Positions 1 to 64,000 of a stretch of DNA of 64,000 nt are shown one piece after another; the first letter of the stretch is position 1; each line of letters opens with the position of its first letter. The notes beneath the pieces were generated by a model. It saw nothing but the letters and a program-made list of their open reading frames with translations. It was not told the origin of the DNA and made no database searches. Origin of the DNA: Rhizobiaceae bacterium (lineage in GTDB: Bacteria; Pseudomonadota; Alphaproteobacteria; Rhizobiales; Rhizobiaceae); contig JAMLJD010000010.1 in NCBI GenBank assembly GCA_023953775.1, forward strand, positions 1-64,000. The letters run 5' to 3'. Both the position numbers and the translations under genes were made by a program.

Positions 1-1
1 G

Positions 2-916
2 TTCAGCGACGGCAAGCGCGTCGACATTGGCGCCGGCAACGAGCGCATGATCATCCCGGCGTCCGTCGACGATCTCGCCAAGGTGCTCTCGAAAGAGCCG
101 GATGCCACGATCGTCGCCGGTTCGACGGATGTCGGGCTGTGGGTCACCAAGTTCATGCGCGAGATCGCCCCGGTCGTGTTCATCGGCGGGCTCACCGAAT
201 TGCAGACGATCTCGAAGAAGGACGGCGTCATCACCATCGGCGCGGGCGTCAGCTACACCGATGCCGCGGCCGTGCTCGCGAAGCATATTCCCGCGCTCGG
301 GCCGCTGATCGACCGGATCGGCGGCGAGCAGGTGCGCAATATGGGCACAATAGGTGGCAACATCGCCAACGGCTCGCCCATCGGCGACACGCCGCCGCCG
401 CTGATCGCGCTGGGGGCGACGCTGACGCTGCGCAAGGGCAAGAAGACACGCACGCTGCCGCTTGAGGATTATTTCGTCGACTACGGCAAGCAGGACCGCA
501 AGCCCGGCGAATTCGTGGAGAGCGTATCCGTGCCGATACCCACCAGGCGGGCCCATTTCGCGGTCTACAAGATCACCAAGCGCCGCGACGAGGATATCAC
601 CGCGGCGCTCGGCGCTTTCCTCGTCGAGACAGGCAAGAACGGCACGGTCGCATCGGTTCGGATCGCCTATGGCGGCATGGCCGCGACGCCGAAGCGGGCA
701 CGCGCCGTGGAGAAGGCGCTGACCGGAAAGCCGTGGACGGCGGAGACCGTCGATGCCGCCCTGGCGAGGTATGACGACGACTACAGCCCGATCAGCGACA
801 TGCGGGCATCGGCGGAATACCGCATGCTTGCCGCGCGCAACCTGCTCAGGCGGTTCCATCTCGAGACCACCGGGACGGGCAAGCCGCTGACGGTGCGCCG
901 CCACGAGCCCGCGTGA
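2..916 (+). CDS. xdhA: Xanthine dehydrogenase small subunit XdhA, FAD-domain part (5' end outside window)
   Basis: This is the iron-sulfur/FAD subunit of xanthine dehydrogenase, which passes electrons from the molybdenum subunit to NAD+ in the cytoplasm. The frame is open to the left edge, so the start and the two [2Fe-2S] domains lie outside the window. The 304 visible residues hold the FAD-binding domain, with the motifs VAGSTDVGL and TIGGNIANGSP typical of molybdenum-hydroxylase flavoproteins, then the CO-dehydrogenase flavoprotein C-terminal domain. An ATG at 47 is in frame, but it falls inside the conserved domain and the residues before it (GKRVDIGAGNER) read on smoothly, so it is not the start. 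The stop is followed at once by a GGAGG site and xdhB 10 bases on, which indicates one operon. Confidence 0.93.
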   Translation, partial: FSDGKRVDIGAGNERMIIPASVDDLAKVLSKEPDATIVAGSTDVGLWVTKFMREIAPVVFIGGLTELQTISKKDGVITIGAGVSYTDAAAVLAKHIPALGPLIDRIGGEQVRNMGTIGGNIANGSPIGDTPPPLIALGATLTLRKGKKTRTLPLEDYFVDYGKQDRKPGEFVESVSVPIPTRRAHFAVYKITKRRDEDITAALGAFLVETGKNGTVASVRIAYGGMAATPKRARAVEKALTGKPWTAETVDAALARYDDDYSPISDMRASAEYRMLAARNLLRRFHLETTGTGKPLTVRRHEPA

Positions 917-926
917 GGAGGACGCC

Positions 927-3275
927 ATGAACAAGCACACCGGCCCGGATCTCGCCGCGGCCCATATCACGGGTGGCGTCGCCACGGACCAGCGTCACGA
1001 TTCCGCGCACAAGCACGTGACGGGCACCGCGATCTATATCGACGACATGCCGGAACCCGCCGGCACGCTGCACGGCTGTCTCGGCCTGTCGACGGTGGCC
1101 CACGGCATCATCCGCAAGATGGACCTCAGGGCCGTCCGCTCGGCTCCCGGCGTGGTCGACGTCATGACCGGCGACGACGTGCCGGGCGAGAACGACATCA
1201 GCCCGACCGGACGGCACGACGAGCCGGTGCTGACCACGAAAAAGGTCGAATTCTTCGGCCAGCCCGTGTTCGCCGTGATCGCGGAGACCCGCGAAGAGGC
1301 GCGCCGCGCCTGCAGGCTCGCGAAGATCACCTATGAGGAGCTTCCCTTCATCGTCGACGTGGCGGATGCGGATGCCGCCGAGCCGAAGATGGTGACGCCG
1401 CCGCTTACCCTGAAGCGGGGCGATGCCTCGGCCGCGATCAAGGCCGCGCCGCGCACCGTCAAGGGGACGATGCGCGTCGGCGGCCAGGACCATTTCTATC
1501 TCGAAGGACACATCGCGCTGGCGATACCCGGCGAGGACCAGGACGTCACGGTCTATTCCTCGACGCAGCATCCAAGCGAGGTCCAGCACATGGTCGCCCA
1601 TGCGCTCGGCGTGCCGTCCCATGCCGTCACGGTCGAGATCCGCCGCATGGGCGGCGGCTTCGGCGGCAAGGAAACCCAGTCGAACCAGTTCGCGGCGATC
1701 GCGGCGATCGCGGCGAAGCGGCTCGGCCGGGCTGTGAAGATCAGGCCCGACCGCGACGACGACATGTCGGCGACCGGCAAGCGGCACGATTTCCTGATCG
1801 AGTACGAGGCCGGCTTCGACGACGAGGGCACCATCCTCGGCGCCGACTTCACCTATGCCGCGCGCTGCGGCTTCTCCTCCGACCTCTCCGGCCCGGTCAC
1901 CGACCGCGCGCTGTTTCACTGCGACAACGCCTATTACTATCCGGCGGTGAAGGCGGTGTCGGCGCCGCTCTACACCAACACCGTGTCGAACACCGCGTTT
2001 CGCGGTTTCGGCGGCCCGCAGGGCATGGTCGGCGCGGAGCGCATCATCGACGAGGTGGCCTTCGCGCTCGGCAAGGACCCGCTGGAAATCCGCAAGCGCA
2101 ACTTCTACGGAACGAGCGACCGCAACGTCACGCCGTATCACCAGACGGTCGAGGACAACATCGTCCACCGCATCGTCGAGGAACTCGAGGAAAGCAGCGC
2201 CTATCGCCGCCGGCGGCGCGAAATCGCCGCCTTCAACGCCAATTCGCCGATCGTGAAGCGCGGGCTGGCGCTGACGCCGGTGAAGTTCGGCATCTCGTTC
2301 ACGGCGACCCATTTCAACCAGGCCGGCGCGCTGGTCCATGTCTACACCGACGGTTCGGTGCATCTGAACCATGGCGGCACCGAGATGGGGCAGGGGCTCT
2401 ACGTCAAGGTGGCGCAGGTCGTCGCGGAAGAGTTCCAGATCGACATCGACCAGGTGAAGATCACCGCGACGACGACCGGGAAGGTGCCGAACACCTCGGC
2501 GACGGCTGCCTCGTCGGGATCCGACCTCAACGGCATGGCGGCGCAGAACGCGGCGCGCCAGATCAAGGACAGGCTGATCGCCTTCGCGGCCGAGGCGCAT
2601 GGCGTGCCCCACGACCAGGTCGTGTTCCTGCCGAACCGCGTGCGCATCGGTAACCAGGAGATCCCGTTCACCGATCTCGTGCGGCAGGCCTACATGGCGC
2701 GCATCCAGCTTTCCGCCGCCGGCTTCTACAAGACGCCCAAGATCCACTGGGACCGCGACAGCGGGTCGGGCCATCCGTTCTATTACTTCGCCTATGGCGC
2801 ATCGTGCTCGGAGGTGTCGATCGACACGCTGACCGGCGAGTATGTGATCGAGCGGTCCGATATCCTGCACGAGACGGGGCGCTCGCTGAACCGCGCCATT
2901 GATCTCGGCCAGATCGAGGGCGGCTTCATCCAGGGCGTCGGCTGGCTGACGACCGAGGAGCTGGTCTGGGACGGCAAGGGCCGGCTCAGGACGCATGCGC
3001 CGTCGACCTACAAGATCCCGCTCGCATCCGACAGGCCGAAGGTCTTCAACGTCGCGCTGGCCGACTGGCCGGAAAATGTCGAGCCGACCATTCACCGGTC
3101 GAAAGCCGTCGGCGAGCCGCCCTTCATGCTCGGCATGTCGGTGCTGCATGCGCTGTCCGACGCGGTGGCGAGCGTGGCCGACCATCGCATCTGCCCGAGG
3201 CTCGATGCCCCGGCGACGCCCGAGCGGGTGCTGATGGCGGTCGAGCGGGTGACGCGGGAAGCCGCGTCGCTGTAG
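927..3275 (+). CDS. xdhB: Xanthine dehydrogenase molybdopterin-binding subunit XdhB
   Basis: This is the large catalytic subunit that oxidises hypoxanthine to xanthine and xanthine to urate at a molybdenum cofactor. Its 782 residues are the usual length for the split bacterial enzyme. Conserved sites are GGGFGGKE at residues 242-249, RGFGGPQG at 359-366 (the Arg that positions purine in xanthine dehydrogenases) and GEPP at 729-732 with the catalytic Glu730. A GGAGG ribosome site at 917-921 fixes the ATG at 927. It lies between xdhA and xdhC with gaps of about 10 bases on each side, so the three genes are almost certainly co-transcribed. The purine role is further supported by guaD and puuD downstream. 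Confidence 0.96.
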   Translation: MNKHTGPDLAAAHITGGVATDQRHDSAHKHVTGTAIYIDDMPEPAGTLHGCLGLSTVAHGIIRKMDLRAVRSAPGVVDVMTGDDVPGENDISPTGRHDEPVLTTKKVEFFGQPVFAVIAETREEARRACRLAKITYEELPFIVDVADADAAEPKMVTPPLTLKRGDASAAIKAAPRTVKGTMRVGGQDHFYLEGHIALAIPGEDQDVTVYSSTQHPSEVQHMVAHALGVPSHAVTVEIRRMGGGFGGKETQSNQFAAIAAIAAKRLGRAVKIRPDRDDDMSATGKRHDFLIEYEAGFDDEGTILGADFTYAARCGFSSDLSGPVTDRALFHCDNAYYYPAVKAVSAPLYTNTVSNTAFRGFGGPQGMVGAERIIDEVAFALGKDPLEIRKRNFYGTSDRNVTPYHQTVEDNIVHRIVEELEESSAYRRRRREIAAFNANSPIVKRGLALTPVKFGISFTATHFNQAGALVHVYTDGSVHLNHGGTEMGQGLYVKVAQVVAEEFQIDIDQVKITATTTGKVPNTSATAASSGSDLNGMAAQNAARQIKDRLIAFAAEAHGVPHDQVVFLPNRVRIGNQEIPFTDLVRQAYMARIQLSAAGFYKTPKIHWDRDSGSGHPFYYFAYGASCSEVSIDTLTGEYVIERSDILHETGRSLNRAIDLGQIEGGFIQGVGWLTTEELVWDGKGRLRTHAPSTYKIPLASDRPKVFNVALADWPENVEPTIHRSKAVGEPPFMLGMSVLHALSDAVASVADHRICPRLDAPATPERVLMAVERVTREAASL

Positions 3276-3284
3276 GCTGTCGCC

Positions 3285-4109
3285 ATGACGGGGTTCGCGG
3301 AAGAGCTTGAGGACTTTCTGGCAAGCGCACCCGCTGCCGCCCTGGTCGAGGTGACGTCGGCCAGGGGGTCGACGCCGCGCGAGCAAGGCGCATGGATGCT
3401 GGTGTCGCCAGCGGCGATCCACGGGACGATCGGCGGCGGGCAGCTCGAATTCCTGGCGATTGCCAGGGCACGCGAGCTGATCGCCGCGAACACCGCCTCG
3501 GGCGTGATGGACATCCCGCTCGGTCCGGAGATCGGCCAGTGCTGCGGCGGCCGCGTCGAACTCGGCATCTCGCTCGTCGACGCCGCCACGCGCGCCACGC
3601 TGCATGCGCGCGCCGCCGCCGAGGACGAGGCGTTGCCGCATGTCTATCTGTTCGGCGGCGGCCATGTCGGCCATGCGCTCGCCCGCGCCCTGGCGCTGCT
3701 GCCGGTTCGCCCGATCGTCGTGGAAACCCGGACCGAGGCGCTGGACGGGATGCCGGCCGGCGTAGAGGCGCGGCTGACGCCGGTTCCCGAAGAGAGCGTG
3801 CGCGGCGCTCCGGCGGGCTCGGCCTTCGTCGTGCTCACGCACGACCATGCGCTCGATTTCCTGATCGTCGCCGAAGCGCTGAAGCGCGGCGACGCGGCCT
3901 ATGTCGGCATGATCGGGTCGAAGACCAAGCGGGCGACGTTCAGGAGCTGGTACCTTCGCGAGGCCGCGGGGTCCGTGGAGGCCGAGGCACGGCTGGTCTC
4001 GCCGATCGGCGGAGAAACCGGCGACAAGCGGCCGGCGGTCATCGCCGCCCTTGCCGCGGCCGAAATCATGGCTGCTCTGGCGGCTCCACGGCACGGGACC
4101 GCTTCCTGA
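3285..4109 (+). CDS. xdhC: Xanthine dehydrogenase accessory protein XdhC
   Basis: XdhC-family proteins bind molybdenum cofactor, help its sulfuration and insert it into XdhB. The 274-residue protein shows the N-terminal XdhC_CoxI domain with GGGQLEFLAI and the Cys pair in IGQCCGGRVE, then a Rossmann-like domain with LFGGGHVGHALARAL (about residues 123-137) and YVGMIGSKTKR. The ending SPIGGETGDKRPAVIAALAAAE is characteristic. It begins 9 bases after the xdhB stop, in the order xdhABC known from many proteobacteria. Its 3' end overlaps the 3' end of the convergent small membrane protein gene at 4066-4332 by about 44 bases. Confidence 0.94.
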   Translation: MTGFAEELEDFLASAPAAALVEVTSARGSTPREQGAWMLVSPAAIHGTIGGGQLEFLAIARARELIAANTASGVMDIPLGPEIGQCCGGRVELGISLVDAATRATLHARAAAEDEALPHVYLFGGGHVGHALARALALLPVRPIVVETRTEALDGMPAGVEARLTPVPEESVRGAPAGSAFVVLTHDHALDFLIVAEALKRGDAAYVGMIGSKTKRATFRSWYLREAAGSVEAEARLVSPIGGETGDKRPAVIAALAAAEIMAALAAPRHGTAS

Positions 4110-4332
4110 GCCCGAGAACGAGAACCACCGCGAAGGCGATGGCGGCTCCCGGCAGGACGGAAGCGATGGCGATCGACGCCGCGCCCATCTCGCAGCCGCC
4201 CGAATCGCCCGGGGTTCCGCAGCGCGGGTCGAATGTGTGGGCGAGAACCAGCACGCCGACGAATGTCAGGATCGGAACAAGGATCGCGCCGCCGATGCCG
4301 GCGAGGATCGAGCGAAACAGCAGCCAACCCAT
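4066..4332 (-). CDS. Small two-helix membrane protein, unknown function
   Basis: This 88-residue protein has two hydrophobic stretches (about residues 4-32 and 51-74) joined by a loop with two Cys (DPRCGTPGDSGGCE), and a basic tail (LRKRSR), so it is probably a two-pass inner-membrane protein. An AGGAAAGG ribosome site precedes the ATG. It starts 14 bases after the stop of the LysR gene on the same strand, so the two are probably co-transcribed, and it overlaps the 3' end of xdhC on the other strand. I do not recognise a family. The paired Cys in the loop between helices could form a disulfide on the periplasmic side, which is inference. Confidence 0.7.
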   Translation of the reverse strand: MGWLLFRSILAGIGGAILVPILTFVGVLVLAHTFDPRCGTPGDSGGCEMGAASIAIASVLPGAAIAFAVVLVLGLRKRSRAVEPPEQP

Positions 4333-4346
4333 CCTGTCGACCTTTC

Positions 4347-5270
4347 CTATCGTATGGGGTTGAGGATCTCGCGGATCATCCGCTGGCAGCGCTCGGCCAT
4401 GAAGTCGAGTAGCAGGCGGACCTTCGGATCCTGGAAGTTCTTGTGCGGGTAGACCGCCGCGAACTTGACCGGCGCGGGCGGGTTCGCGGGCAGGATGACC
4501 TTGAGCCTTCCGTCGCGCAGAAACGGCTCGATGTCGAAGCGCGGCTTGTTGAGGATGCCCCGGCCGGCCAGCGCCCAGCCGGTGATGACGTCGCCATCGT
4601 CGGAATCGAACGGGCCGCGGACCTCGAACTTCTTCGGGCCTTCCGGGGTCTGCAACGTCCAGTGATATTCCCGCGAGCCGGGAAAGCGCAGCAGCAGGCA
4701 GTCGTGGCCCTTCTCGACAAGGTCTTCCGGCGACTGTGGTTCACCGCGCTTCTGGAGATAGGCGGGTGCTGCCGCCAGAACGCGCTCGCAGTCCATGATG
4801 CCGCGCATCCTCAGGCTCGAATCCTCGAGCAGTCCCAGCTTGAAGGCGACGTCGATGCCCTCCTTCATGATGTCGACCTCGTGGTCGGAGAGACGCAGGC
4901 GCACCTCGATGTCGGGGAATTTGTCGCGGAACTCCGGAATGCCGGACGCGATGAGACGGCGCCCCATGCCGAGCGGCGCCGTCACCCGGATCGTGCCGCG
5001 AGGCTGGCCCGACAATGCGCTGACGGCGGCCTCCGCCTCGTCGACCGCGTCGAGCACGCGCTTGGCGCCGCCATAGAAGGCGCGGCCCTGCTCCGTCGGC
5101 ATGAGCTGACGGGTCGTGCGATTGAACAGCCGGACGCCGAGATGCTTCTCCAGTTCCTTGATGCGGTTCGACGCCACGGCCGGCGATATGCGCATGTCGC
5201 GGCCGGCGGCCGACAAATTGCCGAGTTCGACGACCCGGACGAACACTGCGATATTGTCGAGATAGGCCAT
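4347..5270 (-). CDS. LysR-family transcriptional regulator
   Basis: A 307-residue LysR-type regulator. The N-terminal winged helix-turn-helix covers about residues 1-62 (FVRVVELGNLSAAGRDMRIS, then VASNRIKELEKHLGVRLFNR), followed by the linker helix and a periplasmic-binding-protein-like effector domain to about residue 300. It belongs to the AaeR/DsdC-like branch in which the second domain starts RGTIRVTAPLGMGRRLI. It is divergent from puuD, with 127 bases between the starts, the classic arrangement for a LysR protein controlling its neighbour, so it may control puuD-guaD. That target is inference from position. The shared gap is AT-rich (CATTATTTTCCAGTTTTTTT at about 5299-5318), but I could not define an operator. 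Confidence 0.92.
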   Translation of the reverse strand: MAYLDNIAVFVRVVELGNLSAAGRDMRISPAVASNRIKELEKHLGVRLFNRTTRQLMPTEQGRAFYGGAKRVLDAVDEAEAAVSALSGQPRGTIRVTAPLGMGRRLIASGIPEFRDKFPDIEVRLRLSDHEVDIMKEGIDVAFKLGLLEDSSLRMRGIMDCERVLAAAPAYLQKRGEPQSPEDLVEKGHDCLLLRFPGSREYHWTLQTPEGPKKFEVRGPFDSDDGDVITGWALAGRGILNKPRFDIEPFLRDGRLKVILPANPPAPVKFAAVYPHKNFQDPKVRLLLDFMAERCQRMIREILNPIR

Positions 5271-5397
5271 GGCTTGCTCACTGGCTGGCGAAGTGCGCCA
5301 TTATTTTCCAGTTTTTTTTGAAAGTCATCGGACATCTCGCCACTTCCACGACGAAGACGAAGCCGTAAAGTCGGGCGCATAAGGTGAGGAACGCCGC

Positions 5398-6621
5398 ATG
5401 AACGAATTCGCAATCGCCTGGGACTGGCTCGCATTCGCCGCACGCTGGCTGCATGTGATCACCGCCATCGCGTGGATCGGCTCCTCGTTCTACTTCATCG
5501 CGCTGGACCTCGGGTTGCGGCAGCGTCCGGACCTGCCGGAAGGCGCCTATGGCGAGGAATGGCAGGTGCATGGCGGCGGCTTCTACCATATCCAGAAATA
5601 TCTCGTCGCTCCGGCGCAGATGCCGGAGCACCTGACCTGGTTCAAGTGGGAATCCTATGCGACCTGGATGTCGGGCTTCGCGCTCCTGGCGATCGTCTAT
5701 TACACCGGCGCGGAACTCTACCTGATCGACCGCAACGTGCTCGACATCCCGGTGTGGGCGGCAATCGCCCTGTCGGCCGGCTCGCTGGTCGTCGGGTGGA
5801 TCGCCTACGACCTGATCTGCCGCTCGCCGCTGGGCCAGAACGACACCACGCTGATGCTGCTACTCTACGTGGTTCTCGTGGTGGTCGCCTGGGGCTACAC
5901 GCAGCTCTTCACCGGCCGCGCGGCGTTCCTGCATATCGGCGCGTTCACCGCCACGATCATGTCGTGCAACGTCTTCCTGGTGATCATCCCGAACCAGAAG
6001 ATCGTGGTGGCGGACCTCGTCGCGGGCCGTAAGCCCGACCCGAAATACGGCCGCATCGCAAAGACCCGCTCGCTGCACAACAACTACCTGACGCTGCCGG
6101 TCATCTTCCTGATGCTGTCCAACCATTATCCGCTGGCGTTCGGCACCGAATTCAACTGGGTGATCGCGTCGCTGATCTTCCTGATCGGCGTGCTGATCCG
6201 GCACTATTTCAACACGGTGCACGCACGGAAGGGCAACCCGCACTGGACCTGGGGCGCGGCCGCGGTGATCTTCATCATCATCATGTGGCTGTCGACCGTT
6301 CCGGCCGCCCTGACCGGTGAGGAGAAGGTTTCCGCAACCGCCGAGCGGTTCATGGCCTCGTCGCATTTTCCCGCCGTGACCGACACGGTGATGGGCCGTT
6401 GCGCGATGTGCCACGCCGCCGAGCCCGGCTGGGAAGGGTTGCACCGGGCGCCGAAAGGCGTCGCCTTCGAGACCGAGGGCCAGATTGCCGAACATGCGCG
6501 CGAGATCTATCTCCAGGCCGGTCGCAGCCACGCCATGCCGCCGGGCAACGTTTCCGGCATCACGCAGGAGGAGCGGGCATTGCTGGTGGCGTGGTTCGAA
6601 GAGATAAGTCGCGGCGAATGA
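5398..6621 (+). CDS. puuD: Urate hydroxylase PuuD (membrane urate oxidase with cytochrome c tail)
   Basis: Membrane-bound urate oxidase that turns urate into 5-hydroxyisourate and passes electrons to the respiratory chain. The 407-residue protein has about eight membrane helices in residues 1-305 (for example AARWLHVITAIAWIGSSFYF near the start) and a C-terminal periplasmic cytochrome c domain with the haem motif CAMCH at residues 335-339 and a candidate distal Met ligand in HAMPPGN. It differs from soluble uricase and HpxO, and it shares only a name with the gamma-glutamyl-GABA hydrolase PuuD. It follows xdhABC in function, and its stop overlaps the guaD start (ATGA at 6618-6621), so the two are translationally coupled. 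Later steps (HIU hydrolase, OHCU decarboxylase, allantoicase) are not in the window. Confidence 0.95.
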   Translation: MNEFAIAWDWLAFAARWLHVITAIAWIGSSFYFIALDLGLRQRPDLPEGAYGEEWQVHGGGFYHIQKYLVAPAQMPEHLTWFKWESYATWMSGFALLAIVYYTGAELYLIDRNVLDIPVWAAIALSAGSLVVGWIAYDLICRSPLGQNDTTLMLLLYVVLVVVAWGYTQLFTGRAAFLHIGAFTATIMSCNVFLVIIPNQKIVVADLVAGRKPDPKYGRIAKTRSLHNNYLTLPVIFLMLSNHYPLAFGTEFNWVIASLIFLIGVLIRHYFNTVHARKGNPHWTWGAAAVIFIIIMWLSTVPAALTGEEKVSATAERFMASSHFPAVTDTVMGRCAMCHAAEPGWEGLHRAPKGVAFETEGQIAEHAREIYLQAGRSHAMPPGNVSGITQEERALLVAWFEEISRGE

Positions 6622-7934
6622 GCACCCTCCTGATCCGCGCCCGGCTGCTGTCGTTTCTCCGCGAACCGGAAAGCAGGGACGACAGTTCGTCCTACCGCTA
6701 CGAGGAGGATGGCGGCCTGTTCGTGCGTGAGGGCCGCATCGCGGATGCTGGCGACTACGCCGAGGTCGCCGCGCGTGCCGGCGACGGCGTCGAGACGGTC
6801 GACCACCGCCCGCATCTCGTGGTGCCCGGCTTCATCGACGCGCATGCGCATTTTCCACAGATGCAGGTGATCGCCAGCTACGGCGCCGAGCTGCTCGACT
6901 GGCTGAACACCTACACCTTTCCCGAAGAGACGAAGTTCCGCGACACGCAGCACGGCCGGCGGATCGCGCGCCTGTTCCTGGACGAGTTGATCCGCCACGG
7001 CACGACGACGGTCGCCGCCTATTGTTCCGTCCATCGCGAGAGCGCGGACGCGTTCTTCGCCGAGGCGCTGTCGCGCGGCATGTGCGTCGTCGGCGGCAAG
7101 GTGATGATGGACCGCAATGCGCCCGAGGGCCTCACCGACACGCCGCAGTCCGGCTACGACGACACCAAGGCGCTGATCGCCGAATGGCACGGCAGGGGCC
7201 GGCTTCACTACGCGGTGACGCCGCGCTTCGCGATCACCTCGACGCCGGAGCAGATGGAGATGGCCGGTGCGCTGATGCGCGAGCATCCCGACCTGCACAT
7301 GCAGACGCATCTGTCGGAAAACCATGCCGAGATCGCCTTCACCCGGGAGCTCTATCCCTGGTCGAAGGACTACACCGACATCTACGCCCATTACGGGCTG
7401 ACCGGCCCGAAGGCGCTGTTCGGCCATTGCATCCATCTTTCGGAGCGGGAGGCCGACGCACTGTCCGACAGCGGCTCGGTGGCGGTGTTCTGCCCGACCT
7501 CCAACTTCTTCCTCGGCTCCGGCCTGTTCGACTATCAGCGCTATCGCAAGCGCGACAAGCCGGTGAGGATCGCGGCCGCCACCGATGTCGGCGGCGGCAC
7601 CAGCTATTCGATGCTGCGGACCATGGATGAGGGCTACAAGGTGATCGCGCTCAACGGCGAGAAGCTCAACCCGCTCGCCTCGTTCTGGCAGATCACGCTC
7701 GGCAATGCCGAGGCGCTGTCGCTGGCCGGCCGGATCGGGTCTCTGGAAGCGGGGAAGGACGCCGATTTCGTCGTGCTCGACGCGCGTGCGACGCCAGCCA
7801 TGGCGCTTCGAATGGAAACCGTCTCAAGCCTTGCCGAGGAACTCTTCCTGCTCCAGACGCTGGGCGACGACCGTGCGATCGCCGAGACCTATGTCGCCGG
7901 CCGTCCGGTGAAATCCGCGCTGCGGACGGCCTGA
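6618..7934 (+). CDS. guaD: Guanine deaminase
   Basis: Zinc amidohydrolase that deaminates guanine to xanthine, feeding xanthine dehydrogenase. The 438-residue protein shows the metal-binding HAHFPQMQ after FIDAHAH (about residues 72-80), MQTHLSENHAEI, FGHCIHLSERE and ATDVGGGTSYSM, the standard order of zinc ligands in the guanine deaminase branch. The frame is open further upstream, but the ATG at 6618 overlaps the puuD stop in an ATGA coupling and starts exactly at the conserved N-terminus, so it is the start. Its place after puuD completes a guanine-xanthine-urate-hydroxyisourate route. Confidence 0.95.
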   Translation: MSTLLIRARLLSFLREPESRDDSSSYRYEEDGGLFVREGRIADAGDYAEVAARAGDGVETVDHRPHLVVPGFIDAHAHFPQMQVIASYGAELLDWLNTYTFPEETKFRDTQHGRRIARLFLDELIRHGTTTVAAYCSVHRESADAFFAEALSRGMCVVGGKVMMDRNAPEGLTDTPQSGYDDTKALIAEWHGRGRLHYAVTPRFAITSTPEQMEMAGALMREHPDLHMQTHLSENHAEIAFTRELYPWSKDYTDIYAHYGLTGPKALFGHCIHLSEREADALSDSGSVAVFCPTSNFFLGSGLFDYQRYRKRDKPVRIAAATDVGGGTSYSMLRTMDEGYKVIALNGEKLNPLASFWQITLGNAEALSLAGRIGSLEAGKDADFVVLDARATPAMALRMETVSSLAEELFLLQTLGDDRAIAETYVAGRPVKSALRTA

Positions 7935-8006
7935 CCGTATCCACCGGCCCGCGCCAAGCAGGCATGACGGATTGCCTCGCAACCCGCCGCGTGAGATAGC
8001 CGGTCC

Positions 8007-9266
8007 ATGGATGACAAGGCGTTCTTCATTGCCCTTTACGACGCCGCGGTGAAGGCCGCGGACCCGGCGCTGACGATCCGCGCCTTCCTGCCGGAACCGC
8101 CGAAGGGGCGAACTGTCGTCATCGGCGCCGGCAAGGGATCGGCGCAGATGGCGCAGGCCTTCGAACGGGCCTGGGACGGGCCGCTGGAAGGCGTGGTGGT
8201 GACGCGCTACGGCTATGCCGCACCATGCGAACGCATCACGGTGCTGGAATCGGCGCATCCCGTCCCCGACGAGGCAGGGCTCGCCGCATCGAAACGGCTG
8301 TTCGAAGCCGTGTCGGGCCTCACGCAGGACGACCTCGTCGTCGCGCTGATCTCGGGCGGGGGATCGGCGCTGCTTCCCTCGCCGCCGGACGGCATGACGC
8401 TGGACGACGAGATCGCGGTGAACCGCGCGTTGCTCGCCTCCGGCGCGCCGATCTCGGCGATGAACACGGTGCGCAAGCATTTGTCGACCATCAAGGGCGG
8501 CCGGCTCGCGGCGGCGGCGCGCCCGGCCCGGGTGGTGACGCTCGTGGTCTCCGACATCCCCGGCGACAACCCGGCCTTCGTCGCGTCGGGGCCGACGGTG
8601 CCGGACGCGGCGACCCGGCAGGACGCGCTACGCATCGCCGAAACGTGGAAGCTCGACCTGCCCGATGCGGCGCGGCGCCATCTCAACAGCGATGCCGCCG
8701 ATGCCCCGATGCCGGACGATCCGGCATTCGCCGGTGACAGCGTCCATGTCATCGCATCGGCTGCGGTGTCGCTGGAGGCGGCGGCGGAGGAAGCGCGGCG
8801 CCGGGGCATCGAGGCAGTCATCCTGTCGGATGCGATCGAGGGCGAGGCGCGAGAAGTCGCGGGCGTCCATGCCGCGATCGCGCGGGAGGTGGCGGCCAAA
8901 AACCGTCCATTCTCGAAGCCCGTCGCGATCCTGTCGGGCGGCGAGACGACCGTCACGCTGCGCGGCAAGGGCGGCAAGGGCGGACGGAACTCCGAGTTCC
9001 TGCTGGCGCTGGCGCTGGGCGTTGACGGCATCGAGGGCATCAGCGCCTTCGCAGCCGATACCGACGGCATCGACGGATCCGAAGACAATGCCGGCGCCTT
9101 CGCCGATCATTCGACCGCTGCCAGGATGCGCGCCGCCGGTCTGGATCCGCGCGCCATGCTCGACTGCAACGACGCTTGGACCGCCTTTCACGCGCTCGGC
9201 GACCTCTTTGTGCCGGGCCCGAGCGGGACCAATGTCAACGACCTGCGCGTCGTCCTCGTCCGCTAG
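8007..9266 (+). CDS. Glycerate 2-kinase, MOFRL type
   Basis: A 419-residue enzyme of the glycerate kinase II (DUF4147/MOFRL) family, which phosphorylates D-glycerate to 2-phosphoglycerate. Visible motifs are [13 protein letters not shown] near residue 38, [13 protein letters not shown] around 114-126, [24 protein letters not shown], and the MOFRL domain with [21 protein letters not shown] and ADTDGIDG. It sits 72 bases after guaD on the same strand. Purine and allantoin breakdown releases glyoxylate, which many bacteria turn into glycerate through tartronate semialdehyde, so the gene fits the purine cluster; that link is inference. GckA or TtuD would both be plausible names. Confidence 0.92.
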
Positions 9267-10741
9267 CCGGCATTCATCAGCCGGCCGACCGCGATCATGT
9301 CTTGCGTGAAGCGCTCGCGCTCAACCTGTTTCTCGTTCTCGTCGCGAATGCGCAGCAGATAGGAGGGATGGACCGTGACGAAGACGCGCAGGCCGTCGTC
9401 GCGGGTGACGATGTTGCCGCGCATTTTCGTCACCGGCACCGCTTTCCCGAGCAGCGATTGCGCTGCCGTTGCGCCAAGCGCGACGGCGAGATCCGGCTTG
9501 ATCAGGTCCAGTTCACGGTCCAGCCACCACCGGCAGGCGTGGACCTCGCCGGTGTTCGGCTTCGCATGGATGCGCCGCTTGCCGCGCGGCTCGAACTTGA
9601 AATGCTTCACCGCGTTGGTGACGTAGGCCACCGACCGGTCGACGCCGGCTTCCGCCAGCACCGTGTCGAACAGGCGTCCGGCCGGGCCGACGAAAGGCTT
9701 GCCGGCAATGTCCTCCTGATCGCCCGGCTGCTCACCGACGAAAACCACCCGCGCGTCAGCGGGCCCTTCGCCGAAGACCGTCTGGGTTGCATCCTTCCAT
9801 AGCGGACAGCGCCGGCAATGGCTGGCGGCGTCGCGCAATTCCGCGATCGAGGTCGCGTCGGCGCCTTCGGACGCGTCGGGTTCGGGTTCGGGTGTGCTCC
9901 AGTGGCGTGTCCGGACCGCATCGTGGTGCGGCGCGGGGTTGGTGGGCATTTTCTCGATCATCTCCTCGGCGGCCTTTTCCGCTCCACGTATCAGATCGGG
10001 AATGAGCGACGCCTCCGGCAGGTTCCGCCAGTATTTCTTCGGCATCTCGGCCTGCATCGCCTTCACCTTGAGGCGGGCCGGGTTGAAGATGTTGCGGAAA
10101 TAGGTTCGCCACAGCTCGTTCGTGGCGTCTTCGGACGGCGCGTCCGACCGTTTGGCGCCGGGTCCGAAGACGAGCTCTCCGCCATTCCATTCGACCGATT
10201 TCCGTGGCGTGAGGATCGCCCAGCGCATGCCGGCGAACCGCCGCGCGAAGAACGGGGCATTGCGCTCGACGATATGATGGTCCGGCTCGAACCACGCGAC
10301 GTAGCGCTCGTCCTCGCCGACCTTCACGAACCGCACGAAGGCCCGCATCTTGTGAATGTCGCGCCGCACCGCCTTCTCCAGCTCGCGCAGCCGCGCCACG
10401 TCCGCGTCAGACGCGACACGCAGCAGCAGCGACTGTCGGCGCAGCCTGAAAAGAAGCCGGTAGAGCAGGGCGAAGCGCGCCGGATCGCGATGGCAGATCA
10501 CGGCCTGCGCCCTGTCGACGAATTCCCGCGGAACCGTGAACGCGGCGCCGTCCGGTACATCCGGCAGCGCGGTCGACGTTGCGAACAGATCGCCATCGCC
10601 ACCGGCCGACCAGTCCACGGCGTCGGGGGTGACATCGTTCAATACCAGCGCCCGTGCAGCCTTGCGCCAGCCGGCGAAGTCGGTCTCGCCGTCGAGTTCG
10701 ACGCCGTAGCGCACCGGCGATTGCTTTCGTTCAGCCCGCAT
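9263..10741 (-). CDS. udgX: DUF4130-UdgX fusion: uracil-DNA binding/repair protein
   Basis: A 492-residue protein of two parts. Residues 1 to about 285 match the DUF4130 'probable DNA metabolism' family that accompanies the radical SAM protein next door. Residues from about 310 to the end are a family-4-like uracil-DNA glycosylase of the UdgX type: four Cys ligate the [4Fe-4S] cluster (starting CRRCPLW), motif A is GEQPGDQED at 336-344, the UdgX signature KRRIH lies at 388-392 and HPSYLLR near the end. In characterised mycobacterial UdgX the His of KRRIH bonds covalently to the abasic site after uracil removal. The frame is open upstream to 11023, but the ATG at 10741 overlaps the stop of the radical SAM gene and matches the family start. 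Confidence 0.93.
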
Positions 10742-11976
10742 CAGAAGAGACTCAACTGGGCCGGTTTTGGCGTGAGCCGCGCCTGCAACCGTTCGCCGTC
10801 GAGCAGGGCGCCCGGCGTCCAGCCGTCGGCGACGATGAAGGGCCGAACCTTGGCAACGGAGGCGCAGAGCCTGCCCATATCCTCGATCCGCAGCCGGCGG
10901 ATGCGGCGGATGTCGAGGATGCGGCCGACGACTTTCGTGCCGAGACCCGGAACGCGCAGCAGCATCTCGCGCGACGCGCGATTGACGTCGACCGGAAACA
11001 GCCCGCGGTTCGCCAGCGCCCATGCGAGCTTCGGGTCGATCGACAGGTCGAGCATGCCGCCGGGTGCGGCGGAAACGATCTCGTCGCGCCCGAATCCGTA
11101 GAAGCGCATCAGCCAGTCCGCCTGGTAGAGCCGGTGCTCGCGCATCAGCGGCGGCTTCATGGCAGGCAGGACGCGGGATGCGTCCGGTATCGGGCTGAAG
11201 GCGGAATAGTAGACCCGCTTCAGACGGTAGCTGCCGTAGAGCCGGGCACTGGTGGCGAGGATATCGGCATCGTTCGTGTCGTCGGCGCCGACGATCATCT
11301 GGGTCGACTGCCCGCCCGGCGCGAAGCGCTGGCGCTTTCTCGATCGCAGCGTCGGCTCGGCCTTTTCCTCCGCCTTCGCGCGAAACCGCGCCATCGACAG
11401 GCGGATGGTCTCGGGCTTCTTTTCCGGCGCCAGACGCTTCACGCCGTCGTCGGTCGGAAGCTCGATGTTGATCGACAGCCTGTCAGCATAGCCGGCCGCC
11501 TGCTCGATCAGTTCCTGCGCGCATTCGGGGATCGTCTTGAGGTGGATATAGCCGTTGTAGCGCTCTTCCTCGCGTAGCCGCCTCGCAACCTCGACCATCG
11601 CGGCCATGGTCTCGTCGGGAGAGCGAATGACGCCTGACGACAGAAACAGGCCTTCGATGTAGTTGCGCTTGTAGAATTCGATCGTCAGCCGGACGACCTC
11701 GTCGATCGAAAAGCGCGCACGCTGCACGTTCGACGACGACCGGTTGATGCAGTAGGCGCAGTCATAGATGCAGAAATTGGTCAGCAGGATTTTGAGCAGC
11801 GAGATGCAGCGCCCGTCCGGCGCGTAGGAATGGCAAATTCCCATGCCCTCGGTCGAGCCGATGCCCTTGCTCTTCGATGAATCGCGGCCTTTCGACCCCG
11901 ACGAAGCGCAGGAGGCGTCGTATTTGGCGGCGTCCGACAGGATCGCCAGCTTTTCGCGCGTGGAAAGAACGGCCAT
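10741..11976 (-). CDS. Putative DNA modification/repair radical SAM protein
   Basis: A 411-residue radical SAM protein of the TIGR03916 'putative DNA modification/repair' type. The cluster-binding motif CIYDCAYC gives Cys69, Cys73 and Cys76. A conserved N-terminal segment (STREKLAILSDAAKYDASC, then GICHSYAPDGRCISLLK) is typical of the family. The C-terminus holds a helix-hairpin-helix motif (VNRASREMLLRVPGLGTKV), usual for non-specific DNA binding. It ends in PAQLSLF, which could be a clamp-binding-like tail (inference). The stop overlaps the start of the DUF4130-UdgX gene by one base, so the products are made together. Its exact reaction is unknown in the family. Confidence 0.92.
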   Translation of the reverse strand: MAVLSTREKLAILSDAAKYDASCASSGSKGRDSSKSKGIGSTEGMGICHSYAPDGRCISLLKILLTNFCIYDCAYCINRSSSNVQRARFSIDEVVRLTIEFYKRNYIEGLFLSSGVIRSPDETMAAMVEVARRLREEERYNGYIHLKTIPECAQELIEQAAGYADRLSINIELPTDDGVKRLAPEKKPETIRLSMARFRAKAEEKAEPTLRSRKRQRFAPGGQSTQMIVGADDTNDADILATSARLYGSYRLKRVYYSAFSPIPDASRVLPAMKPPLMREHRLYQADWLMRFYGFGRDEIVSAAPGGMLDLSIDPKLAWALANRGLFPVDVNRASREMLLRVPGLGTKVVGRILDIRRIRRLRIEDMGRLCASVAKVRPFIVADGWTPGALLDGERLQARLTPKPAQLSLF

Positions 11977-12051
11977 TCGTTCATGATATGTTCCGGATAC
12001 GACTGCCGCTATTCAAAAAGACATGACGCGACGAAAAATTGCCGCTGCCGG

Positions 12052-13026
12052 TCAGGCCGATATGTCGATGACGCCGCAGTCACCGGCTTCTGTGCCGAAG
12101 GCGATGCGCCGGCCCTCGCGGTCCCATGCCAGGGAACTGGCCGCGCCCTTGCCCGGCCGGCGCAGGAGCACTTCCTTGGCATCGGCGAAGCGCACCGCCA
12201 TCACCATGCCGTCCTGATAGCCGATCGCGGCGATGTCGTCGGCCGGATGGCAGGCGACCGCCGTCACCATGGCGTCGCCGCGCGTTCCCAGCTCCAGCGG
12301 GGCCTTGCCAATCGGCCCGTCCTTGGTCTGGAACGGCCAGACGATCGCGGCTGGCGCGCCGGAGCTTGCCAGCCACTTGCCTTTCGCGCTCCAGGACAGG
12401 CTCTTCACCTTGGCCGGGTAGCCGCTCATGCGCATGTGCTTGCCGTCGGCGAGCTTCCAGCCATGCAACGCGTTTTCCTGCATGGTGGTGACGAGGAAAT
12501 TGCCGTCCGGCGAAAAGGTGACGCCGGTATGCGCTCCGGCCCATTCGAACTCGGCCGGCTTGCCTTCGGTGGCCGGGAAATGCAGCGTCGCGCCATTGTA
12601 GCGCGCGATCGCGATGCGCATGCCCTTCGGCGCGAAGGCGATGCCCTCGACGGTGCGGGGATGGTCGAAAGAACGCGTCTTGCCGTCCGCGAAGCGGACG
12701 TGGGCGGTGCGTCCCGAGGCGTAGGCGACGGCGCCCTGCGGCCCCGCCGCGACGGACGAGATCCATTTGCGGCCGAGTTCGGCCAGCGTTTCGGTCGCGC
12801 CGTCGGCGCCGAGACGGATCACCTTTCCGTCCTCGCCGCCGAGGATCGCCGATCTGCCGTCCTGTGTCGGCGCGAGCGACAGCAGGCCGTCATTGGCCTC
12901 GACGGTCTTGTGGCCGTTGTCCAGCCGGTGAACGGCACCGTCGGCCAGCGCGAAATGCGGTACGTCGCCGAGCCAGAAGGCGGCGATGCAATGTCCGGCA
13001 AGATCAAGCGGGGCGACGGTGGGCAT
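12052..13026 (-). CDS. WD40-repeat beta-propeller protein
   Basis: A 324-residue protein made almost wholly of WD40-like repeats. About seven blades can be traced through repeating patterns such as DGAVHRLDNGHKTVEAND, GRSAILGGEDGKVIRLGADG, GAVAYASGRTAHVRFADGK and RRIAFGTEAGDCGVIDIS. There is no signal peptide and no attached enzyme domain, so it probably acts in the cytoplasm as a protein-binding scaffold. It ends 76 bases from the start of the radical SAM gene, but on the same strand and upstream of it, so it could share transcription with the repair pair. I know of no assigned function for this stand-alone alphaproteobacterial family. Confidence 0.85.
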   Translation of the reverse strand: MPTVAPLDLAGHCIAAFWLGDVPHFALADGAVHRLDNGHKTVEANDGLLSLAPTQDGRSAILGGEDGKVIRLGADGATETLAELGRKWISSVAAGPQGAVAYASGRTAHVRFADGKTRSFDHPRTVEGIAFAPKGMRIAIARYNGATLHFPATEGKPAEFEWAGAHTGVTFSPDGNFLVTTMQENALHGWKLADGKHMRMSGYPAKVKSLSWSAKGKWLASSGAPAAIVWPFQTKDGPIGKAPLELGTRGDAMVTAVACHPADDIAAIGYQDGMVMAVRFADAKEVLLRRPGKGAASSLAWDREGRRIAFGTEAGDCGVIDISA

Positions 13027-13088
13027 GTGGCAGGTTCACGATTGGCGCAGATCGGTGCCTAACGCACAGCGAGAATAATTCCAATCTG

Positions 13089-13116
13089 TTGCGAAAACAC
13101 TTTTTACGTGTATTGT
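13089..13116 (+). promoter_or_regulatory. Possible sigma-70-like promoter of the AT-rich secreted orphan
   Basis: TTGCGA at 13089-13094 and TATTGT at 13111-13116, 16 bases apart, stand in a markedly AT-rich stretch (about 13077-13140) in front of the gene at 13155. The match is moderate. Confidence 0.35.
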
Positions 13117-13154
13117 TTATGATAATACTACTTATGGTAACAGGGAGGCACATC

Positions 13155-13622
13155 ATGAATAGAATTATCGTTGTTCTCGCTACGCTCCTCTGGCTGGGCC
13201 AAACGACCTATGCGCAAGAGGGCAACGCGCATTATCTGGAGGCGGGGCCGCCGCCGGCGGCGGACGAACTGGACAAGGCCGAAGCGGATACTGTCAGGTG
13301 CCGGGATACTGGGTGGTCGGCCAAGGACAACCGCAATACGACCCATGTGACAAGTCTGCCCAACGAATTTGGAACCGTCCTAAAGTCGTTCACGCTCTAT
13401 TTTAGCCCCGGCGCGGGCGCCAGTGGAGCGGTCTACCCCGTTCAGTGGAGTTGGGTACCGTCTCATTCGGGCAATCCGGTCACTGTCGAGATCACGCCAA
13501 GCGCATTCAATCTCCATATCTGGGGCGGGACGTTCCTGCACGGTGCGTATGACGCGGCTGCCGCAGGAGGTGCGTGGAACCTCTACAACGAGGGCTATTG
13601 GCGAGCGGTCTACTGCCGCTGA
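13155..13622 (+). CDS. Small secreted protein of unknown function
   Basis: A 155-residue protein with a clear Sec signal peptide (MNRIIVVLATLLWLGQ, predicted cleavage after TYA at about residue 22). The mature part is rich in Trp, Tyr, Gly and Ser (for example YPVQWSWVPSHSGNPV, WNLYNEGYWRAVYC), has two Cys (in RCRDTG and at the penultimate residue) and looks like a beta-rich extracellular domain. The start is set by GGGAGG at 13143-13148, six bases before the ATG. The upstream DNA is clearly AT-richer than the rest of the window and codon use is less GC-biased, which suggests transfer from elsewhere. It is convergent with the Imm45-like gene. I do not recognise a family. Confidence 0.75.
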   Translation: MNRIIVVLATLLWLGQTTYAQEGNAHYLEAGPPPAADELDKAEADTVRCRDTGWSAKDNRNTTHVTSLPNEFGTVLKSFTLYFSPGAGASGAVYPVQWSWVPSHSGNPVTVEITPSAFNLHIWGGTFLHGAYDAAAAGGAWNLYNEGYWRAVYCR

Positions 13623-13686
13623 TTCCGACCGCCAAGGGGCCGCGCGCGCTGCGCGGTGCTCCTTGGCGCAACCGCGAAGAAAACGG

Positions 13687-14043
13687 TCAGCGCTCCTCGG
13701 GAAGGGTGCGACCCTCCTTGCGCAAAACAAGCGCCTTTTCAACCGGGATCCGCTTGTCGGGATGATAGGTGTAGGTGATCCAGATGTCCCAGTTGGCGAT
13801 CAGCCACTTTGCGCTCAGACCGATGCCGCCGGTATGGTCACTCTCCTTCGGAAAGATGCAGAACACCAGTCCGGCCTTGTAGCCGGACGCCGTGATGAGC
13901 CCGAGACCGTAGCCGTCGTCACGCGGATCGTAGACGAGAAGATCGACCGGACCCGTGGCGGGCCCGGTGTCGTAATTGTCCGAAAGGCGCAGGATGTCGC
14001 CGGCAAAGAGCCGTTGGTCTTCCAGCTCGACGAGAAGCGGCAT
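13687..14043 (-). CDS. Imm45-like (immunity protein 45) family protein
   Basis: A 118-residue cytoplasmic protein. The pattern (RLFAGDILRL near residue 11, VDLLVYDP, LGLITASGYKAGLVFCIFPKES at 47-68, GIGLSAKWLIANWDIWI at 73-89) resembles what I recall of the Imm45 family, predicted immunity proteins of polymorphic toxin systems that also occur singly in rhizobia. The family call rests on memory of the pattern, not a search. Its ATG overlaps the stop of the COG0523 GTPase gene by one base (14043), so it is translated in the same operon, an odd setting for an immunity gene. No obvious toxin gene is adjacent. Confidence 0.6.
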   Translation of the reverse strand: MPLLVELEDQRLFAGDILRLSDNYDTGPATGPVDLLVYDPRDDGYGLGLITASGYKAGLVFCIFPKESDHTGGIGLSAKWLIANWDIWITYTYHPDKRIPVEKALVLRKEGRTLPEER

Positions 14044-15101
14044 CAGGCCTGGCAGGCCTCGAAGGTGCGCTTCAGACGCTCGGTGTCGAGGTCGCGGCCG
14101 ATGAAGACCAGACGGCTCTCATGCGTCTCGCCGTCCTTCCAGGTGCGCTGGTGGTCGCCCTCGAGGATCATGTGCACGCCCTGGACGACGTAGCGCTCGG
14201 GATCATCCTTGAAGGCGATGATGCCCTTGAGGCGCAGGATGTTCGGCCCGTCCATCTGGGTGGTCTTCTCGATCCATGGGAAGAATTTCTTCGGGTCCAT
14301 CTCGCCGCCGCGCAGCGATATCGACTGCACGCTGACGTCGTGGATCGGCGACACGCCGTGATCGTGATGATGATGGTGGCCGTCATGGTGGTGATGGTGG
14401 TCGTGATCGCAGTCCGGCCCGCACTCATGATCGTGGTCGTGGTCGTGATGGTCGAGAAAGTGCGGATCGTTGTCGATGGCGCGCTTCAAATCGAAGGCGC
14501 CGCGGTCGAGCACTTCGGCCAGCGGCACGCCCGAGCGCTGGGTGCGGTGAATGCGCGCCGACGGATTGATGGCGCGGACCGCCGCCTCGACGTCGCGCAG
14601 CTCCTCGTCGGTCACGAGGTCGGTCTTGTTGAGCACGACCACGTCGGCGAAGGCGATCTGGTCCTCGGCTTCGCTGGAATCCTTCAGCCGCAGCGGCAGG
14701 TGCTTGGCGTCGACCAGCGCGACCACGGCGTCGAGCTTCGTCTTCGAGCGCACGTCCTCATCCATGAAGAAGGTCTGCGCGACCGGGGCCGGATCGGCGA
14801 GCCCGGTGGTCTCGACGACGATGGCGTCGAAGCGGCCGGGGCGGCGCATCAGGCCCTCGACGACACGGATCAGGTCGCCGCGCACCGTGCAGCACACGCA
14901 GCCATTGTTCATCTCGTAGATTTCCTCGTCGGATTCCACGATCAGGTCGTTGTCGATGCCGATCTCGCCGAACTCGTTGACGATCACGGCATAGCGCTTG
15001 CCATGGTCCTCGGACAGGATGCGGTTCAGAAGCGTGGTCTTGCCCGACCCCAGATATCCGGTGAGCACGGTGACCGGGATCTGCTCTTGCGCCTGGTTCA
15101 T
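14043..15101 (-). CDS. CobW/COG0523 metal-chaperone GTPase with His-rich loop
   Basis: A 352-residue G3E GTPase of the COG0523 family, which load or traffic metals, mostly zinc (ZigA/YeiR/ZNG1-type) or cobalt (CobW). Walker A is GYLGSGKT at residues 15-22, the metal-binding CXCC motif is C68-V-C70-C71, and guanine specificity is given by NKTD ([10 protein letters not shown]). A long insertion at about 217-250 is made almost only of His and Asp (for example [20 protein letters not shown]), a strong metal reservoir. The C-terminal CobW_C domain follows. No cobalamin genes are near, so zinc allocation is likelier than cobalamin synthesis. I found no convincing Zur box in the 158 bases upstream. 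Confidence 0.92.
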
Positions 15102-15259
15102 GGTGGCCTCGAGATTTCCGTTATGAAGCGCTCCATATAGGCGCAGCGGTTTGCGTTTGCACGGGTGGAATCAGATGTCGCGATCAAGATTACGATTAGT
15201 TCACTCGGTCGCGGCGATCCGGTCGACTAGGATGGGCGGCCCCCGATCAAGAGCGGAAC

Positions 15260-15974
15260 GTGAACGCCATGACAAATCCGAACCGACCCACCGTGAGCCG
15301 CCGCACCGTCCTTCGCGCGCTTGCCGTCACCGCCGGGGGCGGGAGCTTTCTCCCGGCCCTGCTTGGCGGGCGCGCAGCCGCGGCGACCGACCTGATTGCC
15401 GGCGCAGGGTCTGCTCGATCATGCCGGAGACGACGGCGGGACCGTTCTATTTCGATCCATCGTTGAACGCAGCGGGATCGCCGACGGTCGCTCCGGACTG
15501 CCGCTTCGGGTCCGGCTGCAGATCGTCGACGCGTCCTGCTCACCCATTCCGGCGACCCGCGTGGATATCTGGCATTGCGACGCAGAGGGCGTCTATTCGG
15601 GGTATCCCCGTCAACCCGGCGGCCTCGACACGACCGGCGAGACCTTCCTGCGCGGAACGCAATTCGCCGGCGATGACGGCATCGTCACGTTCGAAACGAT
15701 CTATCCGGGCTGGTATCCGGGGCGGACGCCGCACATCCACTTCAGGGCCTATCCCGACAATGCGTCCACGCTGACGGGACAGATGTTCTTTCCCGACGAG
15801 GTGAGCCGGGCGATCTATGCGGATGTCGAGCCCTACAATCGACGGCCGCTCGACGGCGCGACGTTCAACGGGAGCGACGGGATTGCACGGCGCGCAGGGC
15901 CGGCCGCGCTGGCGGAGGCCGTGCGCGACGGCGATAGGTTCACCGCCGATCTGGTCGTGGCGGTCGCTGCATAG
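15260..15974 (+). pseudogene. Intradiol ring-cleavage dioxygenase-like protein, two frameshifts
   Basis: A Tat-exported intradiol dioxygenase (protocatechuate/catechol type) spread over three frames. The first part (GTG at 15260 or ATG at 15269) encodes a Tat signal with SRRTVLRALAV and RAAAA. Near 15405-15411 the reading moves to the frame that encodes CSIMPETTAGPFYFDPSL, and near 15462-15466 to the frame encoding ERSGIADGRSGLPLRVRLQIVD and the rest. Each step behaves like one lost base. The iron ligands look intact: Tyr in VYSGY and GWYPGR, His in PHIHF. As read, the gene gives no full product. Decay or sequencing indels could explain it. The 3' end overlaps the convergent creatininase by 35 bases. 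Confidence 0.85.
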
Positions 15975-16702
15975 TTTCCTTCAGCCGCCCGAGATCGAAG
16001 CGGTCGATATCGACGAGCAGCTCCGCGAAGCCGCGCGCGGCGTGGTCGATCAGCTTCTCGCCGAGTTCAGCGGAGGCGAGCGCGGCATTGCCCGTCACGC
16101 CGGCCGGCGACAGGTCCTGCATCAGCCAGCCGAAGGCATGCGGGCCGTAGGCGCGCAGATGGGTGAAGTCGCGCGCGAAGTCCGACTGCGCGGAAGCGAA
16201 GTCGCGCGCCTTGTCCATGCCGACCAGGTCCGGGCGCAAGGCGAGCATCACCGAGGTTTCGATCAGCCCGCCATGGATGCCGATCGCGCGTTCGTCCTCC
16301 GGTATCAGCCCTTCCGGATAGCCGAAGCGGGTCCAGCTCGTCGCGACCGCAAGCATGGGGTGGCGCCGCCGCAGCTCGGTGACGACGATGGTGGTCAGCG
16401 GCGAGTTCCCGCCATGCGCATTGAACAGCACGAATTTGAGCGAGCCGGCCGCCCAGGCCTCTCGCCGATGCCGATCCAGCGGTTGACGGCCTCGTCGAAG
16501 GTGAGGCTGCGCGAGCCCTCGAAATCCAGATGCTCGGGCGAGTAGCCCGTCGTCTCGACCGGCAGCAGCGTGACCGAGGACGGTCCGGCAGCATGGCGAC
16601 GGCGCGGCGCGCGATCGCCTCGGCGATGATCGCGTCGGTTTCGAACGGCAGATGCGGGCCGTGCTGCTCGTGCGCGCCGAGGGGGAGGATCGTGATCGTC
16701 AT
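15940..16702 (-). pseudogene. Creatininase-family amidohydrolase, two frameshifts
   Basis: A creatininase-like metal amidohydrolase (the family also includes MftE and FAPy deformylase) split over three frames. The start at 16702 (MTITILPLGAHEQHGPHLPF) carries the metal-binding Glu, His and following Asp. After MLPD near 16585 the reading must shift to the frame giving SVTLLPVETTGYSPEHLDFE and TFDEAVNRWIGIGE. Near 16460 it must shift again to AWAAGSLKFVLFNAHGGNS, which holds the conserved NAHGGN motif. Each shift equals one missing base. A GGAAGAG ribosome site precedes the ATG. The neighbouring convergent dioxygenase shows the same type of damage. Confidence 0.85.
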
Positions 16703-16911
16703 CTCTTCCGCCTGGGTCGGAACCAAACCGGGGAACCCACGACCTAGCGCCACGCTGGGCATTTGTCATCATTCTGATAAACCAATCTGGCATGAGCCCG
16801 ACAGGCAATGCCGGTTGCCGGCAAAGGACCGCCGGCCCGGTGCATATGTTGTCAACGGCATTGCCGGCTCTATGGTGGGCGCATCGGGACGCCGGAATGG
16901 GGGAGGCTTTC

Positions 16912-17382
16912 ATGGCCAAGGCTACAAAAGGCGCGGCAATGACGCGGTTGCACGCGGCGGCGCGGCTGGCGCGGACCGCGCTCGCGGTCAGGCTGCTCGA
17001 GCACGGCTTCTATGCCGGGCAGGAGCAGATCATGATCGCGCTCGGGCGCGACGACGGCCAGACGCCGGGGCAGCTCGCTGGCCGGCTGGGCGTTCGTCCG
17101 CCGACGATCACCAAGACGATCAACCGGCTTCAGGTGCAGGGCTTTGTCGAGAAGCGCTCCTCCGAATCCGACGCGCGCCAGGCTCACGTCTTCCTGACCG
17201 AGAAGGGCAGCGAAGCCATCGACAAGATCGAGAAGTCGGTGCGCAAGACGGAGAAGCTTGCGCTGAAAGGTCTCGACAAGAAGGAACAGAAGGCGCTGGC
17301 CAAGCTTCTGGCGCGCATCGAGGCCAATCTTTCCGACGACGCGACCGCGGTCGAGGAAGAGGACGAAGCCGAAGACGCGTAA
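16912..17382 (+). CDS. MarR-family transcriptional regulator
   Basis: A 156-residue MarR-type winged-helix regulator. The DNA-binding core runs from about residue 30 to 100: GQEQIMIALGRDDGQTPGQL, then RLGVRPPTITKTINRLQVQG (recognition helix) and the wing VEKRSSESDARQAHVFLTEKG. The tail is acidic (EEEDEAEDA). The start at 16912 is chosen because GGGAGG lies at 16901-16906 with six-base spacing; an upstream in-frame ATG at 16792 lacks this. It stands alone between the disrupted creatininase (divergent) and the DMT transporter (same strand, 74 bases on), either of which could be its target. Confidence 0.9.
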   Translation: MAKATKGAAMTRLHAAARLARTALAVRLLEHGFYAGQEQIMIALGRDDGQTPGQLAGRLGVRPPTITKTINRLQVQGFVEKRSSESDARQAHVFLTEKGSEAIDKIEKSVRKTEKLALKGLDKKEQKALAKLLARIEANLSDDATAVEEEDEAEDA

Positions 17383-17455
17383 AGCGCAAGGCTCCCATTC
17401 CGTATTGTCGCTTGCCGAATCCCCCGGCTTACGCCCCTATGCAGACTGATTCCGT

Positions 17456-18418
17456 GTGCCGGGGCGCTTCGACTTCGTGACTTCCGAAACAAACAAGGCC
17501 GAGACCGCGACCCCGTCGTCGGCGATCCTTCTGATCCTGAGCGGCGGGGTTCTGTTCTCCTGCCTCGACACGAGCGCGAAATATCTCGTGCTGTCGGGTT
17601 TGCCGGCGCCGTTCGTGGCCTGGGTCCGGTTCGCGATACACGCGCTTCTGGTGCTCGTGCTCTTCAGGGGGTGGGCCAACCGGTCGATGTTCCGGGTGCG
17701 CAGCCTTCCCTTGCAGATCCTGCGCGGCGGTTTCCTGTTCGGATCGACGTTCTTCAACTTTCTCGCGTTGCAGACGCTGCAGCTCGCCGAAACCATGTCG
17801 ATCATGTTCTTCTCGCCGATGGTCATCACCGCGCTCGCCGGACCCCTGCTCGGCGAATGGGCCGGGTGGCGGCGCTGGCTCGCCGTGATGGTCGGCTTCG
17901 TCGGCGTGCTGGTGATCACGCGTCCGGGCGTGGGCGTCTTCGGCATCGGCCATGTCTATGCGCTGTGCGCGATGTCCAGCTATTGCTTCTACGTGATCAT
18001 GACGCGGCAGCTCAGCGCTTCGGAGACCACGGAAAGCCTGATCTTCTATTCGGCGCTCGCGCCGGTGGTGCTGATGCTGCCGGCCGTGCCGGTCTACGGG
18101 GTCATGCCGACAGAGCCGCTGCAGTGGATCGTGCTGATGGCGCCGGGCATCTTCGGCGCGGTCGGTCACTGGCTGTTGATCCGGGCCTATCGCCAGGCGA
18201 CGACGTCGGCCCTTGCTCCCTATCCCTATCTCCAGATGGTCTGGATGGTCGGCTTCGGCTATCTCGTGTTCGACCAGCTTCCCGACGGCTGGACGGTCGC
18301 CGGCGCATCGATCATCGTCGCCAGCGGCCTCTACATCGTCCACCGGGAGCATCGGCTCCGCCTCCAGAGCCGGACGGCGCCCAATACCGAAGCCGCCACC
18401 CTGTCGAAAAAGCTTTGA
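17456..18418 (+). CDS. DMT-superfamily (EamA) inner-membrane transporter
   Basis: A 320-residue membrane protein with ten hydrophobic segments and two EamA repeats, typical of drug/metabolite exporters or S-adenosylmethionine-type carriers. Signature stretches are LSGGVLFSCLDTSAKYLVLS in helix 1, TFFNFLALQTLQLAETMSIM and VGFVGVLVITRPG at the end of the first repeat, and GAVGHWLLIRAYRQATTSAL in the second. The start may be the GTG at 17456 or a second GTG at 17477; neither has a strong ribosome site. The substrate cannot be told from sequence. Confidence 0.9.
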   Translation: MPGRFDFVTSETNKAETATPSSAILLILSGGVLFSCLDTSAKYLVLSGLPAPFVAWVRFAIHALLVLVLFRGWANRSMFRVRSLPLQILRGGFLFGSTFFNFLALQTLQLAETMSIMFFSPMVITALAGPLLGEWAGWRRWLAVMVGFVGVLVITRPGVGVFGIGHVYALCAMSSYCFYVIMTRQLSASETTESLIFYSALAPVVLMLPAVPVYGVMPTEPLQWIVLMAPGIFGAVGHWLLIRAYRQATTSALAPYPYLQMVWMVGFGYLVFDQLPDGWTVAGASIIVASGLYIVHREHRLRLQSRTAPNTEAATLSKKL

Positions 18419-18447
18419 TTCGCCGGATCGATTTGGCATAACCGCAT

Positions 18448-18462
18448 TTTAAACTGTTTAAA
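18448..18462. promoter_or_regulatory. Perfect 15-base palindrome, candidate LacI-type operator
   Basis: TTTAAAC-T-GTTTAAA is a perfect inverted repeat 42 bases before the proposed LacI start. It stands out as AT-rich in GC-rich DNA. Autoregulation by the LacI protein is inference; many LacI operators have an even centre with CpG, unlike this one. Confidence 0.5.
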
Positions 18463-18503
18463 GCCGCGAGGGCGCCCGCTGACCGGGGTGCGGGAGGGGA
18501 AGG

Positions 18504-19523
18504 CTGGCGCAGAAGATAAAGCTTTCGACCATCGCCGACGCACTCGGCGTTTCGACCGCCACCGTATCGCTTGCATTGCGGGACAGCCCGCTGGTTGCAG
18601 ACAGCACGCGCGACCGGATCAAGGAGCACGCGCGTACGATCGGCTACATCTACAACCGCCGCGCCGCCAGCCTGCGGACCTCCCGGTCCGGCATCGTCGG
18701 CGTCGTCGTCCACGACATCATGAATCCGTTCTTCGCCGAGATCCTGCGGTCGATCGAAACGGAACTCGACCGGTCGCGGCAGACCTTCATCCTGTCCAAC
18801 CACTACGACCAGCTCGAGAAGCAGCGGACCTTCATCGATACGCTGCTGCAACTCGGCGCCGACGGGGTGATCATGTCGCCGGCGATCGGCACGCCGCCCG
18901 AAGACATCGCGATGGTCGAGGAGAACGGACTGCCGGCGGTGTTGATCGCGCGTTCGGTCGAGGGCGCTCAGGTGCCCGTGTTCCGCGGCGACGATGCCTA
19001 TGGCGTCGGTCTCGCGACGAACCACCTGATCTCACTCGGCCATACACGAATCGCCATGATCGGCGGCACGGACCAAACCTCGACCGGCAGGGAGCGCTAT
19101 CGCGGCTATGTCGTGGCGATGGAAAAGGCCGGCCTCGAGGTCAAGCCGACATATCGCATTTCCGGACCCAGAACGAAGCAGGCCGGCTTCGAGGCGACGG
19201 GCGAATTCCTTGCGCTCAAGGAAAAGCCAACGGCGGCGGTGTGCTGGAACGACCTGGTCGCGATCGGCTTGATGAACGGCATCCAGCGTGCGGGACTTGT
19301 GCCGGGCGTCGACATCTCGGTGACCGGCTATGACGACCTCGAAGAGGCGGCGATCGCCACGCCCGCGCTGACGACGGTCTGGAACGGCCAGCGCGAAGTC
19401 GGACGGCGCGCCGCGCGGGTGCTCCTCGACAGGCTGAACGGGGCCAAGGTCGAGGCCACGCAGCAACTGATCAAGCCGGAACTGCATGTCAGGCAGTCGA
19501 CCGGCCGCCCGACGGATCGCTAG
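18504..19523 (+). CDS. LacI-family transcriptional regulator, apparent CTG start
   Basis: A 339-residue LacI/GalR regulator. The helix-turn-helix is KLSTIADALGVSTATVSLAL (residues 5-24) with the hinge GYIYNRRAASLRTSRSG, then a periplasmic-binding-protein-like sugar or acid sensor domain (VVVHDIMNPFFAEILRSIE, GYDDLEEAAIATPALTTV). The N-terminus poses a puzzle: the frame opens only at 18483 after a stop, and the sole start-like codon before the HTH is CTG at 18504, directly behind a strong GGGAGGGGAAGG site at 18492-18503. A TTG at 18576 would remove the HTH. Homologues usually begin MAQKIKLSTIA, so CTG replaces ATG. It may control the following hydroxyacid dehydrogenase or itself. Confidence 0.88.
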   Translation: MAQKIKLSTIADALGVSTATVSLALRDSPLVADSTRDRIKEHARTIGYIYNRRAASLRTSRSGIVGVVVHDIMNPFFAEILRSIETELDRSRQTFILSNHYDQLEKQRTFIDTLLQLGADGVIMSPAIGTPPEDIAMVEENGLPAVLIARSVEGAQVPVFRGDDAYGVGLATNHLISLGHTRIAMIGGTDQTSTGRERYRGYVVAMEKAGLEVKPTYRISGPRTKQAGFEATGEFLALKEKPTAAVCWNDLVAIGLMNGIQRAGLVPGVDISVTGYDDLEEAAIATPALTTVWNGQREVGRRAARVLLDRLNGAKVEATQQLIKPELHVRQSTGRPTDR

Positions 19524-19557
19524 GTCACGGACCTTAGACGCCTTCGAAACATAAAGA

Positions 19558-19586
19558 GATGGCGGCGCGATTGCCGCGCCGCCATC
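19558..19586. terminator. Stem-loop between convergent genes
   Basis: GATGGCGGCGCG (19558-19569) pairs perfectly with CGCGCCGCCATC (19575-19586) around a five-base loop. It lies between the 3' ends of the LacI gene and the small secreted protein gene, so it may end transcription both ways, although no T-run follows. Confidence 0.55.
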
Positions 19587-19612
19587 GTCTGTCCCGTCTC
19601 GTATCGGGCGAC

Positions 19613-19948
19613 TTACATCGCGCCGAGCTGCTCGCACAGGCCGAGGGTCACCGTGCCGTAGCTGCCGCGATTCTGCATCGCGGCATCGCATGCGGCCTTG
19701 AGCTTGTCCTGGTCTGCGGCGCTCATGCCCTCATAGGCGGTGCGAACCTCGTCTTCCGAACGCATCTCCTTCATCGTCTCGTCGGTGAAGAAGCCGCCCA
19801 TCAGATCGGCGTTTTCGGTGTACATCGCCTCTTCTTCCGGCGAAGCGAACGGAGCGCCGTTTGCGTCGTTGCCGCTCGTCTGGGCAAATGCACCGCCAGC
19901 GGCGATAAAGGCGGCCAGGGCGGCAGTCGTGAGAAGCTTCGTTTTCAT
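19613..19948 (-). CDS. Small secreted protein of unknown function
   Basis: A 111-residue protein with a Sec signal peptide (MKTKLLTTAALAAFIAAGGAFA, cleavage before QTSGND). The mature part is acidic and helical, with phrases EEEAMYTENADLMGGFF, EMRSEDEVRTAYEGM and DQDKLKAACDAAM and two Cys near the end (CDAAM, LCEQL) that may pair. The start at 19948 is supported by AAAGGAATT just upstream; an in-frame ATG 15 codons earlier would bury the signal peptide. Similar short alphaproteobacterial exported proteins exist, but I know no function. Confidence 0.8.
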   Translation of the reverse strand: MKTKLLTTAALAAFIAAGGAFAQTSGNDANGAPFASPEEEAMYTENADLMGGFFTDETMKEMRSEDEVRTAYEGMSAADQDKLKAACDAAMQNRGSYGTVTLGLCEQLGAM

Positions 19949-20047
19949 GGCGAATTCCTTTCTGGAGTTGTTAGATTGGAACTGGTGGGGCAACGTGCGC
20001 GGATGCAGTCCGTTCCGGCACTAGGGTAAGAAAAATGTTATGGTACA

Positions 20048-20059
20048 AAGGTTTACCTT
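20048..20059. promoter_or_regulatory. Short inverted repeat in a divergent promoter region
   Basis: AAGGT-TT-ACCTT lies between the divergent starts at 19948 and 20168. It could be an operator for either gene; the repeat is short, so this is tentative. Confidence 0.25.
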
Positions 20060-20167
20060 GGTCATCGGCGCCCTAAGCGGGCGCGCGCGGGCGACCCGCC
20101 CTGGGTATCGGATGCCCTGGCGGCCCCGTGCTCTCGACCATTTTGCGGCAAACAAGGAGACGTCGGC

Positions 20168-21145
20168 TTGAACGACTTGACGAACATTCACATTCTCGTC
20201 CCCGGGCGGATCCATCCGCACGTGCTCGACCGCATCGGCAGCGCGTTCACGCTCGTCAGGCTGGACAAGGCCGACCCGGCGCTGCTGACGGGCGAGATGG
20301 CGTCGTCCATACGGGGCATCGGCGCGATGACGACGATCGACGCGAGGCTCATCGACGCGCTCCCGTCACTCGAGATCATTGCCAATTTCGGCGTCGGCTA
20401 CGATGCCGTGGATGCCGTCCATGCCGCCACGAGGAACGTGATGGTCACCAACACGCCGGACGTTCTAACGGAGGAGGTCGCCGACACCGCGGTGGGGCTC
20501 CTAATCAACACGATCCGGGAACTGCCACGGGCCGAGGCGTGGCTGCGGGCGGGCCGGTGGACCGCCGAGGGACCCTATCCGCTGACGCCGATGACCCTGC
20601 GCGGTCGTCGCGTCGGCATCTTCGGCATGGGCCGCATCGGGCTGGCCATCGCCCGCCGCCTCGAGGCGTTCGGGTTGCCGATCGCCTATCACAACCGGAG
20701 CAAGGTCGAAGGCGTTTCCTATGCGTACCATGCGAGCCTCGCCGAGCTGGCGGCAAATGTCGACACGCTCGTCTCGGTGGCACCCTCGACTGCGGCAACC
20801 GACAAGGCGGTCAATGCGGGCGTGCTCGCCGCGCTCGGGCCGGACGGGGTTTTCGTCAACATCGGACGCGGCGGCACCGTCGACCAGCCGGCCCTGATCG
20901 AGGCGCTCGGCTCGGGTACGATCGGCGCTGCGGGGCTCGACGTCTTCGCCGACGAACCGGATGTGCCGCAGGCGCTGATCGACCTCCCCAATGCCTGCCT
21001 CCTGCCGCATGTCGGGTCCGCGACCGTCCACACCCGCAAGGCGATGGCCGACCTCGTCGCGGACAATCTGGTTTCATGGTTCGAAAAAGGGCGTGCACTG
21101 ACCCCGGTGCCCGAGACGGCGAATGCATCGCGAACCGCGCCGTAA
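20168..21145 (+). CDS. D-isomer-specific 2-hydroxyacid dehydrogenase (glyoxylate/hydroxypyruvate reductase type)
   Basis: A 325-residue NAD(P)-dependent dehydrogenase of the D-2-hydroxyacid family, closest in layout to glyoxylate/hydroxypyruvate reductase A/B. The cofactor site is GIFGMGRIGLAIARRL at about residues 155-170. Catalytic positions are Arg/Glu/His of the family: NIGRGGTVDQPAL, DVFADEPDVP, and the His in LLPHVGSAT. The start is TTG at 20168, with AAGGAGA at 20154-20160 at good spacing. It follows the LacI regulator by about 640 bases with a small divergent gene between. Possible substrates are glyoxylate, hydroxypyruvate or an aldonic-acid derivative; the sequence alone does not decide. 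Confidence 0.92.
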   Translation: MNDLTNIHILVPGRIHPHVLDRIGSAFTLVRLDKADPALLTGEMASSIRGIGAMTTIDARLIDALPSLEIIANFGVGYDAVDAVHAATRNVMVTNTPDVLTEEVADTAVGLLINTIRELPRAEAWLRAGRWTAEGPYPLTPMTLRGRRVGIFGMGRIGLAIARRLEAFGLPIAYHNRSKVEGVSYAYHASLAELAANVDTLVSVAPSTAATDKAVNAGVLAALGPDGVFVNIGRGGTVDQPALIEALGSGTIGAAGLDVFADEPDVPQALIDLPNACLLPHVGSATVHTRKAMADLVADNLVSWFEKGRALTPVPETANASRTAP

Positions 21146-21206
21146 GGTTCGGTTAACCATAGTTTCGCATTCTGCTTCCCGGCGGGTCGGTTCCCGGGAG
21201 CGCGCG

Positions 21207-21611
21207 ATGAAGATGCTGACGGCAGGACTGGTTGGTGGCGGTATCGTCGCCGCCTTCGCCCTGATTGGCGGAGAGTGGCAGCCAAACGGCACCGTGACCG
21301 CGGACGCGACCTTGCGGCCGGCGGCCCAGGACAGCTTCATGGTGATCCTCGGTGGCCGTGACACGGGCTGTTCGGTCGTGGTGGAAAAGCGCGGCTCGGA
21401 CCGGGCGGGCGGCCTGCGTCTCGGTGACGCATGCGCCGAGACCGCGCCGGAAATGGCAGGACTGCGCTTCTGGGCGGAAAACGACGACGGTTCGATCAGC
21501 TTCGGCGAGCGCGAAGGCAAGGCCGTCTACAGTTTCGCTGCGGCGGACGGGGCGGCGTACGAATCCTACGATCCGCAGACGCCGCTGATATCGCTCATCT
21601 CGAGCGATTAA
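21207..21611 (+). CDS. Secreted or membrane-anchored small protein, Inh-like
   Basis: A 134-residue protein with an N-terminal hydrophobic segment (LTAGLVGGGIVAAFALIGG) that is a signal peptide or anchor. The rest reads as an antiparallel beta domain: FMVILGGRDTGCSVVVEKRG, GLRLGDACAETAPEMAG, LRFWAENDDGSISFGE. The spacing of Cys (CSVVV and CAETAP), the GLRLGDAC phrase and the closing WAENDDGSISF resemble the AprI/Inh protease-inhibitor beta-barrel found in alphaproteobacteria; I hold this at moderate confidence. A CGGGAG site precedes the ATG at 21207. It follows the dehydrogenase by 61 bases on the same strand. Confidence 0.72.
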   Translation: MKMLTAGLVGGGIVAAFALIGGEWQPNGTVTADATLRPAAQDSFMVILGGRDTGCSVVVEKRGSDRAGGLRLGDACAETAPEMAGLRFWAENDDGSISFGEREGKAVYSFAAADGAAYESYDPQTPLISLISSD

Positions 21612-21638
21612 CGCCTGTTCGGCGCAAGCGGGCGATGC

Positions 21639-22409
21639 CTATTCGGCTGCCCTGAGGCCGAGACGCGAGGTTCGGTGGGCGCGCACCGCATCGCCGAACG
21701 CCCTGAACAGACGTGCCGAGCTGTCGTCCGTCCGGAACCAGTATTCGGGATGCCACTGAACGCCCACGGCGAAGGCCGTCGCACCTCGTACCGAGACCGC
21801 CTCGACCGTTCCGTCATCGGCCTTCGCTTCGACATCGAGACGCGGCGCGGGCTGGCCGATCGCCTGGCGATGCAGCGAATTCACCTCGATCTCGCCGGCG
21901 CCGAAGATGTCTGCCATGCAGGTTCCCGGGTTGATCCTGGCGGTCTGCCGGATGGCGAAACGCTCGTCCTGATTGTCGCTGGTGGGTGCGCGATGGTCCA
22001 TCGTTCCGTCAGTGTCCTGGATCTCCGTCGCCAGCGTTCCGCCCAAGGCGACGTTGAGTTCCTGGATGCCGCGGCAGATGGCGAGCAGCGGTACGCCGCG
22101 CGCGATCGCGGTACGAATCAGCGGCAGCGTCGTGGCGTCGCGCGCCGGGTCGTACGGCCCGTTCTTTTCGCCAGCGTCGCCGCCGTAGAGATCGGGATGG
22201 ACGTTGGATTTCGAGCCGGTGACGAGAACGCCGTCGACCGAAGCGAGCAATCCGTCGAAGTCTATCCTGGCGCCGAAGGACGGCAGGATCAGCGGCAGGA
22301 CGCCGGCCCCTTCGATCGCGGCTTCGAGGTAGGTGCTCGGTGCGGCATGCCAGTCGTAATTCTCGAAATGGCGGACGTCGCTGGATACGGCAACGAGGGG
22401 CTGATGCAT
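21639..22409 (-). CDS. Gamma-glutamyl-gamma-aminobutyrate hydrolase-type class I amidotransferase
   Basis: A 256-residue peptidase C26 enzyme. The nucleophile Cys112 stands in LLAICRGIQELNVALGGT, and the His-Glu pair in VGVQWHPEYWF completes the class I glutamine amidotransferase triad. The family includes gamma-Glu-GABA hydrolase of the putrescine pathway, and the oxyanion region GVLVTGSKSNVHPDLYGG is typical. No other putrescine genes are adjacent, so the substrate may be another gamma-glutamyl amide. It is divergent from the TRAP transporter operon, with 297 bases between. I saw no clear operator in that gap. Confidence 0.9.
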   Translation of the reverse strand: MHQPLVAVSSDVRHFENYDWHAAPSTYLEAAIEGAGVLPLILPSFGARIDFDGLLASVDGVLVTGSKSNVHPDLYGGDAGEKNGPYDPARDATTLPLIRTAIARGVPLLAICRGIQELNVALGGTLATEIQDTDGTMDHRAPTSDNQDERFAIRQTARINPGTCMADIFGAGEIEVNSLHRQAIGQPAPRLDVEAKADDGTVEAVSVRGATAFAVGVQWHPEYWFRTDDSSARLFRAFGDAVRAHRTSRLGLRAAE

Positions 22410-22706
22410 GTTTCGAAGTTCCGGTTCGATCAGACTGCTTGTGCCGGCTTGGCTCGCCTGAATCTAGATCGTTCGCAGGCAAATTCCAATCGGACAAGGC
22501 TTTCGGCGGCGAGGCCGGCGTGCTGTCCAGCACAGGGTCAACAGCCTCACCGGAGGGGTGTAGGTAAAAATACGGTATCGCGCGACGATACGGGTTCGAC
22601 GCTGGACTTGGCGAAATCAGCGTGTATTCATACCGGCCGGCTCGCATCGGCGCTTCGGGAACAGACGCCGGGCGTTTCCAACTGTTGAAATTTGGGAGGA
22701 TAATTC

Positions 22707-23801
22707 ATGGACCGTCGTTCATTCATCAAGAAAGCCGGCCTGGCAGGCGCAGGCGCCGCCGCCGCCACGACGCTCGCCGCCCCGGCCGTCGCGCAGTCGA
22801 CGACCGATCTGGTAATCGTCTCGACCTGGCCGCGGGACTTTCCGGGCCTCGGCCTTCCCGCACAGCGCCTCGCGGCGCGTATCGGCGAACTGACCGACGG
22901 CCGCATCAACGTGCAGTACTTCGCCGCCGGCGAGCGCGTCGGTGCGTTCGACTCCTTCGACGAAGTCGCATCGGGCAACGCCCAGGCCTATATCGGCGCC
23001 GACTATTACTGGATCGGCAAGCACGCCGGCTGGGCCGCCTTCACGGCTGTTCCGTTCGGCCTGACGGCGACCGAGATCGACGCATGGTGCAAGTATGGCG
23101 GCGGCCAGGAGCTGTGGGACGAACTCGGCGATGGCTTCGGCATCCAGCCGATGGCGGCCGGCAATACCGGCGTCCAGATGGGCGGCTGGTTCAACAAGGA
23201 GATCAACTCTCCCGAGGACCTCAAGGGCCTCAAGATGCGTATCCCGGGCCAGGGCGGACAGGTCCTGACCAAGCTGGGCGCGTCGACCGTTTCGCTTCCC
23301 GGTGGCCAGATCTACGAAAACCTCGTCTCCGGCGCGATCGACGCCACGGAGTGGGTCGGCCCGTTCAACGACTACTTCCTCAAGCTCTACGAGGCCGCGA
23401 AGTACTACTACTGGCCGGGCATGCACGAGCCGGGCGCACAGCTCACCTTCGGCGCCAACAAGAGCTGGTTCACCAGCCTGTCGAAGAACGACCAGGAGAT
23501 CATCAAGGCCGCCTGTAACGAGGAGAACGGCAAGACGCTCGCCGAGACCAACGCGAACAACGGCGAGTATCTCAACAAGCTGATCAACGAGCATGGCGTC
23601 GAACTCAAGGAGTTCAACGACGACGTCTATGCCGCCTTCGGCAAGGCGGCGCAGGAGGTCCTCGAGGAATCCAAGGCGCACAGCGACCTTGCCGCCCGCA
23701 TCATGGATTCGGTCGACCAGGCCCGTCGCGAGATCGGCTACTGGACCGGCATCTCCGACATGGCCTATGTCCAGCGCCGCAACAAGGCACTCGGCATCTA
23801 A
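22707..23801 (+). CDS. TRAP transporter substrate-binding protein (DctP type)
   Basis: A 364-residue periplasmic binding protein of a TRAP transporter. The N-terminus is a Tat signal (DRRSFIKKAGLAGAG followed by APAVAQ), unusual but known for this subgroup. The mature protein shows the DctP pattern: STWPRDFPGLGLPAQRLA, RIGELTDGRINVQYFAAGE and the conserved EDLKGLKMRIPGQGGQVL with the substrate-binding Arg. The sequence resembles the branch of binding proteins that take keto acids or larger carboxylates (TakP/DctP7-like). A GGGAGG site precedes the ATG. It opens the three-gene TRAP operon. Confidence 0.94.
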   Translation: MDRRSFIKKAGLAGAGAAAATTLAAPAVAQSTTDLVIVSTWPRDFPGLGLPAQRLAARIGELTDGRINVQYFAAGERVGAFDSFDEVASGNAQAYIGADYYWIGKHAGWAAFTAVPFGLTATEIDAWCKYGGGQELWDELGDGFGIQPMAAGNTGVQMGGWFNKEINSPEDLKGLKMRIPGQGGQVLTKLGASTVSLPGGQIYENLVSGAIDATEWVGPFNDYFLKLYEAAKYYYWPGMHEPGAQLTFGANKSWFTSLSKNDQEIIKAACNEENGKTLAETNANNGEYLNKLINEHGVELKEFNDDVYAAFGKAAQEVLEESKAHSDLAARIMDSVDQARREIGYWTGISDMAYVQRRNKALGI

Positions 23802-23830
23802 CCGCCGACATCGGTAGCATCTCACAAGAA

Positions 23831-23855
23831 CGGAACGGGGCATTGCCCCGTTCCG
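23831..23855 (+). terminator. Intercistronic stem-loop after the TRAP binding-protein gene
   Basis: CGGAACGGGGC (23831-23841) pairs perfectly with GCCCCGTTCCG (23845-23855) around a three-base loop, between the binding-protein and permease genes, with no T-run. It probably acts as partial terminator or 3' protector so that the binding protein is made in excess; that role is inference. Confidence 0.6.
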
Positions 23856-23875
23856 GCTATCGGGGGAATTCGGGG

Positions 23876-24871
23876 ATGTCCGTCGAGACGGCAGCCATCG
23901 AGGCGCGGCCATCGGGGTTTTCAAGCCTTACGCTTGTGTTCGGTTGGGTGAACCTGGCCGTCCTCGCGGCTTTCCTCATCAACAATTTTCTCATCAACGC
24001 GTTCGGCTGGCCCGGTACGGCCGTGTTCACGCAGGCCAGCGGCCCGCTGTCCTGGGTGCAGTTCGGCCTCTACGTCGCCGCCGCGGCGCTGGGTGCCTAT
24101 GTCGCGCTGTCGCGCCGGAACATTCCGCTGCGCGTCCAGGCCGATACAGTCACCGGCCTCAACACCTTCCTCATACGCTGGGCGTTCTGGATGGTCCTCA
24201 TCGTCGGGCTCGCCGACGTGACGGTGTCGTTCCTGCGTGTCGAGGGTTTTCTGGAAGCCATCGTCGGAGCCGATCTGAACCGCGATCTCGGGCTGCCGCA
24301 TTTCCGCGGGCTCTACGTTCACGTGCCGCTCATCCTCGTCAGCTTCGTGGTCGCGCTGTTTACGCGGACGCTCGGGTTCGTTTGGCTGGCGCTGCTGATC
24401 GTGGCGGCTGAACTGCTGATCGTCTTCTCGCGCTTCCTGTTCTCGTACGAGCAGCCGTTCATGTCGGACCTGGTGCGGTTCTGGTACGGCGCGCTGTTCC
24501 TGTTCGCCAGCGCCTATACGCTGCTCGAAGAGGGCCATGTACGGGTCGACGTGTTCTACGCGTCGTTCTCCACGCGCCGAAAGGGCGCCATCAACACCAT
24601 CGGATCGGTGACGATGGGCATTCTGTTCTGCTGGACGATCCTGATCGTCGGCATGGGGAGCAAGGCTTCCATCATCAACGCGCCGGTCTTCAACTTCGAA
24701 GTGACGCAGTCGGCGGCGTTCGGGATGTTCGTGAAGTATCTGATGGCCGCCTTCCTGGCCATCTTCGCCGTGTCGATGATGATCCAGTTCGTCTCCACGC
24801 TGTTCAGTTCGCTCGCCGACTGGCGCGGCGATCCCGGCCACGTCGAACATGAAGGGGCGAGCGTCGCCTGA
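23876..24871 (+). CDS. TRAP transporter small permease subunit (DctQ), long form
   Basis: The small membrane subunit of the TRAP system, 331 residues, roughly double the usual DctQ. An extra N-terminal block of about three to four helices (LTLVFGWVNLAVLAAFLINN, WVQFGLYVAAAALGAYVAL, WAFWMVLIVGLADVTVSFL) precedes the usual four-helix domain (SDLVRFWYGALFLFASAYTL, then EEGHVRVDVFYASFSTRRKG and GILFCWTILIVGMGS). The HVRVD motif is the DctQ signature. The ATG at 23876 follows GGGGGA at 23862-23867. It lies 22 bases before the large permease gene. The long form goes with the long DctM that follows, a pairing seen for a subset of TRAP systems. Confidence 0.92.
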   Translation: MSVETAAIEARPSGFSSLTLVFGWVNLAVLAAFLINNFLINAFGWPGTAVFTQASGPLSWVQFGLYVAAAALGAYVALSRRNIPLRVQADTVTGLNTFLIRWAFWMVLIVGLADVTVSFLRVEGFLEAIVGADLNRDLGLPHFRGLYVHVPLILVSFVVALFTRTLGFVWLALLIVAAELLIVFSRFLFSYEQPFMSDLVRFWYGALFLFASAYTLLEEGHVRVDVFYASFSTRRKGAINTIGSVTMGILFCWTILIVGMGSKASIINAPVFNFEVTQSAAFGMFVKYLMAAFLAIFAVSMMIQFVSTLFSSLADWRGDPGHVEHEGASVA

Positions 24872-24893
24872 CCGGCGGGCTTGAGAAGCGGAT

Positions 24894-27557
24894 ATGGAAC
24901 TGGTCTTCCTCCTCGTCCTCGTCGTTCTCATGGCCGGCGCGCTCGCGTCCGGATACCCGGTCGCATTCGCGCTGCCGGGGTCCGCCATCGTCGCCGTGCT
25001 TCTGGCCGCCATCTGCGGCTATCTCTTCGCCGGCAATGTCGACGCCTATTTCGCGGTCGGCGGGCCGGGACAATGGCTTTCGGCCGGCGTCACCAATCTG
25101 CGAGGGGTCTACTGGGAACCTGAACGCGACACGCTCATAGCCATCCCGCTGTTCGTGTTCATGGGCATCATGCTGCAGCGGTCGAGGATCGCCGAGGACC
25201 TGCTCATCGCCATGGCCCAGCTTTTCGGCCCCATTCCGGGCGGCCTGGGCATCTCGGTCGTGTTCGTGGGCGCGCTCCTGGCCGCCACCACGGGCATCGT
25301 CGGCGCCACCGTCGTCGCTATGGGCCTGATCTCGCTGCCGGCGATGATGCGCAACAACTATTCGACGCCGCTGGCGACCGGCACGATCGCGGCATCGGGG
25401 ACGCTGGGACAGATCATCCCGCCGTCGATCGTGCTCATCATTCTCGCCGACCAGCTCGCCAGCGCATCGGACCAGGCCGGTACCGCGCGCACAGCACTCT
25501 ACAAGCAGGCGACCGGCGAACTCACGATGCCCAGCAGCTTCGCGGTCGCGCCCACGAGCGCCGGCGAGATGTTCCTCGGCGCCTTCGTGCCGGGCCTCGT
25601 CCTCGTCGTGCTCTACATGCTGTTCATCCTGGTGCGTGCCCTGATCAATCCGAAGGTGGCCCCTGCGGTGCCTTACGAGGGCAAGTACGACATCAGCTTC
25701 CTCGGCAAGGTCCTGCTGGCGCTCGTGCCGCCGCTGGCGCTCATCTTCATCGTGCTCGGCTCGATCATCGCGGGCGTGGCGACCGTCAATCAGGCCGGTG
25801 CGATCGGTGCGGCCGGCGCGCTGGTGATGGCCGGCTACAAACTCAAGGACGGCGAGAAACGCGCCTATTATCCGGCGATCATCGCCGTGGTCGCGATCGT
25901 GCTGATGGCGGTGATCCGCTCCCAGTTCCATGTCAATGTGAGGGCGATCAACACGAGTAACAACATGCTCGGCGTCGTGCTGATGGCGCTGGCGCTGGCG
26001 CTTCTGATGTTCTCGCTGGTGTGGAGTGGCTGGCGCGCCATTCGCATCGACAACACCATGTACGGCGTGATGGTCGAAACGGCGAAGACCACGTCGCTGG
26101 TGTTCATCATCCTGCTCGGCGCCGCGATGCTGACGGCCGCGTTCCGCTCGTTCGGCGGCGAGGATCTGGTGCGCGAGTTCCTGACCGGCCTGCCTGGCGG
26201 CTTCTGGTTCCAGTTCCTCGTGGTGATGGCCGTTATCTTCGTCCTCGGCTTCTTCCTCGACTTCATCGAGATCGCGGTGGTGGTGGTACCGATCGTTTCG
26301 CCGATCCTTCTGGCCGATCCCGGGGCCAACGTGACCGCCGTGTGGCTCGGTGTCATGATCGGGCTCAACATCCAGACCTCGTTCCTGACGCCGCCCTTCG
26401 GTTTCGCGCTGTTCTATCTGCGCGGAGTCGCCCCGGCGGCGGTCAGGACGATCCAGATCTACAAGGGTGTCATCGCGTTCATCCTGCTGCAGCTTGTCGC
26501 GCTGGCAATCGTCGCCTATGCGCCGCCGCTGGTGAACTATCTGCCGACCCGCGTCGCGCTGTTGTCGGAAACCGCGCCGCCGCCGCGCAATCCCGGCCTG
26601 CAGTATTGCGTCGACCGCTACGTGTTCGAGACCGTCGAAACACAAGGCGACGCTATTCGCGCGGCGCTTGCCAAGGCGGAGGCGCTGGACATCGGCGTGC
26701 TGTCGGAGCGCTATCAGAACGGCCTGCAGGAAGGCCTCAAGAACGCCAACGACGTCTTCGGTCTGATCGACGAGACGCGGACCGCGGAAGCGGCGGTCGC
26801 CGCCGCGACGCCGGAATACCAGCCTCTGCATCGCGTCGTGCGGGACCTGGAGCGCGACGCGCGCCGGCTCGATGCCGAGATCAGGGAGCTGCAGACGGAC
26901 GTGTCGCGCCTGCGCGGCGACGATCCGAAGATCGTCGCCCGGCGTGACCGGCTGACCGCGCGCATTGAGGAGCTGACGGCCGAAAGGGACGCCTTCCTGG
27001 CGCAGATCCCCGAAGAGTGGGACGCGGCGCACAAGGAATTCGCCAAGCTGACGCAGGCGGAAACGCGCGCCGGCAACGCCTATCGCAGGGCGGCCGACAA
27101 TGCTTACAAGCCGGTCGGCGAAGTGGTCGCGCTGCTCGAGGGCGCCAATGACCTTGCCGCGCTGCGCGCCCGCATCGCCGACGTTGCCGGTCGGGTTGCC
27201 GACGGCGAGCCGGATGACCTCGCCGACGAGCTGAGCGACCTGCAAGGTGAGACGGACGGGATTGCCGGCGCATCGGACGTGCGTTCCGCGCTGGGCGATG
27301 CGAGGCGGGCACTCGAAGGCGAGACACCGAACCGGGAGGCGGCATCCGACGCACTCGCAGAAGCGGTGTCGGTGGCTGACGCGGAACTCGAGTGGCGCCA
27401 GCCGGCGGCCGAAAAGCTCCTGCCGACGCTTGGCGCCTATGAGGAGACGATCCGGTCCAATATCGGGCTCAGGCAGTTGTCGCGCTTCCCGAGGGAACAG
27501 GCGCTTTACGTCGCGAGCTGCAACGCGGATCATCGCGATATTTCCCTGAACTTCTGA
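24894..27557 (+). CDS. TRAP transporter large permease (DctM) with C-terminal coiled-coil extension
   Basis: The sodium-driven transport subunit. Residues 1 to about 560 carry the DctM helices, with an enlarged central cytoplasmic or linker region (normal DctM is about 430 residues). Hallmarks are IIPPSIVLIILADQLASAS and the second repeat LGVMIGLNIQTSFLTPPFGFAL. Residues from about 560 to 887 form a soluble tail rich in charged residues: LERDARRLDAEIRELQTDV and RRDRLTARIEELTAERDAF are clear coiled-coil heptads, followed by DDLADELSDLQGE and an ordered-looking end. Such a tail is not part of the transport fold and may tether a partner. The preceding gap is short, so it is co-transcribed with dctQ. 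Confidence 0.92.
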   Translation: MELVFLLVLVVLMAGALASGYPVAFALPGSAIVAVLLAAICGYLFAGNVDAYFAVGGPGQWLSAGVTNLRGVYWEPERDTLIAIPLFVFMGIMLQRSRIAEDLLIAMAQLFGPIPGGLGISVVFVGALLAATTGIVGATVVAMGLISLPAMMRNNYSTPLATGTIAASGTLGQIIPPSIVLIILADQLASASDQAGTARTALYKQATGELTMPSSFAVAPTSAGEMFLGAFVPGLVLVVLYMLFILVRALINPKVAPAVPYEGKYDISFLGKVLLALVPPLALIFIVLGSIIAGVATVNQAGAIGAAGALVMAGYKLKDGEKRAYYPAIIAVVAIVLMAVIRSQFHVNVRAINTSNNMLGVVLMALALALLMFSLVWSGWRAIRIDNTMYGVMVETAKTTSLVFIILLGAAMLTAAFRSFGGEDLVREFLTGLPGGFWFQFLVVMAVIFVLGFFLDFIEIAVVVVPIVSPILLADPGANVTAVWLGVMIGLNIQTSFLTPPFGFALFYLRGVAPAAVRTIQIYKGVIAFILLQLVALAIVAYAPPLVNYLPTRVALLSETAPPPRNPGLQYCVDRYVFETVETQGDAIRAALAKAEALDIGVLSERYQNGLQEGLKNANDVFGLIDETRTAEAAVAAATPEYQPLHRVVRDLERDARRLDAEIRELQTDVSRLRGDDPKIVARRDRLTARIEELTAERDAFLAQIPEEWDAAHKEFAKLTQAETRAGNAYRRAADNAYKPVGEVVALLEGANDLAALRARIADVAGRVADGEPDDLADELSDLQGETDGIAGASDVRSALGDARRALEGETPNREAASDALAEAVSVADAELEWRQPAAEKLLPTLGAYEETIRSNIGLRQLSRFPREQALYVASCNADHRDISLNF

Positions 27558-27580
27558 CCGCTGCCTTCGGCCGCGGTCAG
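27554..27580 (+). terminator. Stem-loop at the end of the TRAP operon
   Basis: CTGACCGC-T-GCC (27554-27565) pairs with GGC-C-GCGGTCAG (27569-27580) apart from one mismatch, overlapping the dctM stop codon. No T-run follows, so termination strength is uncertain. The remaining 250 bases up to the next start show no other gene. Confidence 0.45.
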
Positions 27581-27834
27581 CGTGCCCGGTTCGGGTTTCG
27601 GGTTGCTGCCGCGCGTCGCATTGTCGGCGCCTGCACATGCGCTTGGTGAAAGGTCTTCCGCCTCGTTTGGCGGCGCTGCGTCGGGCCTGCGCCGGGGGTC
27701 GAAGGGTGCCGAGGCCGCTCTAAATTGTTGCGAATCGGGGATTTCCCGTTGACCTCCACCCAATCGCGCCGGACTATCGACGGCGTCGGTCGCACGTGCG
27801 GTTGCCGCAGACTGTCGATGAGGAGAATGCCTGG

Positions 27835-30800
27835 ATGACGCTTCACGACGTCACGCTCGACGACAAATACGACCTCGGCAAGGAACGCCTCTTCATCTCC
27901 GGTGCGCAGGCGATCATCCGGATGCTGATGATGCAGCGCGAGCGCGACCGCCTCGCGGGGCTGCGTACGGCCGGCTTCGTGTCGGGATATCGCGGCTCGC
28001 CGCTCGGCGGCCTCGACCAGCAGCTGTGGCGTGCCCGGCGGCAGCTCGAGAAATCGGACATCGTGTTCCAGCCCGGCCTCAACGAGGAACTTGCCGCCAC
28101 GGCCTGCTGGGGCTCGCAGCAGACCGAGCTTCTCGGCGAAGGCAGGTATGACGGCGTCTTCTCGGTCTGGTACGGCAAGGGTCCGGGCGTCGACCGGTCG
28201 GGCGATGTGTTCCGCCACGCCAATCTCGCCGGCTCATCGAAACATGGCGGCGTGCTGGCGCTGATGGGCGACGACCACACCGCCGAATCCTCCACCAATG
28301 CCCATGCCACCGAATTCGCCTTCGTCGACGCGATGGTGCCGATCTTCAATCCGGCCGGCGTCCAGGAACTGATCGATTACTGCCTCTACGGCTTCGCGCT
28401 GTCGCGTTTCGCGGGAACCTGGGCAGCGATCAAATGCGTCAAGGACAACATCGAATCGACCGCGTCGGTCGACGTGTCGCTTGATCGCCTGAACATCGTC
28501 CTGCCGGAAATCGATCTGCCGCCCGGCGGGCTCAACATTCGCCATGAACTCGACCAGTTCGGCCAGGAACAGCGGCTCCACGACTACAAGCGGGCCGCGG
28601 CGGCTGCATTCATTCGGGCCAACGGTCTCAACAGGATCGTCTACAAGGGTGGCAAGGCTCCGAAGATCGGCATCGCGACCATCGGCAAGAGCTATCTCGA
28701 TGTCCGTCAGGCGCTCGACGATCTCGGCATCGACGAGGCGACGGCGAACCGGCTTGGCGTGCGGCTATTCAAGATCGCCTGTCCGTGGCCGCTCGACTAC
28801 GAACACATCGCCGAATTCGCCAAAGGCCTGGAGACGATCATCGTCGTCGAGGAGAAGCGGTCGCTGATCGAAACGCAGCTTCGCGAGCATCTTTATGCCG
28901 CGCCGTCGCGCCCCGTGATCATCGGCAAGCGCGACGAACGCGGCGAGAAGCTGTTCGCCGCCGGCGGGGCGCTCGACCCCAACGATATCGCCATCGCGCT
29001 CGGTGAACGCGTGCTCAAGGCGGTCGGCCATTCCGACGAGATCGCGGCGCGGGTCAGCCGGCTGCGGCAATTCCAGGCGATGCTGGCCGATACGAAGGAC
29101 GTCGCGACGCGCACGCCCTATTTCTGCTCCGGCTGCCCGCACAACTCGTCGACCAAGGTTCCGGAGGGCTCGATCGCCGGCGGCGGCATCGGCTGTCACT
29201 TCATGGCGATCTGGATGGACCGCAGCACCGTCGGGTTCACCGCGATGGGCGGCGAGGGCGCGCAGTGGATCGGGCAGGCTCCGTTCTCCAAGCGCGAGCA
29301 TATGTTCCAGAACCTCGGCGACGGGACGTACAACCATTCCGGCTCACTGGCGTTGCGCTTCGCGCTCGCGAGCAATGCTAACATCACCTACAAGATCCTC
29401 TACAACGATGCGGTGGCGATGACGGGAGGCCAGCCGCATGAAGGCGGGCTGACCGTCGACATGATTGCCCGCCAGGTGCGCGCGGAAGGTGTCGACCGGA
29501 TCGCGATCGTGACCGACGAACCGGACAAATACGCCGGCAAGGCCGATTTCCCGGCAGGAGCGACGATCCACCATCGCGACGATCTCGACGCGGTGCAGCG
29601 CGAGCTGCGGACAGTCGAGGGTGTTTCCGTGCTGCTCTACGACCAGACCTGCGCGGCCGAGAAACGGCGGCGGCGCAAGCGCGGGACGTTTCCCGATCCG
29701 GACAAGCGCGTGATCATCAACGAGCTGGTCTGCGAGGGCTGCGGCGATTGCGGCGTCAAGTCGAACTGCGTGTCGGTCCAGCCAGTGGAGACCGAATTCG
29801 GCCGCAAGCGCACCATCGACCAGTCGAGCTGCAACAAGGACTTCTCCTGCGTCAACGGCTTCTGCCCGTCCTTCGTCACAGTGCATGGAGCCAAGCTGCG
29901 CAAGGCCGAGGGCAGGGCGGGCAATGCCGATCCGCTGGAAGGCGTACCCGCGCCGAAGCCCTTCGAGCTTACTGGTGCGGGCTGGTCGTCGATCATCGAC
30001 GGCATCGGCGGCACCGGTGTCGTGACCATCGGCGCCGTGCTCGGCATGGCCGCCCATCTCGAGGGCAAGGGCTGCGGCATCATCGACATGGCCGGGCTCG
30101 CCCAGAAGGGCGGGGCGGTGTTCACGCATCTGCGCATCGCGCGCACCCCGGACGACATCCATGCGATCCGCGTCTCGGCGGGCAAGGCGGACCTCGTTCT
30201 CGGCTGCGACCTCGTCGTGTCGGGCACCAAGAAGGTGCTCGCCTCGGTGCGCGAGAACGAGACGCTGTTCGTCGCCAACACGGCGGAGATCATGCCCGGC
30301 GACTTCGCGCGGTCGGCAGACTTCTCGCTGCCGGTCGAGCGGATCAAGCGTGCCGTCCGGGACGCCGCCGGTGAAGACAATGCGCATTTCTTCGATGCCA
30401 CGCGCGCGGCGGCCATTCTGTTCGGCAACTCGCTCGGCGCCAACATGTTCATGCTCGGCTTCGCCTATCAGAAGGGCGGGCTGCCGGTCTCGGCGGAAGC
30501 CGTCGAGAAGGCGATCGACCTCAACGGCCAGGCGGTGGAGATGAATGTCTCGGCGTTCCGCTGGGGGCGCAGGGCAGCCCACGACCCGGCATTCGTTCGA
30601 TCCCTGATGGAAGCCGGCCGCAGTGCGGCGCCGATGCCGCTCGCGCAGACGCTCGACGAGATCGTCGACCGCCGCGCGGCCTTTCTCACCGCCTATCAGA
30701 ATGCGGCTTACGCGCGGCGATATCGCGATGACGTGGAAGCGGTTCGCGCGGCCGAGGCGCGAGCGGTTCCGGGTTCGACCGTCGTGAGCGAGGCCGTGGC

Positions 30801-31311
30801 GCGCAACCTGTTCAAGCTGATGGCCATCAAGGACGAGTACGAGGTCGCGCGGCTCTACACCGACGGCAGTTTCAAGGCCCAGCTGGAGCGCCAGTTCTCG
30901 GACTACCAGACGCTCGAATTCCACCTGGCGCCGCCGATCATGGGACGCCGGGGTCCCGACGGGGTGCCCCGCAAGTCGAGCTTCGGCCCGTGGATGATGA
31001 CCGGGTTCCGGGTTCTTGCGGGGTTGAAGGGGCTTCGCGGGACAGTCCTCGACATATTCGGCTATTCGGCGGAGCGCCGGATGGAACGCGCGCTGCTTGC
31101 CACCTATCGGGGCGATCTCGACCTCATCCGCTCATCGCTGGCGACCGCGACGGTCGATGCCGCCGCGGCGCTCGCGTCCGTTCCGTCGGTCATCAGGGGC
31201 TACGGCTATATCAAGGAGGCCAATGCCGCGAAGGCGAACGCGGAACGCGAACGGCTTCTGGCCAGGCTCGCCGGTGGTTATTCCGAAGACAAGCTCGAGG
31301 CGGCGGAATAA
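27835..31311 (+). CDS. Indolepyruvate:ferredoxin oxidoreductase, fused alpha-beta form
   Basis: An oxidative decarboxylase of aryl-pyruvates (or branched 2-oxoacids) to acyl-CoA, using thiamine diphosphate and ferredoxin. The 1158-residue chain joins IorA and IorB. The N-terminal third is the pyrimidine-binding domain (FISGAQAIIRMLMMQ, TAGFVSGYRGSPLGG). The diphosphate-binding domain has GDGTYNHSGSLA at residue 495 and following. Cys-rich clusters from residue 633 (CEGCGDCGVKSNC, later CVNGFCPSF) bind Fe-S, and the gamma domain has DGIGGTGVVTIGAVLGMAA. The start at 27835 follows GAGGAG at 27820-27825; an in-frame ATG-like start at 27796 lacks a site. Oxygen-tolerant alphaproteobacteria use this fused form for aromatic amino acid breakdown. 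Confidence 0.95.
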   Translation: MTLHDVTLDDKYDLGKERLFISGAQAIIRMLMMQRERDRLAGLRTAGFVSGYRGSPLGGLDQQLWRARRQLEKSDIVFQPGLNEELAATACWGSQQTELLGEGRYDGVFSVWYGKGPGVDRSGDVFRHANLAGSSKHGGVLALMGDDHTAESSTNAHATEFAFVDAMVPIFNPAGVQELIDYCLYGFALSRFAGTWAAIKCVKDNIESTASVDVSLDRLNIVLPEIDLPPGGLNIRHELDQFGQEQRLHDYKRAAAAAFIRANGLNRIVYKGGKAPKIGIATIGKSYLDVRQALDDLGIDEATANRLGVRLFKIACPWPLDYEHIAEFAKGLETIIVVEEKRSLIETQLREHLYAAPSRPVIIGKRDERGEKLFAAGGALDPNDIAIALGERVLKAVGHSDEIAARVSRLRQFQAMLADTKDVATRTPYFCSGCPHNSSTKVPEGSIAGGGIGCHFMAIWMDRSTVGFTAMGGEGAQWIGQAPFSKREHMFQNLGDGTYNHSGSLALRFALASNANITYKILYNDAVAMTGGQPHEGGLTVDMIARQVRAEGVDRIAIVTDEPDKYAGKADFPAGATIHHRDDLDAVQRELRTVEGVSVLLYDQTCAAEKRRRRKRGTFPDPDKRVIINELVCEGCGDCGVKSNCVSVQPVETEFGRKRTIDQSSCNKDFSCVNGFCPSFVTVHGAKLRKAEGRAGNADPLEGVPAPKPFELTGAGWSSIIDGIGGTGVVTIGAVLGMAAHLEGKGCGIIDMAGLAQKGGAVFTHLRIARTPDDIHAIRVSAGKADLVLGCDLVVSGTKKVLASVRENETLFVANTAEIMPGDFARSADFSLPVERIKRAVRDAAGEDNAHFFDATRAAAILFGNSLGANMFMLGFAYQKGGLPVSAEAVEKAIDLNGQAVEMNVSAFRWGRRAAHDPAFVRSLMEAGRSAAPMPLAQTLDEIVDRRAAFLTAYQNAAYARRYRDDVEAVRAAEARAVPGSTVVSEAVARNLFKLMAIKDEYEVARLYTDGSFKAQLERQFSDYQTLEFHLAPPIMGRRGPDGVPRKSSFGPWMMTGFRVLAGLKGLRGTVLDIFGYSAERRMERALLATYRGDLDLIRSSLATATVDAAAALASVPSVIRGYGYIKEANAAKANAERERLLARLAGGYSEDKLEAAE

Positions 31312-31326
31312 CCGCCGCCGCGACGT

Positions 31327-31342
31327 CCCGCACCGGTGCGGG
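31327..31342. terminator. Perfect palindrome downstream of the indolepyruvate oxidoreductase gene
   Basis: CCCGCACCGGTGCGGG is a perfect 16-base palindrome 16 bases after the stop codon. A second short repeat (ATATCC-C-GGATAT) and a seven-T run (31379-31385) follow before the next gene. Termination is the likely role, but the T-run is too far for a textbook terminator. Confidence 0.4.
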
Positions 31343-31429
31343 TCAGGCGCACTCCACACATATCCCGGATATATAAGCTTTTTTTAATGCTGTTATGCGA
31401 AGGATGGTCGCCTAATCCGGGTTCGACTA

Positions 31430-33760
31430 GTGGTCAACAACAAAAGCAGAGATCCCGACGACATCTATGTGGGCTTTGTCCGGTCGTTGTTTAACGAACC
31501 CGGCATCCTGCTCATAGGTGCCTTCGTACATTTTCTGATCGGCCTGCTTGTCTATCACCATTCGCAGGACACGATATACATCGTGCTTGCCTTCGGGATG
31601 CTGGTGGGTGGTCTTTACCGCTACCAGATCATCAAGCGCGGCAAGGTCGCCAGGATCGACGACATCGAAACCGCCCGCCAATGGGAGCGGCTCTATCTGA
31701 TCGGAGGCACGATTCAGGGCTTCGTCGCGGGGCTCTTCGCGTTCGTAAGCCTCTACTGGTCGCCTGACATATTCGGCGAGATCGCCGCCGTTTCGGTGCT
31801 GATGGGCTCGACGGTGACGATCGCCGGCCGGAATTACGGGTCGCGCGCGATGGTGACGATCCTGACGATCTCGGTCGTCGCGCCGATCGCGGTCGGCCTG
31901 ATGCTCAAGGGCGACGTCCACCACATCGTGCTCGGGCTCTACATCATCCCGTTCATGGTGGTGATCACCAAGGTCGCCAGCCAGGTTCGCAGCGTCCTGT
32001 TCACCGCGATCAGTGAGCAGAAGAAGGCGACGCGGCTGGCGCAACGGTTCAATCGCGCCCTCAACACCATGTCGCACGGCCTGGTCATGCTGAGCCCGGA
32101 GGGACGCGTGGTGGTCGCCAATTCGGAAGCCGCGCAGCTCATGCGCGTGAAAAATGGCGACAAGCTGCTCGGCCGTTCGCTGAGGGCTGTGCTCATGCGC
32201 GGCGTGGCTGGCGGGCTTTTGAGCCAGAAGGACGCCCGCTTCGCCGAGAGCCAGCTCACCCGCGCTCTGCGCGAAGGTCGCGACCGCAAGCTGCTTCTGC
32301 GGTTTTCCAACGGCCGACATTTCGAGTTTTCCGCGCGCGAGGGTCACGACGACCTCGGCGTGATCATCTTCGAAGACGTCACGCAGCGGGTGGCGGCGGA
32401 AGAGAAGATCCGCTTCATGGCGCGCTACGACAATCTGACAGGCTTGCCGAACCGCGCCTATTTCCACGAGTCGGTAGGCGAGGCGATGGGGGCAGGCGAC
32501 CGCAATCGGTATTGCGGCATCGCCGTCTTCGATCTGGACGATTTCAAGAGCGTCAACGACACGCTCGGCCATCCGGTGGGAGACGGCCTGATCTACGCGG
32601 TTGCCGAAAAGCTGGCTGTGTTCGCCTCCGACGACGTCAAGGTCAGCCGGTTCGGCGGCGACGAGTTCATGCTCTACTTCGACCATGTCGCCGACCGCGC
32701 CGAGTTCGGAACGATGCTTGACGACATCTTCGCTTCGGTGCTGGGCGACGTCGACGTGGCAGGCCACTCACTGCGTGTGCAGGTGAGCGCCGGCGCCGTG
32801 TTCCAGCGCGTCCAGGATACCGACGTCGACGAGATGATCGTCAAGGCCGACCTGGCGCTCTACAAGGCGAAGGAGCAGGGCAAGAACGGCTGGTGCCTGT
32901 TCGAGCAGGTGATGGACGCGGCGTTCCGCAACCGCCAGGTGATGAAGGCCGACCTGCGCAATGCGATCGAGACGAAGTCCCTTCGGGTGGTCTATCAGCC
33001 GATCGTGGCGATGGAGACGATGCGCATCGCAAGCTGCGAAGCGCTGTGCCGCTGGGATCATCCGGAGATGGGACCGATCTCGCCGGCTGTCTTCATTCCG
33101 CTGGCCGAGGAAATGGGCATCATCGCGCAGATCAGCGAGTTCGTCCTCGGCGCGGCCTGCCGGGAATGCATGAACTGGCCCGATCAGATCAGCGTGTCGG
33201 TCAACCTTTCGGCGAAGGACTTCCGCGACCGTGACATCGTCGACAAGGTGCGCGCCGCGCTTGCTGAATCCGGGCTTGCTCCGCATCGCCTTGAAATCGA
33301 AGTTACCGAAACAGCGCTGCTCGACGACAAGTCTTCGACGCGCCAGTATCTCGAGGAACTCAAGGCACTCGGGGTCGGCATCGCGCTCGACGATTTCGGC
33401 ACCGGATATTCGAGCCTCAGCTATCTTCACACGCTGCCGCTCGACAAGGTGAAGATCGACCGCAGCTTCCTGATGGACGTGACGCGCAGCGACCGTTCGC
33501 TCGAACTGCTCAAGGGCATCGTCAACCTGTCGCGGCCGCTCGGCCTTGCCGTGACGATCGAGGGGGTCGAAACGTTCGACCAGCTCAAGATCCTTGAACA
33601 TATCGTCAAGCCGGATCTCGTCCAGGGCTTCCTGTTCGGCTCGGCATTGACCCCCTCCGGCATCCAGACGATGTCGAACACGGTCTGGCCGTTCGCGGCC
33701 GAAGCCGAGGAGACGGGGCAGACGCCGGCAGCCGCGCTGGTCGCCCGCGCCGGACACTGA
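31430..33760 (+). CDS. Membrane GGDEF-EAL protein (cyclic di-GMP turnover) with PAS domain
   Basis: A 776-residue signalling protein that makes or breaks cyclic di-GMP. The first 190 residues hold about five to six membrane helices (for example GILLIGAFVHFLIGLLVYH). A PAS domain follows (ALNTMSHGLVMLSPEGRVV). The diguanylate cyclase domain has an intact GGDEF at residues 409-413 in SRFGGDEFMLYF. The phosphodiesterase domain has EAL at 537-539 (SCEALCRWDHP), plus NLSAKDF, DDFGTGYSSLSYL and KIDRSF, so both sites look active. The start is GTG at 31430. It precedes the FeeM-like and Crp/Fnr genes, which suggests a local signalling block, but it has its own upstream region. Confidence 0.95.
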   Translation: MVNNKSRDPDDIYVGFVRSLFNEPGILLIGAFVHFLIGLLVYHHSQDTIYIVLAFGMLVGGLYRYQIIKRGKVARIDDIETARQWERLYLIGGTIQGFVAGLFAFVSLYWSPDIFGEIAAVSVLMGSTVTIAGRNYGSRAMVTILTISVVAPIAVGLMLKGDVHHIVLGLYIIPFMVVITKVASQVRSVLFTAISEQKKATRLAQRFNRALNTMSHGLVMLSPEGRVVVANSEAAQLMRVKNGDKLLGRSLRAVLMRGVAGGLLSQKDARFAESQLTRALREGRDRKLLLRFSNGRHFEFSAREGHDDLGVIIFEDVTQRVAAEEKIRFMARYDNLTGLPNRAYFHESVGEAMGAGDRNRYCGIAVFDLDDFKSVNDTLGHPVGDGLIYAVAEKLAVFASDDVKVSRFGGDEFMLYFDHVADRAEFGTMLDDIFASVLGDVDVAGHSLRVQVSAGAVFQRVQDTDVDEMIVKADLALYKAKEQGKNGWCLFEQVMDAAFRNRQVMKADLRNAIETKSLRVVYQPIVAMETMRIASCEALCRWDHPEMGPISPAVFIPLAEEMGIIAQISEFVLGAACRECMNWPDQISVSVNLSAKDFRDRDIVDKVRAALAESGLAPHRLEIEVTETALLDDKSSTRQYLEELKALGVGIALDDFGTGYSSLSYLHTLPLDKVKIDRSFLMDVTRSDRSLELLKGIVNLSRPLGLAVTIEGVETFDQLKILEHIVKPDLVQGFLFGSALTPSGIQTMSNTVWPFAAEAEETGQTPAAALVARAGH

Positions 33761-33877
33761 GCTTCATACAACTTCGAAGATGCCTGTATTCGCCCTCTAC
33801 TCCGGCTTTTCATGCCGGCGGCGATGTTAAGGTTAACGATACGTAAATCGGATCGAATCGATTTTCGCCTTTACTCG

Positions 33878-33893
33878 TACCGGCGTTCCGGTA
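33878..33893. promoter_or_regulatory. Inverted repeat upstream of the FeeM-like gene
   Basis: TACCGG-CGTT-CCGGTA is a perfect six-base inverted repeat 44 bases before the ATG at 33937, where an activator or repressor site would be expected. The neighbouring Crp/Fnr protein is one candidate binder, but the repeat does not match the TGTGA or TTGAT consensus. Confidence 0.4.
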
Positions 33894-33936
33894 GGCTTTC
33901 CGTGCGGCGGTAAGAGTTAAGGTACGGGGAGTTTCC

Positions 33937-34719
33937 ATGGCTGACGAACCAGTGACGCTGCGTGCGGCGACCCATCCGCCGGCGACAGCCGCGGTCGAGC
34001 CGATTTCCGGATTCGCGCGCAATGTCTCCAGGCTGCTCGAGACCATCGAGTATCGCCGCTGCGAGTCCGGCGAAGATCTCGAGGCGATCTACCAGCTCCG
34101 CTACAAGGCGTATCGCCTCTACGGCTTCGTTCCGAGGCTGGCGAACCGCATGGTTTCGGACGAGCTGGACGATGCGGTGAACTGCTACCGCTACGGCGTC
34201 TTCATCGACAACCGGCTGGTCAGCACGCTGCGGCTGCACCACATCACGCCGCAGGAGCCGTTCGGCCCCGTGATGACGGTGTTCGACGACATCCTCGGCC
34301 CGCGGCTCGACAGGGGCGAGACGTTCGTCAATCCCAGCCAGTTCGCCGCCGATCCGGAATGGACGAACGTCCATCGCACGCTGCCTTACGTGACGTTGCG
34401 CCTCGCGGTGATGTCGAACGAGTATTTCAAGTCGACGAGCTGCGTTTGCATGATTCGCGACGAGCATACGGCGTTCTATCGGCGCATCTTCGGCTCGGAG
34501 CAGGTCGGGGCGGCACGCGTCTATCAGCCTATCTCTGTGCCGCTGATGCTGTTCGATTCCGACTGCGCGACAAACCTCGCCAGGACGATCGAACGGTTCC
34601 CCTTCTTCAAGTCGACACCGCTCGAACAGCGCATGATGTTCGCGCGGCCGCCGCGCGGCGAGCTTTCGCCGCTCACCGTGCTGCCGACGGCCAAGTACCT
34701 GCTCGACACCGCCGCCTGA
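33937..34719 (+). CDS. FeeM-like N-acyl amino acid synthase / acyl-homoserine-lactone-synthase-fold protein
   Basis: A 260-residue protein of the GNAT-related fold shared by LuxI-type autoinducer synthases and N-acyl amino acid synthases (FeeM). Conserved features are the N-terminal EAIYQLRYKAYRLYGFVP (compare the R-x-x-x-F/Y-x-x-x-G entry of LuxI), VFIDNRLVSTLRLHHI (acyl-ACP side), FVNPSQFAADPEW and LPYVTLRLAVMSNEYFKST, and the acceptor-side CVCMIRDEHTAFYRRIFG. FeeM-type enzymes join an acyl chain from acyl carrier protein to an amino acid such as tyrosine. The actual product here is unknown. It lies 102 bases before a Crp/Fnr regulator on the same strand. The family call is from pattern, not a search. 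Confidence 0.72.
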   Translation: MADEPVTLRAATHPPATAAVEPISGFARNVSRLLETIEYRRCESGEDLEAIYQLRYKAYRLYGFVPRLANRMVSDELDDAVNCYRYGVFIDNRLVSTLRLHHITPQEPFGPVMTVFDDILGPRLDRGETFVNPSQFAADPEWTNVHRTLPYVTLRLAVMSNEYFKSTSCVCMIRDEHTAFYRRIFGSEQVGAARVYQPISVPLMLFDSDCATNLARTIERFPFFKSTPLEQRMMFARPPRGELSPLTVLPTAKYLLDTAA

Positions 34720-34821
34720 CCTGCGGCATTTGTAGGCGGCAGATCGCCTTGTCATTTCACCGTGCCGTGTCCATAACCGGCTGAAGCGGACCGATATCGT
34801 CCGCGCAGGTCAAGGAATGGA

Positions 34822-35496
34822 ATGAACGCACGCGAAGATCTGGTCCGTACCGCGATCTGGGCCGAGGAACTGGCGCCCGACGAAATCGAGCGGGCGCGCA
34901 GGGGGATCAGCGAGCGGCAGTTCGCCAAAGGCGCCTATATCTGCCATCGCGGCGACAGGCTCGACTGCTGGACGGGCGTCATAACCGGCCTCGTCAAGGT
35001 CAGCACGATCTCGCGCTCGGGAAAGGCGATGACCTTCGCGGGCGTCGGCCCCGGAAGCTGGTTCGGCGAGGGGTCCGTGCTCAAGGACGAGCCGCGCAAA
35101 TACGATCTCGTCACGCTGCGCGAAACCCGTCTTGCCATGCTGTCGCGCCCGACCTTCATGTGGCTGTTCGAGAACAGCACCGGTTTCAACCGGTTCCTGG
35201 TGCGCCAGCTCAACGAGCGGATCGCCCAGTTCATCTCGACCGTCGAATATGACCGTATCCTGCATCCCAAGGCGCGGGTTGCGCGCAGCCTGGCCTGGTT
35301 CTTCAACCCGATGCTCTATCCCGTCCGCAGGACGGAGATCGAGATCACGCAGGAAGAGCTCGCGCTGCTCGCCGGCCTGTCGCGGCCTGTGACGAGCAAG
35401 AGCCTGCGGGAACTCGAGGAGGAGGGGCTCCTGAGCGTCGAACACGGCCTGATCCGGGTGATCGACGCCAATGCGCTGAGCAATTACGAGGTCTGA
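34822..35496 (+). CDS. Crp/Fnr-family transcriptional regulator
   Basis: A 224-residue regulator with an N-terminal cyclic-nucleotide-binding-like beta barrel (about residues 15-125; GDRLDCWTGVITGLVKVSTI, GPGSWFGEGSVL) and a C-terminal winged helix (about 150-220; EITQEELALLAGLSRPVTSKSLRELEEEGLLSVEHGLIRV). The FNR [4Fe-4S] Cys set is absent, so it is not an oxygen sensor of the FNR kind; the residues that bind cAMP in Crp are only partly kept. It probably senses another small ligand. A GGAATG context precedes the ATG. It is the last gene of the 31.4-35.5 kb signalling block. Confidence 0.92.
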   Translation: MNAREDLVRTAIWAEELAPDEIERARRGISERQFAKGAYICHRGDRLDCWTGVITGLVKVSTISRSGKAMTFAGVGPGSWFGEGSVLKDEPRKYDLVTLRETRLAMLSRPTFMWLFENSTGFNRFLVRQLNERIAQFISTVEYDRILHPKARVARSLAWFFNPMLYPVRRTEIEITQEELALLAGLSRPVTSKSLRELEEEGLLSVEHGLIRVIDANALSNYEV

Positions 35497-35513
35497 GCGG
35501 CGCGCCGAGGCAA

Positions 35514-35601
35514 CAAAAAAGCCGGTTCCACGAGATGTGGCCGGCCGCGCATGCTACTCTACAGGCCCAGCTTAATGGCAACCGGGGCTCATGTCTGTCA
35601 A
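35514..35601 (-). ncRNA. Candidate small RNA with promoter and rho-independent terminator
   Basis: Read on the minus strand, the gap between the Crp and acyl-CoA synthetase genes holds TTGACA (35601-35596), then 18 bases, then CATTAA (35577-35572) as a weak -10 box, a short body, and a stem GCCGG-CCAC / GTGG-aa-CCGGC (35545-35521) followed at once by six T (35520-35515). That is promoter, body and terminator for a transcript of about 50 bases, with no gene on that strand. The plus strand has no T-run after the stem, so the terminator faces the other way from the flanking genes. No expression evidence is available. Confidence 0.4.
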
Positions 35602-35713
35602 GCGCATTGTTGCCTCTAGTGCGGATTCGTGGAAACTTTCCCCCGACCCAGAATGATCCCGAATCCGGGACGCGGGTTTTCCGCGGCGCGTGGTGGCGCA
35701 GCGGTGGGAGGAA

Positions 35714-37696
35714 ATGAGTTTGGCAGAAGCACTGGCTGCCGCCGATACGTTCCCGAAGTATCTCCTGCTCAATGCGGAGCGCTTCGGCAATCGGCCGGCG
35801 ATGCGTCACAAGGATTACGGCATCTGGCAGAGCTGGACCTGGAAGGAACAGCTTGAAGAGGTGCGCGCGTTCGCGATCGGGCTCCAGTCGATTGGCGTGG
35901 CGCGCGGCGACCGTATCGCGGTGATCGGGTCGAACCGGCCGCGCCTGTACTGGAGCTTCGCGGCGATCCAGTCGATAGGCGGCGTGCCCGTCCCGGTCTA
36001 TTCGGACTCTGTGGCGGAGGAAATGTCCTACGTGCTCGACCACGCGGAGGTGCGCTTCGCGATCGTCGAAGACCAGGAGCAGGTCGACAAGGTCCTGTCG
36101 ATTTCGGACGCGGTTCCGTCATTGCAGCAGATCGTCTATGACGAGCCGCGCGGCCTGCGCGATTACGACCACACGCATCTGCACGCCTATTCGGCGCTGC
36201 GGGCGATCGGCGAGGCGAAACTGTCCGAAGGCCCCGATACCGATCGCGCCTGGCGCCGCGAAATAGATGCGGGCACGGGGTCCGACCTTGGCATCATGCT
36301 CTACACGTCGGGCACGACCGGGCGTCCCAAGGGCGTGATGCTATCGAACGACAATCTGGTCAAATCGGCGCTTCACGGCAATGTCTTCGACAACCTGACC
36401 GAGAACGAGACGACCATCGCCTATCTGCCGCTGGCCTGGGTCGGCGACCACGTGTTCTCGTTCTCCCAATCATATACCGCCGGCTTCTGCGTCGCATGTC
36501 CGGAGAGCGCGGAAACGATCAACGAGGATCGGCGCGAGATCGCGCCGACCTACTTCTTCGCGCCGCCGCGGGTGTTCGAGACGCTGCTGACCCAGATCAT
36601 GGTGCGCATGCAGGACGCTGGCCCGACCAAGCAGCGGATGTTCCACTATTTTCTCAAACACGCCGAAAAGGTCGGCGAGCGGATTCTCGGAGGCGAAAGC
36701 GTTCCGCTTTTCGACCGGCTCAAATACTGGGTTGGCGAGTTCCTGGTCTACGGACCGCTGAAGAACCGCCTCGGCCTGTCCAAGCTGCGGGTCGGATATA
36801 CGGCCGGCGAGGCGATCGGACCCGAGCTGTTCCGGTTCTACCGCTCCCTCGGCCTCAATCTGAAGCAGCTCTACGGCCAGACCGAAGCGTGCGTCTATAT
36901 CACCGCGCAACCTGACGGAAAGATCCAGGCCGACACGGTCGGCGTGCCGTCGCCGGGCGTCGAGGTGAAGATCGCCGACAATGGCGAGGTGCTGTACCGG
37001 TCGGACGGCGTATTCCTCGGCTACTACAAGAATGAGGAAGCTACGCGCGAGACCAAGACGGCAGATGGGTGGGTCCATACCGGGGACGCGGGCTTCTTCA
37101 ACGCTGACGGGCATCTCAAGATCATCGACCGTGCCAAGGATGTCGGCAAGCTGGCCAATGGCGCGCTTTTCGCGCCCAAATATGTCGAGAACACGCTCAA
37201 ATTCTTCCCGGACATCAAGGAAGCGGTGGCGTTCGGCCACGGTCGCGAATTCTGCGCCGCCTTCATCAATATCGATCTGGACTCGGTCGGCAACTGGGCC
37301 GAGCGCAACAATATCGCCTATGCCTCCTATCAGGAGCTCGCCGGCCATCCGGAGGTTTACAAGACGATCCTCGACCATGTGAACGAGGGGAACCGGCGGC
37401 TGGCGCGTGAGCCGCTGATGGCGGGATCGCAGATCCGGCGATTCCTGGTGCTGCACAAGGAACTGGACGCCGACGACGGCGAACTCACGCGCACGCAGAA
37501 GGTGCGCCGCGGGTTCATCGCCGAACGCTATGGCGAGCTGATCGAAGCGCTCTACAATGGCGCCACCGAGCAGTATGTCGAGACGGAAGTCACCTACGAG
37601 GATGGACGCAAGGGCCGGATCAAGGCGACGGTCCGCATCGTCGACGCCGAGGTGCAGGAAGCGCCCGTCGAGATGCTGCAGGAGGCGGCGGAATGA
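35714..37696 (+). CDS. Long-chain-type acyl-CoA synthetase (AMP-forming) of the liv cluster
   Basis: A 660-residue AMP-forming ligase that activates a carboxylic acid with ATP and CoA. The P-loop-like YTSGTTGRPKG lies at residues 197-207, with later motifs YGQTEACVYIT and the hinge GWVHTGDAGFFNADGHLKIIDR. The size and LPLAWVGDHVF region are of the long-chain acyl-CoA synthetase (FAA1-like) class. GGGAGG at 35706-35711 is very close to the ATG at 35714; a TTG six bases on or a GTG at 35690 could serve instead. Its stop overlaps the livG start (ATGA at 37693-37696), so it is translationally coupled to a branched-chain-type ABC importer. This suggests the imported compound is a carboxylic acid to be activated. 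Confidence 0.94.
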   Translation: MSLAEALAAADTFPKYLLLNAERFGNRPAMRHKDYGIWQSWTWKEQLEEVRAFAIGLQSIGVARGDRIAVIGSNRPRLYWSFAAIQSIGGVPVPVYSDSVAEEMSYVLDHAEVRFAIVEDQEQVDKVLSISDAVPSLQQIVYDEPRGLRDYDHTHLHAYSALRAIGEAKLSEGPDTDRAWRREIDAGTGSDLGIMLYTSGTTGRPKGVMLSNDNLVKSALHGNVFDNLTENETTIAYLPLAWVGDHVFSFSQSYTAGFCVACPESAETINEDRREIAPTYFFAPPRVFETLLTQIMVRMQDAGPTKQRMFHYFLKHAEKVGERILGGESVPLFDRLKYWVGEFLVYGPLKNRLGLSKLRVGYTAGEAIGPELFRFYRSLGLNLKQLYGQTEACVYITAQPDGKIQADTVGVPSPGVEVKIADNGEVLYRSDGVFLGYYKNEEATRETKTADGWVHTGDAGFFNADGHLKIIDRAKDVGKLANGALFAPKYVENTLKFFPDIKEAVAFGHGREFCAAFINIDLDSVGNWAERNNIAYASYQELAGHPEVYKTILDHVNEGNRRLAREPLMAGSQIRRFLVLHKELDADDGELTRTQKVRRGFIAERYGELIEALYNGATEQYVETEVTYEDGRKGRIKATVRIVDAEVQEAPVEMLQEAAE

Positions 37697-38520
37697 ACCA
37701 GCGGCCCGAATCGACCCAGTTCCGCCACGACGACGGCGCCAGTCCCGCCCCGGGCGACCTGCTGCTCGACGTCCGCAACGTTTCGCTCGCCTTCGGCGGC
37801 GTGAAGGCCATCACCGACATCTCTTTCGACGTTCGCGAAGGGGAGATCCGCGCCATCATCGGTCCCAACGGCGCCGGCAAGACGTCGATGCTGAACGTCA
37901 TCAACGGCTTCTACACGCCGCAGGAGGGCACGATCGTGTTCCGCGGCAAGGAGCGCCGGTCGATGCGGCCTCATGAGGCGGTCGGGCAAGGCATCGCGCG
38001 GACATTCCAGAACGTCGCCCTGTTCAAGGGCATGTCGACGCTGGACAACATCATGGCCGGGCGCTCGGTCAAGATGAAGCGCAATATCGGCTGGCAGATG
38101 CTGTGGCATGGCCCGGCCATCCGCGAGGAAATCGAACACCGCCAGGTCGTCGAGGAGATCATCGATTTCCTCGAGATCCAGCACATCCGCCGGACGCCCG
38201 TGGGCAAGCTGCCGTACGGCCTGCAGAAGCGCGTCGAGCTCGGCCGCGCGCTGGCGATGGAGCCGAGCCTCTTGCTGCTGGACGAGCCGATGGCGGGCAT
38301 GAACCTCGAGGAAAAGGAAGACATGAGCCGGTTCATCATCGATGTGAACCAGCAGCGGGGCACGACCATCGCGCTGATCGAGCACGACATGGGCGTGGTC
38401 ATGGACCTGTCGGACCGCGTCGTCGTCCTCGACTATGGCAAGAAGATCGCTGACGGGACGCCTGACGTGGTGAAGTCGGACCAGGCGGTCATAGACGCCT
38501 ATCTGGGTGTTGCGCACTAA
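37693..38520 (+). CDS. livG: ABC transporter ATP-binding protein LivG
   Basis: First ATPase of a hydrophobic-amino-acid-type importer, 275 residues. Walker A is GPNGAGKTS from residue 57, the signature is LPYGLQKRVELGRALA, and Walker B is LLLLDEPMAGMN. The LivG-specific C-terminal segment (ALIEHDMGVVMDLSDRVVVLDYGKKIADG and a tail with DAYLGVAH) is present. The ATG overlaps the stop of the acyl-CoA synthetase gene. Together with livHMKF it makes a full importer whose substrate need not be an amino acid. Confidence 0.94.
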   Translation: MNQRPESTQFRHDDGASPAPGDLLLDVRNVSLAFGGVKAITDISFDVREGEIRAIIGPNGAGKTSMLNVINGFYTPQEGTIVFRGKERRSMRPHEAVGQGIARTFQNVALFKGMSTLDNIMAGRSVKMKRNIGWQMLWHGPAIREEIEHRQVVEEIIDFLEIQHIRRTPVGKLPYGLQKRVELGRALAMEPSLLLLDEPMAGMNLEEKEDMSRFIIDVNQQRGTTIALIEHDMGVVMDLSDRVVVLDYGKKIADGTPDVVKSDQAVIDAYLGVAH

Positions 38521-38538
38521 CGACTGAAGGAAGTCGAC

Positions 38539-38688
38539 ATGGACCTTTCAACTTTGCCGCTTTCGCCGCTTATCGCGCTGGTCGCCGGCGTGCTGATCCT
38601 CGTGGCGCCGCGGCTGTTGAACTACATCGTCGCACTCTATCTCATCATCATCGGCCTGGTCGGGTTGTTTCCCGGCCTGGCTGGCTGA
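38539..38688 (+). CDS. DUF3096-type small membrane protein
   Basis: A 49-residue protein, MDLSTLPLSPLIALVAG at its start, consisting of two hydrophobic helices around a short turn (LILVAPRLLNYIVALYL, IIGLVGLF). It matches the DUF3096 pattern of short membrane proteins with a conserved PRLLNYIVA phrase. GAAGGAAG at 38525-38532 is a suitable ribosome site before the ATG at 38539. It lies inside the liv gene cluster, between livG and livH, so it is probably co-expressed; a role in the transporter is possible but not shown. Confidence 0.8.
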   Translation: MDLSTLPLSPLIALVAGVLILVAPRLLNYIVALYLIIIGLVGLFPGLAG

Positions 38689-38745
38689 CGGCACGCGCCG
38701 CAAAGGCGGGCCGCACGGCGGACGAACCGGGGGGAAGTCGGGAAG

Positions 38746-39705
38746 ATGGAACTGTTGAACTCAATCTTGGTGAAGCCGTTCGCCGACATGATCGCTGCGC
38801 CGGACTTCCTGCTGCAGGTGCTTTGGGAAGGAACCGTGTCCGGCGTGCTCTACGCGCTGATCGCACTCGGCTTCGTCCTGATCTTCAAATCGTCGCGCAT
38901 CTTCAACTTCGCCCAGGGCATCATGGTGGTCTTCGCCGCGCTGACCCTGGTCGGGCTGCACCAGAACGGCGTGCCGGCTCTGCTCGCCGTGCCGCTGACG
39001 CTGGTCGTGATGTATGTGCTGGCCTATGGCATCGAGCGCGTCGTGCTCAGGCCGCTGGTCAACCAGCCTGACATCATCCTGTTCATGGCGACGATCGGCA
39101 TCACGCTGTTCCTCATCGGTTTCGGCGAGCTGATCTTCGGCGGCGAGAACAAGCGGATGATCACCGAAGAGCTGATGATCCCGACCGGAAGCTTCGAGTT
39201 CGAGCCGTTCGGCGGCTTCGTGCTGATGGAACAGAAGGACATCGTCGCGGTCGGTGGCGCCATCCTCCTCGTCGTCGCCCTGCTCATCTTCCTCAACAAG
39301 TCGAAGATGGGCCGCGCCATCCGCGCGCTCGGCGACGACCACCAGGCGGCGCTGTCGGTCGGCATCTCGCTGTCGACGATCTGGGTTCTGGTCTGGTTCA
39401 TCGCCGGCGTCATCGCGCTGGTGACGGGCATCGCCTGGGGCGCCCGCGCCGGCGTGTCCTTCGCGCTCGAGGTCATCGCCTACAAGGCTCTTCCCGTGCT
39501 GATGCTCGGCGGCCTGGAATCGGTGTCCGGCGCCATCATCGGCGGGCTGGCGATCGGCATTCTCGAAAAGCTGTTCGAGATCTACTGGGGCCAACCGCTG
39601 CTCGGCGGCAATACCGAGACCTGGTTCGCCTACGTGCTGGCGCTGACGGTGCTGCTGTTCAGGCCGCAGGGCCTGTTCGGCGAAAAGATCATCGAGCGGG
39701 TGTAA
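38746..39705 (+). CDS. livH: Branched-chain-type ABC transporter permease LivH
   Basis: A 319-residue inner-membrane permease with about eight to nine helices. The LivH hallmark GTVSGVLYALIALGFVLIFKSSRIFNFAQG starts at about residue 29, and GRAIRALGDDHQAALSVGIS is the cytoplasmic coupling loop. The end LTVLLFRPQGLFGEK is also typical. The ATG at 38746 follows GGGGGAAG. Its stop is four bases before livM. It makes the translocation pore with LivM. Confidence 0.94.
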   Translation: MELLNSILVKPFADMIAAPDFLLQVLWEGTVSGVLYALIALGFVLIFKSSRIFNFAQGIMVVFAALTLVGLHQNGVPALLAVPLTLVVMYVLAYGIERVVLRPLVNQPDIILFMATIGITLFLIGFGELIFGGENKRMITEELMIPTGSFEFEPFGGFVLMEQKDIVAVGGAILLVVALLIFLNKSKMGRAIRALGDDHQAALSVGISLSTIWVLVWFIAGVIALVTGIAWGARAGVSFALEVIAYKALPVLMLGGLESVSGAIIGGLAIGILEKLFEIYWGQPLLGGNTETWFAYVLALTVLLFRPQGLFGEKIIERV

Positions 39706-39709
39706 TCAG

Positions 39710-40786
39710 ATGTTCTATCGCACGGCCGGTCAGTTCAAGACCGACTATCAGTCCGATTTCGCCCTGTTCCCGGTGCGCCAGGATGCGTGGCTTCTGGCCT
39801 TCATCCTTCTGCTCGCCTTCGTCGTGTTCCCGATGACGGCCGACGAGTTCACCTTCCGCGCCCTGCTCATCCCGGTGCTGATCTATTCGCTCGCGGCGCT
39901 CGGCCTCAACATCCTGACCGGATTTGCCGGGCAGCTTTCGCTGGGGACCGGCGCCTTCATGGGCGTCGGCGCCTATGCCTGCTACAAGCTGGTCACGATC
40001 TTTCCGGAGATAAACCTCATCGTCGCGATCGCGCTGTCGGGCTTCTTCTCCGCGACCGTCGGCATGGCCTTCGGCCTGCCGTCGCTCAGGATCAAGGGCT
40101 TCTATCTCGCCATCGCCACGCTGGCGGCGCAGTTCTTCCTGGTGTGGCTGTTCCAGAAATGGGCCTGGCTCTACAACTACTCGACATCGGGCGCGATCCA
40201 GGTGCCGAACATCGACATGTTCGGCATCACCATCGCCGGCCCGAATGCCAAGGCGATCACGCAATACTATGTGGTGCTGTGCGTCGTCGCGGTGGTCACC
40301 TATCTGGCGATCAACATCACACGCGGGCGCATCGGCCGGATCTGGAAGTCGATCCGTGACATGGACATCGCTGCGGAGCTGGTCGGCATCAACCTGATGA
40401 AGGCCAAGCTGCTCGCCTTCTTCGTGTCGTCCTACATCGTCGGCGTGGCGGGCGCGCTGTTCGTGTTCCTGTGGCGCGGCGCGGCGGAGGCGAACCTGTT
40501 CGACATCCCGCTGTCGTTCCGCGTCCTGTTCATCGCCATCATCGGCGGGTTGGGCTCGATCATGGGCAACTTCCTCGGGGCGATCCTGATCGTCGCGCTG
40601 CCGGTGCTGCTCAACACGGTGCCGCATCTGTTCGGGCTGTCGATCAGCTCATCGGCGGTGGAACATCTCAACGTGATGATCATCGGCGCGCTGATCATCA
40701 CCTTCCTGATCCTGGAGCCGCACGGGCTCGCGCGCTACTGGCAGGTAATCCGGGAAAAGCTGATCATCTGGCCTTTCCCGCACTAA
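39710..40786 (+). CDS. livM: Branched-chain-type ABC transporter permease LivM
   Basis: A 358-residue permease with about ten helices. LYSLAALGLNILTGFAGQLSLG-type sequence (IYSLAALGLNILTGFAGQLS from about residue 61) is the LivM signature, the coupling loop is GRIGRIWKSIRDMDIAAELV, and the end is LEPHGLARYWQ. It carries an N-terminal extension of about 35 residues before the first helix. The gene follows livH by four bases. Confidence 0.94.
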   Translation: MFYRTAGQFKTDYQSDFALFPVRQDAWLLAFILLLAFVVFPMTADEFTFRALLIPVLIYSLAALGLNILTGFAGQLSLGTGAFMGVGAYACYKLVTIFPEINLIVAIALSGFFSATVGMAFGLPSLRIKGFYLAIATLAAQFFLVWLFQKWAWLYNYSTSGAIQVPNIDMFGITIAGPNAKAITQYYVVLCVVAVVTYLAINITRGRIGRIWKSIRDMDIAAELVGINLMKAKLLAFFVSSYIVGVAGALFVFLWRGAAEANLFDIPLSFRVLFIAIIGGLGSIMGNFLGAILIVALPVLLNTVPHLFGLSISSSAVEHLNVMIIGALIITFLILEPHGLARYWQVIREKLIIWPFPH

Positions 40787-40876
40787 GTTGAAAGTATCGG
40801 CCCGGGCCGGGCCGCGAAAAACGGGGTTGGTTCGCCCGATCCAGACTGGAGAAACGGACAACCGGAGGAGACGAGA

Positions 40877-42193
40877 ATGAGAAAACTGATAAGAGCAGCA
40901 ATCCTGTCGAGCGCGGTCGCGGTCGCCGGCATTGCGTCGTCCGCGGCGCTGGCCGAGGACTCGATCACGCTGTCGAACCTGTCCTACCGGACGGGTCCGT
41001 TTGCCGCCACCGGCATCCCGCTGATGAACGGCCAGCGCGACTACATCATGATGCTCAACGACCGCGACGGCGGCGTGAACGGCGTCAAGCTCAACTACGA
41101 GGAATGCGAGACCGGCTACAGCACCGAGAAGGGCGTCGAGTGCTACGAGGCGACGAAGGGCGAGAGCATCGTCACGCAGCCCTGGTCGACCGGCATCACG
41201 CTGCAGGTCCTGCCGAAGTCGAATGTCGACAAGATCCCGATCCTGGCCCCCGGCTACGGCTTCTCGGCGATGCAGGACGGCAAGACCTTCCAGTGGGCGT
41301 TCAACCCGCCGGCTTCCTACTGGGACGGCGCGTCGATGATCCTGTCGAACATCTCCGACGGCAATCTCGATGGCCTCAAGGGCAAGAAGATCGCCTTCCT
41401 GCACCTCGACCATCCCTACGGCAAGGAGCCGATCCCGCTGTTCGAGCAGATGGCCGCCAAGCACGGCTTCACCTTCCTGCCGATCCCGGTCGGCCTGACC
41501 GAGATGCAGAACCAGTCGGCGCAGTGGCTGCAGATCCGCCGCGAGCGTCCCGATTACGTGATCATGTGGGGCTGGGGCGCCATGAATGCCGGCGCCATCA
41601 CCGAGGCCGTCAAGACCAACTATCCGATGGACCAGTTCATCGGCATCTGGTGGTCGTCGCTCGACGGTGACCTGAAGCTGGTCGGCGACAAGGGCAAGGG
41701 CTACCGCGCCATTTCGTGGAGCCTGCCGAATTCCGAAGCGCCGGTGATGCAGGACATCAAGAAGCACGTCGTCGACGCGGGCAAGTCGCTCATCAACCAG
41801 GGCGAGGGCGAATTCGACTGGGTGTTCTACCAGCGCGGCGTGATGATCTCGATGATGCTGGTCGAAGGCGTAAAGGCCGCGCAGGAGCATTTCGACGCCA
41901 AGGTGATCAACGCCGAACAGCTTCGCTGGGGTCTGGAGAACCTGAACATCGACGAGGCCAAGCTCGAGGCGCTGGGAATGTCGGGCATGATCCCGCCCTT
42001 CTCGACCTCGTGCTCCGACCACACCGGCCATTCCGGTGCGTGGATGCTGCAGTGGAACGGCTCCAAGTTCGAGCAGGCATCCGACCTGCTGACCGCCGAC
42101 CGCGAGGCGATCGACGCGCTGGCCAAGGACGGCGCTGCGAAGTACGCCGAGGCGAACGCGCCCTGGCCGGTCAACGAAGAGTGCAAGATGTAG
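40877..42193 (+). CDS. livK: ABC transporter substrate-binding protein (LivK type)
   Basis: A 438-residue periplasmic binding protein with a Sec signal peptide (about residues 1-26, ending SSAALAED). It belongs to the large Leu/Ile/Val-binding-like fold: SNLSYRTGPFAATGIPLMNG, RDYIMMLNDRDGGVNG and the Cys pair in EECETGYSTEKGVECYEATK. These longer proteins with the extra Cys loop differ from E. coli LivK and usually go with a nearby acyl-CoA synthetase. The ATG follows GGAGGAGA at 40864-40871. The gene is followed by a strong stem-loop before livF. Confidence 0.93.
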   Translation: MRKLIRAAILSSAVAVAGIASSAALAEDSITLSNLSYRTGPFAATGIPLMNGQRDYIMMLNDRDGGVNGVKLNYEECETGYSTEKGVECYEATKGESIVTQPWSTGITLQVLPKSNVDKIPILAPGYGFSAMQDGKTFQWAFNPPASYWDGASMILSNISDGNLDGLKGKKIAFLHLDHPYGKEPIPLFEQMAAKHGFTFLPIPVGLTEMQNQSAQWLQIRRERPDYVIMWGWGAMNAGAITEAVKTNYPMDQFIGIWWSSLDGDLKLVGDKGKGYRAISWSLPNSEAPVMQDIKKHVVDAGKSLINQGEGEFDWVFYQRGVMISMMLVEGVKAAQEHFDAKVINAEQLRWGLENLNIDEAKLEALGMSGMIPPFSTSCSDHTGHSGAWMLQWNGSKFEQASDLLTADREAIDALAKDGAAKYAEANAPWPVNEECKM

Positions 42194-42203
42194 CACCCCG
42201 GTT

Positions 42204-42231
42204 CCGGCCCTCCCCCTGCGGGGAGGGCCGG
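42204..42231 (+). terminator. Strong stem-loop between livK and livF
   Basis: CCGGCCCTCCCC (42204-42215) pairs perfectly with GGGGAGGGCCGG (42220-42231) around CTGC, 10 bases after the livK stop. No T-run follows. It probably limits read-through or stabilises the livK message so that the binding protein is in excess. Confidence 0.6.
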
Positions 42232-42362
42232 TCCCTGTTCCAGAACCGGGCGGCGCGGCGAGCTTCCATCGACCGCCGCCCGCTTCCTAGACGGGCCGCC
42301 GAGGCCATCCCATGCCGTCCCTGCTACACGCAGGGAGAGACGACAACGCCGCCGGAGACACC

Positions 42363-43199
42363 ATGACGACCGCACCCGCACCCAGTGCCGACACGGCGAG
42401 CCCGATCCTCGAAGTCAACAATATCGAGGTCATCTACGACCATGTGATCCTGGTGCTCAAAGGTGTGTCGCTGTCGGTGCCGCGGGGCGGTATCACCGCC
42501 CTTCTGGGCGCCAACGGGGCGGGCAAGACGACGACGCTCAAGGCGATCTCGAACCTGCTTCATGCCGAACGCGGCGAAGTCACCAAGGGCAACATCCAGT
42601 TCGACGGCGAGGAAGTGCAATCGCTGTCGCCGAACGATCTCGTGCGCCGCGGCTGCATCCAGGTCATGGAGGGCCGCCACTGCTTCAGCCATCTGAGCGT
42701 GGAGGACAATCTCCTGTCCGGCGCCTTCACGCGCCGCGACGGCGCTTCCGCGATCCGCGACGATCTCGAGCTCGTCTACAGCTATTTCCCGCGGCTCAAG
42801 GTGCGGCGCAACAGCCAGGCCGGCTACACGTCCGGCGGCGAGCAGCAGATGACCGCGATCGGCCGCGCGCTGATGTCGCGACCGAAGATGATCCTGCTCG
42901 ACGAACCGTCGATGGGGCTCGCGCCGCAGCTCGTCGAGGAGATCTTCGAGATCGTGAAGAAGCTCAACGAGGAGCAGGAGGTGTCGTTCCTGCTCGCCGA
43001 GCAGAACACCAATGTCGCGCTGCGCTATGCGAAATACGGCTACATCCTGGAATCGGGCCGCATCGTGCTTGACGGCGAGGCCGCGTCCCTGCGCGAGAAC
43101 GAGGACGTCAAGGAATTCTATCTCGGCGTGGCGGGAGACGGGCGTCGTTCGTTCAAGGACGTCAAGCACTACAAGCGCCGCAAGCGCTGGCTCGCCTGA
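42363..43199 (+). CDS. livF: ABC transporter ATP-binding protein LivF
   Basis: Second ATPase of the importer, 278 residues. Walker A is GANGAGKTTT from residue 49, the signature region is TSGGEQQMTAIGRALM, Walker B is MILLDEPSMGLAPQ and the LivF ending LAEQNTNVALRYAKYGYILESGRI is clear. GGAGA at 42354-42358 sets the ATG at 42363 over an upstream in-frame start at 42312. The C-terminal tail (KDVKHYKRRKRWLA) is a basic extension beyond the core. It closes the liv gene set. Confidence 0.94.
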   Translation: MTTAPAPSADTASPILEVNNIEVIYDHVILVLKGVSLSVPRGGITALLGANGAGKTTTLKAISNLLHAERGEVTKGNIQFDGEEVQSLSPNDLVRRGCIQVMEGRHCFSHLSVEDNLLSGAFTRRDGASAIRDDLELVYSYFPRLKVRRNSQAGYTSGGEQQMTAIGRALMSRPKMILLDEPSMGLAPQLVEEIFEIVKKLNEEQEVSFLLAEQNTNVALRYAKYGYILESGRIVLDGEAASLRENEDVKEFYLGVAGDGRRSFKDVKHYKRRKRWLA

Positions 43200-43325
43200 T
43201 CCCGGGCACGCGGTGCCCGGCACGCCCGGAGGCGTCGCGGACGCGTTTCCGCGACAATTCCCGCCATTGCCCTTGAGCCGCCTTTTCGCTATCAGCGCAT
43301 TGAATACTTCCGAGGGGAAATTGCG

Positions 43326-43553
43326 ATGGCTGATCATACGCCCACGGGCCCGGTCGAGATGGGCGCGGAGATGGACTATCAGGAACACGAGAAGACCTAT
43401 TCGATGTTCCTGACTCTCGCCAAATACGGCACGCTGCACTGCGTGGCGCTGCTGGTGGCGATGGCGTTCGGCTTTTTCACCAGCGCCGGCTTCTTTTCGG
43501 CGCTGATCCTCTTCCTGCTGATTTCGGCGGTCGGTATCTATATCCTCCGGTAA
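43326..43553 (+). CDS. aa3-type cytochrome c oxidase subunit IV
   Basis: A 75-residue protein with one C-terminal membrane helix region (LHCVALLVAMAFGFFTSAGFF, then ILFLLISAVGIYIL) after a hydrophilic head containing EMDYQEHEKTYSMFLTLAKYG. This is the bacterial aa3 oxidase subunit IV family (CoxIV of Paracoccus and relatives). It is far from any coxABC genes here but stands 83 bases before pntAA, a placement I recall from rhizobial genomes. GAGGGGAAATTG precedes the ATG at 43326. Confidence 0.85.
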   Translation: MADHTPTGPVEMGAEMDYQEHEKTYSMFLTLAKYGTLHCVALLVAMAFGFFTSAGFFSALILFLLISAVGIYILR

Positions 43554-43635
43554 GCGCTCCGCGGCGTCGAAGACCAGCGGCGCGCTCCGGCGCGCGGCGA
43601 CGGGCGAACAGGGTGCACGCAAAAGGAAGCGCTAA

Positions 43636-44856
43636 GTGGGACAGACCGTATTCATCCCCCGGGAAACCGATCAGGGCGAGACGCGGGTGGCCGCGTCGCC
43701 CGAAACCGTCAAGCGGATCGCTTCCCTCGGCTATGACGTCGTGGTGGAGGCCGGCGCGGGTTCAGCCTCCCGTGTGACCGATGACGAGTTTCAGAAGGCC
43801 GGTGCCAGGGCTGGCAAGGCCGCGGACGGTGCAAAGGCCGATATCGTCCTCAAGGTCAGGCGACCGACCGCCGCCGAGACCAAGTCCTACAAGAAAGGCG
43901 CCGTTGTCATCGCGACGATGGACCCCTACGGCAATGAGGGCGCCGTGAAGGCCATGGCGGATGCCGGGCTGACGGCCTTCGCGATGGAATTCATGCCGCG
44001 CATCACGCGCGCGCAGGTGATGGACGTCCTGTCCTCGCAGGCGAATCTGGCCGGCTACCGCGCGGTGATCGACGCCGCGGCCGAATATGACCGCGCGCTG
44101 CCGATGATGATGACGGCGGCCGGTACCGTGCCGGCGGCGAAGGTGTTCGTGATGGGCGCCGGCGTGGCGGGCCTGCAGGCGATCGCGACGGCGCGCCGCC
44201 TCGGCGCGGTCGTGACGGCGACCGACGTGCGCGCGGCCGCGGGCGAGCAGGTCCAGTCGCTCGGCGCCAAGTTCATCATGACCGACGCCCTGAAGGATGC
44301 TTCGGGGCAGGGCGGCTATGCGCGCGAGCTGACCGAGGACGAGCGCAAGGCGCAGGCCGCGCTCGTGGCGGAGCATATCGCCAAGCAGGACATCGTGATT
44401 ACGACCGCGCTCATCCCGGGCCGGCCGGCGCCCCGGCTGGTTTCGGCCGACATGGTGAAGTCGATGCGTCCGGGGTCGGTCATCGTCGACCTCGCGGTCG
44501 AGCGCGGCGGCAATGTCGAGGGCGCTGTCGCCGGCAAGATCGTCACCACGGCCAACGACGTGAAGATCATCGGCCATCTCAATGTCCCCGGGCGGATCGC
44601 CGCTTCCGCGTCGCTGCTCTATGCGAAGAACCTGCTCGCCTTCCTCGAGACGATGACCGACAAGGACGCCAAGGCGCTTGCGATCAATGAGGAGGACGAA
44701 CTCGTGGCCGCCACCATGCTGACGCATGGCGGCAAGGTGGTTCATCCGAACTTCGCCGGGGCTGCGGGCAAGGGCTCGGCCGAAGACAAGCCCAAGGCGG
44801 CTCCGAAAAAGGCCCCGGCCAGAAAATCGGCTGCCAAGCCGAAGGGAGATGCGTGA
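43636..44856 (+). CDS. pntAA: NAD(P) transhydrogenase subunit alpha, part 1 (NAD-binding domain I)
   Basis: The soluble NAD(H)-binding subunit of the proton-translocating transhydrogenase, 406 residues. It begins with the alanine-dehydrogenase-like domain ([21 protein letters not shown]) and has [20 protein letters not shown] as the NAD-binding fold and the mobile-loop region [24 protein letters not shown] Lys/Ala/Pro-rich tail (about residues 380-406) links to the next subunit. The start is GTG at 43636 after AAAGGAAG. Its stop overlaps the pntAB start (TGATG). Confidence 0.95.
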
Positions 44857-45281
44857 TGGAACAGACCGCGCTCGAACAGGCGCTCGACCAACTCGACAGG
44901 GCCGTAGCCGCGGTCCGCACGGCGATCGTCGAGATGCCGGCGGGCGAAGGCGCTGACGCGGCCGGGGCGGCCGCGGCTGCCGCGACCGGCGGAGCCATCG
45001 ACCCATTCATCTTCCGCCTCGCGATCTTCGTGCTGGCGATCTTCGTCGGCTATTACGTCGTCTGGTCGGTAACGCCGGCGCTGCATACGCCGCTGATGTC
45101 GGTGACCAACGCCATCTCGTCGGTGATCGTGGTCGGCGCATTGCTTGCCGTCGGCATCTCGGCTTCGGGGCTTGCAACTGGCTTCGGCTTCGTCGCGCTG
45201 GTGCTCGCCTCGGTCAACATCTTCGGCGGCTTCCTCGTCACCCAGCGCATGCTGGCGATGTACAAGAAGAAAGAGAAGTGA
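44856..45281 (+). CDS. pntAB: NAD(P) transhydrogenase subunit alpha, part 2 (membrane)
   Basis: The small membrane subunit (141 residues) of the three-gene transhydrogenase. After a hydrophilic, Ala-rich head, about four helices follow, with [40 protein letters not shown] (the proton-channel signature), and [29 protein letters not shown]. The ATG at 44856 overlaps the pntAA stop and has GGGAGA upstream. The split of alpha into two genes is typical of alphaproteobacteria, unlike the single E. coli pntA. Confidence 0.94.
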
Positions 45282-45285
45282 GCCC

Positions 45286-46683
45286 ATGAGCGTCAACCTC
45301 GCTTCCTTCCTCTATCTCGTTTCCGGCGTCCTGTTCATCATGGCCCTGAGGGGCCTGTCGCACCCGACCACCAGCCGGCAGGGCAATCTCTACGGCATGG
45401 TCGGCATGACGATCGCGATCGTCACGACGCTGGCGCTTGCGACGCCCAGCTTCGGCGGATTCGTGCTTATCGTTCTCGGGCTGGCGATTGGCGGCGGCGC
45501 CGGCGCCTATATCGCGCGGCGCATTCCGATGACGTCGATGCCGCAGCTCGTCGCGGCGTTCCATTCCCTGGTTGGCCTCGCGGCCGTCATGGTCGCTGCG
45601 GCGGCCATGTACTCGCCGGAGAGCTTCGGTATCGGGACGGTCGACGATATCCATGCGCAGGCGCTGGTCGAGATGAGCCTCGGCGTGGCAATCGGCGCGA
45701 TCACCTTCACGGGTTCCATCATCGCATTCCTCAAGCTCGACGGGCGGATGTCGGGAAAGCCGATCCTCCTGCCGATGCGGCACATGGTGAATGCGGGCAT
45801 CGCGATCGCGCTGGTCGTGCTCGTCATCCTGCTCGTGACGACCCAGAGCTACACCGTGTTCTGGCTTATCGTCATCCTGTCGCTTGTGCTCGGTGTGCTG
45901 ATCATCGTGCCGATCGGCGGCGCCGACATGCCGGTCGTGGTTTCCATGCTCAACTCCTATTCGGGCTGGGCGGCCGCGGGCATCGGCTTCACGCTCGGCA
46001 ATCTGGCGCTGATCATCACCGGCGCGCTGGTGGGCTCGTCGGGCGCGATCCTGTCCTACATCATGTGCAAGGGCATGAACCGCTCGTTCATCTCCGTCAT
46101 CCTGGGCGGCTTCGGCGGCGAGACCGCTGGTGCGGCCGACGACGGCATCGAGCGCACGGTCAAGCAGGGCTCGGCTGACGATGCGGCCTATCTGATGATG
46201 AACGCGCAGAAGGTCATCATCGTGCCGGGCTACGGCATGGCGGTCGCGCAGGCGCAGCATGCTTTGCGCGAGATGGCCGACAAGCTGAAAGCCAACGGCG
46301 TCGAAGTGAAGTACGCGATCCATCCCGTCGCCGGCCGCATGCCCGGACACATGAACGTGCTTCTGGCCGAAGCGCAGGTTCCGTATGACGAGGTCTTCGA
46401 GCTCGAGGACATCAATTCGGAGTTCGCACAGGCCGACGTTGCCTATGTCATCGGCGCCAACGACGTGACCAACCCGGCGGCGCGCGACGACAAGTCCTCG
46501 CCGATCTACGGCATGCCGATCCTCGACGTGGACAAGGCGCGCACCTGCCTGTTCGTCAAGCGGTCGCTCGGCTCGGGCTATGCCGGCATCGACAACACGC
46601 TGTTCTACAAGGATGGCACGATGATGCTTCTGGGCGATGCCAAGAAGATGACCGAGAACATCGTCAAGGCGATGGATCACTGA
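45286..46683 (+). CDS. pntB: NAD(P) transhydrogenase subunit beta
   Basis: The beta subunit (465 residues) with about eight to nine membrane helices and the NADP(H)-binding domain at the C-terminus. Landmarks are LRGLSHPTTSRQGNLYGMVG near the start, PVVVSMLNSYSGWAAAGIGF, VPGYGMAVAQAQHALREMAD at the NADP site and IGANDVTNPAAR. The enzyme uses proton motive force to make NADPH from NADH. The ATG at 45286 lies four bases after the pntAB stop. The frame is open further upstream, but that would run deep into pntAB. Confidence 0.95.
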   Translation: MSVNLASFLYLVSGVLFIMALRGLSHPTTSRQGNLYGMVGMTIAIVTTLALATPSFGGFVLIVLGLAIGGGAGAYIARRIPMTSMPQLVAAFHSLVGLAAVMVAAAAMYSPESFGIGTVDDIHAQALVEMSLGVAIGAITFTGSIIAFLKLDGRMSGKPILLPMRHMVNAGIAIALVVLVILLVTTQSYTVFWLIVILSLVLGVLIIVPIGGADMPVVVSMLNSYSGWAAAGIGFTLGNLALIITGALVGSSGAILSYIMCKGMNRSFISVILGGFGGETAGAADDGIERTVKQGSADDAAYLMMNAQKVIIVPGYGMAVAQAQHALREMADKLKANGVEVKYAIHPVAGRMPGHMNVLLAEAQVPYDEVFELEDINSEFAQADVAYVIGANDVTNPAARDDKSSPIYGMPILDVDKARTCLFVKRSLGSGYAGIDNTLFYKDGTMMLLGDAKKMTENIVKAMDH

Positions 46684-46724
46684 TCCTCCATGCCGGAGGC
46701 GCGGCAGCGTCACCCCTCGAAACA

Positions 46725-46756
46725 AAAAACCGCCGGAGCGTCCTCCGGCGGTTTTT
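46725..46756. terminator. Bidirectional rho-independent terminator after pntB
   Basis: AAAAACCGCCGGAG (46725-46738) pairs with CTCCGGCGGTTTTT (46743-46756) around a four-base loop. It has T-runs in both orientations and separates pntB from the convergent DUF992 gene. Confidence 0.9.
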
Positions 46757-46777
46757 CGTTGCGCCTTCCCGATACGG

Positions 46778-47263
46778 TCAGTCGGCGACCGCGGTCAGCG
46801 AAAACTGCGATACGCCGACGGCGATGTTCACGCCCGTCTGCGCCTGGACGCTGACCGGCTGCAGCGTCAGGGTCTGGTTCGAGCCGCCGACAAGAACGTT
46901 GGCTCCGCCGCCGACGACGGCGCTGGCTTCGGCGCTCGCGCCGACATAGTCGCCCTGGAGCGCGCCAGGCGCATAGGGATCGGTCGTCGGGGCCAGCACC
47001 AGCCAGCGCACCAGCTTGTCACCTGTCACGCCGATGTCGATCCCGAACTTGCTCACGATCCCGACATAGGCTTCGGGCGGCCGGGAGGCATCGGCCGGCG
47101 TGAACGTGCAGGCCAGCTCCTTGCTCGAAATGATCGACAGGTTGATGCCGCCTTCCATCACGCAATCCAGCATGCCGAGTTCGGTTCGCTCCTCGGCGAG
47201 TGCCGGGGTCGATACGGCGGCCGCGAGAAGCGCGCCAGCGGCGAAAAGGGTCTTTCTCATCAT
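46778..47263 (-). CDS. DUF992 secreted protein
   Basis: A 161-residue exported protein with a Sec signal peptide (MRKTLFAAGALLAAAVSTP and cleavage after ALA). The mature part shows the DUF992 pattern common in rhizobia: LGMLDCVMEGG, ISSKELACTFTPAD, YVGIVSKFGIDIGVT, LVWLVLAPT-like LVRWLVLAPT, and GDYVGASAEASAVVGGGANVLVGGSN. The two Cys probably pair. The function is unknown; the family is thought to be a small periplasmic or outer-membrane-associated beta protein. It ends next to the pntB terminator. Confidence 0.88.
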   Translation of the reverse strand: MMRKTLFAAGALLAAAVSTPALAEERTELGMLDCVMEGGINLSIISSKELACTFTPADASRPPEAYVGIVSKFGIDIGVTGDKLVRWLVLAPTTDPYAPGALQGDYVGASAEASAVVGGGANVLVGGSNQTLTLQPVSVQAQTGVNIAVGVSQFSLTAVAD

Positions 47264-47403
47264 AAATCTCCTGGTTGTCCCTCCCCCGACAAACTCCTGT
47301 CGGCTGGCAAGGTTCCTTTGGTTGGCGGCAATCGGAACCGTTCCATCCTGGCCCGAAAGGGTCTAGGGTCAGGTGGGGCGCTTTCGTGGAAGGGATACCG
47401 GCC

Positions 47404-49224
47404 ATGGCAGCGAAGACCGAAGGCGGCGCCCGCCCGAAACGGCGGAGCAGGTCCAGGGCAACGTCAGCCGGAACGGAGGAACTTCCGGCGCCGCGGGCGC
47501 GGCTTCCGCGCGAGCCCGACCCGTTGAAACAGGCGGTGGTGGTGATCCACGGCATGGGCGAGCAGGCGCCGATGGCGACGCTGCGGAGCTTCGTGCGGGC
47601 GATATGGGAAACCGACCTGTCGCTGACGCGCAAGGCGCCGGACAAGGACAAGGTCAGGCGGACGGATGGCGGCGAGACCGTCAACCGCGCCTGGATCGTT
47701 CCCGACACGCGAACCGGCTCGCTGGAATTGTCGCGCATCGCCACGCCCGCCGGCGATTTCGGTGCGCGGACCGACTTCTTCGAGTTCTACTGGGCCGACA
47801 TCATGGCCGGAACGACCTTCGATCATGTCAAGGCATGGGTCTCGGGGCTCCTGCTGCGCTGGCCGCACCAGGTGCCGAACGGCATGCGCCGCGCCTGGGT
47901 CATCCTGTGGCTGCTCGTGATCCTGACGGCCGGCACGGCGGCGATGGGCATCTTCGGCCTGACCAGCGGCGAGGACCAGGCACCGCCCGACGAGGCCTGG
48001 ATCGCGCTGTCGCGGCTGATCGGGTTCGGCATCGTCGCGGCCGTTGCGATCGTGGCCATGGTCGGCCTGCAGATCAGGCTGGCGCGCGCGCCGCGTCGCC
48101 CTCCCGTCTCATGGGCGTTCACCGTCGTCGTGCCGCTCGCCTTCGCCGCCGTCGCCTGGCTCTTCGTGCCGTGGCCGAACGTGTTCACGTTTCCGATCCT
48201 GTCGCTCGCGGCGTCCGCGCTGTTCGGCTACGCCATACAGGCCTTTCTGGTTCCCTATTTCGGCGACGTGGCCCGCTATGTCCGCTCGGCCCCCGATACG
48301 ATCGCCAAGCGGGCGGAGGTCCGGGAACGGGGACTGGCGCTCTTGCGCCGGCTGAACGGCAAGCCGGTCTCCATGGCCGGTACCGAGCGCTATGATTTCG
48401 GCGAGGAGGAGCCCTATCACCGCATCATCGTCGTGGCCCACAGCCTCGGTTCGATCATCGCCTACGACATTCTCAGCCATTTCTGGACCGAGGTCGGGCC
48501 GACGACCTCCAACCCGGCGGGACCCTCCGGCCTGATGGCGCTGCAGGCGGTCGACCAGTACCTGCACGATTGCGCGCTGCCCGAGGACCATGCCGACCGC
48601 AAAACGTTCGAGATCGGCGAATTCCGACGGCTGCAGCGTATGGCGGCCGATGCGCTGGGCGCCGAAAAGGGCGGCTGGAAGATCACCGATTTCGTCACGG
48701 TGGGCAGTCCGCTCGCCCATGCCGAGTTCCTGATCGCCATCGACCGCGACAGGCTCGACCGGCTGATCGGGGAGCGGCAGGTTCCGGTTTCGCCCCCGAT
48801 GCGGGAACATCCGGGCGACGACTTCCTGTATCTGAGCCGGCTCGCCGGACGGCCGTCCGAAACCGTGGCGCGGCACGATTCCATCTTCGCCGCGACGCGC
48901 TGGACCAACATCTACGATCCGCACAATCTCGCGACCGGCGACATCATCTCCGGGCCCGTGTCACCGGTGTTCGGAAAAGGCGTCGAAGACCATTGCGTTC
49001 GGATCCGGCGGCCGTTCCTGGCGTCGCGGCGGTCGCGCATCTTCACGCATACGCATTACTGGTCGCTCGAATCTGCCGGCCATGCGTGCTCGCCGCTCCC
49101 ACCAGTCGACGGCCGGGAGCCGGACCAGCACGAGGTCGGCGATCACGTCAGGCTGCTGCGCGAGGCGGTGGCGCTCGACGACATCGCGATGACGGGGCAA
49201 GACAGCGAAGAAACGATCGTTTAG
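47404..49224 (+). CDS. Membrane-embedded alpha/beta-hydrolase-like protein of unknown function
   Basis: A 606-residue protein. A basic N-terminus (about 40 residues) is followed by a hydrolase-like start, KQAVVVIHGMGEQAPMATLR. Four hydrophobic segments lie at about 167-290 (AWVILWLLVILTAGTAAMGI, IGFGIVAAVAIVAMVGL, WAFTVVVPLAFAAVAWLFV, FPILSLAASALFGYAI). The C-terminal half has the nucleophile motif AHSLGS at 345-350 with candidate Ser347 (IVVAHSLGSIIAYDIL), VTVGSPLAHAEFL, and an end region with HTHYW that could give the catalytic His. Interrupting an alpha/beta hydrolase fold with membrane helices after its first strand is unusual. Lipid or peptide substrates are possible, but nothing shows which. 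Confidence 0.82.
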   Translation: MAAKTEGGARPKRRSRSRATSAGTEELPAPRARLPREPDPLKQAVVVIHGMGEQAPMATLRSFVRAIWETDLSLTRKAPDKDKVRRTDGGETVNRAWIVPDTRTGSLELSRIATPAGDFGARTDFFEFYWADIMAGTTFDHVKAWVSGLLLRWPHQVPNGMRRAWVILWLLVILTAGTAAMGIFGLTSGEDQAPPDEAWIALSRLIGFGIVAAVAIVAMVGLQIRLARAPRRPPVSWAFTVVVPLAFAAVAWLFVPWPNVFTFPILSLAASALFGYAIQAFLVPYFGDVARYVRSAPDTIAKRAEVRERGLALLRRLNGKPVSMAGTERYDFGEEEPYHRIIVVAHSLGSIIAYDILSHFWTEVGPTTSNPAGPSGLMALQAVDQYLHDCALPEDHADRKTFEIGEFRRLQRMAADALGAEKGGWKITDFVTVGSPLAHAEFLIAIDRDRLDRLIGERQVPVSPPMREHPGDDFLYLSRLAGRPSETVARHDSIFAATRWTNIYDPHNLATGDIISGPVSPVFGKGVEDHCVRIRRPFLASRRSRIFTHTHYWSLESAGHACSPLPPVDGREPDQHEVGDHVRLLREAVALDDIAMTGQDSEETIV

Positions 49225-49345
49225 GCCGTCGTCAGACCGTATTTTTGAGAAGTGGATGCCGGTTTTCGGCGAAAACACGGTCCGCATAACCGGTTTTCGC
49301 GCATCTTTTTTGCTGCGAGGTTGTCTCACCCCGCCTCAAAACGAC

Positions 49346-50191
49346 CTAGGCGCCGCGGGTGCGGTCGAGCCCCTCGCGGGCTGCCTTGTAGTTCGGATCG
49401 AGCCGGACGGCCTCCGAATAGGACTTCGCAGCGCGTGCCTTGTCGCCGCGCTGTTCCATCACAAGGCCCTGGTTGAACCAGCCTTCGGCGTTGCGCTTGT
49501 CGAGCTGGATGGCGCGGTTGAAGTCGGCCAGCGCGTTCTCCTGGTCGTTCAGCGCCAGGTAGGAAATACCGCGGCCATTGTAGGGCTCGGGCGAATCCGG
49601 CGCGAGCGATATCGCGGTCGCGAAATCCTCGATGGCGAAATCCTGCTGGCCGCGCGACTGATAGAGCAGGCCGCGATTGTGGTAGGCGCGCGGGTCCGTG
49701 GTGTCGAGCTGGATCGCGCGGTTGAAATCCTGGAAGGCCTGGTCCGTGCGCCCGGCGAGGCGATAGACGGTGCCGCGGCCGATATAGGCGGCATCGTAGG
49801 ACGGGTTGATCTGCAGCGCCTTGTTGTAGTCGGCGACCGCCTTCTGGTCGTCGCCCTTGAAGCGATGGATCAGCGCCCTGTTCGCATAGGCCTGGTAGAA
49901 GCCCGGGCGAAGCTGGATCGCCTTGTTGAAGTCGTCCAGCGCCCTGTCGTACTGACCCGCGCGGCCATAGGCGGATCCGCGCACATTGTAGGCTTCGGGG
50001 TCGCGCGGGTTCCTGTCGATCACGGCGGAGAGCGAGCCGATGTTCTCGGCCGATCCCTGGGCCGCGTCCATCACGACGAGGTTGTCGACCTGCGCCGTCT
50101 GGCATCCGGCCATGCCGAGTGCGCCAAGGACGACCAGGGCGATCGCGCCGCGTTCAATCAAGTACGCGCGGCCACTTCTCACTTCGCCCAT
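49346..50191 (-). CDS. TPR-repeat lipoprotein (NlpI-like)
   Basis: A 281-residue lipoprotein. The signal ends in a lipobox (LGMAGC, Cys30), so it is probably anchored to the outer membrane or periplasmic face. The rest is a run of about six tetratricopeptide repeats, each with the form A-Y-x-N-R-G-x-x-Y: YNVRGSAYGRAGQYDRALDD, AYIGRGTVYRLAGRTDQAFQ and AYHNRGLLYQSRGQQDFAIE. NlpI-type proteins in other bacteria bring murein hydrolases together. A role here is inference. It is convergent with the hydrolase gene. Confidence 0.9.
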   Translation of the reverse strand: MGEVRSGRAYLIERGAIALVVLGALGMAGCQTAQVDNLVVMDAAQGSAENIGSLSAVIDRNPRDPEAYNVRGSAYGRAGQYDRALDDFNKAIQLRPGFYQAYANRALIHRFKGDDQKAVADYNKALQINPSYDAAYIGRGTVYRLAGRTDQAFQDFNRAIQLDTTDPRAYHNRGLLYQSRGQQDFAIEDFATAISLAPDSPEPYNGRGISYLALNDQENALADFNRAIQLDKRNAEGWFNQGLVMEQRGDKARAAKSYSEAVRLDPNYKAAREGLDRTRGA

Positions 50192-50329
50192 ATGTCAAAT
50201 CCCTCGCTGACTGACGCCTGTTGCCGGCGCGACTGCGGTCGTCCCGATCGCGCAACGAAAAAGGTGGCGGCGATTCGCACCGCGCCACCTTGTCTGCCTA
50301 AAGCCCGAAAAGGACGAAAACGGGGCGGC

Positions 50330-50557
50330 TCAGCGTGCCGCCGGACGTCCGGCAACAAGACCCTCGCGCTGGGCGCGCTTGCGCGCCAGCTTGCGTGCAC
50401 GGCGAACGGCCTCGGCCTTTTCGCGGGCGCGCTTCTCGGAAGGCTTTTCGTAATGTCCGCGCATCTTCATCTCGCGGAAAATGCCTTCGCGCTGCATCTT
50501 TTTCTTGAGCGCGCGGAGCGCCTGGTCAACGTTGTTGTCGCGAACGAGTACCTGCAC
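50330..50557 (-). CDS. rpsU: 30S ribosomal protein S21
   Basis: Ribosomal protein S21, 75 residues from the GTG at 50557: [20 protein letters not shown] followed by [20 protein letters not shown] and a long basic tail ([13 protein letters not shown]). The frame is open upstream to an ATG at 50596, but homologues start at QVLVRDNNV and an AGGAA site lies just before the GTG, so the GTG is preferred. Rhizobia often carry more than one S21 copy. S21 helps translation initiation on the small ribosomal subunit. Confidence 0.93.
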
Positions 50558-50921
50558 GTGCGTTCCTGTCTTGCCGAGGGTCGGGCCCGTTGTCATGAAT
50601 GGTGTTTGCGCATATCAAAGCGCATCCGCCGTGAACACACTGGCGGATTGCGCGCGCTCATAACAGAATCATGCCAACTTGTCCACAGGCCACGATGTGA
50701 TGGCGGGGACGCTCGGCGACGTCGCGCCGCGCGGCTGAATTCGCCTCCGCTTCGGATCGTACTCCGCCGTTTCCGTCGCGGTATCGAACGGGGAAACCGC
50801 CGATCCCCGCATTCCGTCATCCGCCGTCGCAATCAGTGCAAGAATGGCGGCGCGCGTTGGCTAGTGGTATGGCTCGCGCCTTAAGAGCCGAATGTCATCC
50901 AGTCGCCGGGGACCATTGTCC
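50558..50921. other. Intergenic region between rpsU and the sarcosine oxidase operon
   Basis: This 364-base gap has no convincing gene. It holds the rpsU promoter on the minus strand and must hold the promoter of the soxB operon on the plus strand, which I could not pinpoint. A single TTGTCCACA at 50679-50687 is one base off a DnaA box and overlaps the rpsU -35 box; one such site does not make an origin. Confidence 0.6.
50657..50685 (-). promoter_or_regulatory. Likely promoter of rpsU
   Basis: On the minus strand TGGACA (50685-50680), 17 bases, then TATGAG (50662-50657) form a sigma-70-type promoter with five and four matches to consensus. The transcript would start near 50650, giving a leader of about 90 bases. 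Confidence 0.5.
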
Positions 50922-52175
50922 ATGCGCAAATTCTCAGCTTTCGCCGTCGCCCGTGAAGCGTTCCGCGGTCACAAGGGGTGGGGCGAGCAATGGCGGTCGC
51001 CGGAGCCCAAGAGCGCATATGACGTGATCATCGTCGGCGCCGGCGGGCACGGGCTCGCCACCGCCTACTATCTGGCCTCGCAGCACGGCATCACCAATGT
51101 CGCGGTGCTCGAGAAGGGCTGGCTCGGCGGCGGCAATACCGGCCGCAACACGACCATCATCCGGTCGAACTATCTCTACGACGAGTCAGCCGGCATCTAC
51201 GATCACGCGGTGAAGCTGTGGGACGGGCTGAGCCAGGAGCTCAACTACAACGTCATGTACTCGCCGCGCGGGGTGATGATGCTGGCCCACAACGTACACG
51301 ACGTGCAGGTGTTCAAGCGCCACATCCACGCCAACCGGCTCAACGGCGTCGACAATGAGTGGCTGACGCCTGAGCAGGCGAAGGAATTCTGCCCGCCGCT
51401 CAACATCTCGAAGTCGGCGCGCTATCCGGTCATGGGCGCGGCGCTGCAACGGCGCGGCGGCACGGCGCGTCACGACGCGGTCGCCTGGGGCTATGCCCGC
51501 GGCGCCTCGGCGCGCGGCGTGGACATCATCCAGAATTGCGAGGTCACGGGCATCAGGCGTTCGCTCGAGGGCGAGGTCACCGGCGTCGACACGACCAGGG
51601 GCTTCATCGGCGCGAAGAAGATCGGTGTCGTGGCGGCCGGTCATTCCTCGGTGCTGATGCAGATGGCGGGCGTGCGGATGCCGCTGGAATCCTATCCGCT
51701 GCAGGCGCTGGTGTCGGAGCCGGTGAAGCCGGTGTTCCCGTGCGTGGTGATGTCGAACACGGTCCACGCCTACATCTCGCAGTCGGACAAGGGCGAGCTG
51801 GTGATCGGCGCCGGTACCGACCAGTACACCTCCTATTCGCAGACCGGCGGGCTCCACATCATCAACCACACGCTCGACGCGATCTGCGAGATGTTTCCGA
51901 TCTTCACGCGCATGAAGATGCTGCGTTCCTGGGGCGGCATCGTCGACGTCACGCCCGACCGCTCGCCGATCCTGGCGAAGACGCCGGTGAAGGGGCTCTA
52001 CGTCAATTGCGGCTGGGGGACGGGCGGCTTCAAGGCGACGCCCGGCTCGGGCCATGTCTTCGCTCACACCATCGCGCGCGACGAACCCCATGCCATCAAC
52101 GCGCCGTTCACGCTGGAGCGCTTCCGCACCGGCCGGCTGATCGACGAGGCGGCGGCGGCCGCGGTGGCGCACTGA
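50922..52175 (+). CDS. soxB: Sarcosine oxidase subunit beta
   Basis: The FAD/FMN-binding catalytic subunit of heterotetrameric sarcosine oxidase, 417 residues, the usual length. It has the dinucleotide-binding [20 protein letters not shown] near residue 34 and [31 protein letters not shown] around residues 178-190 holds the His that carries covalent FMN in characterised homologues. The enzyme removes the methyl group of sarcosine to give glycine, hydrogen peroxide and methylene-tetrahydrofolate. The ATG at 50922 gives the conserved N-terminus [14 protein letters not shown]; an in-frame ATG ten codons earlier does not. Its stop overlaps the start of an unknown gene (TGATG), then soxD follows. 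Confidence 0.95.
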
Positions 52176-52609
52176 TGATCGCCGCCGTCTCCATGGTCTT
52201 GGGAACCCTGCCGTTTCTCCTGGCGGACGATGCCGCCGGATCGGTGGACAGGGACGCAACGTTTCCGGAAATCGAGATCAGCAGGGCCGGTTCGCAGCAC
52301 GAGTGGCCTTTCTCGGTCGATCGGGGAACGTTGAGTTGCGTCGCATATGACGGGACCCGGACGGTGTTTTTTACCGAGCCGTGGCGCGACGACGTTCCAC
52401 AGGAGTTCGGCAACATGACGCTGCCGCGCATGGTGGCTGTCTCGACCAATCCGCTCGTCCTGTTCGTTTCGATCGAGAATCGGGATCTCTATCTGCCTTT
52501 CGACAGCATCGAGATCCTTACCAGGCGTCTCGCACCCTTCGAAATCATGGGCCTCGCCCTGTGCGAAGCGGACGATCCCGCGCCGCGGAAGACATTTTTG
52601 AGGAACTGA
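52175..52609 (+). CDS. Unknown exported protein within the sarcosine oxidase operon
   Basis: A 144-residue protein with a short N-terminal hydrophobic segment ([20 protein letters not shown]) that looks like a signal peptide or anchor. The rest has a beta-rich look: HEWPFSVDRGTLSCVAYDGT, RTVFFTEPWRDDVPQEFGNM, MVAVSTNPLVLFVSIENRDL, and a single-strand end. Two Cys (in LSCVAY and ALCEAD) could pair. Its ATG overlaps the soxB stop as TGATG and its stop lies six bases before soxD, so it is fully embedded and translationally coupled. The usual order is soxB-soxD-soxA-soxG with nothing between. I do not recognise the family. Confidence 0.8.
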   Translation: MIAAVSMVLGTLPFLLADDAAGSVDRDATFPEIEISRAGSQHEWPFSVDRGTLSCVAYDGTRTVFFTEPWRDDVPQEFGNMTLPRMVAVSTNPLVLFVSIENRDLYLPFDSIEILTRRLAPFEIMGLALCEADDPAPRKTFLRN

Positions 52610-52615
52610 GGACGC

Positions 52616-53041
52616 ATGCTGCTCATCCATTGTCCCTATTGCGGTGAAGACCGGCCGGAGCTGGAATTCCGGCATGCCGGCGAGGCGCACATCGCGCGTC
52701 CCACCAATATCGTCGAACTGAACGACCAGGAGTTCGAGGCGTTCTTCTTCATCCGCTCGAATCCCAAGGGGATCGTCTTCGAGCGCTGGCGGCACATCCA
52801 CGGATGCGCGCGGTTCTTCAATGCGGCGCGCGATACCGTCAGCGACAAGTTCCTGACGACCTACAAGGCCGGCGAACCGAAACCCGACCTCGACACGCGG
52901 CGGCGCGGCCCGGGCACCACCCCGAAGCGGGCGCAGACAGCGCCGGCGGCGAAGGCCGTACCGGGCGGCAAGGGCAACGCAAAGTCTCCCGCGCGCAAGC
53001 CTGCGGCCAAACGCGGCGCTGGCAGAAAGGGGCAGGGGTGA
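52616..53041 (+). CDS. soxD: Sarcosine oxidase subunit delta
   Basis: The small zinc subunit, 141 residues, longer than the usual 90-100. Zinc ligands are Cys6 and Cys9 (HCPYCG) with His60/His62 and Cys64 in WRHIHGCARFF. The core ends near residue 97 and a Lys/Ala/Pro-rich basic tail (about 98-141: TTPKRAQTAPAAKAVPGG and so on) is extra. GAGGA lies before the ATG. The stop overlaps the soxA start (TGATG at 53039-53043). The subunit holds the complex together between SoxA and SoxB. Confidence 0.93.
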   Translation: MLLIHCPYCGEDRPELEFRHAGEAHIARPTNIVELNDQEFEAFFFIRSNPKGIVFERWRHIHGCARFFNAARDTVSDKFLTTYKAGEPKPDLDTRRRGPGTTPKRAQTAPAAKAVPGGKGNAKSPARKPAAKRGAGRKGQG

Positions 53042-56031
53042 TGGCCGACACGTTCCGACTCGCCGGCCAAGGCCGGCTGACGCCTGCGAAGACGGTCCGC
53101 TTCAGCTTCGACGGCTCCGGCTTCACCGGCTTGGAGGGCGATACACTCGCATCCGCGCTGCTGGCCAATGGCGTCCATCTCGTCGGCCGCTCGTTCAAAT
53201 ATCACCGGCCGCGCGGCTTCCTTTCGGCCGGTGCCGAGGAGCCCAATGCCTTGGTGGGCGTTCACCGCGACGCGGCGCGCAAGACGCCCAATGTGCGCGC
53301 CACGGTGCAGGAACTCTATGACGGGCTGACCGCAGTTTCGCAAAACCGCTGGCCGTCGCTCGCGCGCGATGTCGGCGCGGTCAACGATATCGCGTCGCCG
53401 CTGTTCTCCGCGGGCTTCTACTACAAGACCTTCATGTGGCCGAAGGCGGCATGGAAACATCTCTACGAGCCGCGCATCCGCGCCGCCGCCGGCCTCGGCG
53501 TGGCGCCGGACGAGCCGGATCCGGACCGCTATGCATCGCGCTTCGCGCATTGCGACGTTCTCGTCGTCGGTGGCGGGCCGGCCGGGCTTGCCTCGGCGCT
53601 GGCGGCGGCCGAAAGCGGTGCGCAGGTCATCGTCTGCGACGAGCAGCCTGAATTCGGCGGCAGCCTGCGCTATGAGAGCGGGGCGGAGGTTGACGGCCGC
53701 GACGGCTGGAACTGGGCCCAGGCCACGGCGACGAGGCTGGCCGCGATGGACAATGTGCGCCTTCTCGGGCGCACCACCGCCTTCGGCTACTACGCCCAGA
53801 ACATGGTCGGGCTGGCCGAACGGGTGACCGAACACATGGCGGAACCCGACCCCGATCTGCCGCGCGAGCGGCTGTGGCAGGTGCGGGCCAGGCAGGTGGT
53901 GGTGGCGACCGGCGCGATCGAGCGGCACTTGCTGTTTCCCGACAACGACCGGCCGGGCATCATGCTTGCCTCGGCGGGACGCACCTTTCTCAACCATTTC
54001 GGCGTCGCGGTCGGACGTCGGGTCGGCATCTACACGGCAACGGATTCCGCCTACGCGGCGGCGCTCGACCTCGCGGCGGCGGGTGTCGATGTCGCGGCCA
54101 TCGTGGACCTGCGGGACTCGCCGGCTGGGCCGATGGTCGACAAAGCCCGGGCGGCGGGAATCGAAGTCCTGGCGGGCCATGCGGTTACGGGCACGGCGGG
54201 ACGGCTGCGGGTCAGCGCGATGACGGTGGCGCCGCGCGACGGCGGACCCTCGCGGTCCGTGCCGGTCGACGCGCTTCTGGTCTCAAGCGGCTGGACACCG
54301 TCGCTTCACCTGTTCTCGCAGTCGCGCGGCAAGGTGGCGTTCGACGATGCGACGCAGCGCTTCCTGCCCGGCACCTACGCGCAGGACTGCGTCAGCGCCG
54401 GCGCGTGCAACGGGACGGTCGATCTGACCGCTGCGATCAAGCAGGGGCTGGCCGCCGGAGAAAGCGCGGCCTCGTCCGCGGGCAGAAAGGCGAAGGCGCA
54501 GAAGATCGCCGCCAAATCGGTGGAATCGATCGACGGCGGGCAGCTGGGAACCGCGCCGGGCGCGGAAAACGGCAAGGGCGTCAAGGCGTTCGTGGATTTC
54601 CAGAACGACGTCACGGCCAAGGACATCCGGCAGGCCGTGCGCGAGGGCATGCGCTCGATCGAGCATGTGAAGCGCTTCACGACCAACGGCATGGCGACCG
54701 ACCAGGGCAAGACGTCCAATCTCCATGGTCTCGCCATCGCCGCCGACATGCTCGACAAGCCGATACCCGAGGTCGGGCTGACGACCTTCCGCGCGCCCTA
54801 CACGCCGGTGACATTCGGCGCGATCGTCGGCCATGCGCGCGGTGCGCTGTTCGACCCGACGCGGAAGACTGCGATGCATTCCTGGGCCGAAAGCCGGGGA
54901 GCGGTGTTCGAGGATGTCGGGCAGTGGAAGCGGGCCTGGTATTTTCCCCAGGCCGGTGAGGACATGCATGCCGCGGTCAACCGCGAATGCGTCACCGTGC
55001 GCAACGCCGCCGGGATTTTCGATGCCTCGACCCTCGGCAAGATCGAGGTCGTGGGGCCGGATGCCGCGCGGTTCATGGAACTGCTCTACACCAATCCCTG
55101 GCAGAAGCTCGACGTCGGGCGCTGCCGCTACGGGGTGATGCTGCGCGAGGACGGCTTCATCTATGACGACGGCGTCGTCGGACGCCTTGCCGAAGACCGG
55201 TTCCATGTGACGACGACCACCGGCGGCGCGGCGCGGGTGATGAACCACATGGAGGACTATCTCCAGACCGAGTTCCCCGAGCTCAAGGTCTGGCTGACCT
55301 CGATTTCCGAGCAATGGGCGGTGATCGCGGTGCAGGGGCCGAAAAGCCGCGAGATCATCGAGCCGCTGGTCGAGGGCATCGATCTTTCCGACGCGGCGAT
55401 GCCGCACATGTCGGTTCGCGAAGGCAGGATCTGCGGCGTGCCGACGCGCCTGTTCCGGATGTCGTTCACGGGCGAGCGCGGCTTCGAGATCAACGTGCCG
55501 GCGGATTACGGCCATGCGGTGTGGGAAGCGGTGTTCGAGGAAGGGCGCAAGAACGGCGCCTGCGCCTACGGCACCGAAGCGATGCACGTTCTGCGCGCGG
55601 AAAAGGGTTACATCATCGTCGGCCAGGAGACCGACGGCACGGTGACGCCCGACGATGCCGGCCTTGCCTGGGCCGTCGGAAAGAAGAAGACGGATTTCGT
55701 GGGTATTCGCGGCCTCAGGCGGCCCGATCTGGTCGCCGATGGGCGCAAGCAGCTCGTCGGCCTCAAGACGGTGGACCCGGCCGTCGTTCTCGACGAGGGC
55801 GCCCAGATCGTCGAAGACCCCGAGCAGGCGGTGCCGATGACCATGATCGGCCACGTGACGTCGTCCTACTGGTCGCAGAATTGCGGCCGGTCGATCGCGC
55901 TGGCGCTGGTCAAGGACGGGCGCAGCCGCATGGGCAAGAAGCTCTTCGTGCCCATGCCGGACGGACCGATCGAGGTCGAGGTGACCGGCACGGTGTTCAT
56001 CGACGAGAGGGGAGAACGCCTCAATGGCTGA
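53041..56031 (+). CDS. soxA: Sarcosine oxidase subunit alpha
   Basis: The large subunit, 996 residues. It begins with a 2Fe-2S-like fold region that binds no cluster in sarcosine oxidase (RFSFDGSGFTGLEGDTLASAL, then RSFKYHRPRGFLSAGAEEPN), then an NAD/FAD-binding domain (CDVLVVGGGPAGLASALAAA near residue 177), and a C-terminal aminomethyltransferase domain of the GcvT type (from about 610; RNAAGIFDASTLGKIEVVG), which holds tetrahydrofolate. The start at 53041 overlaps the soxD stop; the frame is open upstream but inside soxD. It channels the released one-carbon unit to folate. Confidence 0.95.
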   Translation: MADTFRLAGQGRLTPAKTVRFSFDGSGFTGLEGDTLASALLANGVHLVGRSFKYHRPRGFLSAGAEEPNALVGVHRDAARKTPNVRATVQELYDGLTAVSQNRWPSLARDVGAVNDIASPLFSAGFYYKTFMWPKAAWKHLYEPRIRAAAGLGVAPDEPDPDRYASRFAHCDVLVVGGGPAGLASALAAAESGAQVIVCDEQPEFGGSLRYESGAEVDGRDGWNWAQATATRLAAMDNVRLLGRTTAFGYYAQNMVGLAERVTEHMAEPDPDLPRERLWQVRARQVVVATGAIERHLLFPDNDRPGIMLASAGRTFLNHFGVAVGRRVGIYTATDSAYAAALDLAAAGVDVAAIVDLRDSPAGPMVDKARAAGIEVLAGHAVTGTAGRLRVSAMTVAPRDGGPSRSVPVDALLVSSGWTPSLHLFSQSRGKVAFDDATQRFLPGTYAQDCVSAGACNGTVDLTAAIKQGLAAGESAASSAGRKAKAQKIAAKSVESIDGGQLGTAPGAENGKGVKAFVDFQNDVTAKDIRQAVREGMRSIEHVKRFTTNGMATDQGKTSNLHGLAIAADMLDKPIPEVGLTTFRAPYTPVTFGAIVGHARGALFDPTRKTAMHSWAESRGAVFEDVGQWKRAWYFPQAGEDMHAAVNRECVTVRNAAGIFDASTLGKIEVVGPDAARFMELLYTNPWQKLDVGRCRYGVMLREDGFIYDDGVVGRLAEDRFHVTTTTGGAARVMNHMEDYLQTEFPELKVWLTSISEQWAVIAVQGPKSREIIEPLVEGIDLSDAAMPHMSVREGRICGVPTRLFRMSFTGERGFEINVPADYGHAVWEAVFEEGRKNGACAYGTEAMHVLRAEKGYIIVGQETDGTVTPDDAGLAWAVGKKKTDFVGIRGLRRPDLVADGRKQLVGLKTVDPAVVLDEGAQIVEDPEQAVPMTMIGHVTSSYWSQNCGRSIALALVKDGRSRMGKKLFVPMPDGPIEVEVTGTVFIDERGERLNG

Positions 56032-56578
56032 TCTGGCAATGGCTCAACGCCGCGATCCGCTGGAAGGCAGGCTCGCCGCCGGCCCGGGGGTGACCGTCGC
56101 GGCGGCTCCGTCGTGTTTCCGCATGTCGCTTCGGGTCCAACCGCCACAGGTCGCCGCCCTGTCGAAGGCGCTCGGCGTGTCGCTGCCCAGGAAGCCGAAG
56201 ACGTCGGCGAGCGAGGGAACGCGCACCGCGCTGTGGCTCGGTCCCGACGAATGGCTGGTCATCGATACCGGCGACCGCGATCCCGTGGCAGACTGCGCGG
56301 CGGTGAAGGCGCTGCATTCGGCGGTCGACATCTCGCATCGCAACACCGGCATCGTGGTGTCCGGACCGGCCTGGGAAGCGGCGATTTCGGCGGGGTGCCC
56401 GCAGGATCTGTCCGACGACGTCTTTCCGATCGGCGCTGTCTCGCGTACGGTCTACGGCAAGGTCGAGATCGTGCTTTGGCGGACGGGCGCAGAGACATTC
56501 CGGATCGAATGCTGGCGCTCGTTTTCCGACTACGCGTTCACGCTGCTGGCAGACGCGGCGCGCGACGCGATGGGATAG
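56024..56578 (+). CDS. soxG: Sarcosine oxidase subunit gamma
   Basis: The gamma subunit, 184 residues, related to the GcvT fold. Typical phrases are LWLGPDEWLVIDTGDRDPVA and ALHSAVDISHRNTGIVVSGP, with VYGKVEIVLWR and FRIECWRSFSDYAFTLLADA at the end. It overlaps the soxA 3' end by eight bases, so the two are coupled. It completes soxB-x-soxD-soxA-soxG, a full heterotetramer for sarcosine (and so betaine or choline) use. Confidence 0.93.
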   Translation: MADLAMAQRRDPLEGRLAAGPGVTVAAAPSCFRMSLRVQPPQVAALSKALGVSLPRKPKTSASEGTRTALWLGPDEWLVIDTGDRDPVADCAAVKALHSAVDISHRNTGIVVSGPAWEAAISAGCPQDLSDDVFPIGAVSRTVYGKVEIVLWRTGAETFRIECWRSFSDYAFTLLADAARDAMG

Positions 56579-56628
56579 GGGAACCGATCCCGGCTTCTTG
56601 AGTTCCTTCGGCGAAAGGGAGAAGCGAC

Positions 56629-56832
56629 ATGAGCGGAAATCCCAAGGGTCCGTCAGGCAGTTCGGACGCGCACAAGCGCAAGCCGACCAAGGACGAGCTC
56701 GACGACGAACTGGAAGAAGGGCTGGAAGACAGCTTTCCGGCGAGCGATCCGCCTGCCGTGACCGGGACGACGACGGCCGGCGCCTCGGACCGGACGTCGA
56801 CCCGCAAGCCAAGCAAGCCGGAAAAGTCGTAG
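56629..56832 (+). CDS. Small acidic conserved protein
   Basis: A 67-residue, highly charged, probably unfolded protein. It has a Lys-rich start, an acidic centre (DELDDELEEGLEDSFPASDP) and a basic end. The phrase EGLEDSFPASDPPA is a motif I recall from many short alphaproteobacterial hypothetical proteins. A strong AAGGGAGAAG precedes the ATG at 56629. It follows soxG by 50 bases, perhaps with its own promoter. The function is unknown; a stress-related role has been guessed for relatives. Confidence 0.8.
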   Translation: MSGNPKGPSGSSDAHKRKPTKDELDDELEEGLEDSFPASDPPAVTGTTTAGASDRTSTRKPSKPEKS

Positions 56833-56880
56833 AAGTCCGGACATAGAAGCATATTTGCCGCCGTTTGGTACCGGAAGCCG

Positions 56881-58296
56881 TTATCCGCAGTTCGGTTCAG
56901 TTGGCTCGTCGTGGAAGCGGAACGCAGCGGCAACGCCTGCCAGAGCGACCGGAACGAAGGCGGCGAAGATCCAGAATGCGACGTTGGGCGCGGTGGCGGT
57001 ACTGATCCCCCGGTCGAAGCCGGACAGGTTGGCCACGATGCCGCACAAGGCCGCGCCGAGAGCAAAGGCGATCTGTTGCGTGGTCGGCATGGCGGAGGAG
57101 GTTGCGTCGCGCTCACCGGCCGGGGCGGCTGCGACCGCACGGCGCACGACGAAGCCCCACAGCATGCCGAACCCCGCGCCCTGGATGACCGCCAGCACGA
57201 CGATGAGCCATAGCGGGCCGCCCGGCATGACCCAGGCGAGGCCTGCGACCGCGCCCGCCACCATCAGCGCGCCTGCCCGGATGAGCCGTATCTCGCCCGC
57301 CGGGCGCACGCCCGCGACGGCGACGGCGGCGATGCTCCAGGCAACCGATTCCAGCGCGATCACATACCCGGCTCCGAGCGCGCTCAGCCCGTACAGGGTC
57401 GCCAGCAGGAAAGGCCCGTAGACGGTCATCGACATGGCGGCCGAACCCAGCGCCAGATTAACGATGAACCCCGCGCCGAGTTCGCCGCGCGGGTCGGCCA
57501 CCCGCGACGGAAACATCCTCTGCGCACCCTTGGTCGCGTCGAATGCCAGGAACAGCGCGAAGGCGACGGCGGCAAGGGCGCAGAGCGCCAGTGCCCGGTA
57601 GGGAGAGCCGGTGAGCCCGGCAATCGAGACGAGCAGCACGGCAAGGCACAATATGGACAGCCTCAGGCCCGGAAAGCGCGGTGCGTCCCGTGTCGCGGAC
57701 AGTTCGCGCGGCAGTGCGACCGGGACCAGAACGCACAGCGCGACGGCCTGGATGGCGAAGGCCCAGAAGCTCCAGCGCCACAGGCCGTTATCGGCGAAGA
57801 ACCCGCCGATCAGCGGCCCGCAGAAGGCCGACACGCCCCAGACGGCGGACATGATGCCGATCAGCCGCGGCCAATGCCGCTCCGGATAGAGCCGCTGGAT
57901 GGCGACATAGGTCAGCGCGACGAGCCATCCGCCGCCGATGCCCTGCACGAGCCGTCCGGCAAGCATGACGATCATGTCGGGCGCCAGTCCGCTTGCCGCG
58001 CATCCTGCCGCGTAGATCGCCGCGGCGAAGACGAATGCGCGCCTGAGGCCGAACGCGGTGGCGCCAAGCGCGGCGCCGGCACCGGACAGGATCGAGCCGA
58101 GCAGGTAGAGCGTCAGCGTCCAGCTGACCAGCGTATCGCCGCCGATCTCGGCGACGGCCTTCGGCATCGCGGTCGCCACGAGCAGGGAATCGGCGGCGTG
58201 CAGCCAGACGCCGAGGCACAGGACCCAGAACGAGAACAGCTTTCCGCTGCGGCGCAGGTCCGCCCATTCGCGATCGGTGGCGGTATCGTCTGCCAT
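56881..58296 (-). CDS. MFS transporter (14-helix drug-exporter type)
   Basis: A 471-residue major facilitator. The first half shows LGVWLHAADSLLVATAMPKA, ending in LTLYLLGSILSGAGAALG, and the motif-A-like GRLVQGIGGGWLVALTYVAI, which fits the DHA2/EmrB-like exporters though the family call within MFS is loose. About 13-14 hydrophobic segments can be counted. The ATG at 58296 follows AAGG at proper distance; a GTG at 58332 would add 12 residues without a hydrophobic or conserved feature. It is divergent from the DGPF protein gene with 130 bases between. Confidence 0.9.
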   Translation of the reverse strand: MADDTATDREWADLRRSGKLFSFWVLCLGVWLHAADSLLVATAMPKAVAEIGGDTLVSWTLTLYLLGSILSGAGAALGATAFGLRRAFVFAAAIYAAGCAASGLAPDMIVMLAGRLVQGIGGGWLVALTYVAIQRLYPERHWPRLIGIMSAVWGVSAFCGPLIGGFFADNGLWRWSFWAFAIQAVALCVLVPVALPRELSATRDAPRFPGLRLSILCLAVLLVSIAGLTGSPYRALALCALAAVAFALFLAFDATKGAQRMFPSRVADPRGELGAGFIVNLALGSAAMSMTVYGPFLLATLYGLSALGAGYVIALESVAWSIAAVAVAGVRPAGEIRLIRAGALMVAGAVAGLAWVMPGGPLWLIVVLAVIQGAGFGMLWGFVVRRAVAAAPAGERDATSSAMPTTQQIAFALGAALCGIVANLSGFDRGISTATAPNVAFWIFAAFVPVALAGVAAAFRFHDEPTEPNCG

Positions 58297-58426
58297 GACG
58301 GCCTTGGTAGCGCGTCGCGCGGGGAAGGGCACGCGTTCCCGCGCTGCTGGTGCAACAATAAATGATCGCTGTCGTGTCGGGGTTTGCGCTACCCATACGT
58401 CCTTTGCACACGGAAGGACGCGAACG

Positions 58427-58828
58427 ATGCTCTACGCGATACTCTGCTACAACAAGGAGGATTTCGTCGGCTCCTGGACCAAGGAGGAGGACGACGCCTG
58501 CATGGAACGGCTCATGCGGGTCAACGACAAGCTCGCCCGCAACGGCCAGCTCGGTCCCGTGGCGCGGCTTCTGCCGACCACCGCGGCGACGACGCTGCGC
58601 AAGGGCGGCAGCGATCCCCTGGTCATCGACGGACCTTTCGCGGAGACCAAGGAGCAACTCCTCGGTTTCTACCTCATCGACTTTCCCGATCTCGACGCGG
58701 CGATCGAGACCGCCCGCGAGCTGGCCGAGGCCAACCCCGGGCCCGGCTGCTACGAGATAAGGCCGGTCGGCTATTTCACCGAAGGCGCGCTGCAGCTCGA
58801 GGAAGCCGGGCAGAAGTCCGACGCCTGA
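58427..58828 (+). CDS. YCII-related DGPF-domain protein
   Basis: A 133-residue protein of the YCII/DGPF family. The namesake motif is seen as IDGPFAETKEQLLGFYLIDF at about residues 67-86, after MLYAILCYNKEDFVGSW at the start. GGAAGGA at 58411-58417 sets the ATG at 58427. It lies 18 bases before an ECF sigma factor gene with a long tail; DGPF genes are the standard partner of the ECF42 group of sigma factors. The chemical role of DGPF proteins is not known. Confidence 0.92.
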   Translation: MLYAILCYNKEDFVGSWTKEEDDACMERLMRVNDKLARNGQLGPVARLLPTTAATTLRKGGSDPLVIDGPFAETKEQLLGFYLIDFPDLDAAIETARELAEANPGPGCYEIRPVGYFTEGALQLEEAGQKSDA

Positions 58829-58846
58829 AACCCTGGAAACGGACAT

Positions 58847-60124
58847 ATGACGGACCCAGCCTGGATCGACGCAGCACTCAGTTCCGCCCGCCCGCAGGCG
58901 GTCGGCGCACTGCTGCGCTATTTCCGCGATCTCGACCTCGCGGAAGAGGCGTTCCAGGAGGCCTGTCTCAGGGCGCTGAAAAACTGGCCCAAGAACGGGC
59001 CGCCGCGCGATCCGGCCGCGTGGCTGATCTTCGTCGGGCGCAACAGCGGCATCGACGCCGTGCGCAAGAAGTCGCGCGAGCAGGCGCTGCCCGACGAGGA
59101 CCAGCTTTCCGATCTCGACGACGCCGAAACCCGCGTGGTGGAGGGCATCGACAATGCCGACTACCGCGACGACGTGCTCAGGCTGATGTTCATCTGCTGC
59201 CATCCGGACCTGCCCGACACGCAGCAGATCGCATTGGCGCTGAGAATCGTCTCGGGCCTGTCGGTCCGGCAGATCGCGCGCGCCTTTCTCGTCTCCGAAA
59301 GCGCCATGGAACAGCGGATCACGCGGGCCAAGGCGCGGGTGGCCAAGGGAAGCGTCTCGTTCGAGACGCCGGACGCCATCGCCCGGTCGGAGCGGCTCGC
59401 GGTGGTGATGGCGATGGTCTACCTGGTCTTCAACGAGGGCTATTCCGCCAGCGGCGACGAGGCGTCGGCGCGCGGTCCGCTCGCGGATGAGGCAATCCGG
59501 CTCGGACGTCTGCTGCTCAGGATGTTCCCCTCCGAACCGGAGATCATGGGTCTGGTGGCGCTGCTGCTTTTGCAGCATTCGCGCTCCCCGGCGCGGTTCG
59601 ATGCCGACGGTTCCGTCGTGCTTCTGGAGGACCAGGACCGCGCCCGCTGGAACCGCAAGATGATCGCCGAGGGCCTCGCGCTGATCGACAAGGCGGTGCG
59701 CCATCGCGTGCCCGGACCCTACCAGATCCAGGCGGCGATCGCGGCGATGCATGCCCGCGCGAAGCATGCCGACGAGACGGACTGGGCGGCGATCGAGCTG
59801 CTCTATCAGACGCTCGAGATCCACATCCCGTCGCCGGTGATCACGCTCAACCGTGCTGTTGCGGTGTCCAAGCTCAAGGGCAGCGAGGCAGCTCTCGAAC
59901 TGATCCTGCCGCTGGCCGACAAGCTTGACAGCTATTTCCACTTCCACGGCGTGAGGGGCGCGCTGCTGATGCAGCTCGAACGCCCGGACGAGGCGCGGGA
60001 GGCCTTCAACAGGGCAATCGCGCTGGCCAACAGCCCGGCCGAGGCGGCGCATATCCGGCTGCATCTCGACCGGCTCGCCAAGGACAATGCCGTCAAGCCC
60101 CGAGCGGTATCGGGGACGGGCTAG
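58847..60124 (+). CDS. ECF42-type RNA polymerase sigma factor with C-terminal extension
   Basis: A 425-residue ECF sigma factor, far longer than the usual 180. Region 2 is at about 15-85 (LLRYFRDLDLAEEAFQEACL, WLIFVGRNSGIDAVRK) and region 4 at about 120-175 (LALRIVSGLSVRQIARAFLV, AMEQRITRAKARV). Then comes the DUF6596 block (VVMAMVYLVFNEGYSASGDE) and a helical TPR-like tail (ITLNRAVAVSKLKGSEAALE, LLMQLERPDEAREAFNRAI). In studied ECF42 factors, no anti-sigma gene is present and the tail is needed for activity. The adjoining DGPF gene fits this group. Targets are unknown. Confidence 0.93.
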   Translation: MTDPAWIDAALSSARPQAVGALLRYFRDLDLAEEAFQEACLRALKNWPKNGPPRDPAAWLIFVGRNSGIDAVRKKSREQALPDEDQLSDLDDAETRVVEGIDNADYRDDVLRLMFICCHPDLPDTQQIALALRIVSGLSVRQIARAFLVSESAMEQRITRAKARVAKGSVSFETPDAIARSERLAVVMAMVYLVFNEGYSASGDEASARGPLADEAIRLGRLLLRMFPSEPEIMGLVALLLLQHSRSPARFDADGSVVLLEDQDRARWNRKMIAEGLALIDKAVRHRVPGPYQIQAAIAAMHARAKHADETDWAAIELLYQTLEIHIPSPVITLNRAVAVSKLKGSEAALELILPLADKLDSYFHFHGVRGALLMQLERPDEAREAFNRAIALANSPAEAAHIRLHLDRLAKDNAVKPRAVSGTG

Positions 60125-60204
60125 CTCCGGCTCGATCGCGTGGCCAGTGGACACCGCGCGCCGTGCGGCTAATCTCTCCAGCCGGAATCGGGAGTGAGCC
60201 GCAC

Positions 60205-61710
60205 ATGAACCTTTATTCGATGCTCGACGACGCGATCCGGCGTTTCGGCGGCCGGACGGCAATCGCCTATGGCGACCGGTCGATGAGCTTTTCGGAGTTC
60301 GATCGACATGCATCGAAGCTCGGCGACCATCTTGCGGCGCTCGGCTGTCAGCCTGGAGACCGGGTGCTGCTGTTCCTGAAGAACAGCTTCGAATATCCCG
60401 TCCTGCTTCTGGCGCCGATGCGCGCGGGTCTGGTGTCGGTGCCGGTCAACGCCAAGCTGCATCCCCGCGAGGTCGCCTATATCTGTTCCAACAGCGAGCC
60501 TCGGGTGGTGTTTACCGAGCGCGAGCACATCGATGCGATCCGCGACGCTCTCCCCGACGGGCCGGAACCCGTGTTCGTCGCCGTCGAGGACCTTGATCTG
60601 GGCGCACTGCCCAACCGGCACAGGCCGGCCGCCGATGTCGATCCCGACGCCCCGGCATGGCTGTTCTACACGTCCGGAACGACGGGGCGACCGAAGGGCG
60701 CTGTGCTGTCGCATCGGAACCTCATCGCGGCGACGATCAACTGCCTGTGCGACATCTTCGATTTCCGCGCCAGCGACGTCGCGCTTCACGTCGCGCCCCT
60801 GTCGCATGGCAGCGGCCTCTATCTGATCCCGTCGCTGGTGCGCGGAGCCGAGAACATCATTTCCGACCGGGCAGGCTTCAAGCCGGACGAGGTCCTCGAC
60901 ATGGTGGCCGAACGCGGCATCACCGTCTTCGCCTTTCTCGCCCCGACGATGATCGTGCGGCTCCTCGATGCAAAACCCCGCGACGACCTCGCCGGGCTGC
61001 GCGGCGCCATATACGGCGGCGCGAGCATCCATCTCGAACATATCCGCGCTGCCGTGGCGCGTTTCGGCCCCATCTTCTCGCAGCTCTACGGCCAGGGCGA
61101 GGCGCCGATGACGATCTCCGGCCTGCCGGCACCGGATCATCTGAGCGACGATGACGAGTTGCTGCGTTCGGCCGGCTATGTCCGCGCCGGCGTCGAGGTC
61201 CGGATCGTCGATCCGGACGGCGAGGCGGTACCGGACGGCGAGGAGGGCGAGATCGCGGTGCGCGGCGACGTCGTGATGAAAGGCTACTGGCGCAACCCCG
61301 AGGCGACCGCGAAGACGATCCGCAACGGATGGCTGACGACGGGGGACATGGGCCGTTTCGACGCGAAGGGCCGGCTGCATATTCTCGACCGCAAACACGA
61401 CACGATCATCAGCGGTGGAACCAACATCTATCCCAAGGAGGTCGAGGACGCGATCGCATCGCATCCCGGCGTCGGCGAGGTGATCGCTTTCGGGCTTCCC
61501 GATCGCGAATGGGGCGAGAGCGTCGCCGTGGCGGTGGTTCGGGCGCCGGACCATCCTGGCCTCGGCGAAGGCGACATCCTCGACCACTGCCGGGAGAGCC
61601 TCGCCGCGTTCAAGAAGCCGAAACGCGTGGTCTTCCTCGACGCGCTGCCGACCAGTGCCTACGGCAAGGTACTTCGTCGCGAATTGCGCGAGACCTTCGC
61701 TTCGCGTTGA
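60205..61710 (+). CDS. AMP-forming acyl-CoA synthetase
   Basis: A 501-residue ligase of the medium-chain/aryl class. Motifs are FYTSGTTGRPKGAVLSHRNL (Tyr155 onward), LYGQGEAPMTISGLP and the hinge region GWLTTGDMGRFDAKGRLHIL. The ending LPTSAYGKVLRREL carries the catalytic Lys. The ATG at 60205 follows GGGAG at 60190-60194. It is in the same direction as the VOC gene 103 bases later. The substrate may be a benzoate-like or short branched acid; sequence alone does not settle it. Confidence 0.93.
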   Translation: MNLYSMLDDAIRRFGGRTAIAYGDRSMSFSEFDRHASKLGDHLAALGCQPGDRVLLFLKNSFEYPVLLLAPMRAGLVSVPVNAKLHPREVAYICSNSEPRVVFTEREHIDAIRDALPDGPEPVFVAVEDLDLGALPNRHRPAADVDPDAPAWLFYTSGTTGRPKGAVLSHRNLIAATINCLCDIFDFRASDVALHVAPLSHGSGLYLIPSLVRGAENIISDRAGFKPDEVLDMVAERGITVFAFLAPTMIVRLLDAKPRDDLAGLRGAIYGGASIHLEHIRAAVARFGPIFSQLYGQGEAPMTISGLPAPDHLSDDDELLRSAGYVRAGVEVRIVDPDGEAVPDGEEGEIAVRGDVVMKGYWRNPEATAKTIRNGWLTTGDMGRFDAKGRLHILDRKHDTIISGGTNIYPKEVEDAIASHPGVGEVIAFGLPDREWGESVAVAVVRAPDHPGLGEGDILDHCRESLAAFKKPKRVVFLDALPTSAYGKVLRRELRETFASR

Positions 61711-61813
61711 CAGCCCGGCGGCACGCCGTCACGCTGATCGACGGTCGAGTGCACCGGAGCGTACAGGCCGGCCGATATCCGACCGCGACCGCCGGATCGT
61801 AAGGGAGCAGTTC

Positions 61814-62413
61814 ATGCGCAAGCTTCAGAGCCAGGGCGTTCACCACATCACACTGGTCGGCGCCGACCGCCAGACCTCCATCGACTTCTGGGAAGGCGTG
61901 CTTGGCATGCCGTTCGTCTTCGAGCAGCCGAACCTCGATCGTGCGTCCGAAAGCCATCTCTATTTCGATCCCGGTGACGGCCGACTGATCACGATATTCA
62001 CCGACGACAGCCGTGCGGCGGATCCGGCGCGAACCTCGACCGACCCGGGCGCCGTGCACCATATCGCGTTCTCGGTGTCGCGCGTGACATTCCTGCAGGC
62101 GGTGGAACGGCTCGACGAACGCGGCATCAAGCACAGCGGCGTCAAGGACCGGGGCTTCATGGACTCGATCTATTTCAAGGATCCGCTCGGACTGCTGATC
62201 GAGCTTGCCTCCTACCGCTTCGAGCCGCCGGCCGGCTTCACGCATGCCGACGTGCTGATGGAGGCGCACAAGATCCGGGTCGCGCGCGGCGACTACAACA
62301 TCGCCGAAATCCACCTTGCCGATGCGATAGAGGGGCTGGTCCTGCGCTCGCGCGACAGCCTTTCGGACGATCGCGGGCCAGGGAACCCTTATCGATCGCG
62401 AGAATCTGGCTGA
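61814..62413 (+). CDS. VOC-family (glyoxalase/extradiol-type) metalloenzyme
   Basis: A 199-residue protein of the vicinal-oxygen-chelate fold. Two beta-alpha-beta-beta-beta units are seen: VHHITLVGADRQTSIDFWEG with the first His pair, and VHHIAFSVSRVTFLQAVERL with the second, plus a Glu ligand in DPLGLLIELASYRFEPP. GGGAG at 61804-61808 before the ATG at 61814 sets the start. Such proteins range from extradiol dioxygenases to glyoxalases. Its place behind an acyl-CoA ligase suggests breakdown of an aromatic or related compound, which is inference. Confidence 0.9.
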   Translation: MRKLQSQGVHHITLVGADRQTSIDFWEGVLGMPFVFEQPNLDRASESHLYFDPGDGRLITIFTDDSRAADPARTSTDPGAVHHIAFSVSRVTFLQAVERLDERGIKHSGVKDRGFMDSIYFKDPLGLLIELASYRFEPPAGFTHADVLMEAHKIRVARGDYNIAEIHLADAIEGLVLRSRDSLSDDRGPGNPYRSRESG

Positions 62414-62476
62414 CGCCACACATCGGCTCGTGTATGACAAGGCCATTGGCATCCCGCTGCGGATCAACAACGCCTC

Positions 62477-62860
62477 ATGGATATCCGTCCTCTCGGCATT
62501 CTTCCGGGGTATCGGTTCTTTCGGCTCGCCGTCCTCCTTCTCGCCGTCGTCCTGATCCTTGATTCAATTTCTGGCCTGGTTCGTCCGGGCTATGCCGACC
62601 TGGCCGGCGCTCCCGCAATCCAGCCCGGCGAACGGCTGCATCCGTCCATCCTTCCGGAGGGCGCGGCCACGCTCGCAAAAAGCGAACGGAAACTTCCTTC
62701 ATACGGCTGCTGGTCCGGAGAGCCCGTCGCGGTTCTACCGGTCGCCGCCATGCTTGCGAGCCCTGCCGGTCCCGTCCGGCAGTGGGGTCTGGTCATTCCG
62801 GGCCTGTGTCAGGCGGAACTCTCGAACTACCTTGCCCGCGGACCTCCACTGCTCGCCTGA
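62477..62860 (+). CDS. Small membrane-anchored or secreted protein, uncertain
   Basis: A 127-residue reading frame with one strong hydrophobic helix near the start (YRFFRLAVLLLAVVLILDSI) and a loop-rich Pro/Gly region after it, with two Cys (YGCWSG, GLCQAE). There is no good ribosome site before the ATG at 62477, and I know no family. The codon pattern is GC-rich in third positions as in real genes here, and no better frame covers the interval, so it is probably coding. Confidence 0.5.
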   Translation: MDIRPLGILPGYRFFRLAVLLLAVVLILDSISGLVRPGYADLAGAPAIQPGERLHPSILPEGAATLAKSERKLPSYGCWSGEPVAVLPVAAMLASPAGPVRQWGLVIPGLCQAELSNYLARGPPLLA

Positions 62861-62964
62861 CAATCACCAAAATCGAATTTATTCAACGCGGTGAACCGTG
62901 GCTGCGGCGCGCAAGACTGACGTGACAGTGTCGACGCGCCAAGCCGGTTCCAATGGAGTCTCTT

Positions 62965-63201
62965 ATGTCTAGAGCCATTCCGGCTGGCGCGATTCTCGGT
63001 GCAATCGCCGTCACCACCCTGATCGGAACGGAGATTGTTTCCGTCCTAGCCGCCGCCGTATGGGCGGTTACAGGACTGCTTCACCTGGGTCCGGCCACGA
63101 CGTTCGTCCTTGCGATCGCTGCAGGACTGCCTGGCCTGGTTTCGGTCGGACTGCTGGCAATACTGGCCATCAATGCCGAAGTCGATCTTCAAGAAAGCTG
63201 A
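62965..63201 (+). CDS. Small three-helix membrane protein, unknown function
   Basis: A 78-residue, almost wholly hydrophobic protein (AILGAIAVTTLIGTEIVSVL, AAAVWAVTGLLHLG, TFVLAIAAGLPGLVSVGLLA) with two to three helices and a short acidic end (EVDLQES). GGAG at 62955-62958 gives correct spacing to the ATG at 62965, better than the in-frame ATG at 62953. It is convergent with the SDR gene. I do not recognise it. Confidence 0.6.
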   Translation: MSRAIPAGAILGAIAVTTLIGTEIVSVLAAAVWAVTGLLHLGPATTFVLAIAAGLPGLVSVGLLAILAINAEVDLQES

Positions 63202-63237
63202 TCCGCAACGGAAATACGCGCGACGGCGAACGCACAG

Positions 63238-63996
63238 TCAGATCGCGGCGATGCCGCCGTCGACTGACAGCGTGTGCCCGGTCATGAACGTGTTCTTCGG
63301 ATCGGCGGCGAAGAGGATAACCTCGACGACCTCGTCGATCTCGGCGACCCGCTTCATGGGAACGCCGCGCGTCAGTTCGGCGAGCGCATCAGCCTCGCTG
63401 CCGCCCCTCAGCTTGACGAAGTCGCCGACCATGCTGGTGCGCGCGAAGGACGGGCAGACGGCGTTGCAGCGAATGCCGCGCTGCGCATATTCGGCGGCCG
63501 CGGAGCGGGTCAGCCCGATCACGCCGTGTTTGGCCGCGGCGTAGACCGAAAGGCGCTGCGCACCCGCCAGGCCGGCAACGGACGCGATGTTGACGATCGC
63601 CGCCGTCCTGCCCGTCGCCTTGTTCTGCCGCTCCATGATCGGAAGCTGGTGCTTCATCGCATAGAAGACGCCGAGCAGATCGACGTCGATGATGCGGCGC
63701 GCCTCGTCCGAGGGAAGGCTCGGCAGCTTGACGAAGCTCTGTGCGACGCCGGCATTGTTGATGGCGATGTCCAGAGTGCCGAACCGATCGACGGCCAGGG
63801 CCGACACTGCTTCCAGGTGCTCTTCCTGGCTGACGTCCCCGGCCAGGATGGCCGTTTCGGCATCAAGCCTGCCAGCCAGTTCCTCGAGGCGCTCGGGGTC
63901 GATGTCCGAAAGGACGAGGCGGGCGCCCCCCTGTGCCAGACGTTCGGCCGTACGGGCGCCGAAGCCTCCCGTCGCGCCGGAAAGAAAAACCGTCAA
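63238..63996 (-). CDS. Short-chain dehydrogenase/reductase
   Basis: A 252-residue SDR oxidoreductase of the classical type. The cofactor motif is SGATGGFGARTAERL (residues 6-20), an Asp at the end of the second strand (LVLSDIDPE) indicates NAD(H) preference, and the catalytic set is Ser (in NIASVAGL) with Tyr and Lys in YAAAKHGVIG. The end GHTLSVDGGIAAI is typical. The start is four bases from the right edge, so upstream context is not visible. Without neighbours the substrate cannot be named. Confidence 0.92.
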   Translation of the reverse strand: MTVFLSGATGGFGARTAERLAQGGARLVLSDIDPERLEELAGRLDAETAILAGDVSQEEHLEAVSALAVDRFGTLDIAINNAGVAQSFVKLPSLPSDEARRIIDVDLLGVFYAMKHQLPIMERQNKATGRTAAIVNIASVAGLAGAQRLSVYAAAKHGVIGLTRSAAAEYAQRGIRCNAVCPSFARTSMVGDFVKLRGGSEADALAELTRGVPMKRVAEIDEVVEVILFAADPKNTFMTGHTLSVDGGIAAI

Positions 63997-64000
63997 TCCA

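Follow-up and report, generated by a model that had tools for sequence, protein, structure and literature searches.

In Burkholderia and Cronobacter, the RpfF/RpfR system comprises the BDSF synthase RpfF and the PAS-GGDEF-EAL receptor RpfR, the two genes being convergent and the receptor binding the fatty-acid signal (PMC6361424). In Nitrospira, the AHL synthase gene of NspI/NspR1 lies beside a GGDEF/EAL gene, and a LuxR regulator together with a shared lux box drives the divergent genes (PMC8553950). The locus analysed here lies on contig G000:C2 in a genome of 4.2 Mb, for which Mesorhizobium and Aquibium are the nearest named relatives at this site; it likewise holds a gene for a proposed fatty-acyl signal synthase that adjoins a gene for a PAS-GGDEF-EAL protein with intact EAL motifs. 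Unlike RpfF, which has a crotonase fold, this synthase has a LuxI/FeeM fold, and unlike RpfR with its soluble FI domain, the partner begins with a domain of six predicted transmembrane helices (6-TM domain); moreover, the genes here usually lie in tandem and carry a CtrA-type promoter. We regard the pair as one that works like RpfF/RpfR; it is not a member of the RpfF/RpfR family, since its synthase has a different fold and its GGDEF-EAL protein a different N-terminal domain. From the Nitrospira arrangement it differs in having no LuxR, the GGDEF-EAL protein itself being the proposed receptor. Our main reading, to which we assign a probability of about 0.6, is that the synthase and the GGDEF-EAL protein form a two-gene signal/receptor system resembling RpfF/RpfR but built on a LuxI-fold synthase. 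The literature search, which left most subscription journals and preprints outside, yielded loose parallels only and no earlier description of the pair.

Within the window (the whole stretch of 64,000 nucleotides that was analysed), an indolepyruvate oxidoreductase gene (27796-31311) is followed on the forward strand by genes for the 6TM-PAS-GGDEF-EAL protein of 776 residues (31430-33760), assigned from its Pfam domains and synteny, for the FeeM-like N-acyl synthase of LuxI/GNAT fold (33937-34719) and for a Crp/Fnr regulator (34822-35496), and then by genes for an acyl-CoA ligase and a Liv-type ABC transporter, the transporter gene names being taken from the ORF sequences. The interval named in the preliminary description opens at 33878, which holds as the start of an inverted repeat and not as that of the synthase gene. 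Its reading of the 260-residue product as a protein with the fold of LuxI-type and N-acyl amino acid synthases was borne out. The protein matched the Pfam FeeM family PF21926 over residues 50-207 (E=2.6e-42; score 144.7 bits, cut-off 27), while a Pfam search gave no match to the LuxI family PF00765 at E values up to 1. An AlphaFold (AF2) model with a pLDDT of 92 had chains of 2g0b (FeeM) as its top Foldseek matches (E=8e-11, TM (target) 0.81), and the AHL synthases EsaI, TofI, LasI and BjaI appeared, among others, further down the list. A PDB search with the synthase sequence alone gave no match and one with its profile gave weak LuxI matches only, so that the fold was settled by structure prediction; similarly, a single-protein search of the genome contigs found no homologue of the synthase, whereas a profile of close homologues did find them. 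Because it matches PF21926 and its model agrees best with the solved FeeM structure 2g0b, the synthase is classed as a predicted FeeM/LuxI-fold acyltransferase. Alignment of 28 homologues revealed 13 invariant residues, among them R55, D75, D78 and R99, which pair with the Arg/Asp core of EsaI in a weak profile match (E=0.019). The protein shares the fold of the LuxI AHL synthases and differs from them in the missing PF00765 match and in having no adjoining LuxR partner; from 2g0b, to which it has about 15% identity in the structural alignment, it differs also in its constant pairing with a c-di-GMP enzyme. A canonical LuxI-type synthase is encoded separately in the same genome (G000:C31:40832-41224), with a crotonase-like match (E=5e-15) close by.

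The c-di-GMP enzyme that the preliminary description had placed before the synthase, giving it no role, is encoded there and is the constant partner of the synthase, proposed here as its receptor and as a c-di-GMP phosphodiesterase. Its gene encodes, all on the forward strand, the N-terminal 6-TM domain (31430-32044), a PAS domain of the PAS_7 type between the membrane domain and GGDEF (32060-32404), a GGDEF domain with the motif GGDEF at residues 409-413 (32420-32887) and an EAL domain with the signature motifs EAL, DDFGTG, KID and EGVE (32948-33640). All 24 aligned partner proteins have intact EAL motifs, and 21 of them an intact GGDEF motif. The 6-TM domain, for which searches of Pfam and the PDB returned neither a family nor a match, carries the invariant residues G30, R64, E86, G101, R134, N135 and R187, of which the R134-N135 pair and E86 are the most striking in the alignment. 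Several genomes also encode shorter proteins, of about 380-460 aa, with weaker matches to this domain.

The synthase and the GGDEF-EAL protein form a conserved pair. In 27 of the 28 family-wide loci the GGDEF-EAL gene lies directly upstream of the synthase gene on the same strand, with a gap of 107-308 nt, and in the remaining one a single gene is inserted between them. Among 61 relatives, 29 carry both the 6-TM domain and the synthase at strong E-values and 32 carry neither (Fisher p about 5e-18, kinship ignored). An order-wide sample of 150 genomes contained 17 with a synthase of this FeeM subfamily, drawn from six families, and in all 17 the 6-TM domain is encoded on the same strand, starting about 2.5 kb upstream of the synthase. 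Two of the 80 named loci end just upstream of the synthase; the partner adjoins it in 74 of the 78 with enough flank. In the other four genomes the partner lies elsewhere, in each case still behind the indolepyruvate oxidoreductase gene, and the synthase has moved together with its CtrA-type promoter box, which precedes the relocated genes as well. A plasmid of Rhizobium tumorigenes carries the two genes side by side in convergent orientation. The partner is thus retained both after separation and after inversion, which favours a functional pair over passive linkage, and since the synthase is kept with a c-di-GMP membrane enzyme throughout the rhizobial order, a signalling system is probable. 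In two further genomes (G036, locus L075, 8844-12548; G515, locus L208, 6447-10164) distant FeeM-like genes, with E values of about 1e-21 to 1e-26, precede GGDEF-EAL genes that lack the 6-TM domain, and the association of FeeM with c-di-GMP may be wider than this FeeM subfamily.

Twelve relatives of the partner have no FeeM gene nearby. Seven of these sister receptors, belonging to five families, are accompanied by a crotonase gene, which lies 15-171 nt from the 3' end of the receptor gene and is convergent with it in five of the seven, as in RpfF/RpfR; in the other five, neither a FeeM nor a crotonase synthase was found nearby. Searched against solved structures, the crotonases matched 3m6m, 6dgn, 5fus and 7zq7 (RpfF proteins and one close crotonase relative) with E values of 3e-55 to 9e-53, other crotonases reaching about 1e-15, and their two Glu positions (GGGxE, GxPE) align with those of RpfF. 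Their scores of 163-236 bits against the NCBIfam RpfF model lie under its cut-off of 550, and RpfF-like is therefore the proper name. Beyond the order, most crotonases of this kind are found apart from GGDEF-EAL genes. On the receptor tree the FeeM label changes 2 times and the crotonase label 2 times, compared with means of 11.1 and 6.8 after shuffling; the tree was rooted by midpoint only and so does not give the direction of the synthase swap. The best pointer to the FeeM product as ligand of the receptor is the presence of a second, unrelated fold of acyl-signal synthase beside the same receptor family. Taken further, a family of membrane c-di-GMP receptors may have swapped its synthase between the RpfF crotonase and LuxI/FeeM folds, the LuxI-fold enzyme acting directly on c-di-GMP through the 6-TM receptor in a system widespread among rhizobia, without LuxR and under CtrA control; we see the chances of this fuller account as evenly balanced.

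The synthase gene has a promoter of its own. The sequence GTTAAGGTTAACGATACGTAAA (33826-33847, forward strand) contains the core TTAACGATACGTAAA at 33833-33847, which agrees at 7/8 positions with the CtrA box consensus TTAA-N7-TTAA (PMC9437464) and recurs before the homologues, where the common element GTTAASSTTAAC-N4-SGTAAA fits the same box. A weaker CtrA-like site, also 7/8, lies upstream of the GGDEF-EAL gene (31373-31387, forward strand). With up to one mismatch the pattern occurs four times in the 64 kb, two of the occurrences being those upstream of the synthase and GGDEF-EAL genes. For the CtrA-like box of the window alone (7/8) the shuffle p-value is 0.12, and the case rests on enrichment at the family level: a box of at least 7/8 was present in 24/28 FeeM promoters and 15/22 GGDEF-EAL promoters as compared with 6/83 GC-matched intergenic controls (p=7e-15 and p=1e-8, respectively), and upstream of FeeM in 69/70 named loci. 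Binding of CtrA to the synthase promoter is thus suggested by sequence.

In the mechanism that we propose, the synthase would attach a fatty acyl group to an amine substrate, probably an amino acid, and so form a small acyl signal that the 6-TM domain, the PAS module or both could sense in the partner. Sensing would alter the c-di-GMP phosphodiesterase activity of the partner, possibly also a cyclase activity, and the message would reach c-di-GMP directly, without a regulator of the LuxR type, while the CtrA-type box of the synthase promoter would tie signal production to the cell-cycle and motility programme. The conserved pairing would also be compatible with regulation of the enzyme by c-di-GMP, or with a membrane lipid whose synthesis c-di-GMP controls.

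The preliminary description had seen a compact signalling unit that does not follow the LuxI/LuxR scheme, which is supported, and had counted the Crp/Fnr regulator as its possible receptor, which is not: the partner is the c-di-GMP enzyme. The regulator itself was described correctly, with cNMP_binding (1.4e-19) and HTH_Crp_2 (5.7e-12) domains and no N-terminal cluster of FNR cysteines, and so was the perfect repeat TACCGG-CGTT-CCGGTA, which we located at 33878-33893, with 43 nt between it and the ATG. That the synthase product is received by this regulator acting at the repeat is highly improbable, although the Crp/Fnr gene adjoins the synthase gene in the window and in 10/28 family-wide loci; thus, of a conserved three-gene order, the step from GGDEF-EAL to the synthase held and the step to Crp/Fnr did not. 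As many as 18/28 synthase loci have no Crp gene, and Crp lies beside the acyl-CoA ligase/ABC cassette whether or not a synthase is present. Crp orthologues are present in 13/61 relatives and lie next to the ligase gene in 12 of the 13 Crp loci, an opposite-strand ORF intervening in the last, and three Crp loci (L044, L045 and L046, in genomes G035, G049 and G059) have the ligase cassette and no synthase. The Crp gene is hence the first gene of the ligase/transporter cassette and lies outside the pair, which in some genera happens to sit between the indolepyruvate oxidoreductase gene and this cassette, and on synteny, by the linkage criterion that the preliminary description had itself set, we reject the Crp/Fnr regulator as the receptor, a role that probably belongs to the membrane c-di-GMP enzyme. 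The repeat TACCGG-N4-CCGGTA itself occurs in 0/70 named homologous promoters, where its best match reaches 9/12 positions, and 22/27 homologous intergenic regions contain a perfect repeat of one kind or another whose arms measure 6 or more. Because it is not conserved, the repeat was ruled out as an operator and excluded from the proposed unit. The Crp/Fnr-led cassette of ligase and Liv-type transporter genes (34822-43200) is conserved in 13 relatives, whether the FeeM pair is present or not, and in some of them adjoins the indolepyruvate oxidoreductase gene; the Crp protein may regulate it.

Two other explanations keep the pair and dispense with a signal between its members. The product of FeeM is N-acyl tyrosine, and GNAT-fold enzymes related to FeeM make aminolipids; the synthase could therefore make an N-acyl amino acid that serves as a membrane aminolipid or biosurfactant, while the GGDEF-EAL protein, a predicted membrane protein, senses the state of the membrane or controls production, with no signal passing between cells. 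We consider this unlikely, given that the sister receptors pair with RpfF-like crotonases, which by homology would make free fatty-acid signals and not lipids, and that, among called genes of at least 90 aa, part of them annotated, none that recurs beside the pair was recognised as an aminolipid gene. Mere co-regulation of both genes by CtrA-type boxes in a programme of motility or attachment, with no relation of ligand and receptor, agrees with the enrichment of CtrA-like boxes before both, yet would need neither the strict match in presence and absence nor a gene order kept over several families, the retention of the partner after separation or the swap of the synthase, and appears to us an improbable account, more doubtful than that of the aminolipid.

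The proposed signal/receptor system, if true, would mean that LuxI-fold synthases can act directly on c-di-GMP signalling and that the combination of synthase and receptor is modular; the pair offers a concrete candidate receptor for products of the FeeM type. It is carried by many Hyphomicrobiales, including Mesorhizobium, Nitratireductor, Aminobacter and Shinella, and would therefore represent a common and unnoticed route of chemical signalling in soil and plant-associated bacteria. Several further FeeM-like genes were observed. One FeeM homologue (locus L180, G070:C1:2512182-2512868) contains a single TGA in frame within the matched region and lies beside an intact partner gene; it is possibly a decayed copy. 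On a Sulfitobacter plasmid (L171) and a Loktanella plasmid (L172), FeeM-like acyltransferase genes adjoin methyltransferase genes, that of Loktanella being of the isoprenylcysteine type and the Sulfitobacter locus holding in addition a HAMP histidine kinase gene, and both loci are candidates for the synthesis of N-acyl amino acid methyl esters.
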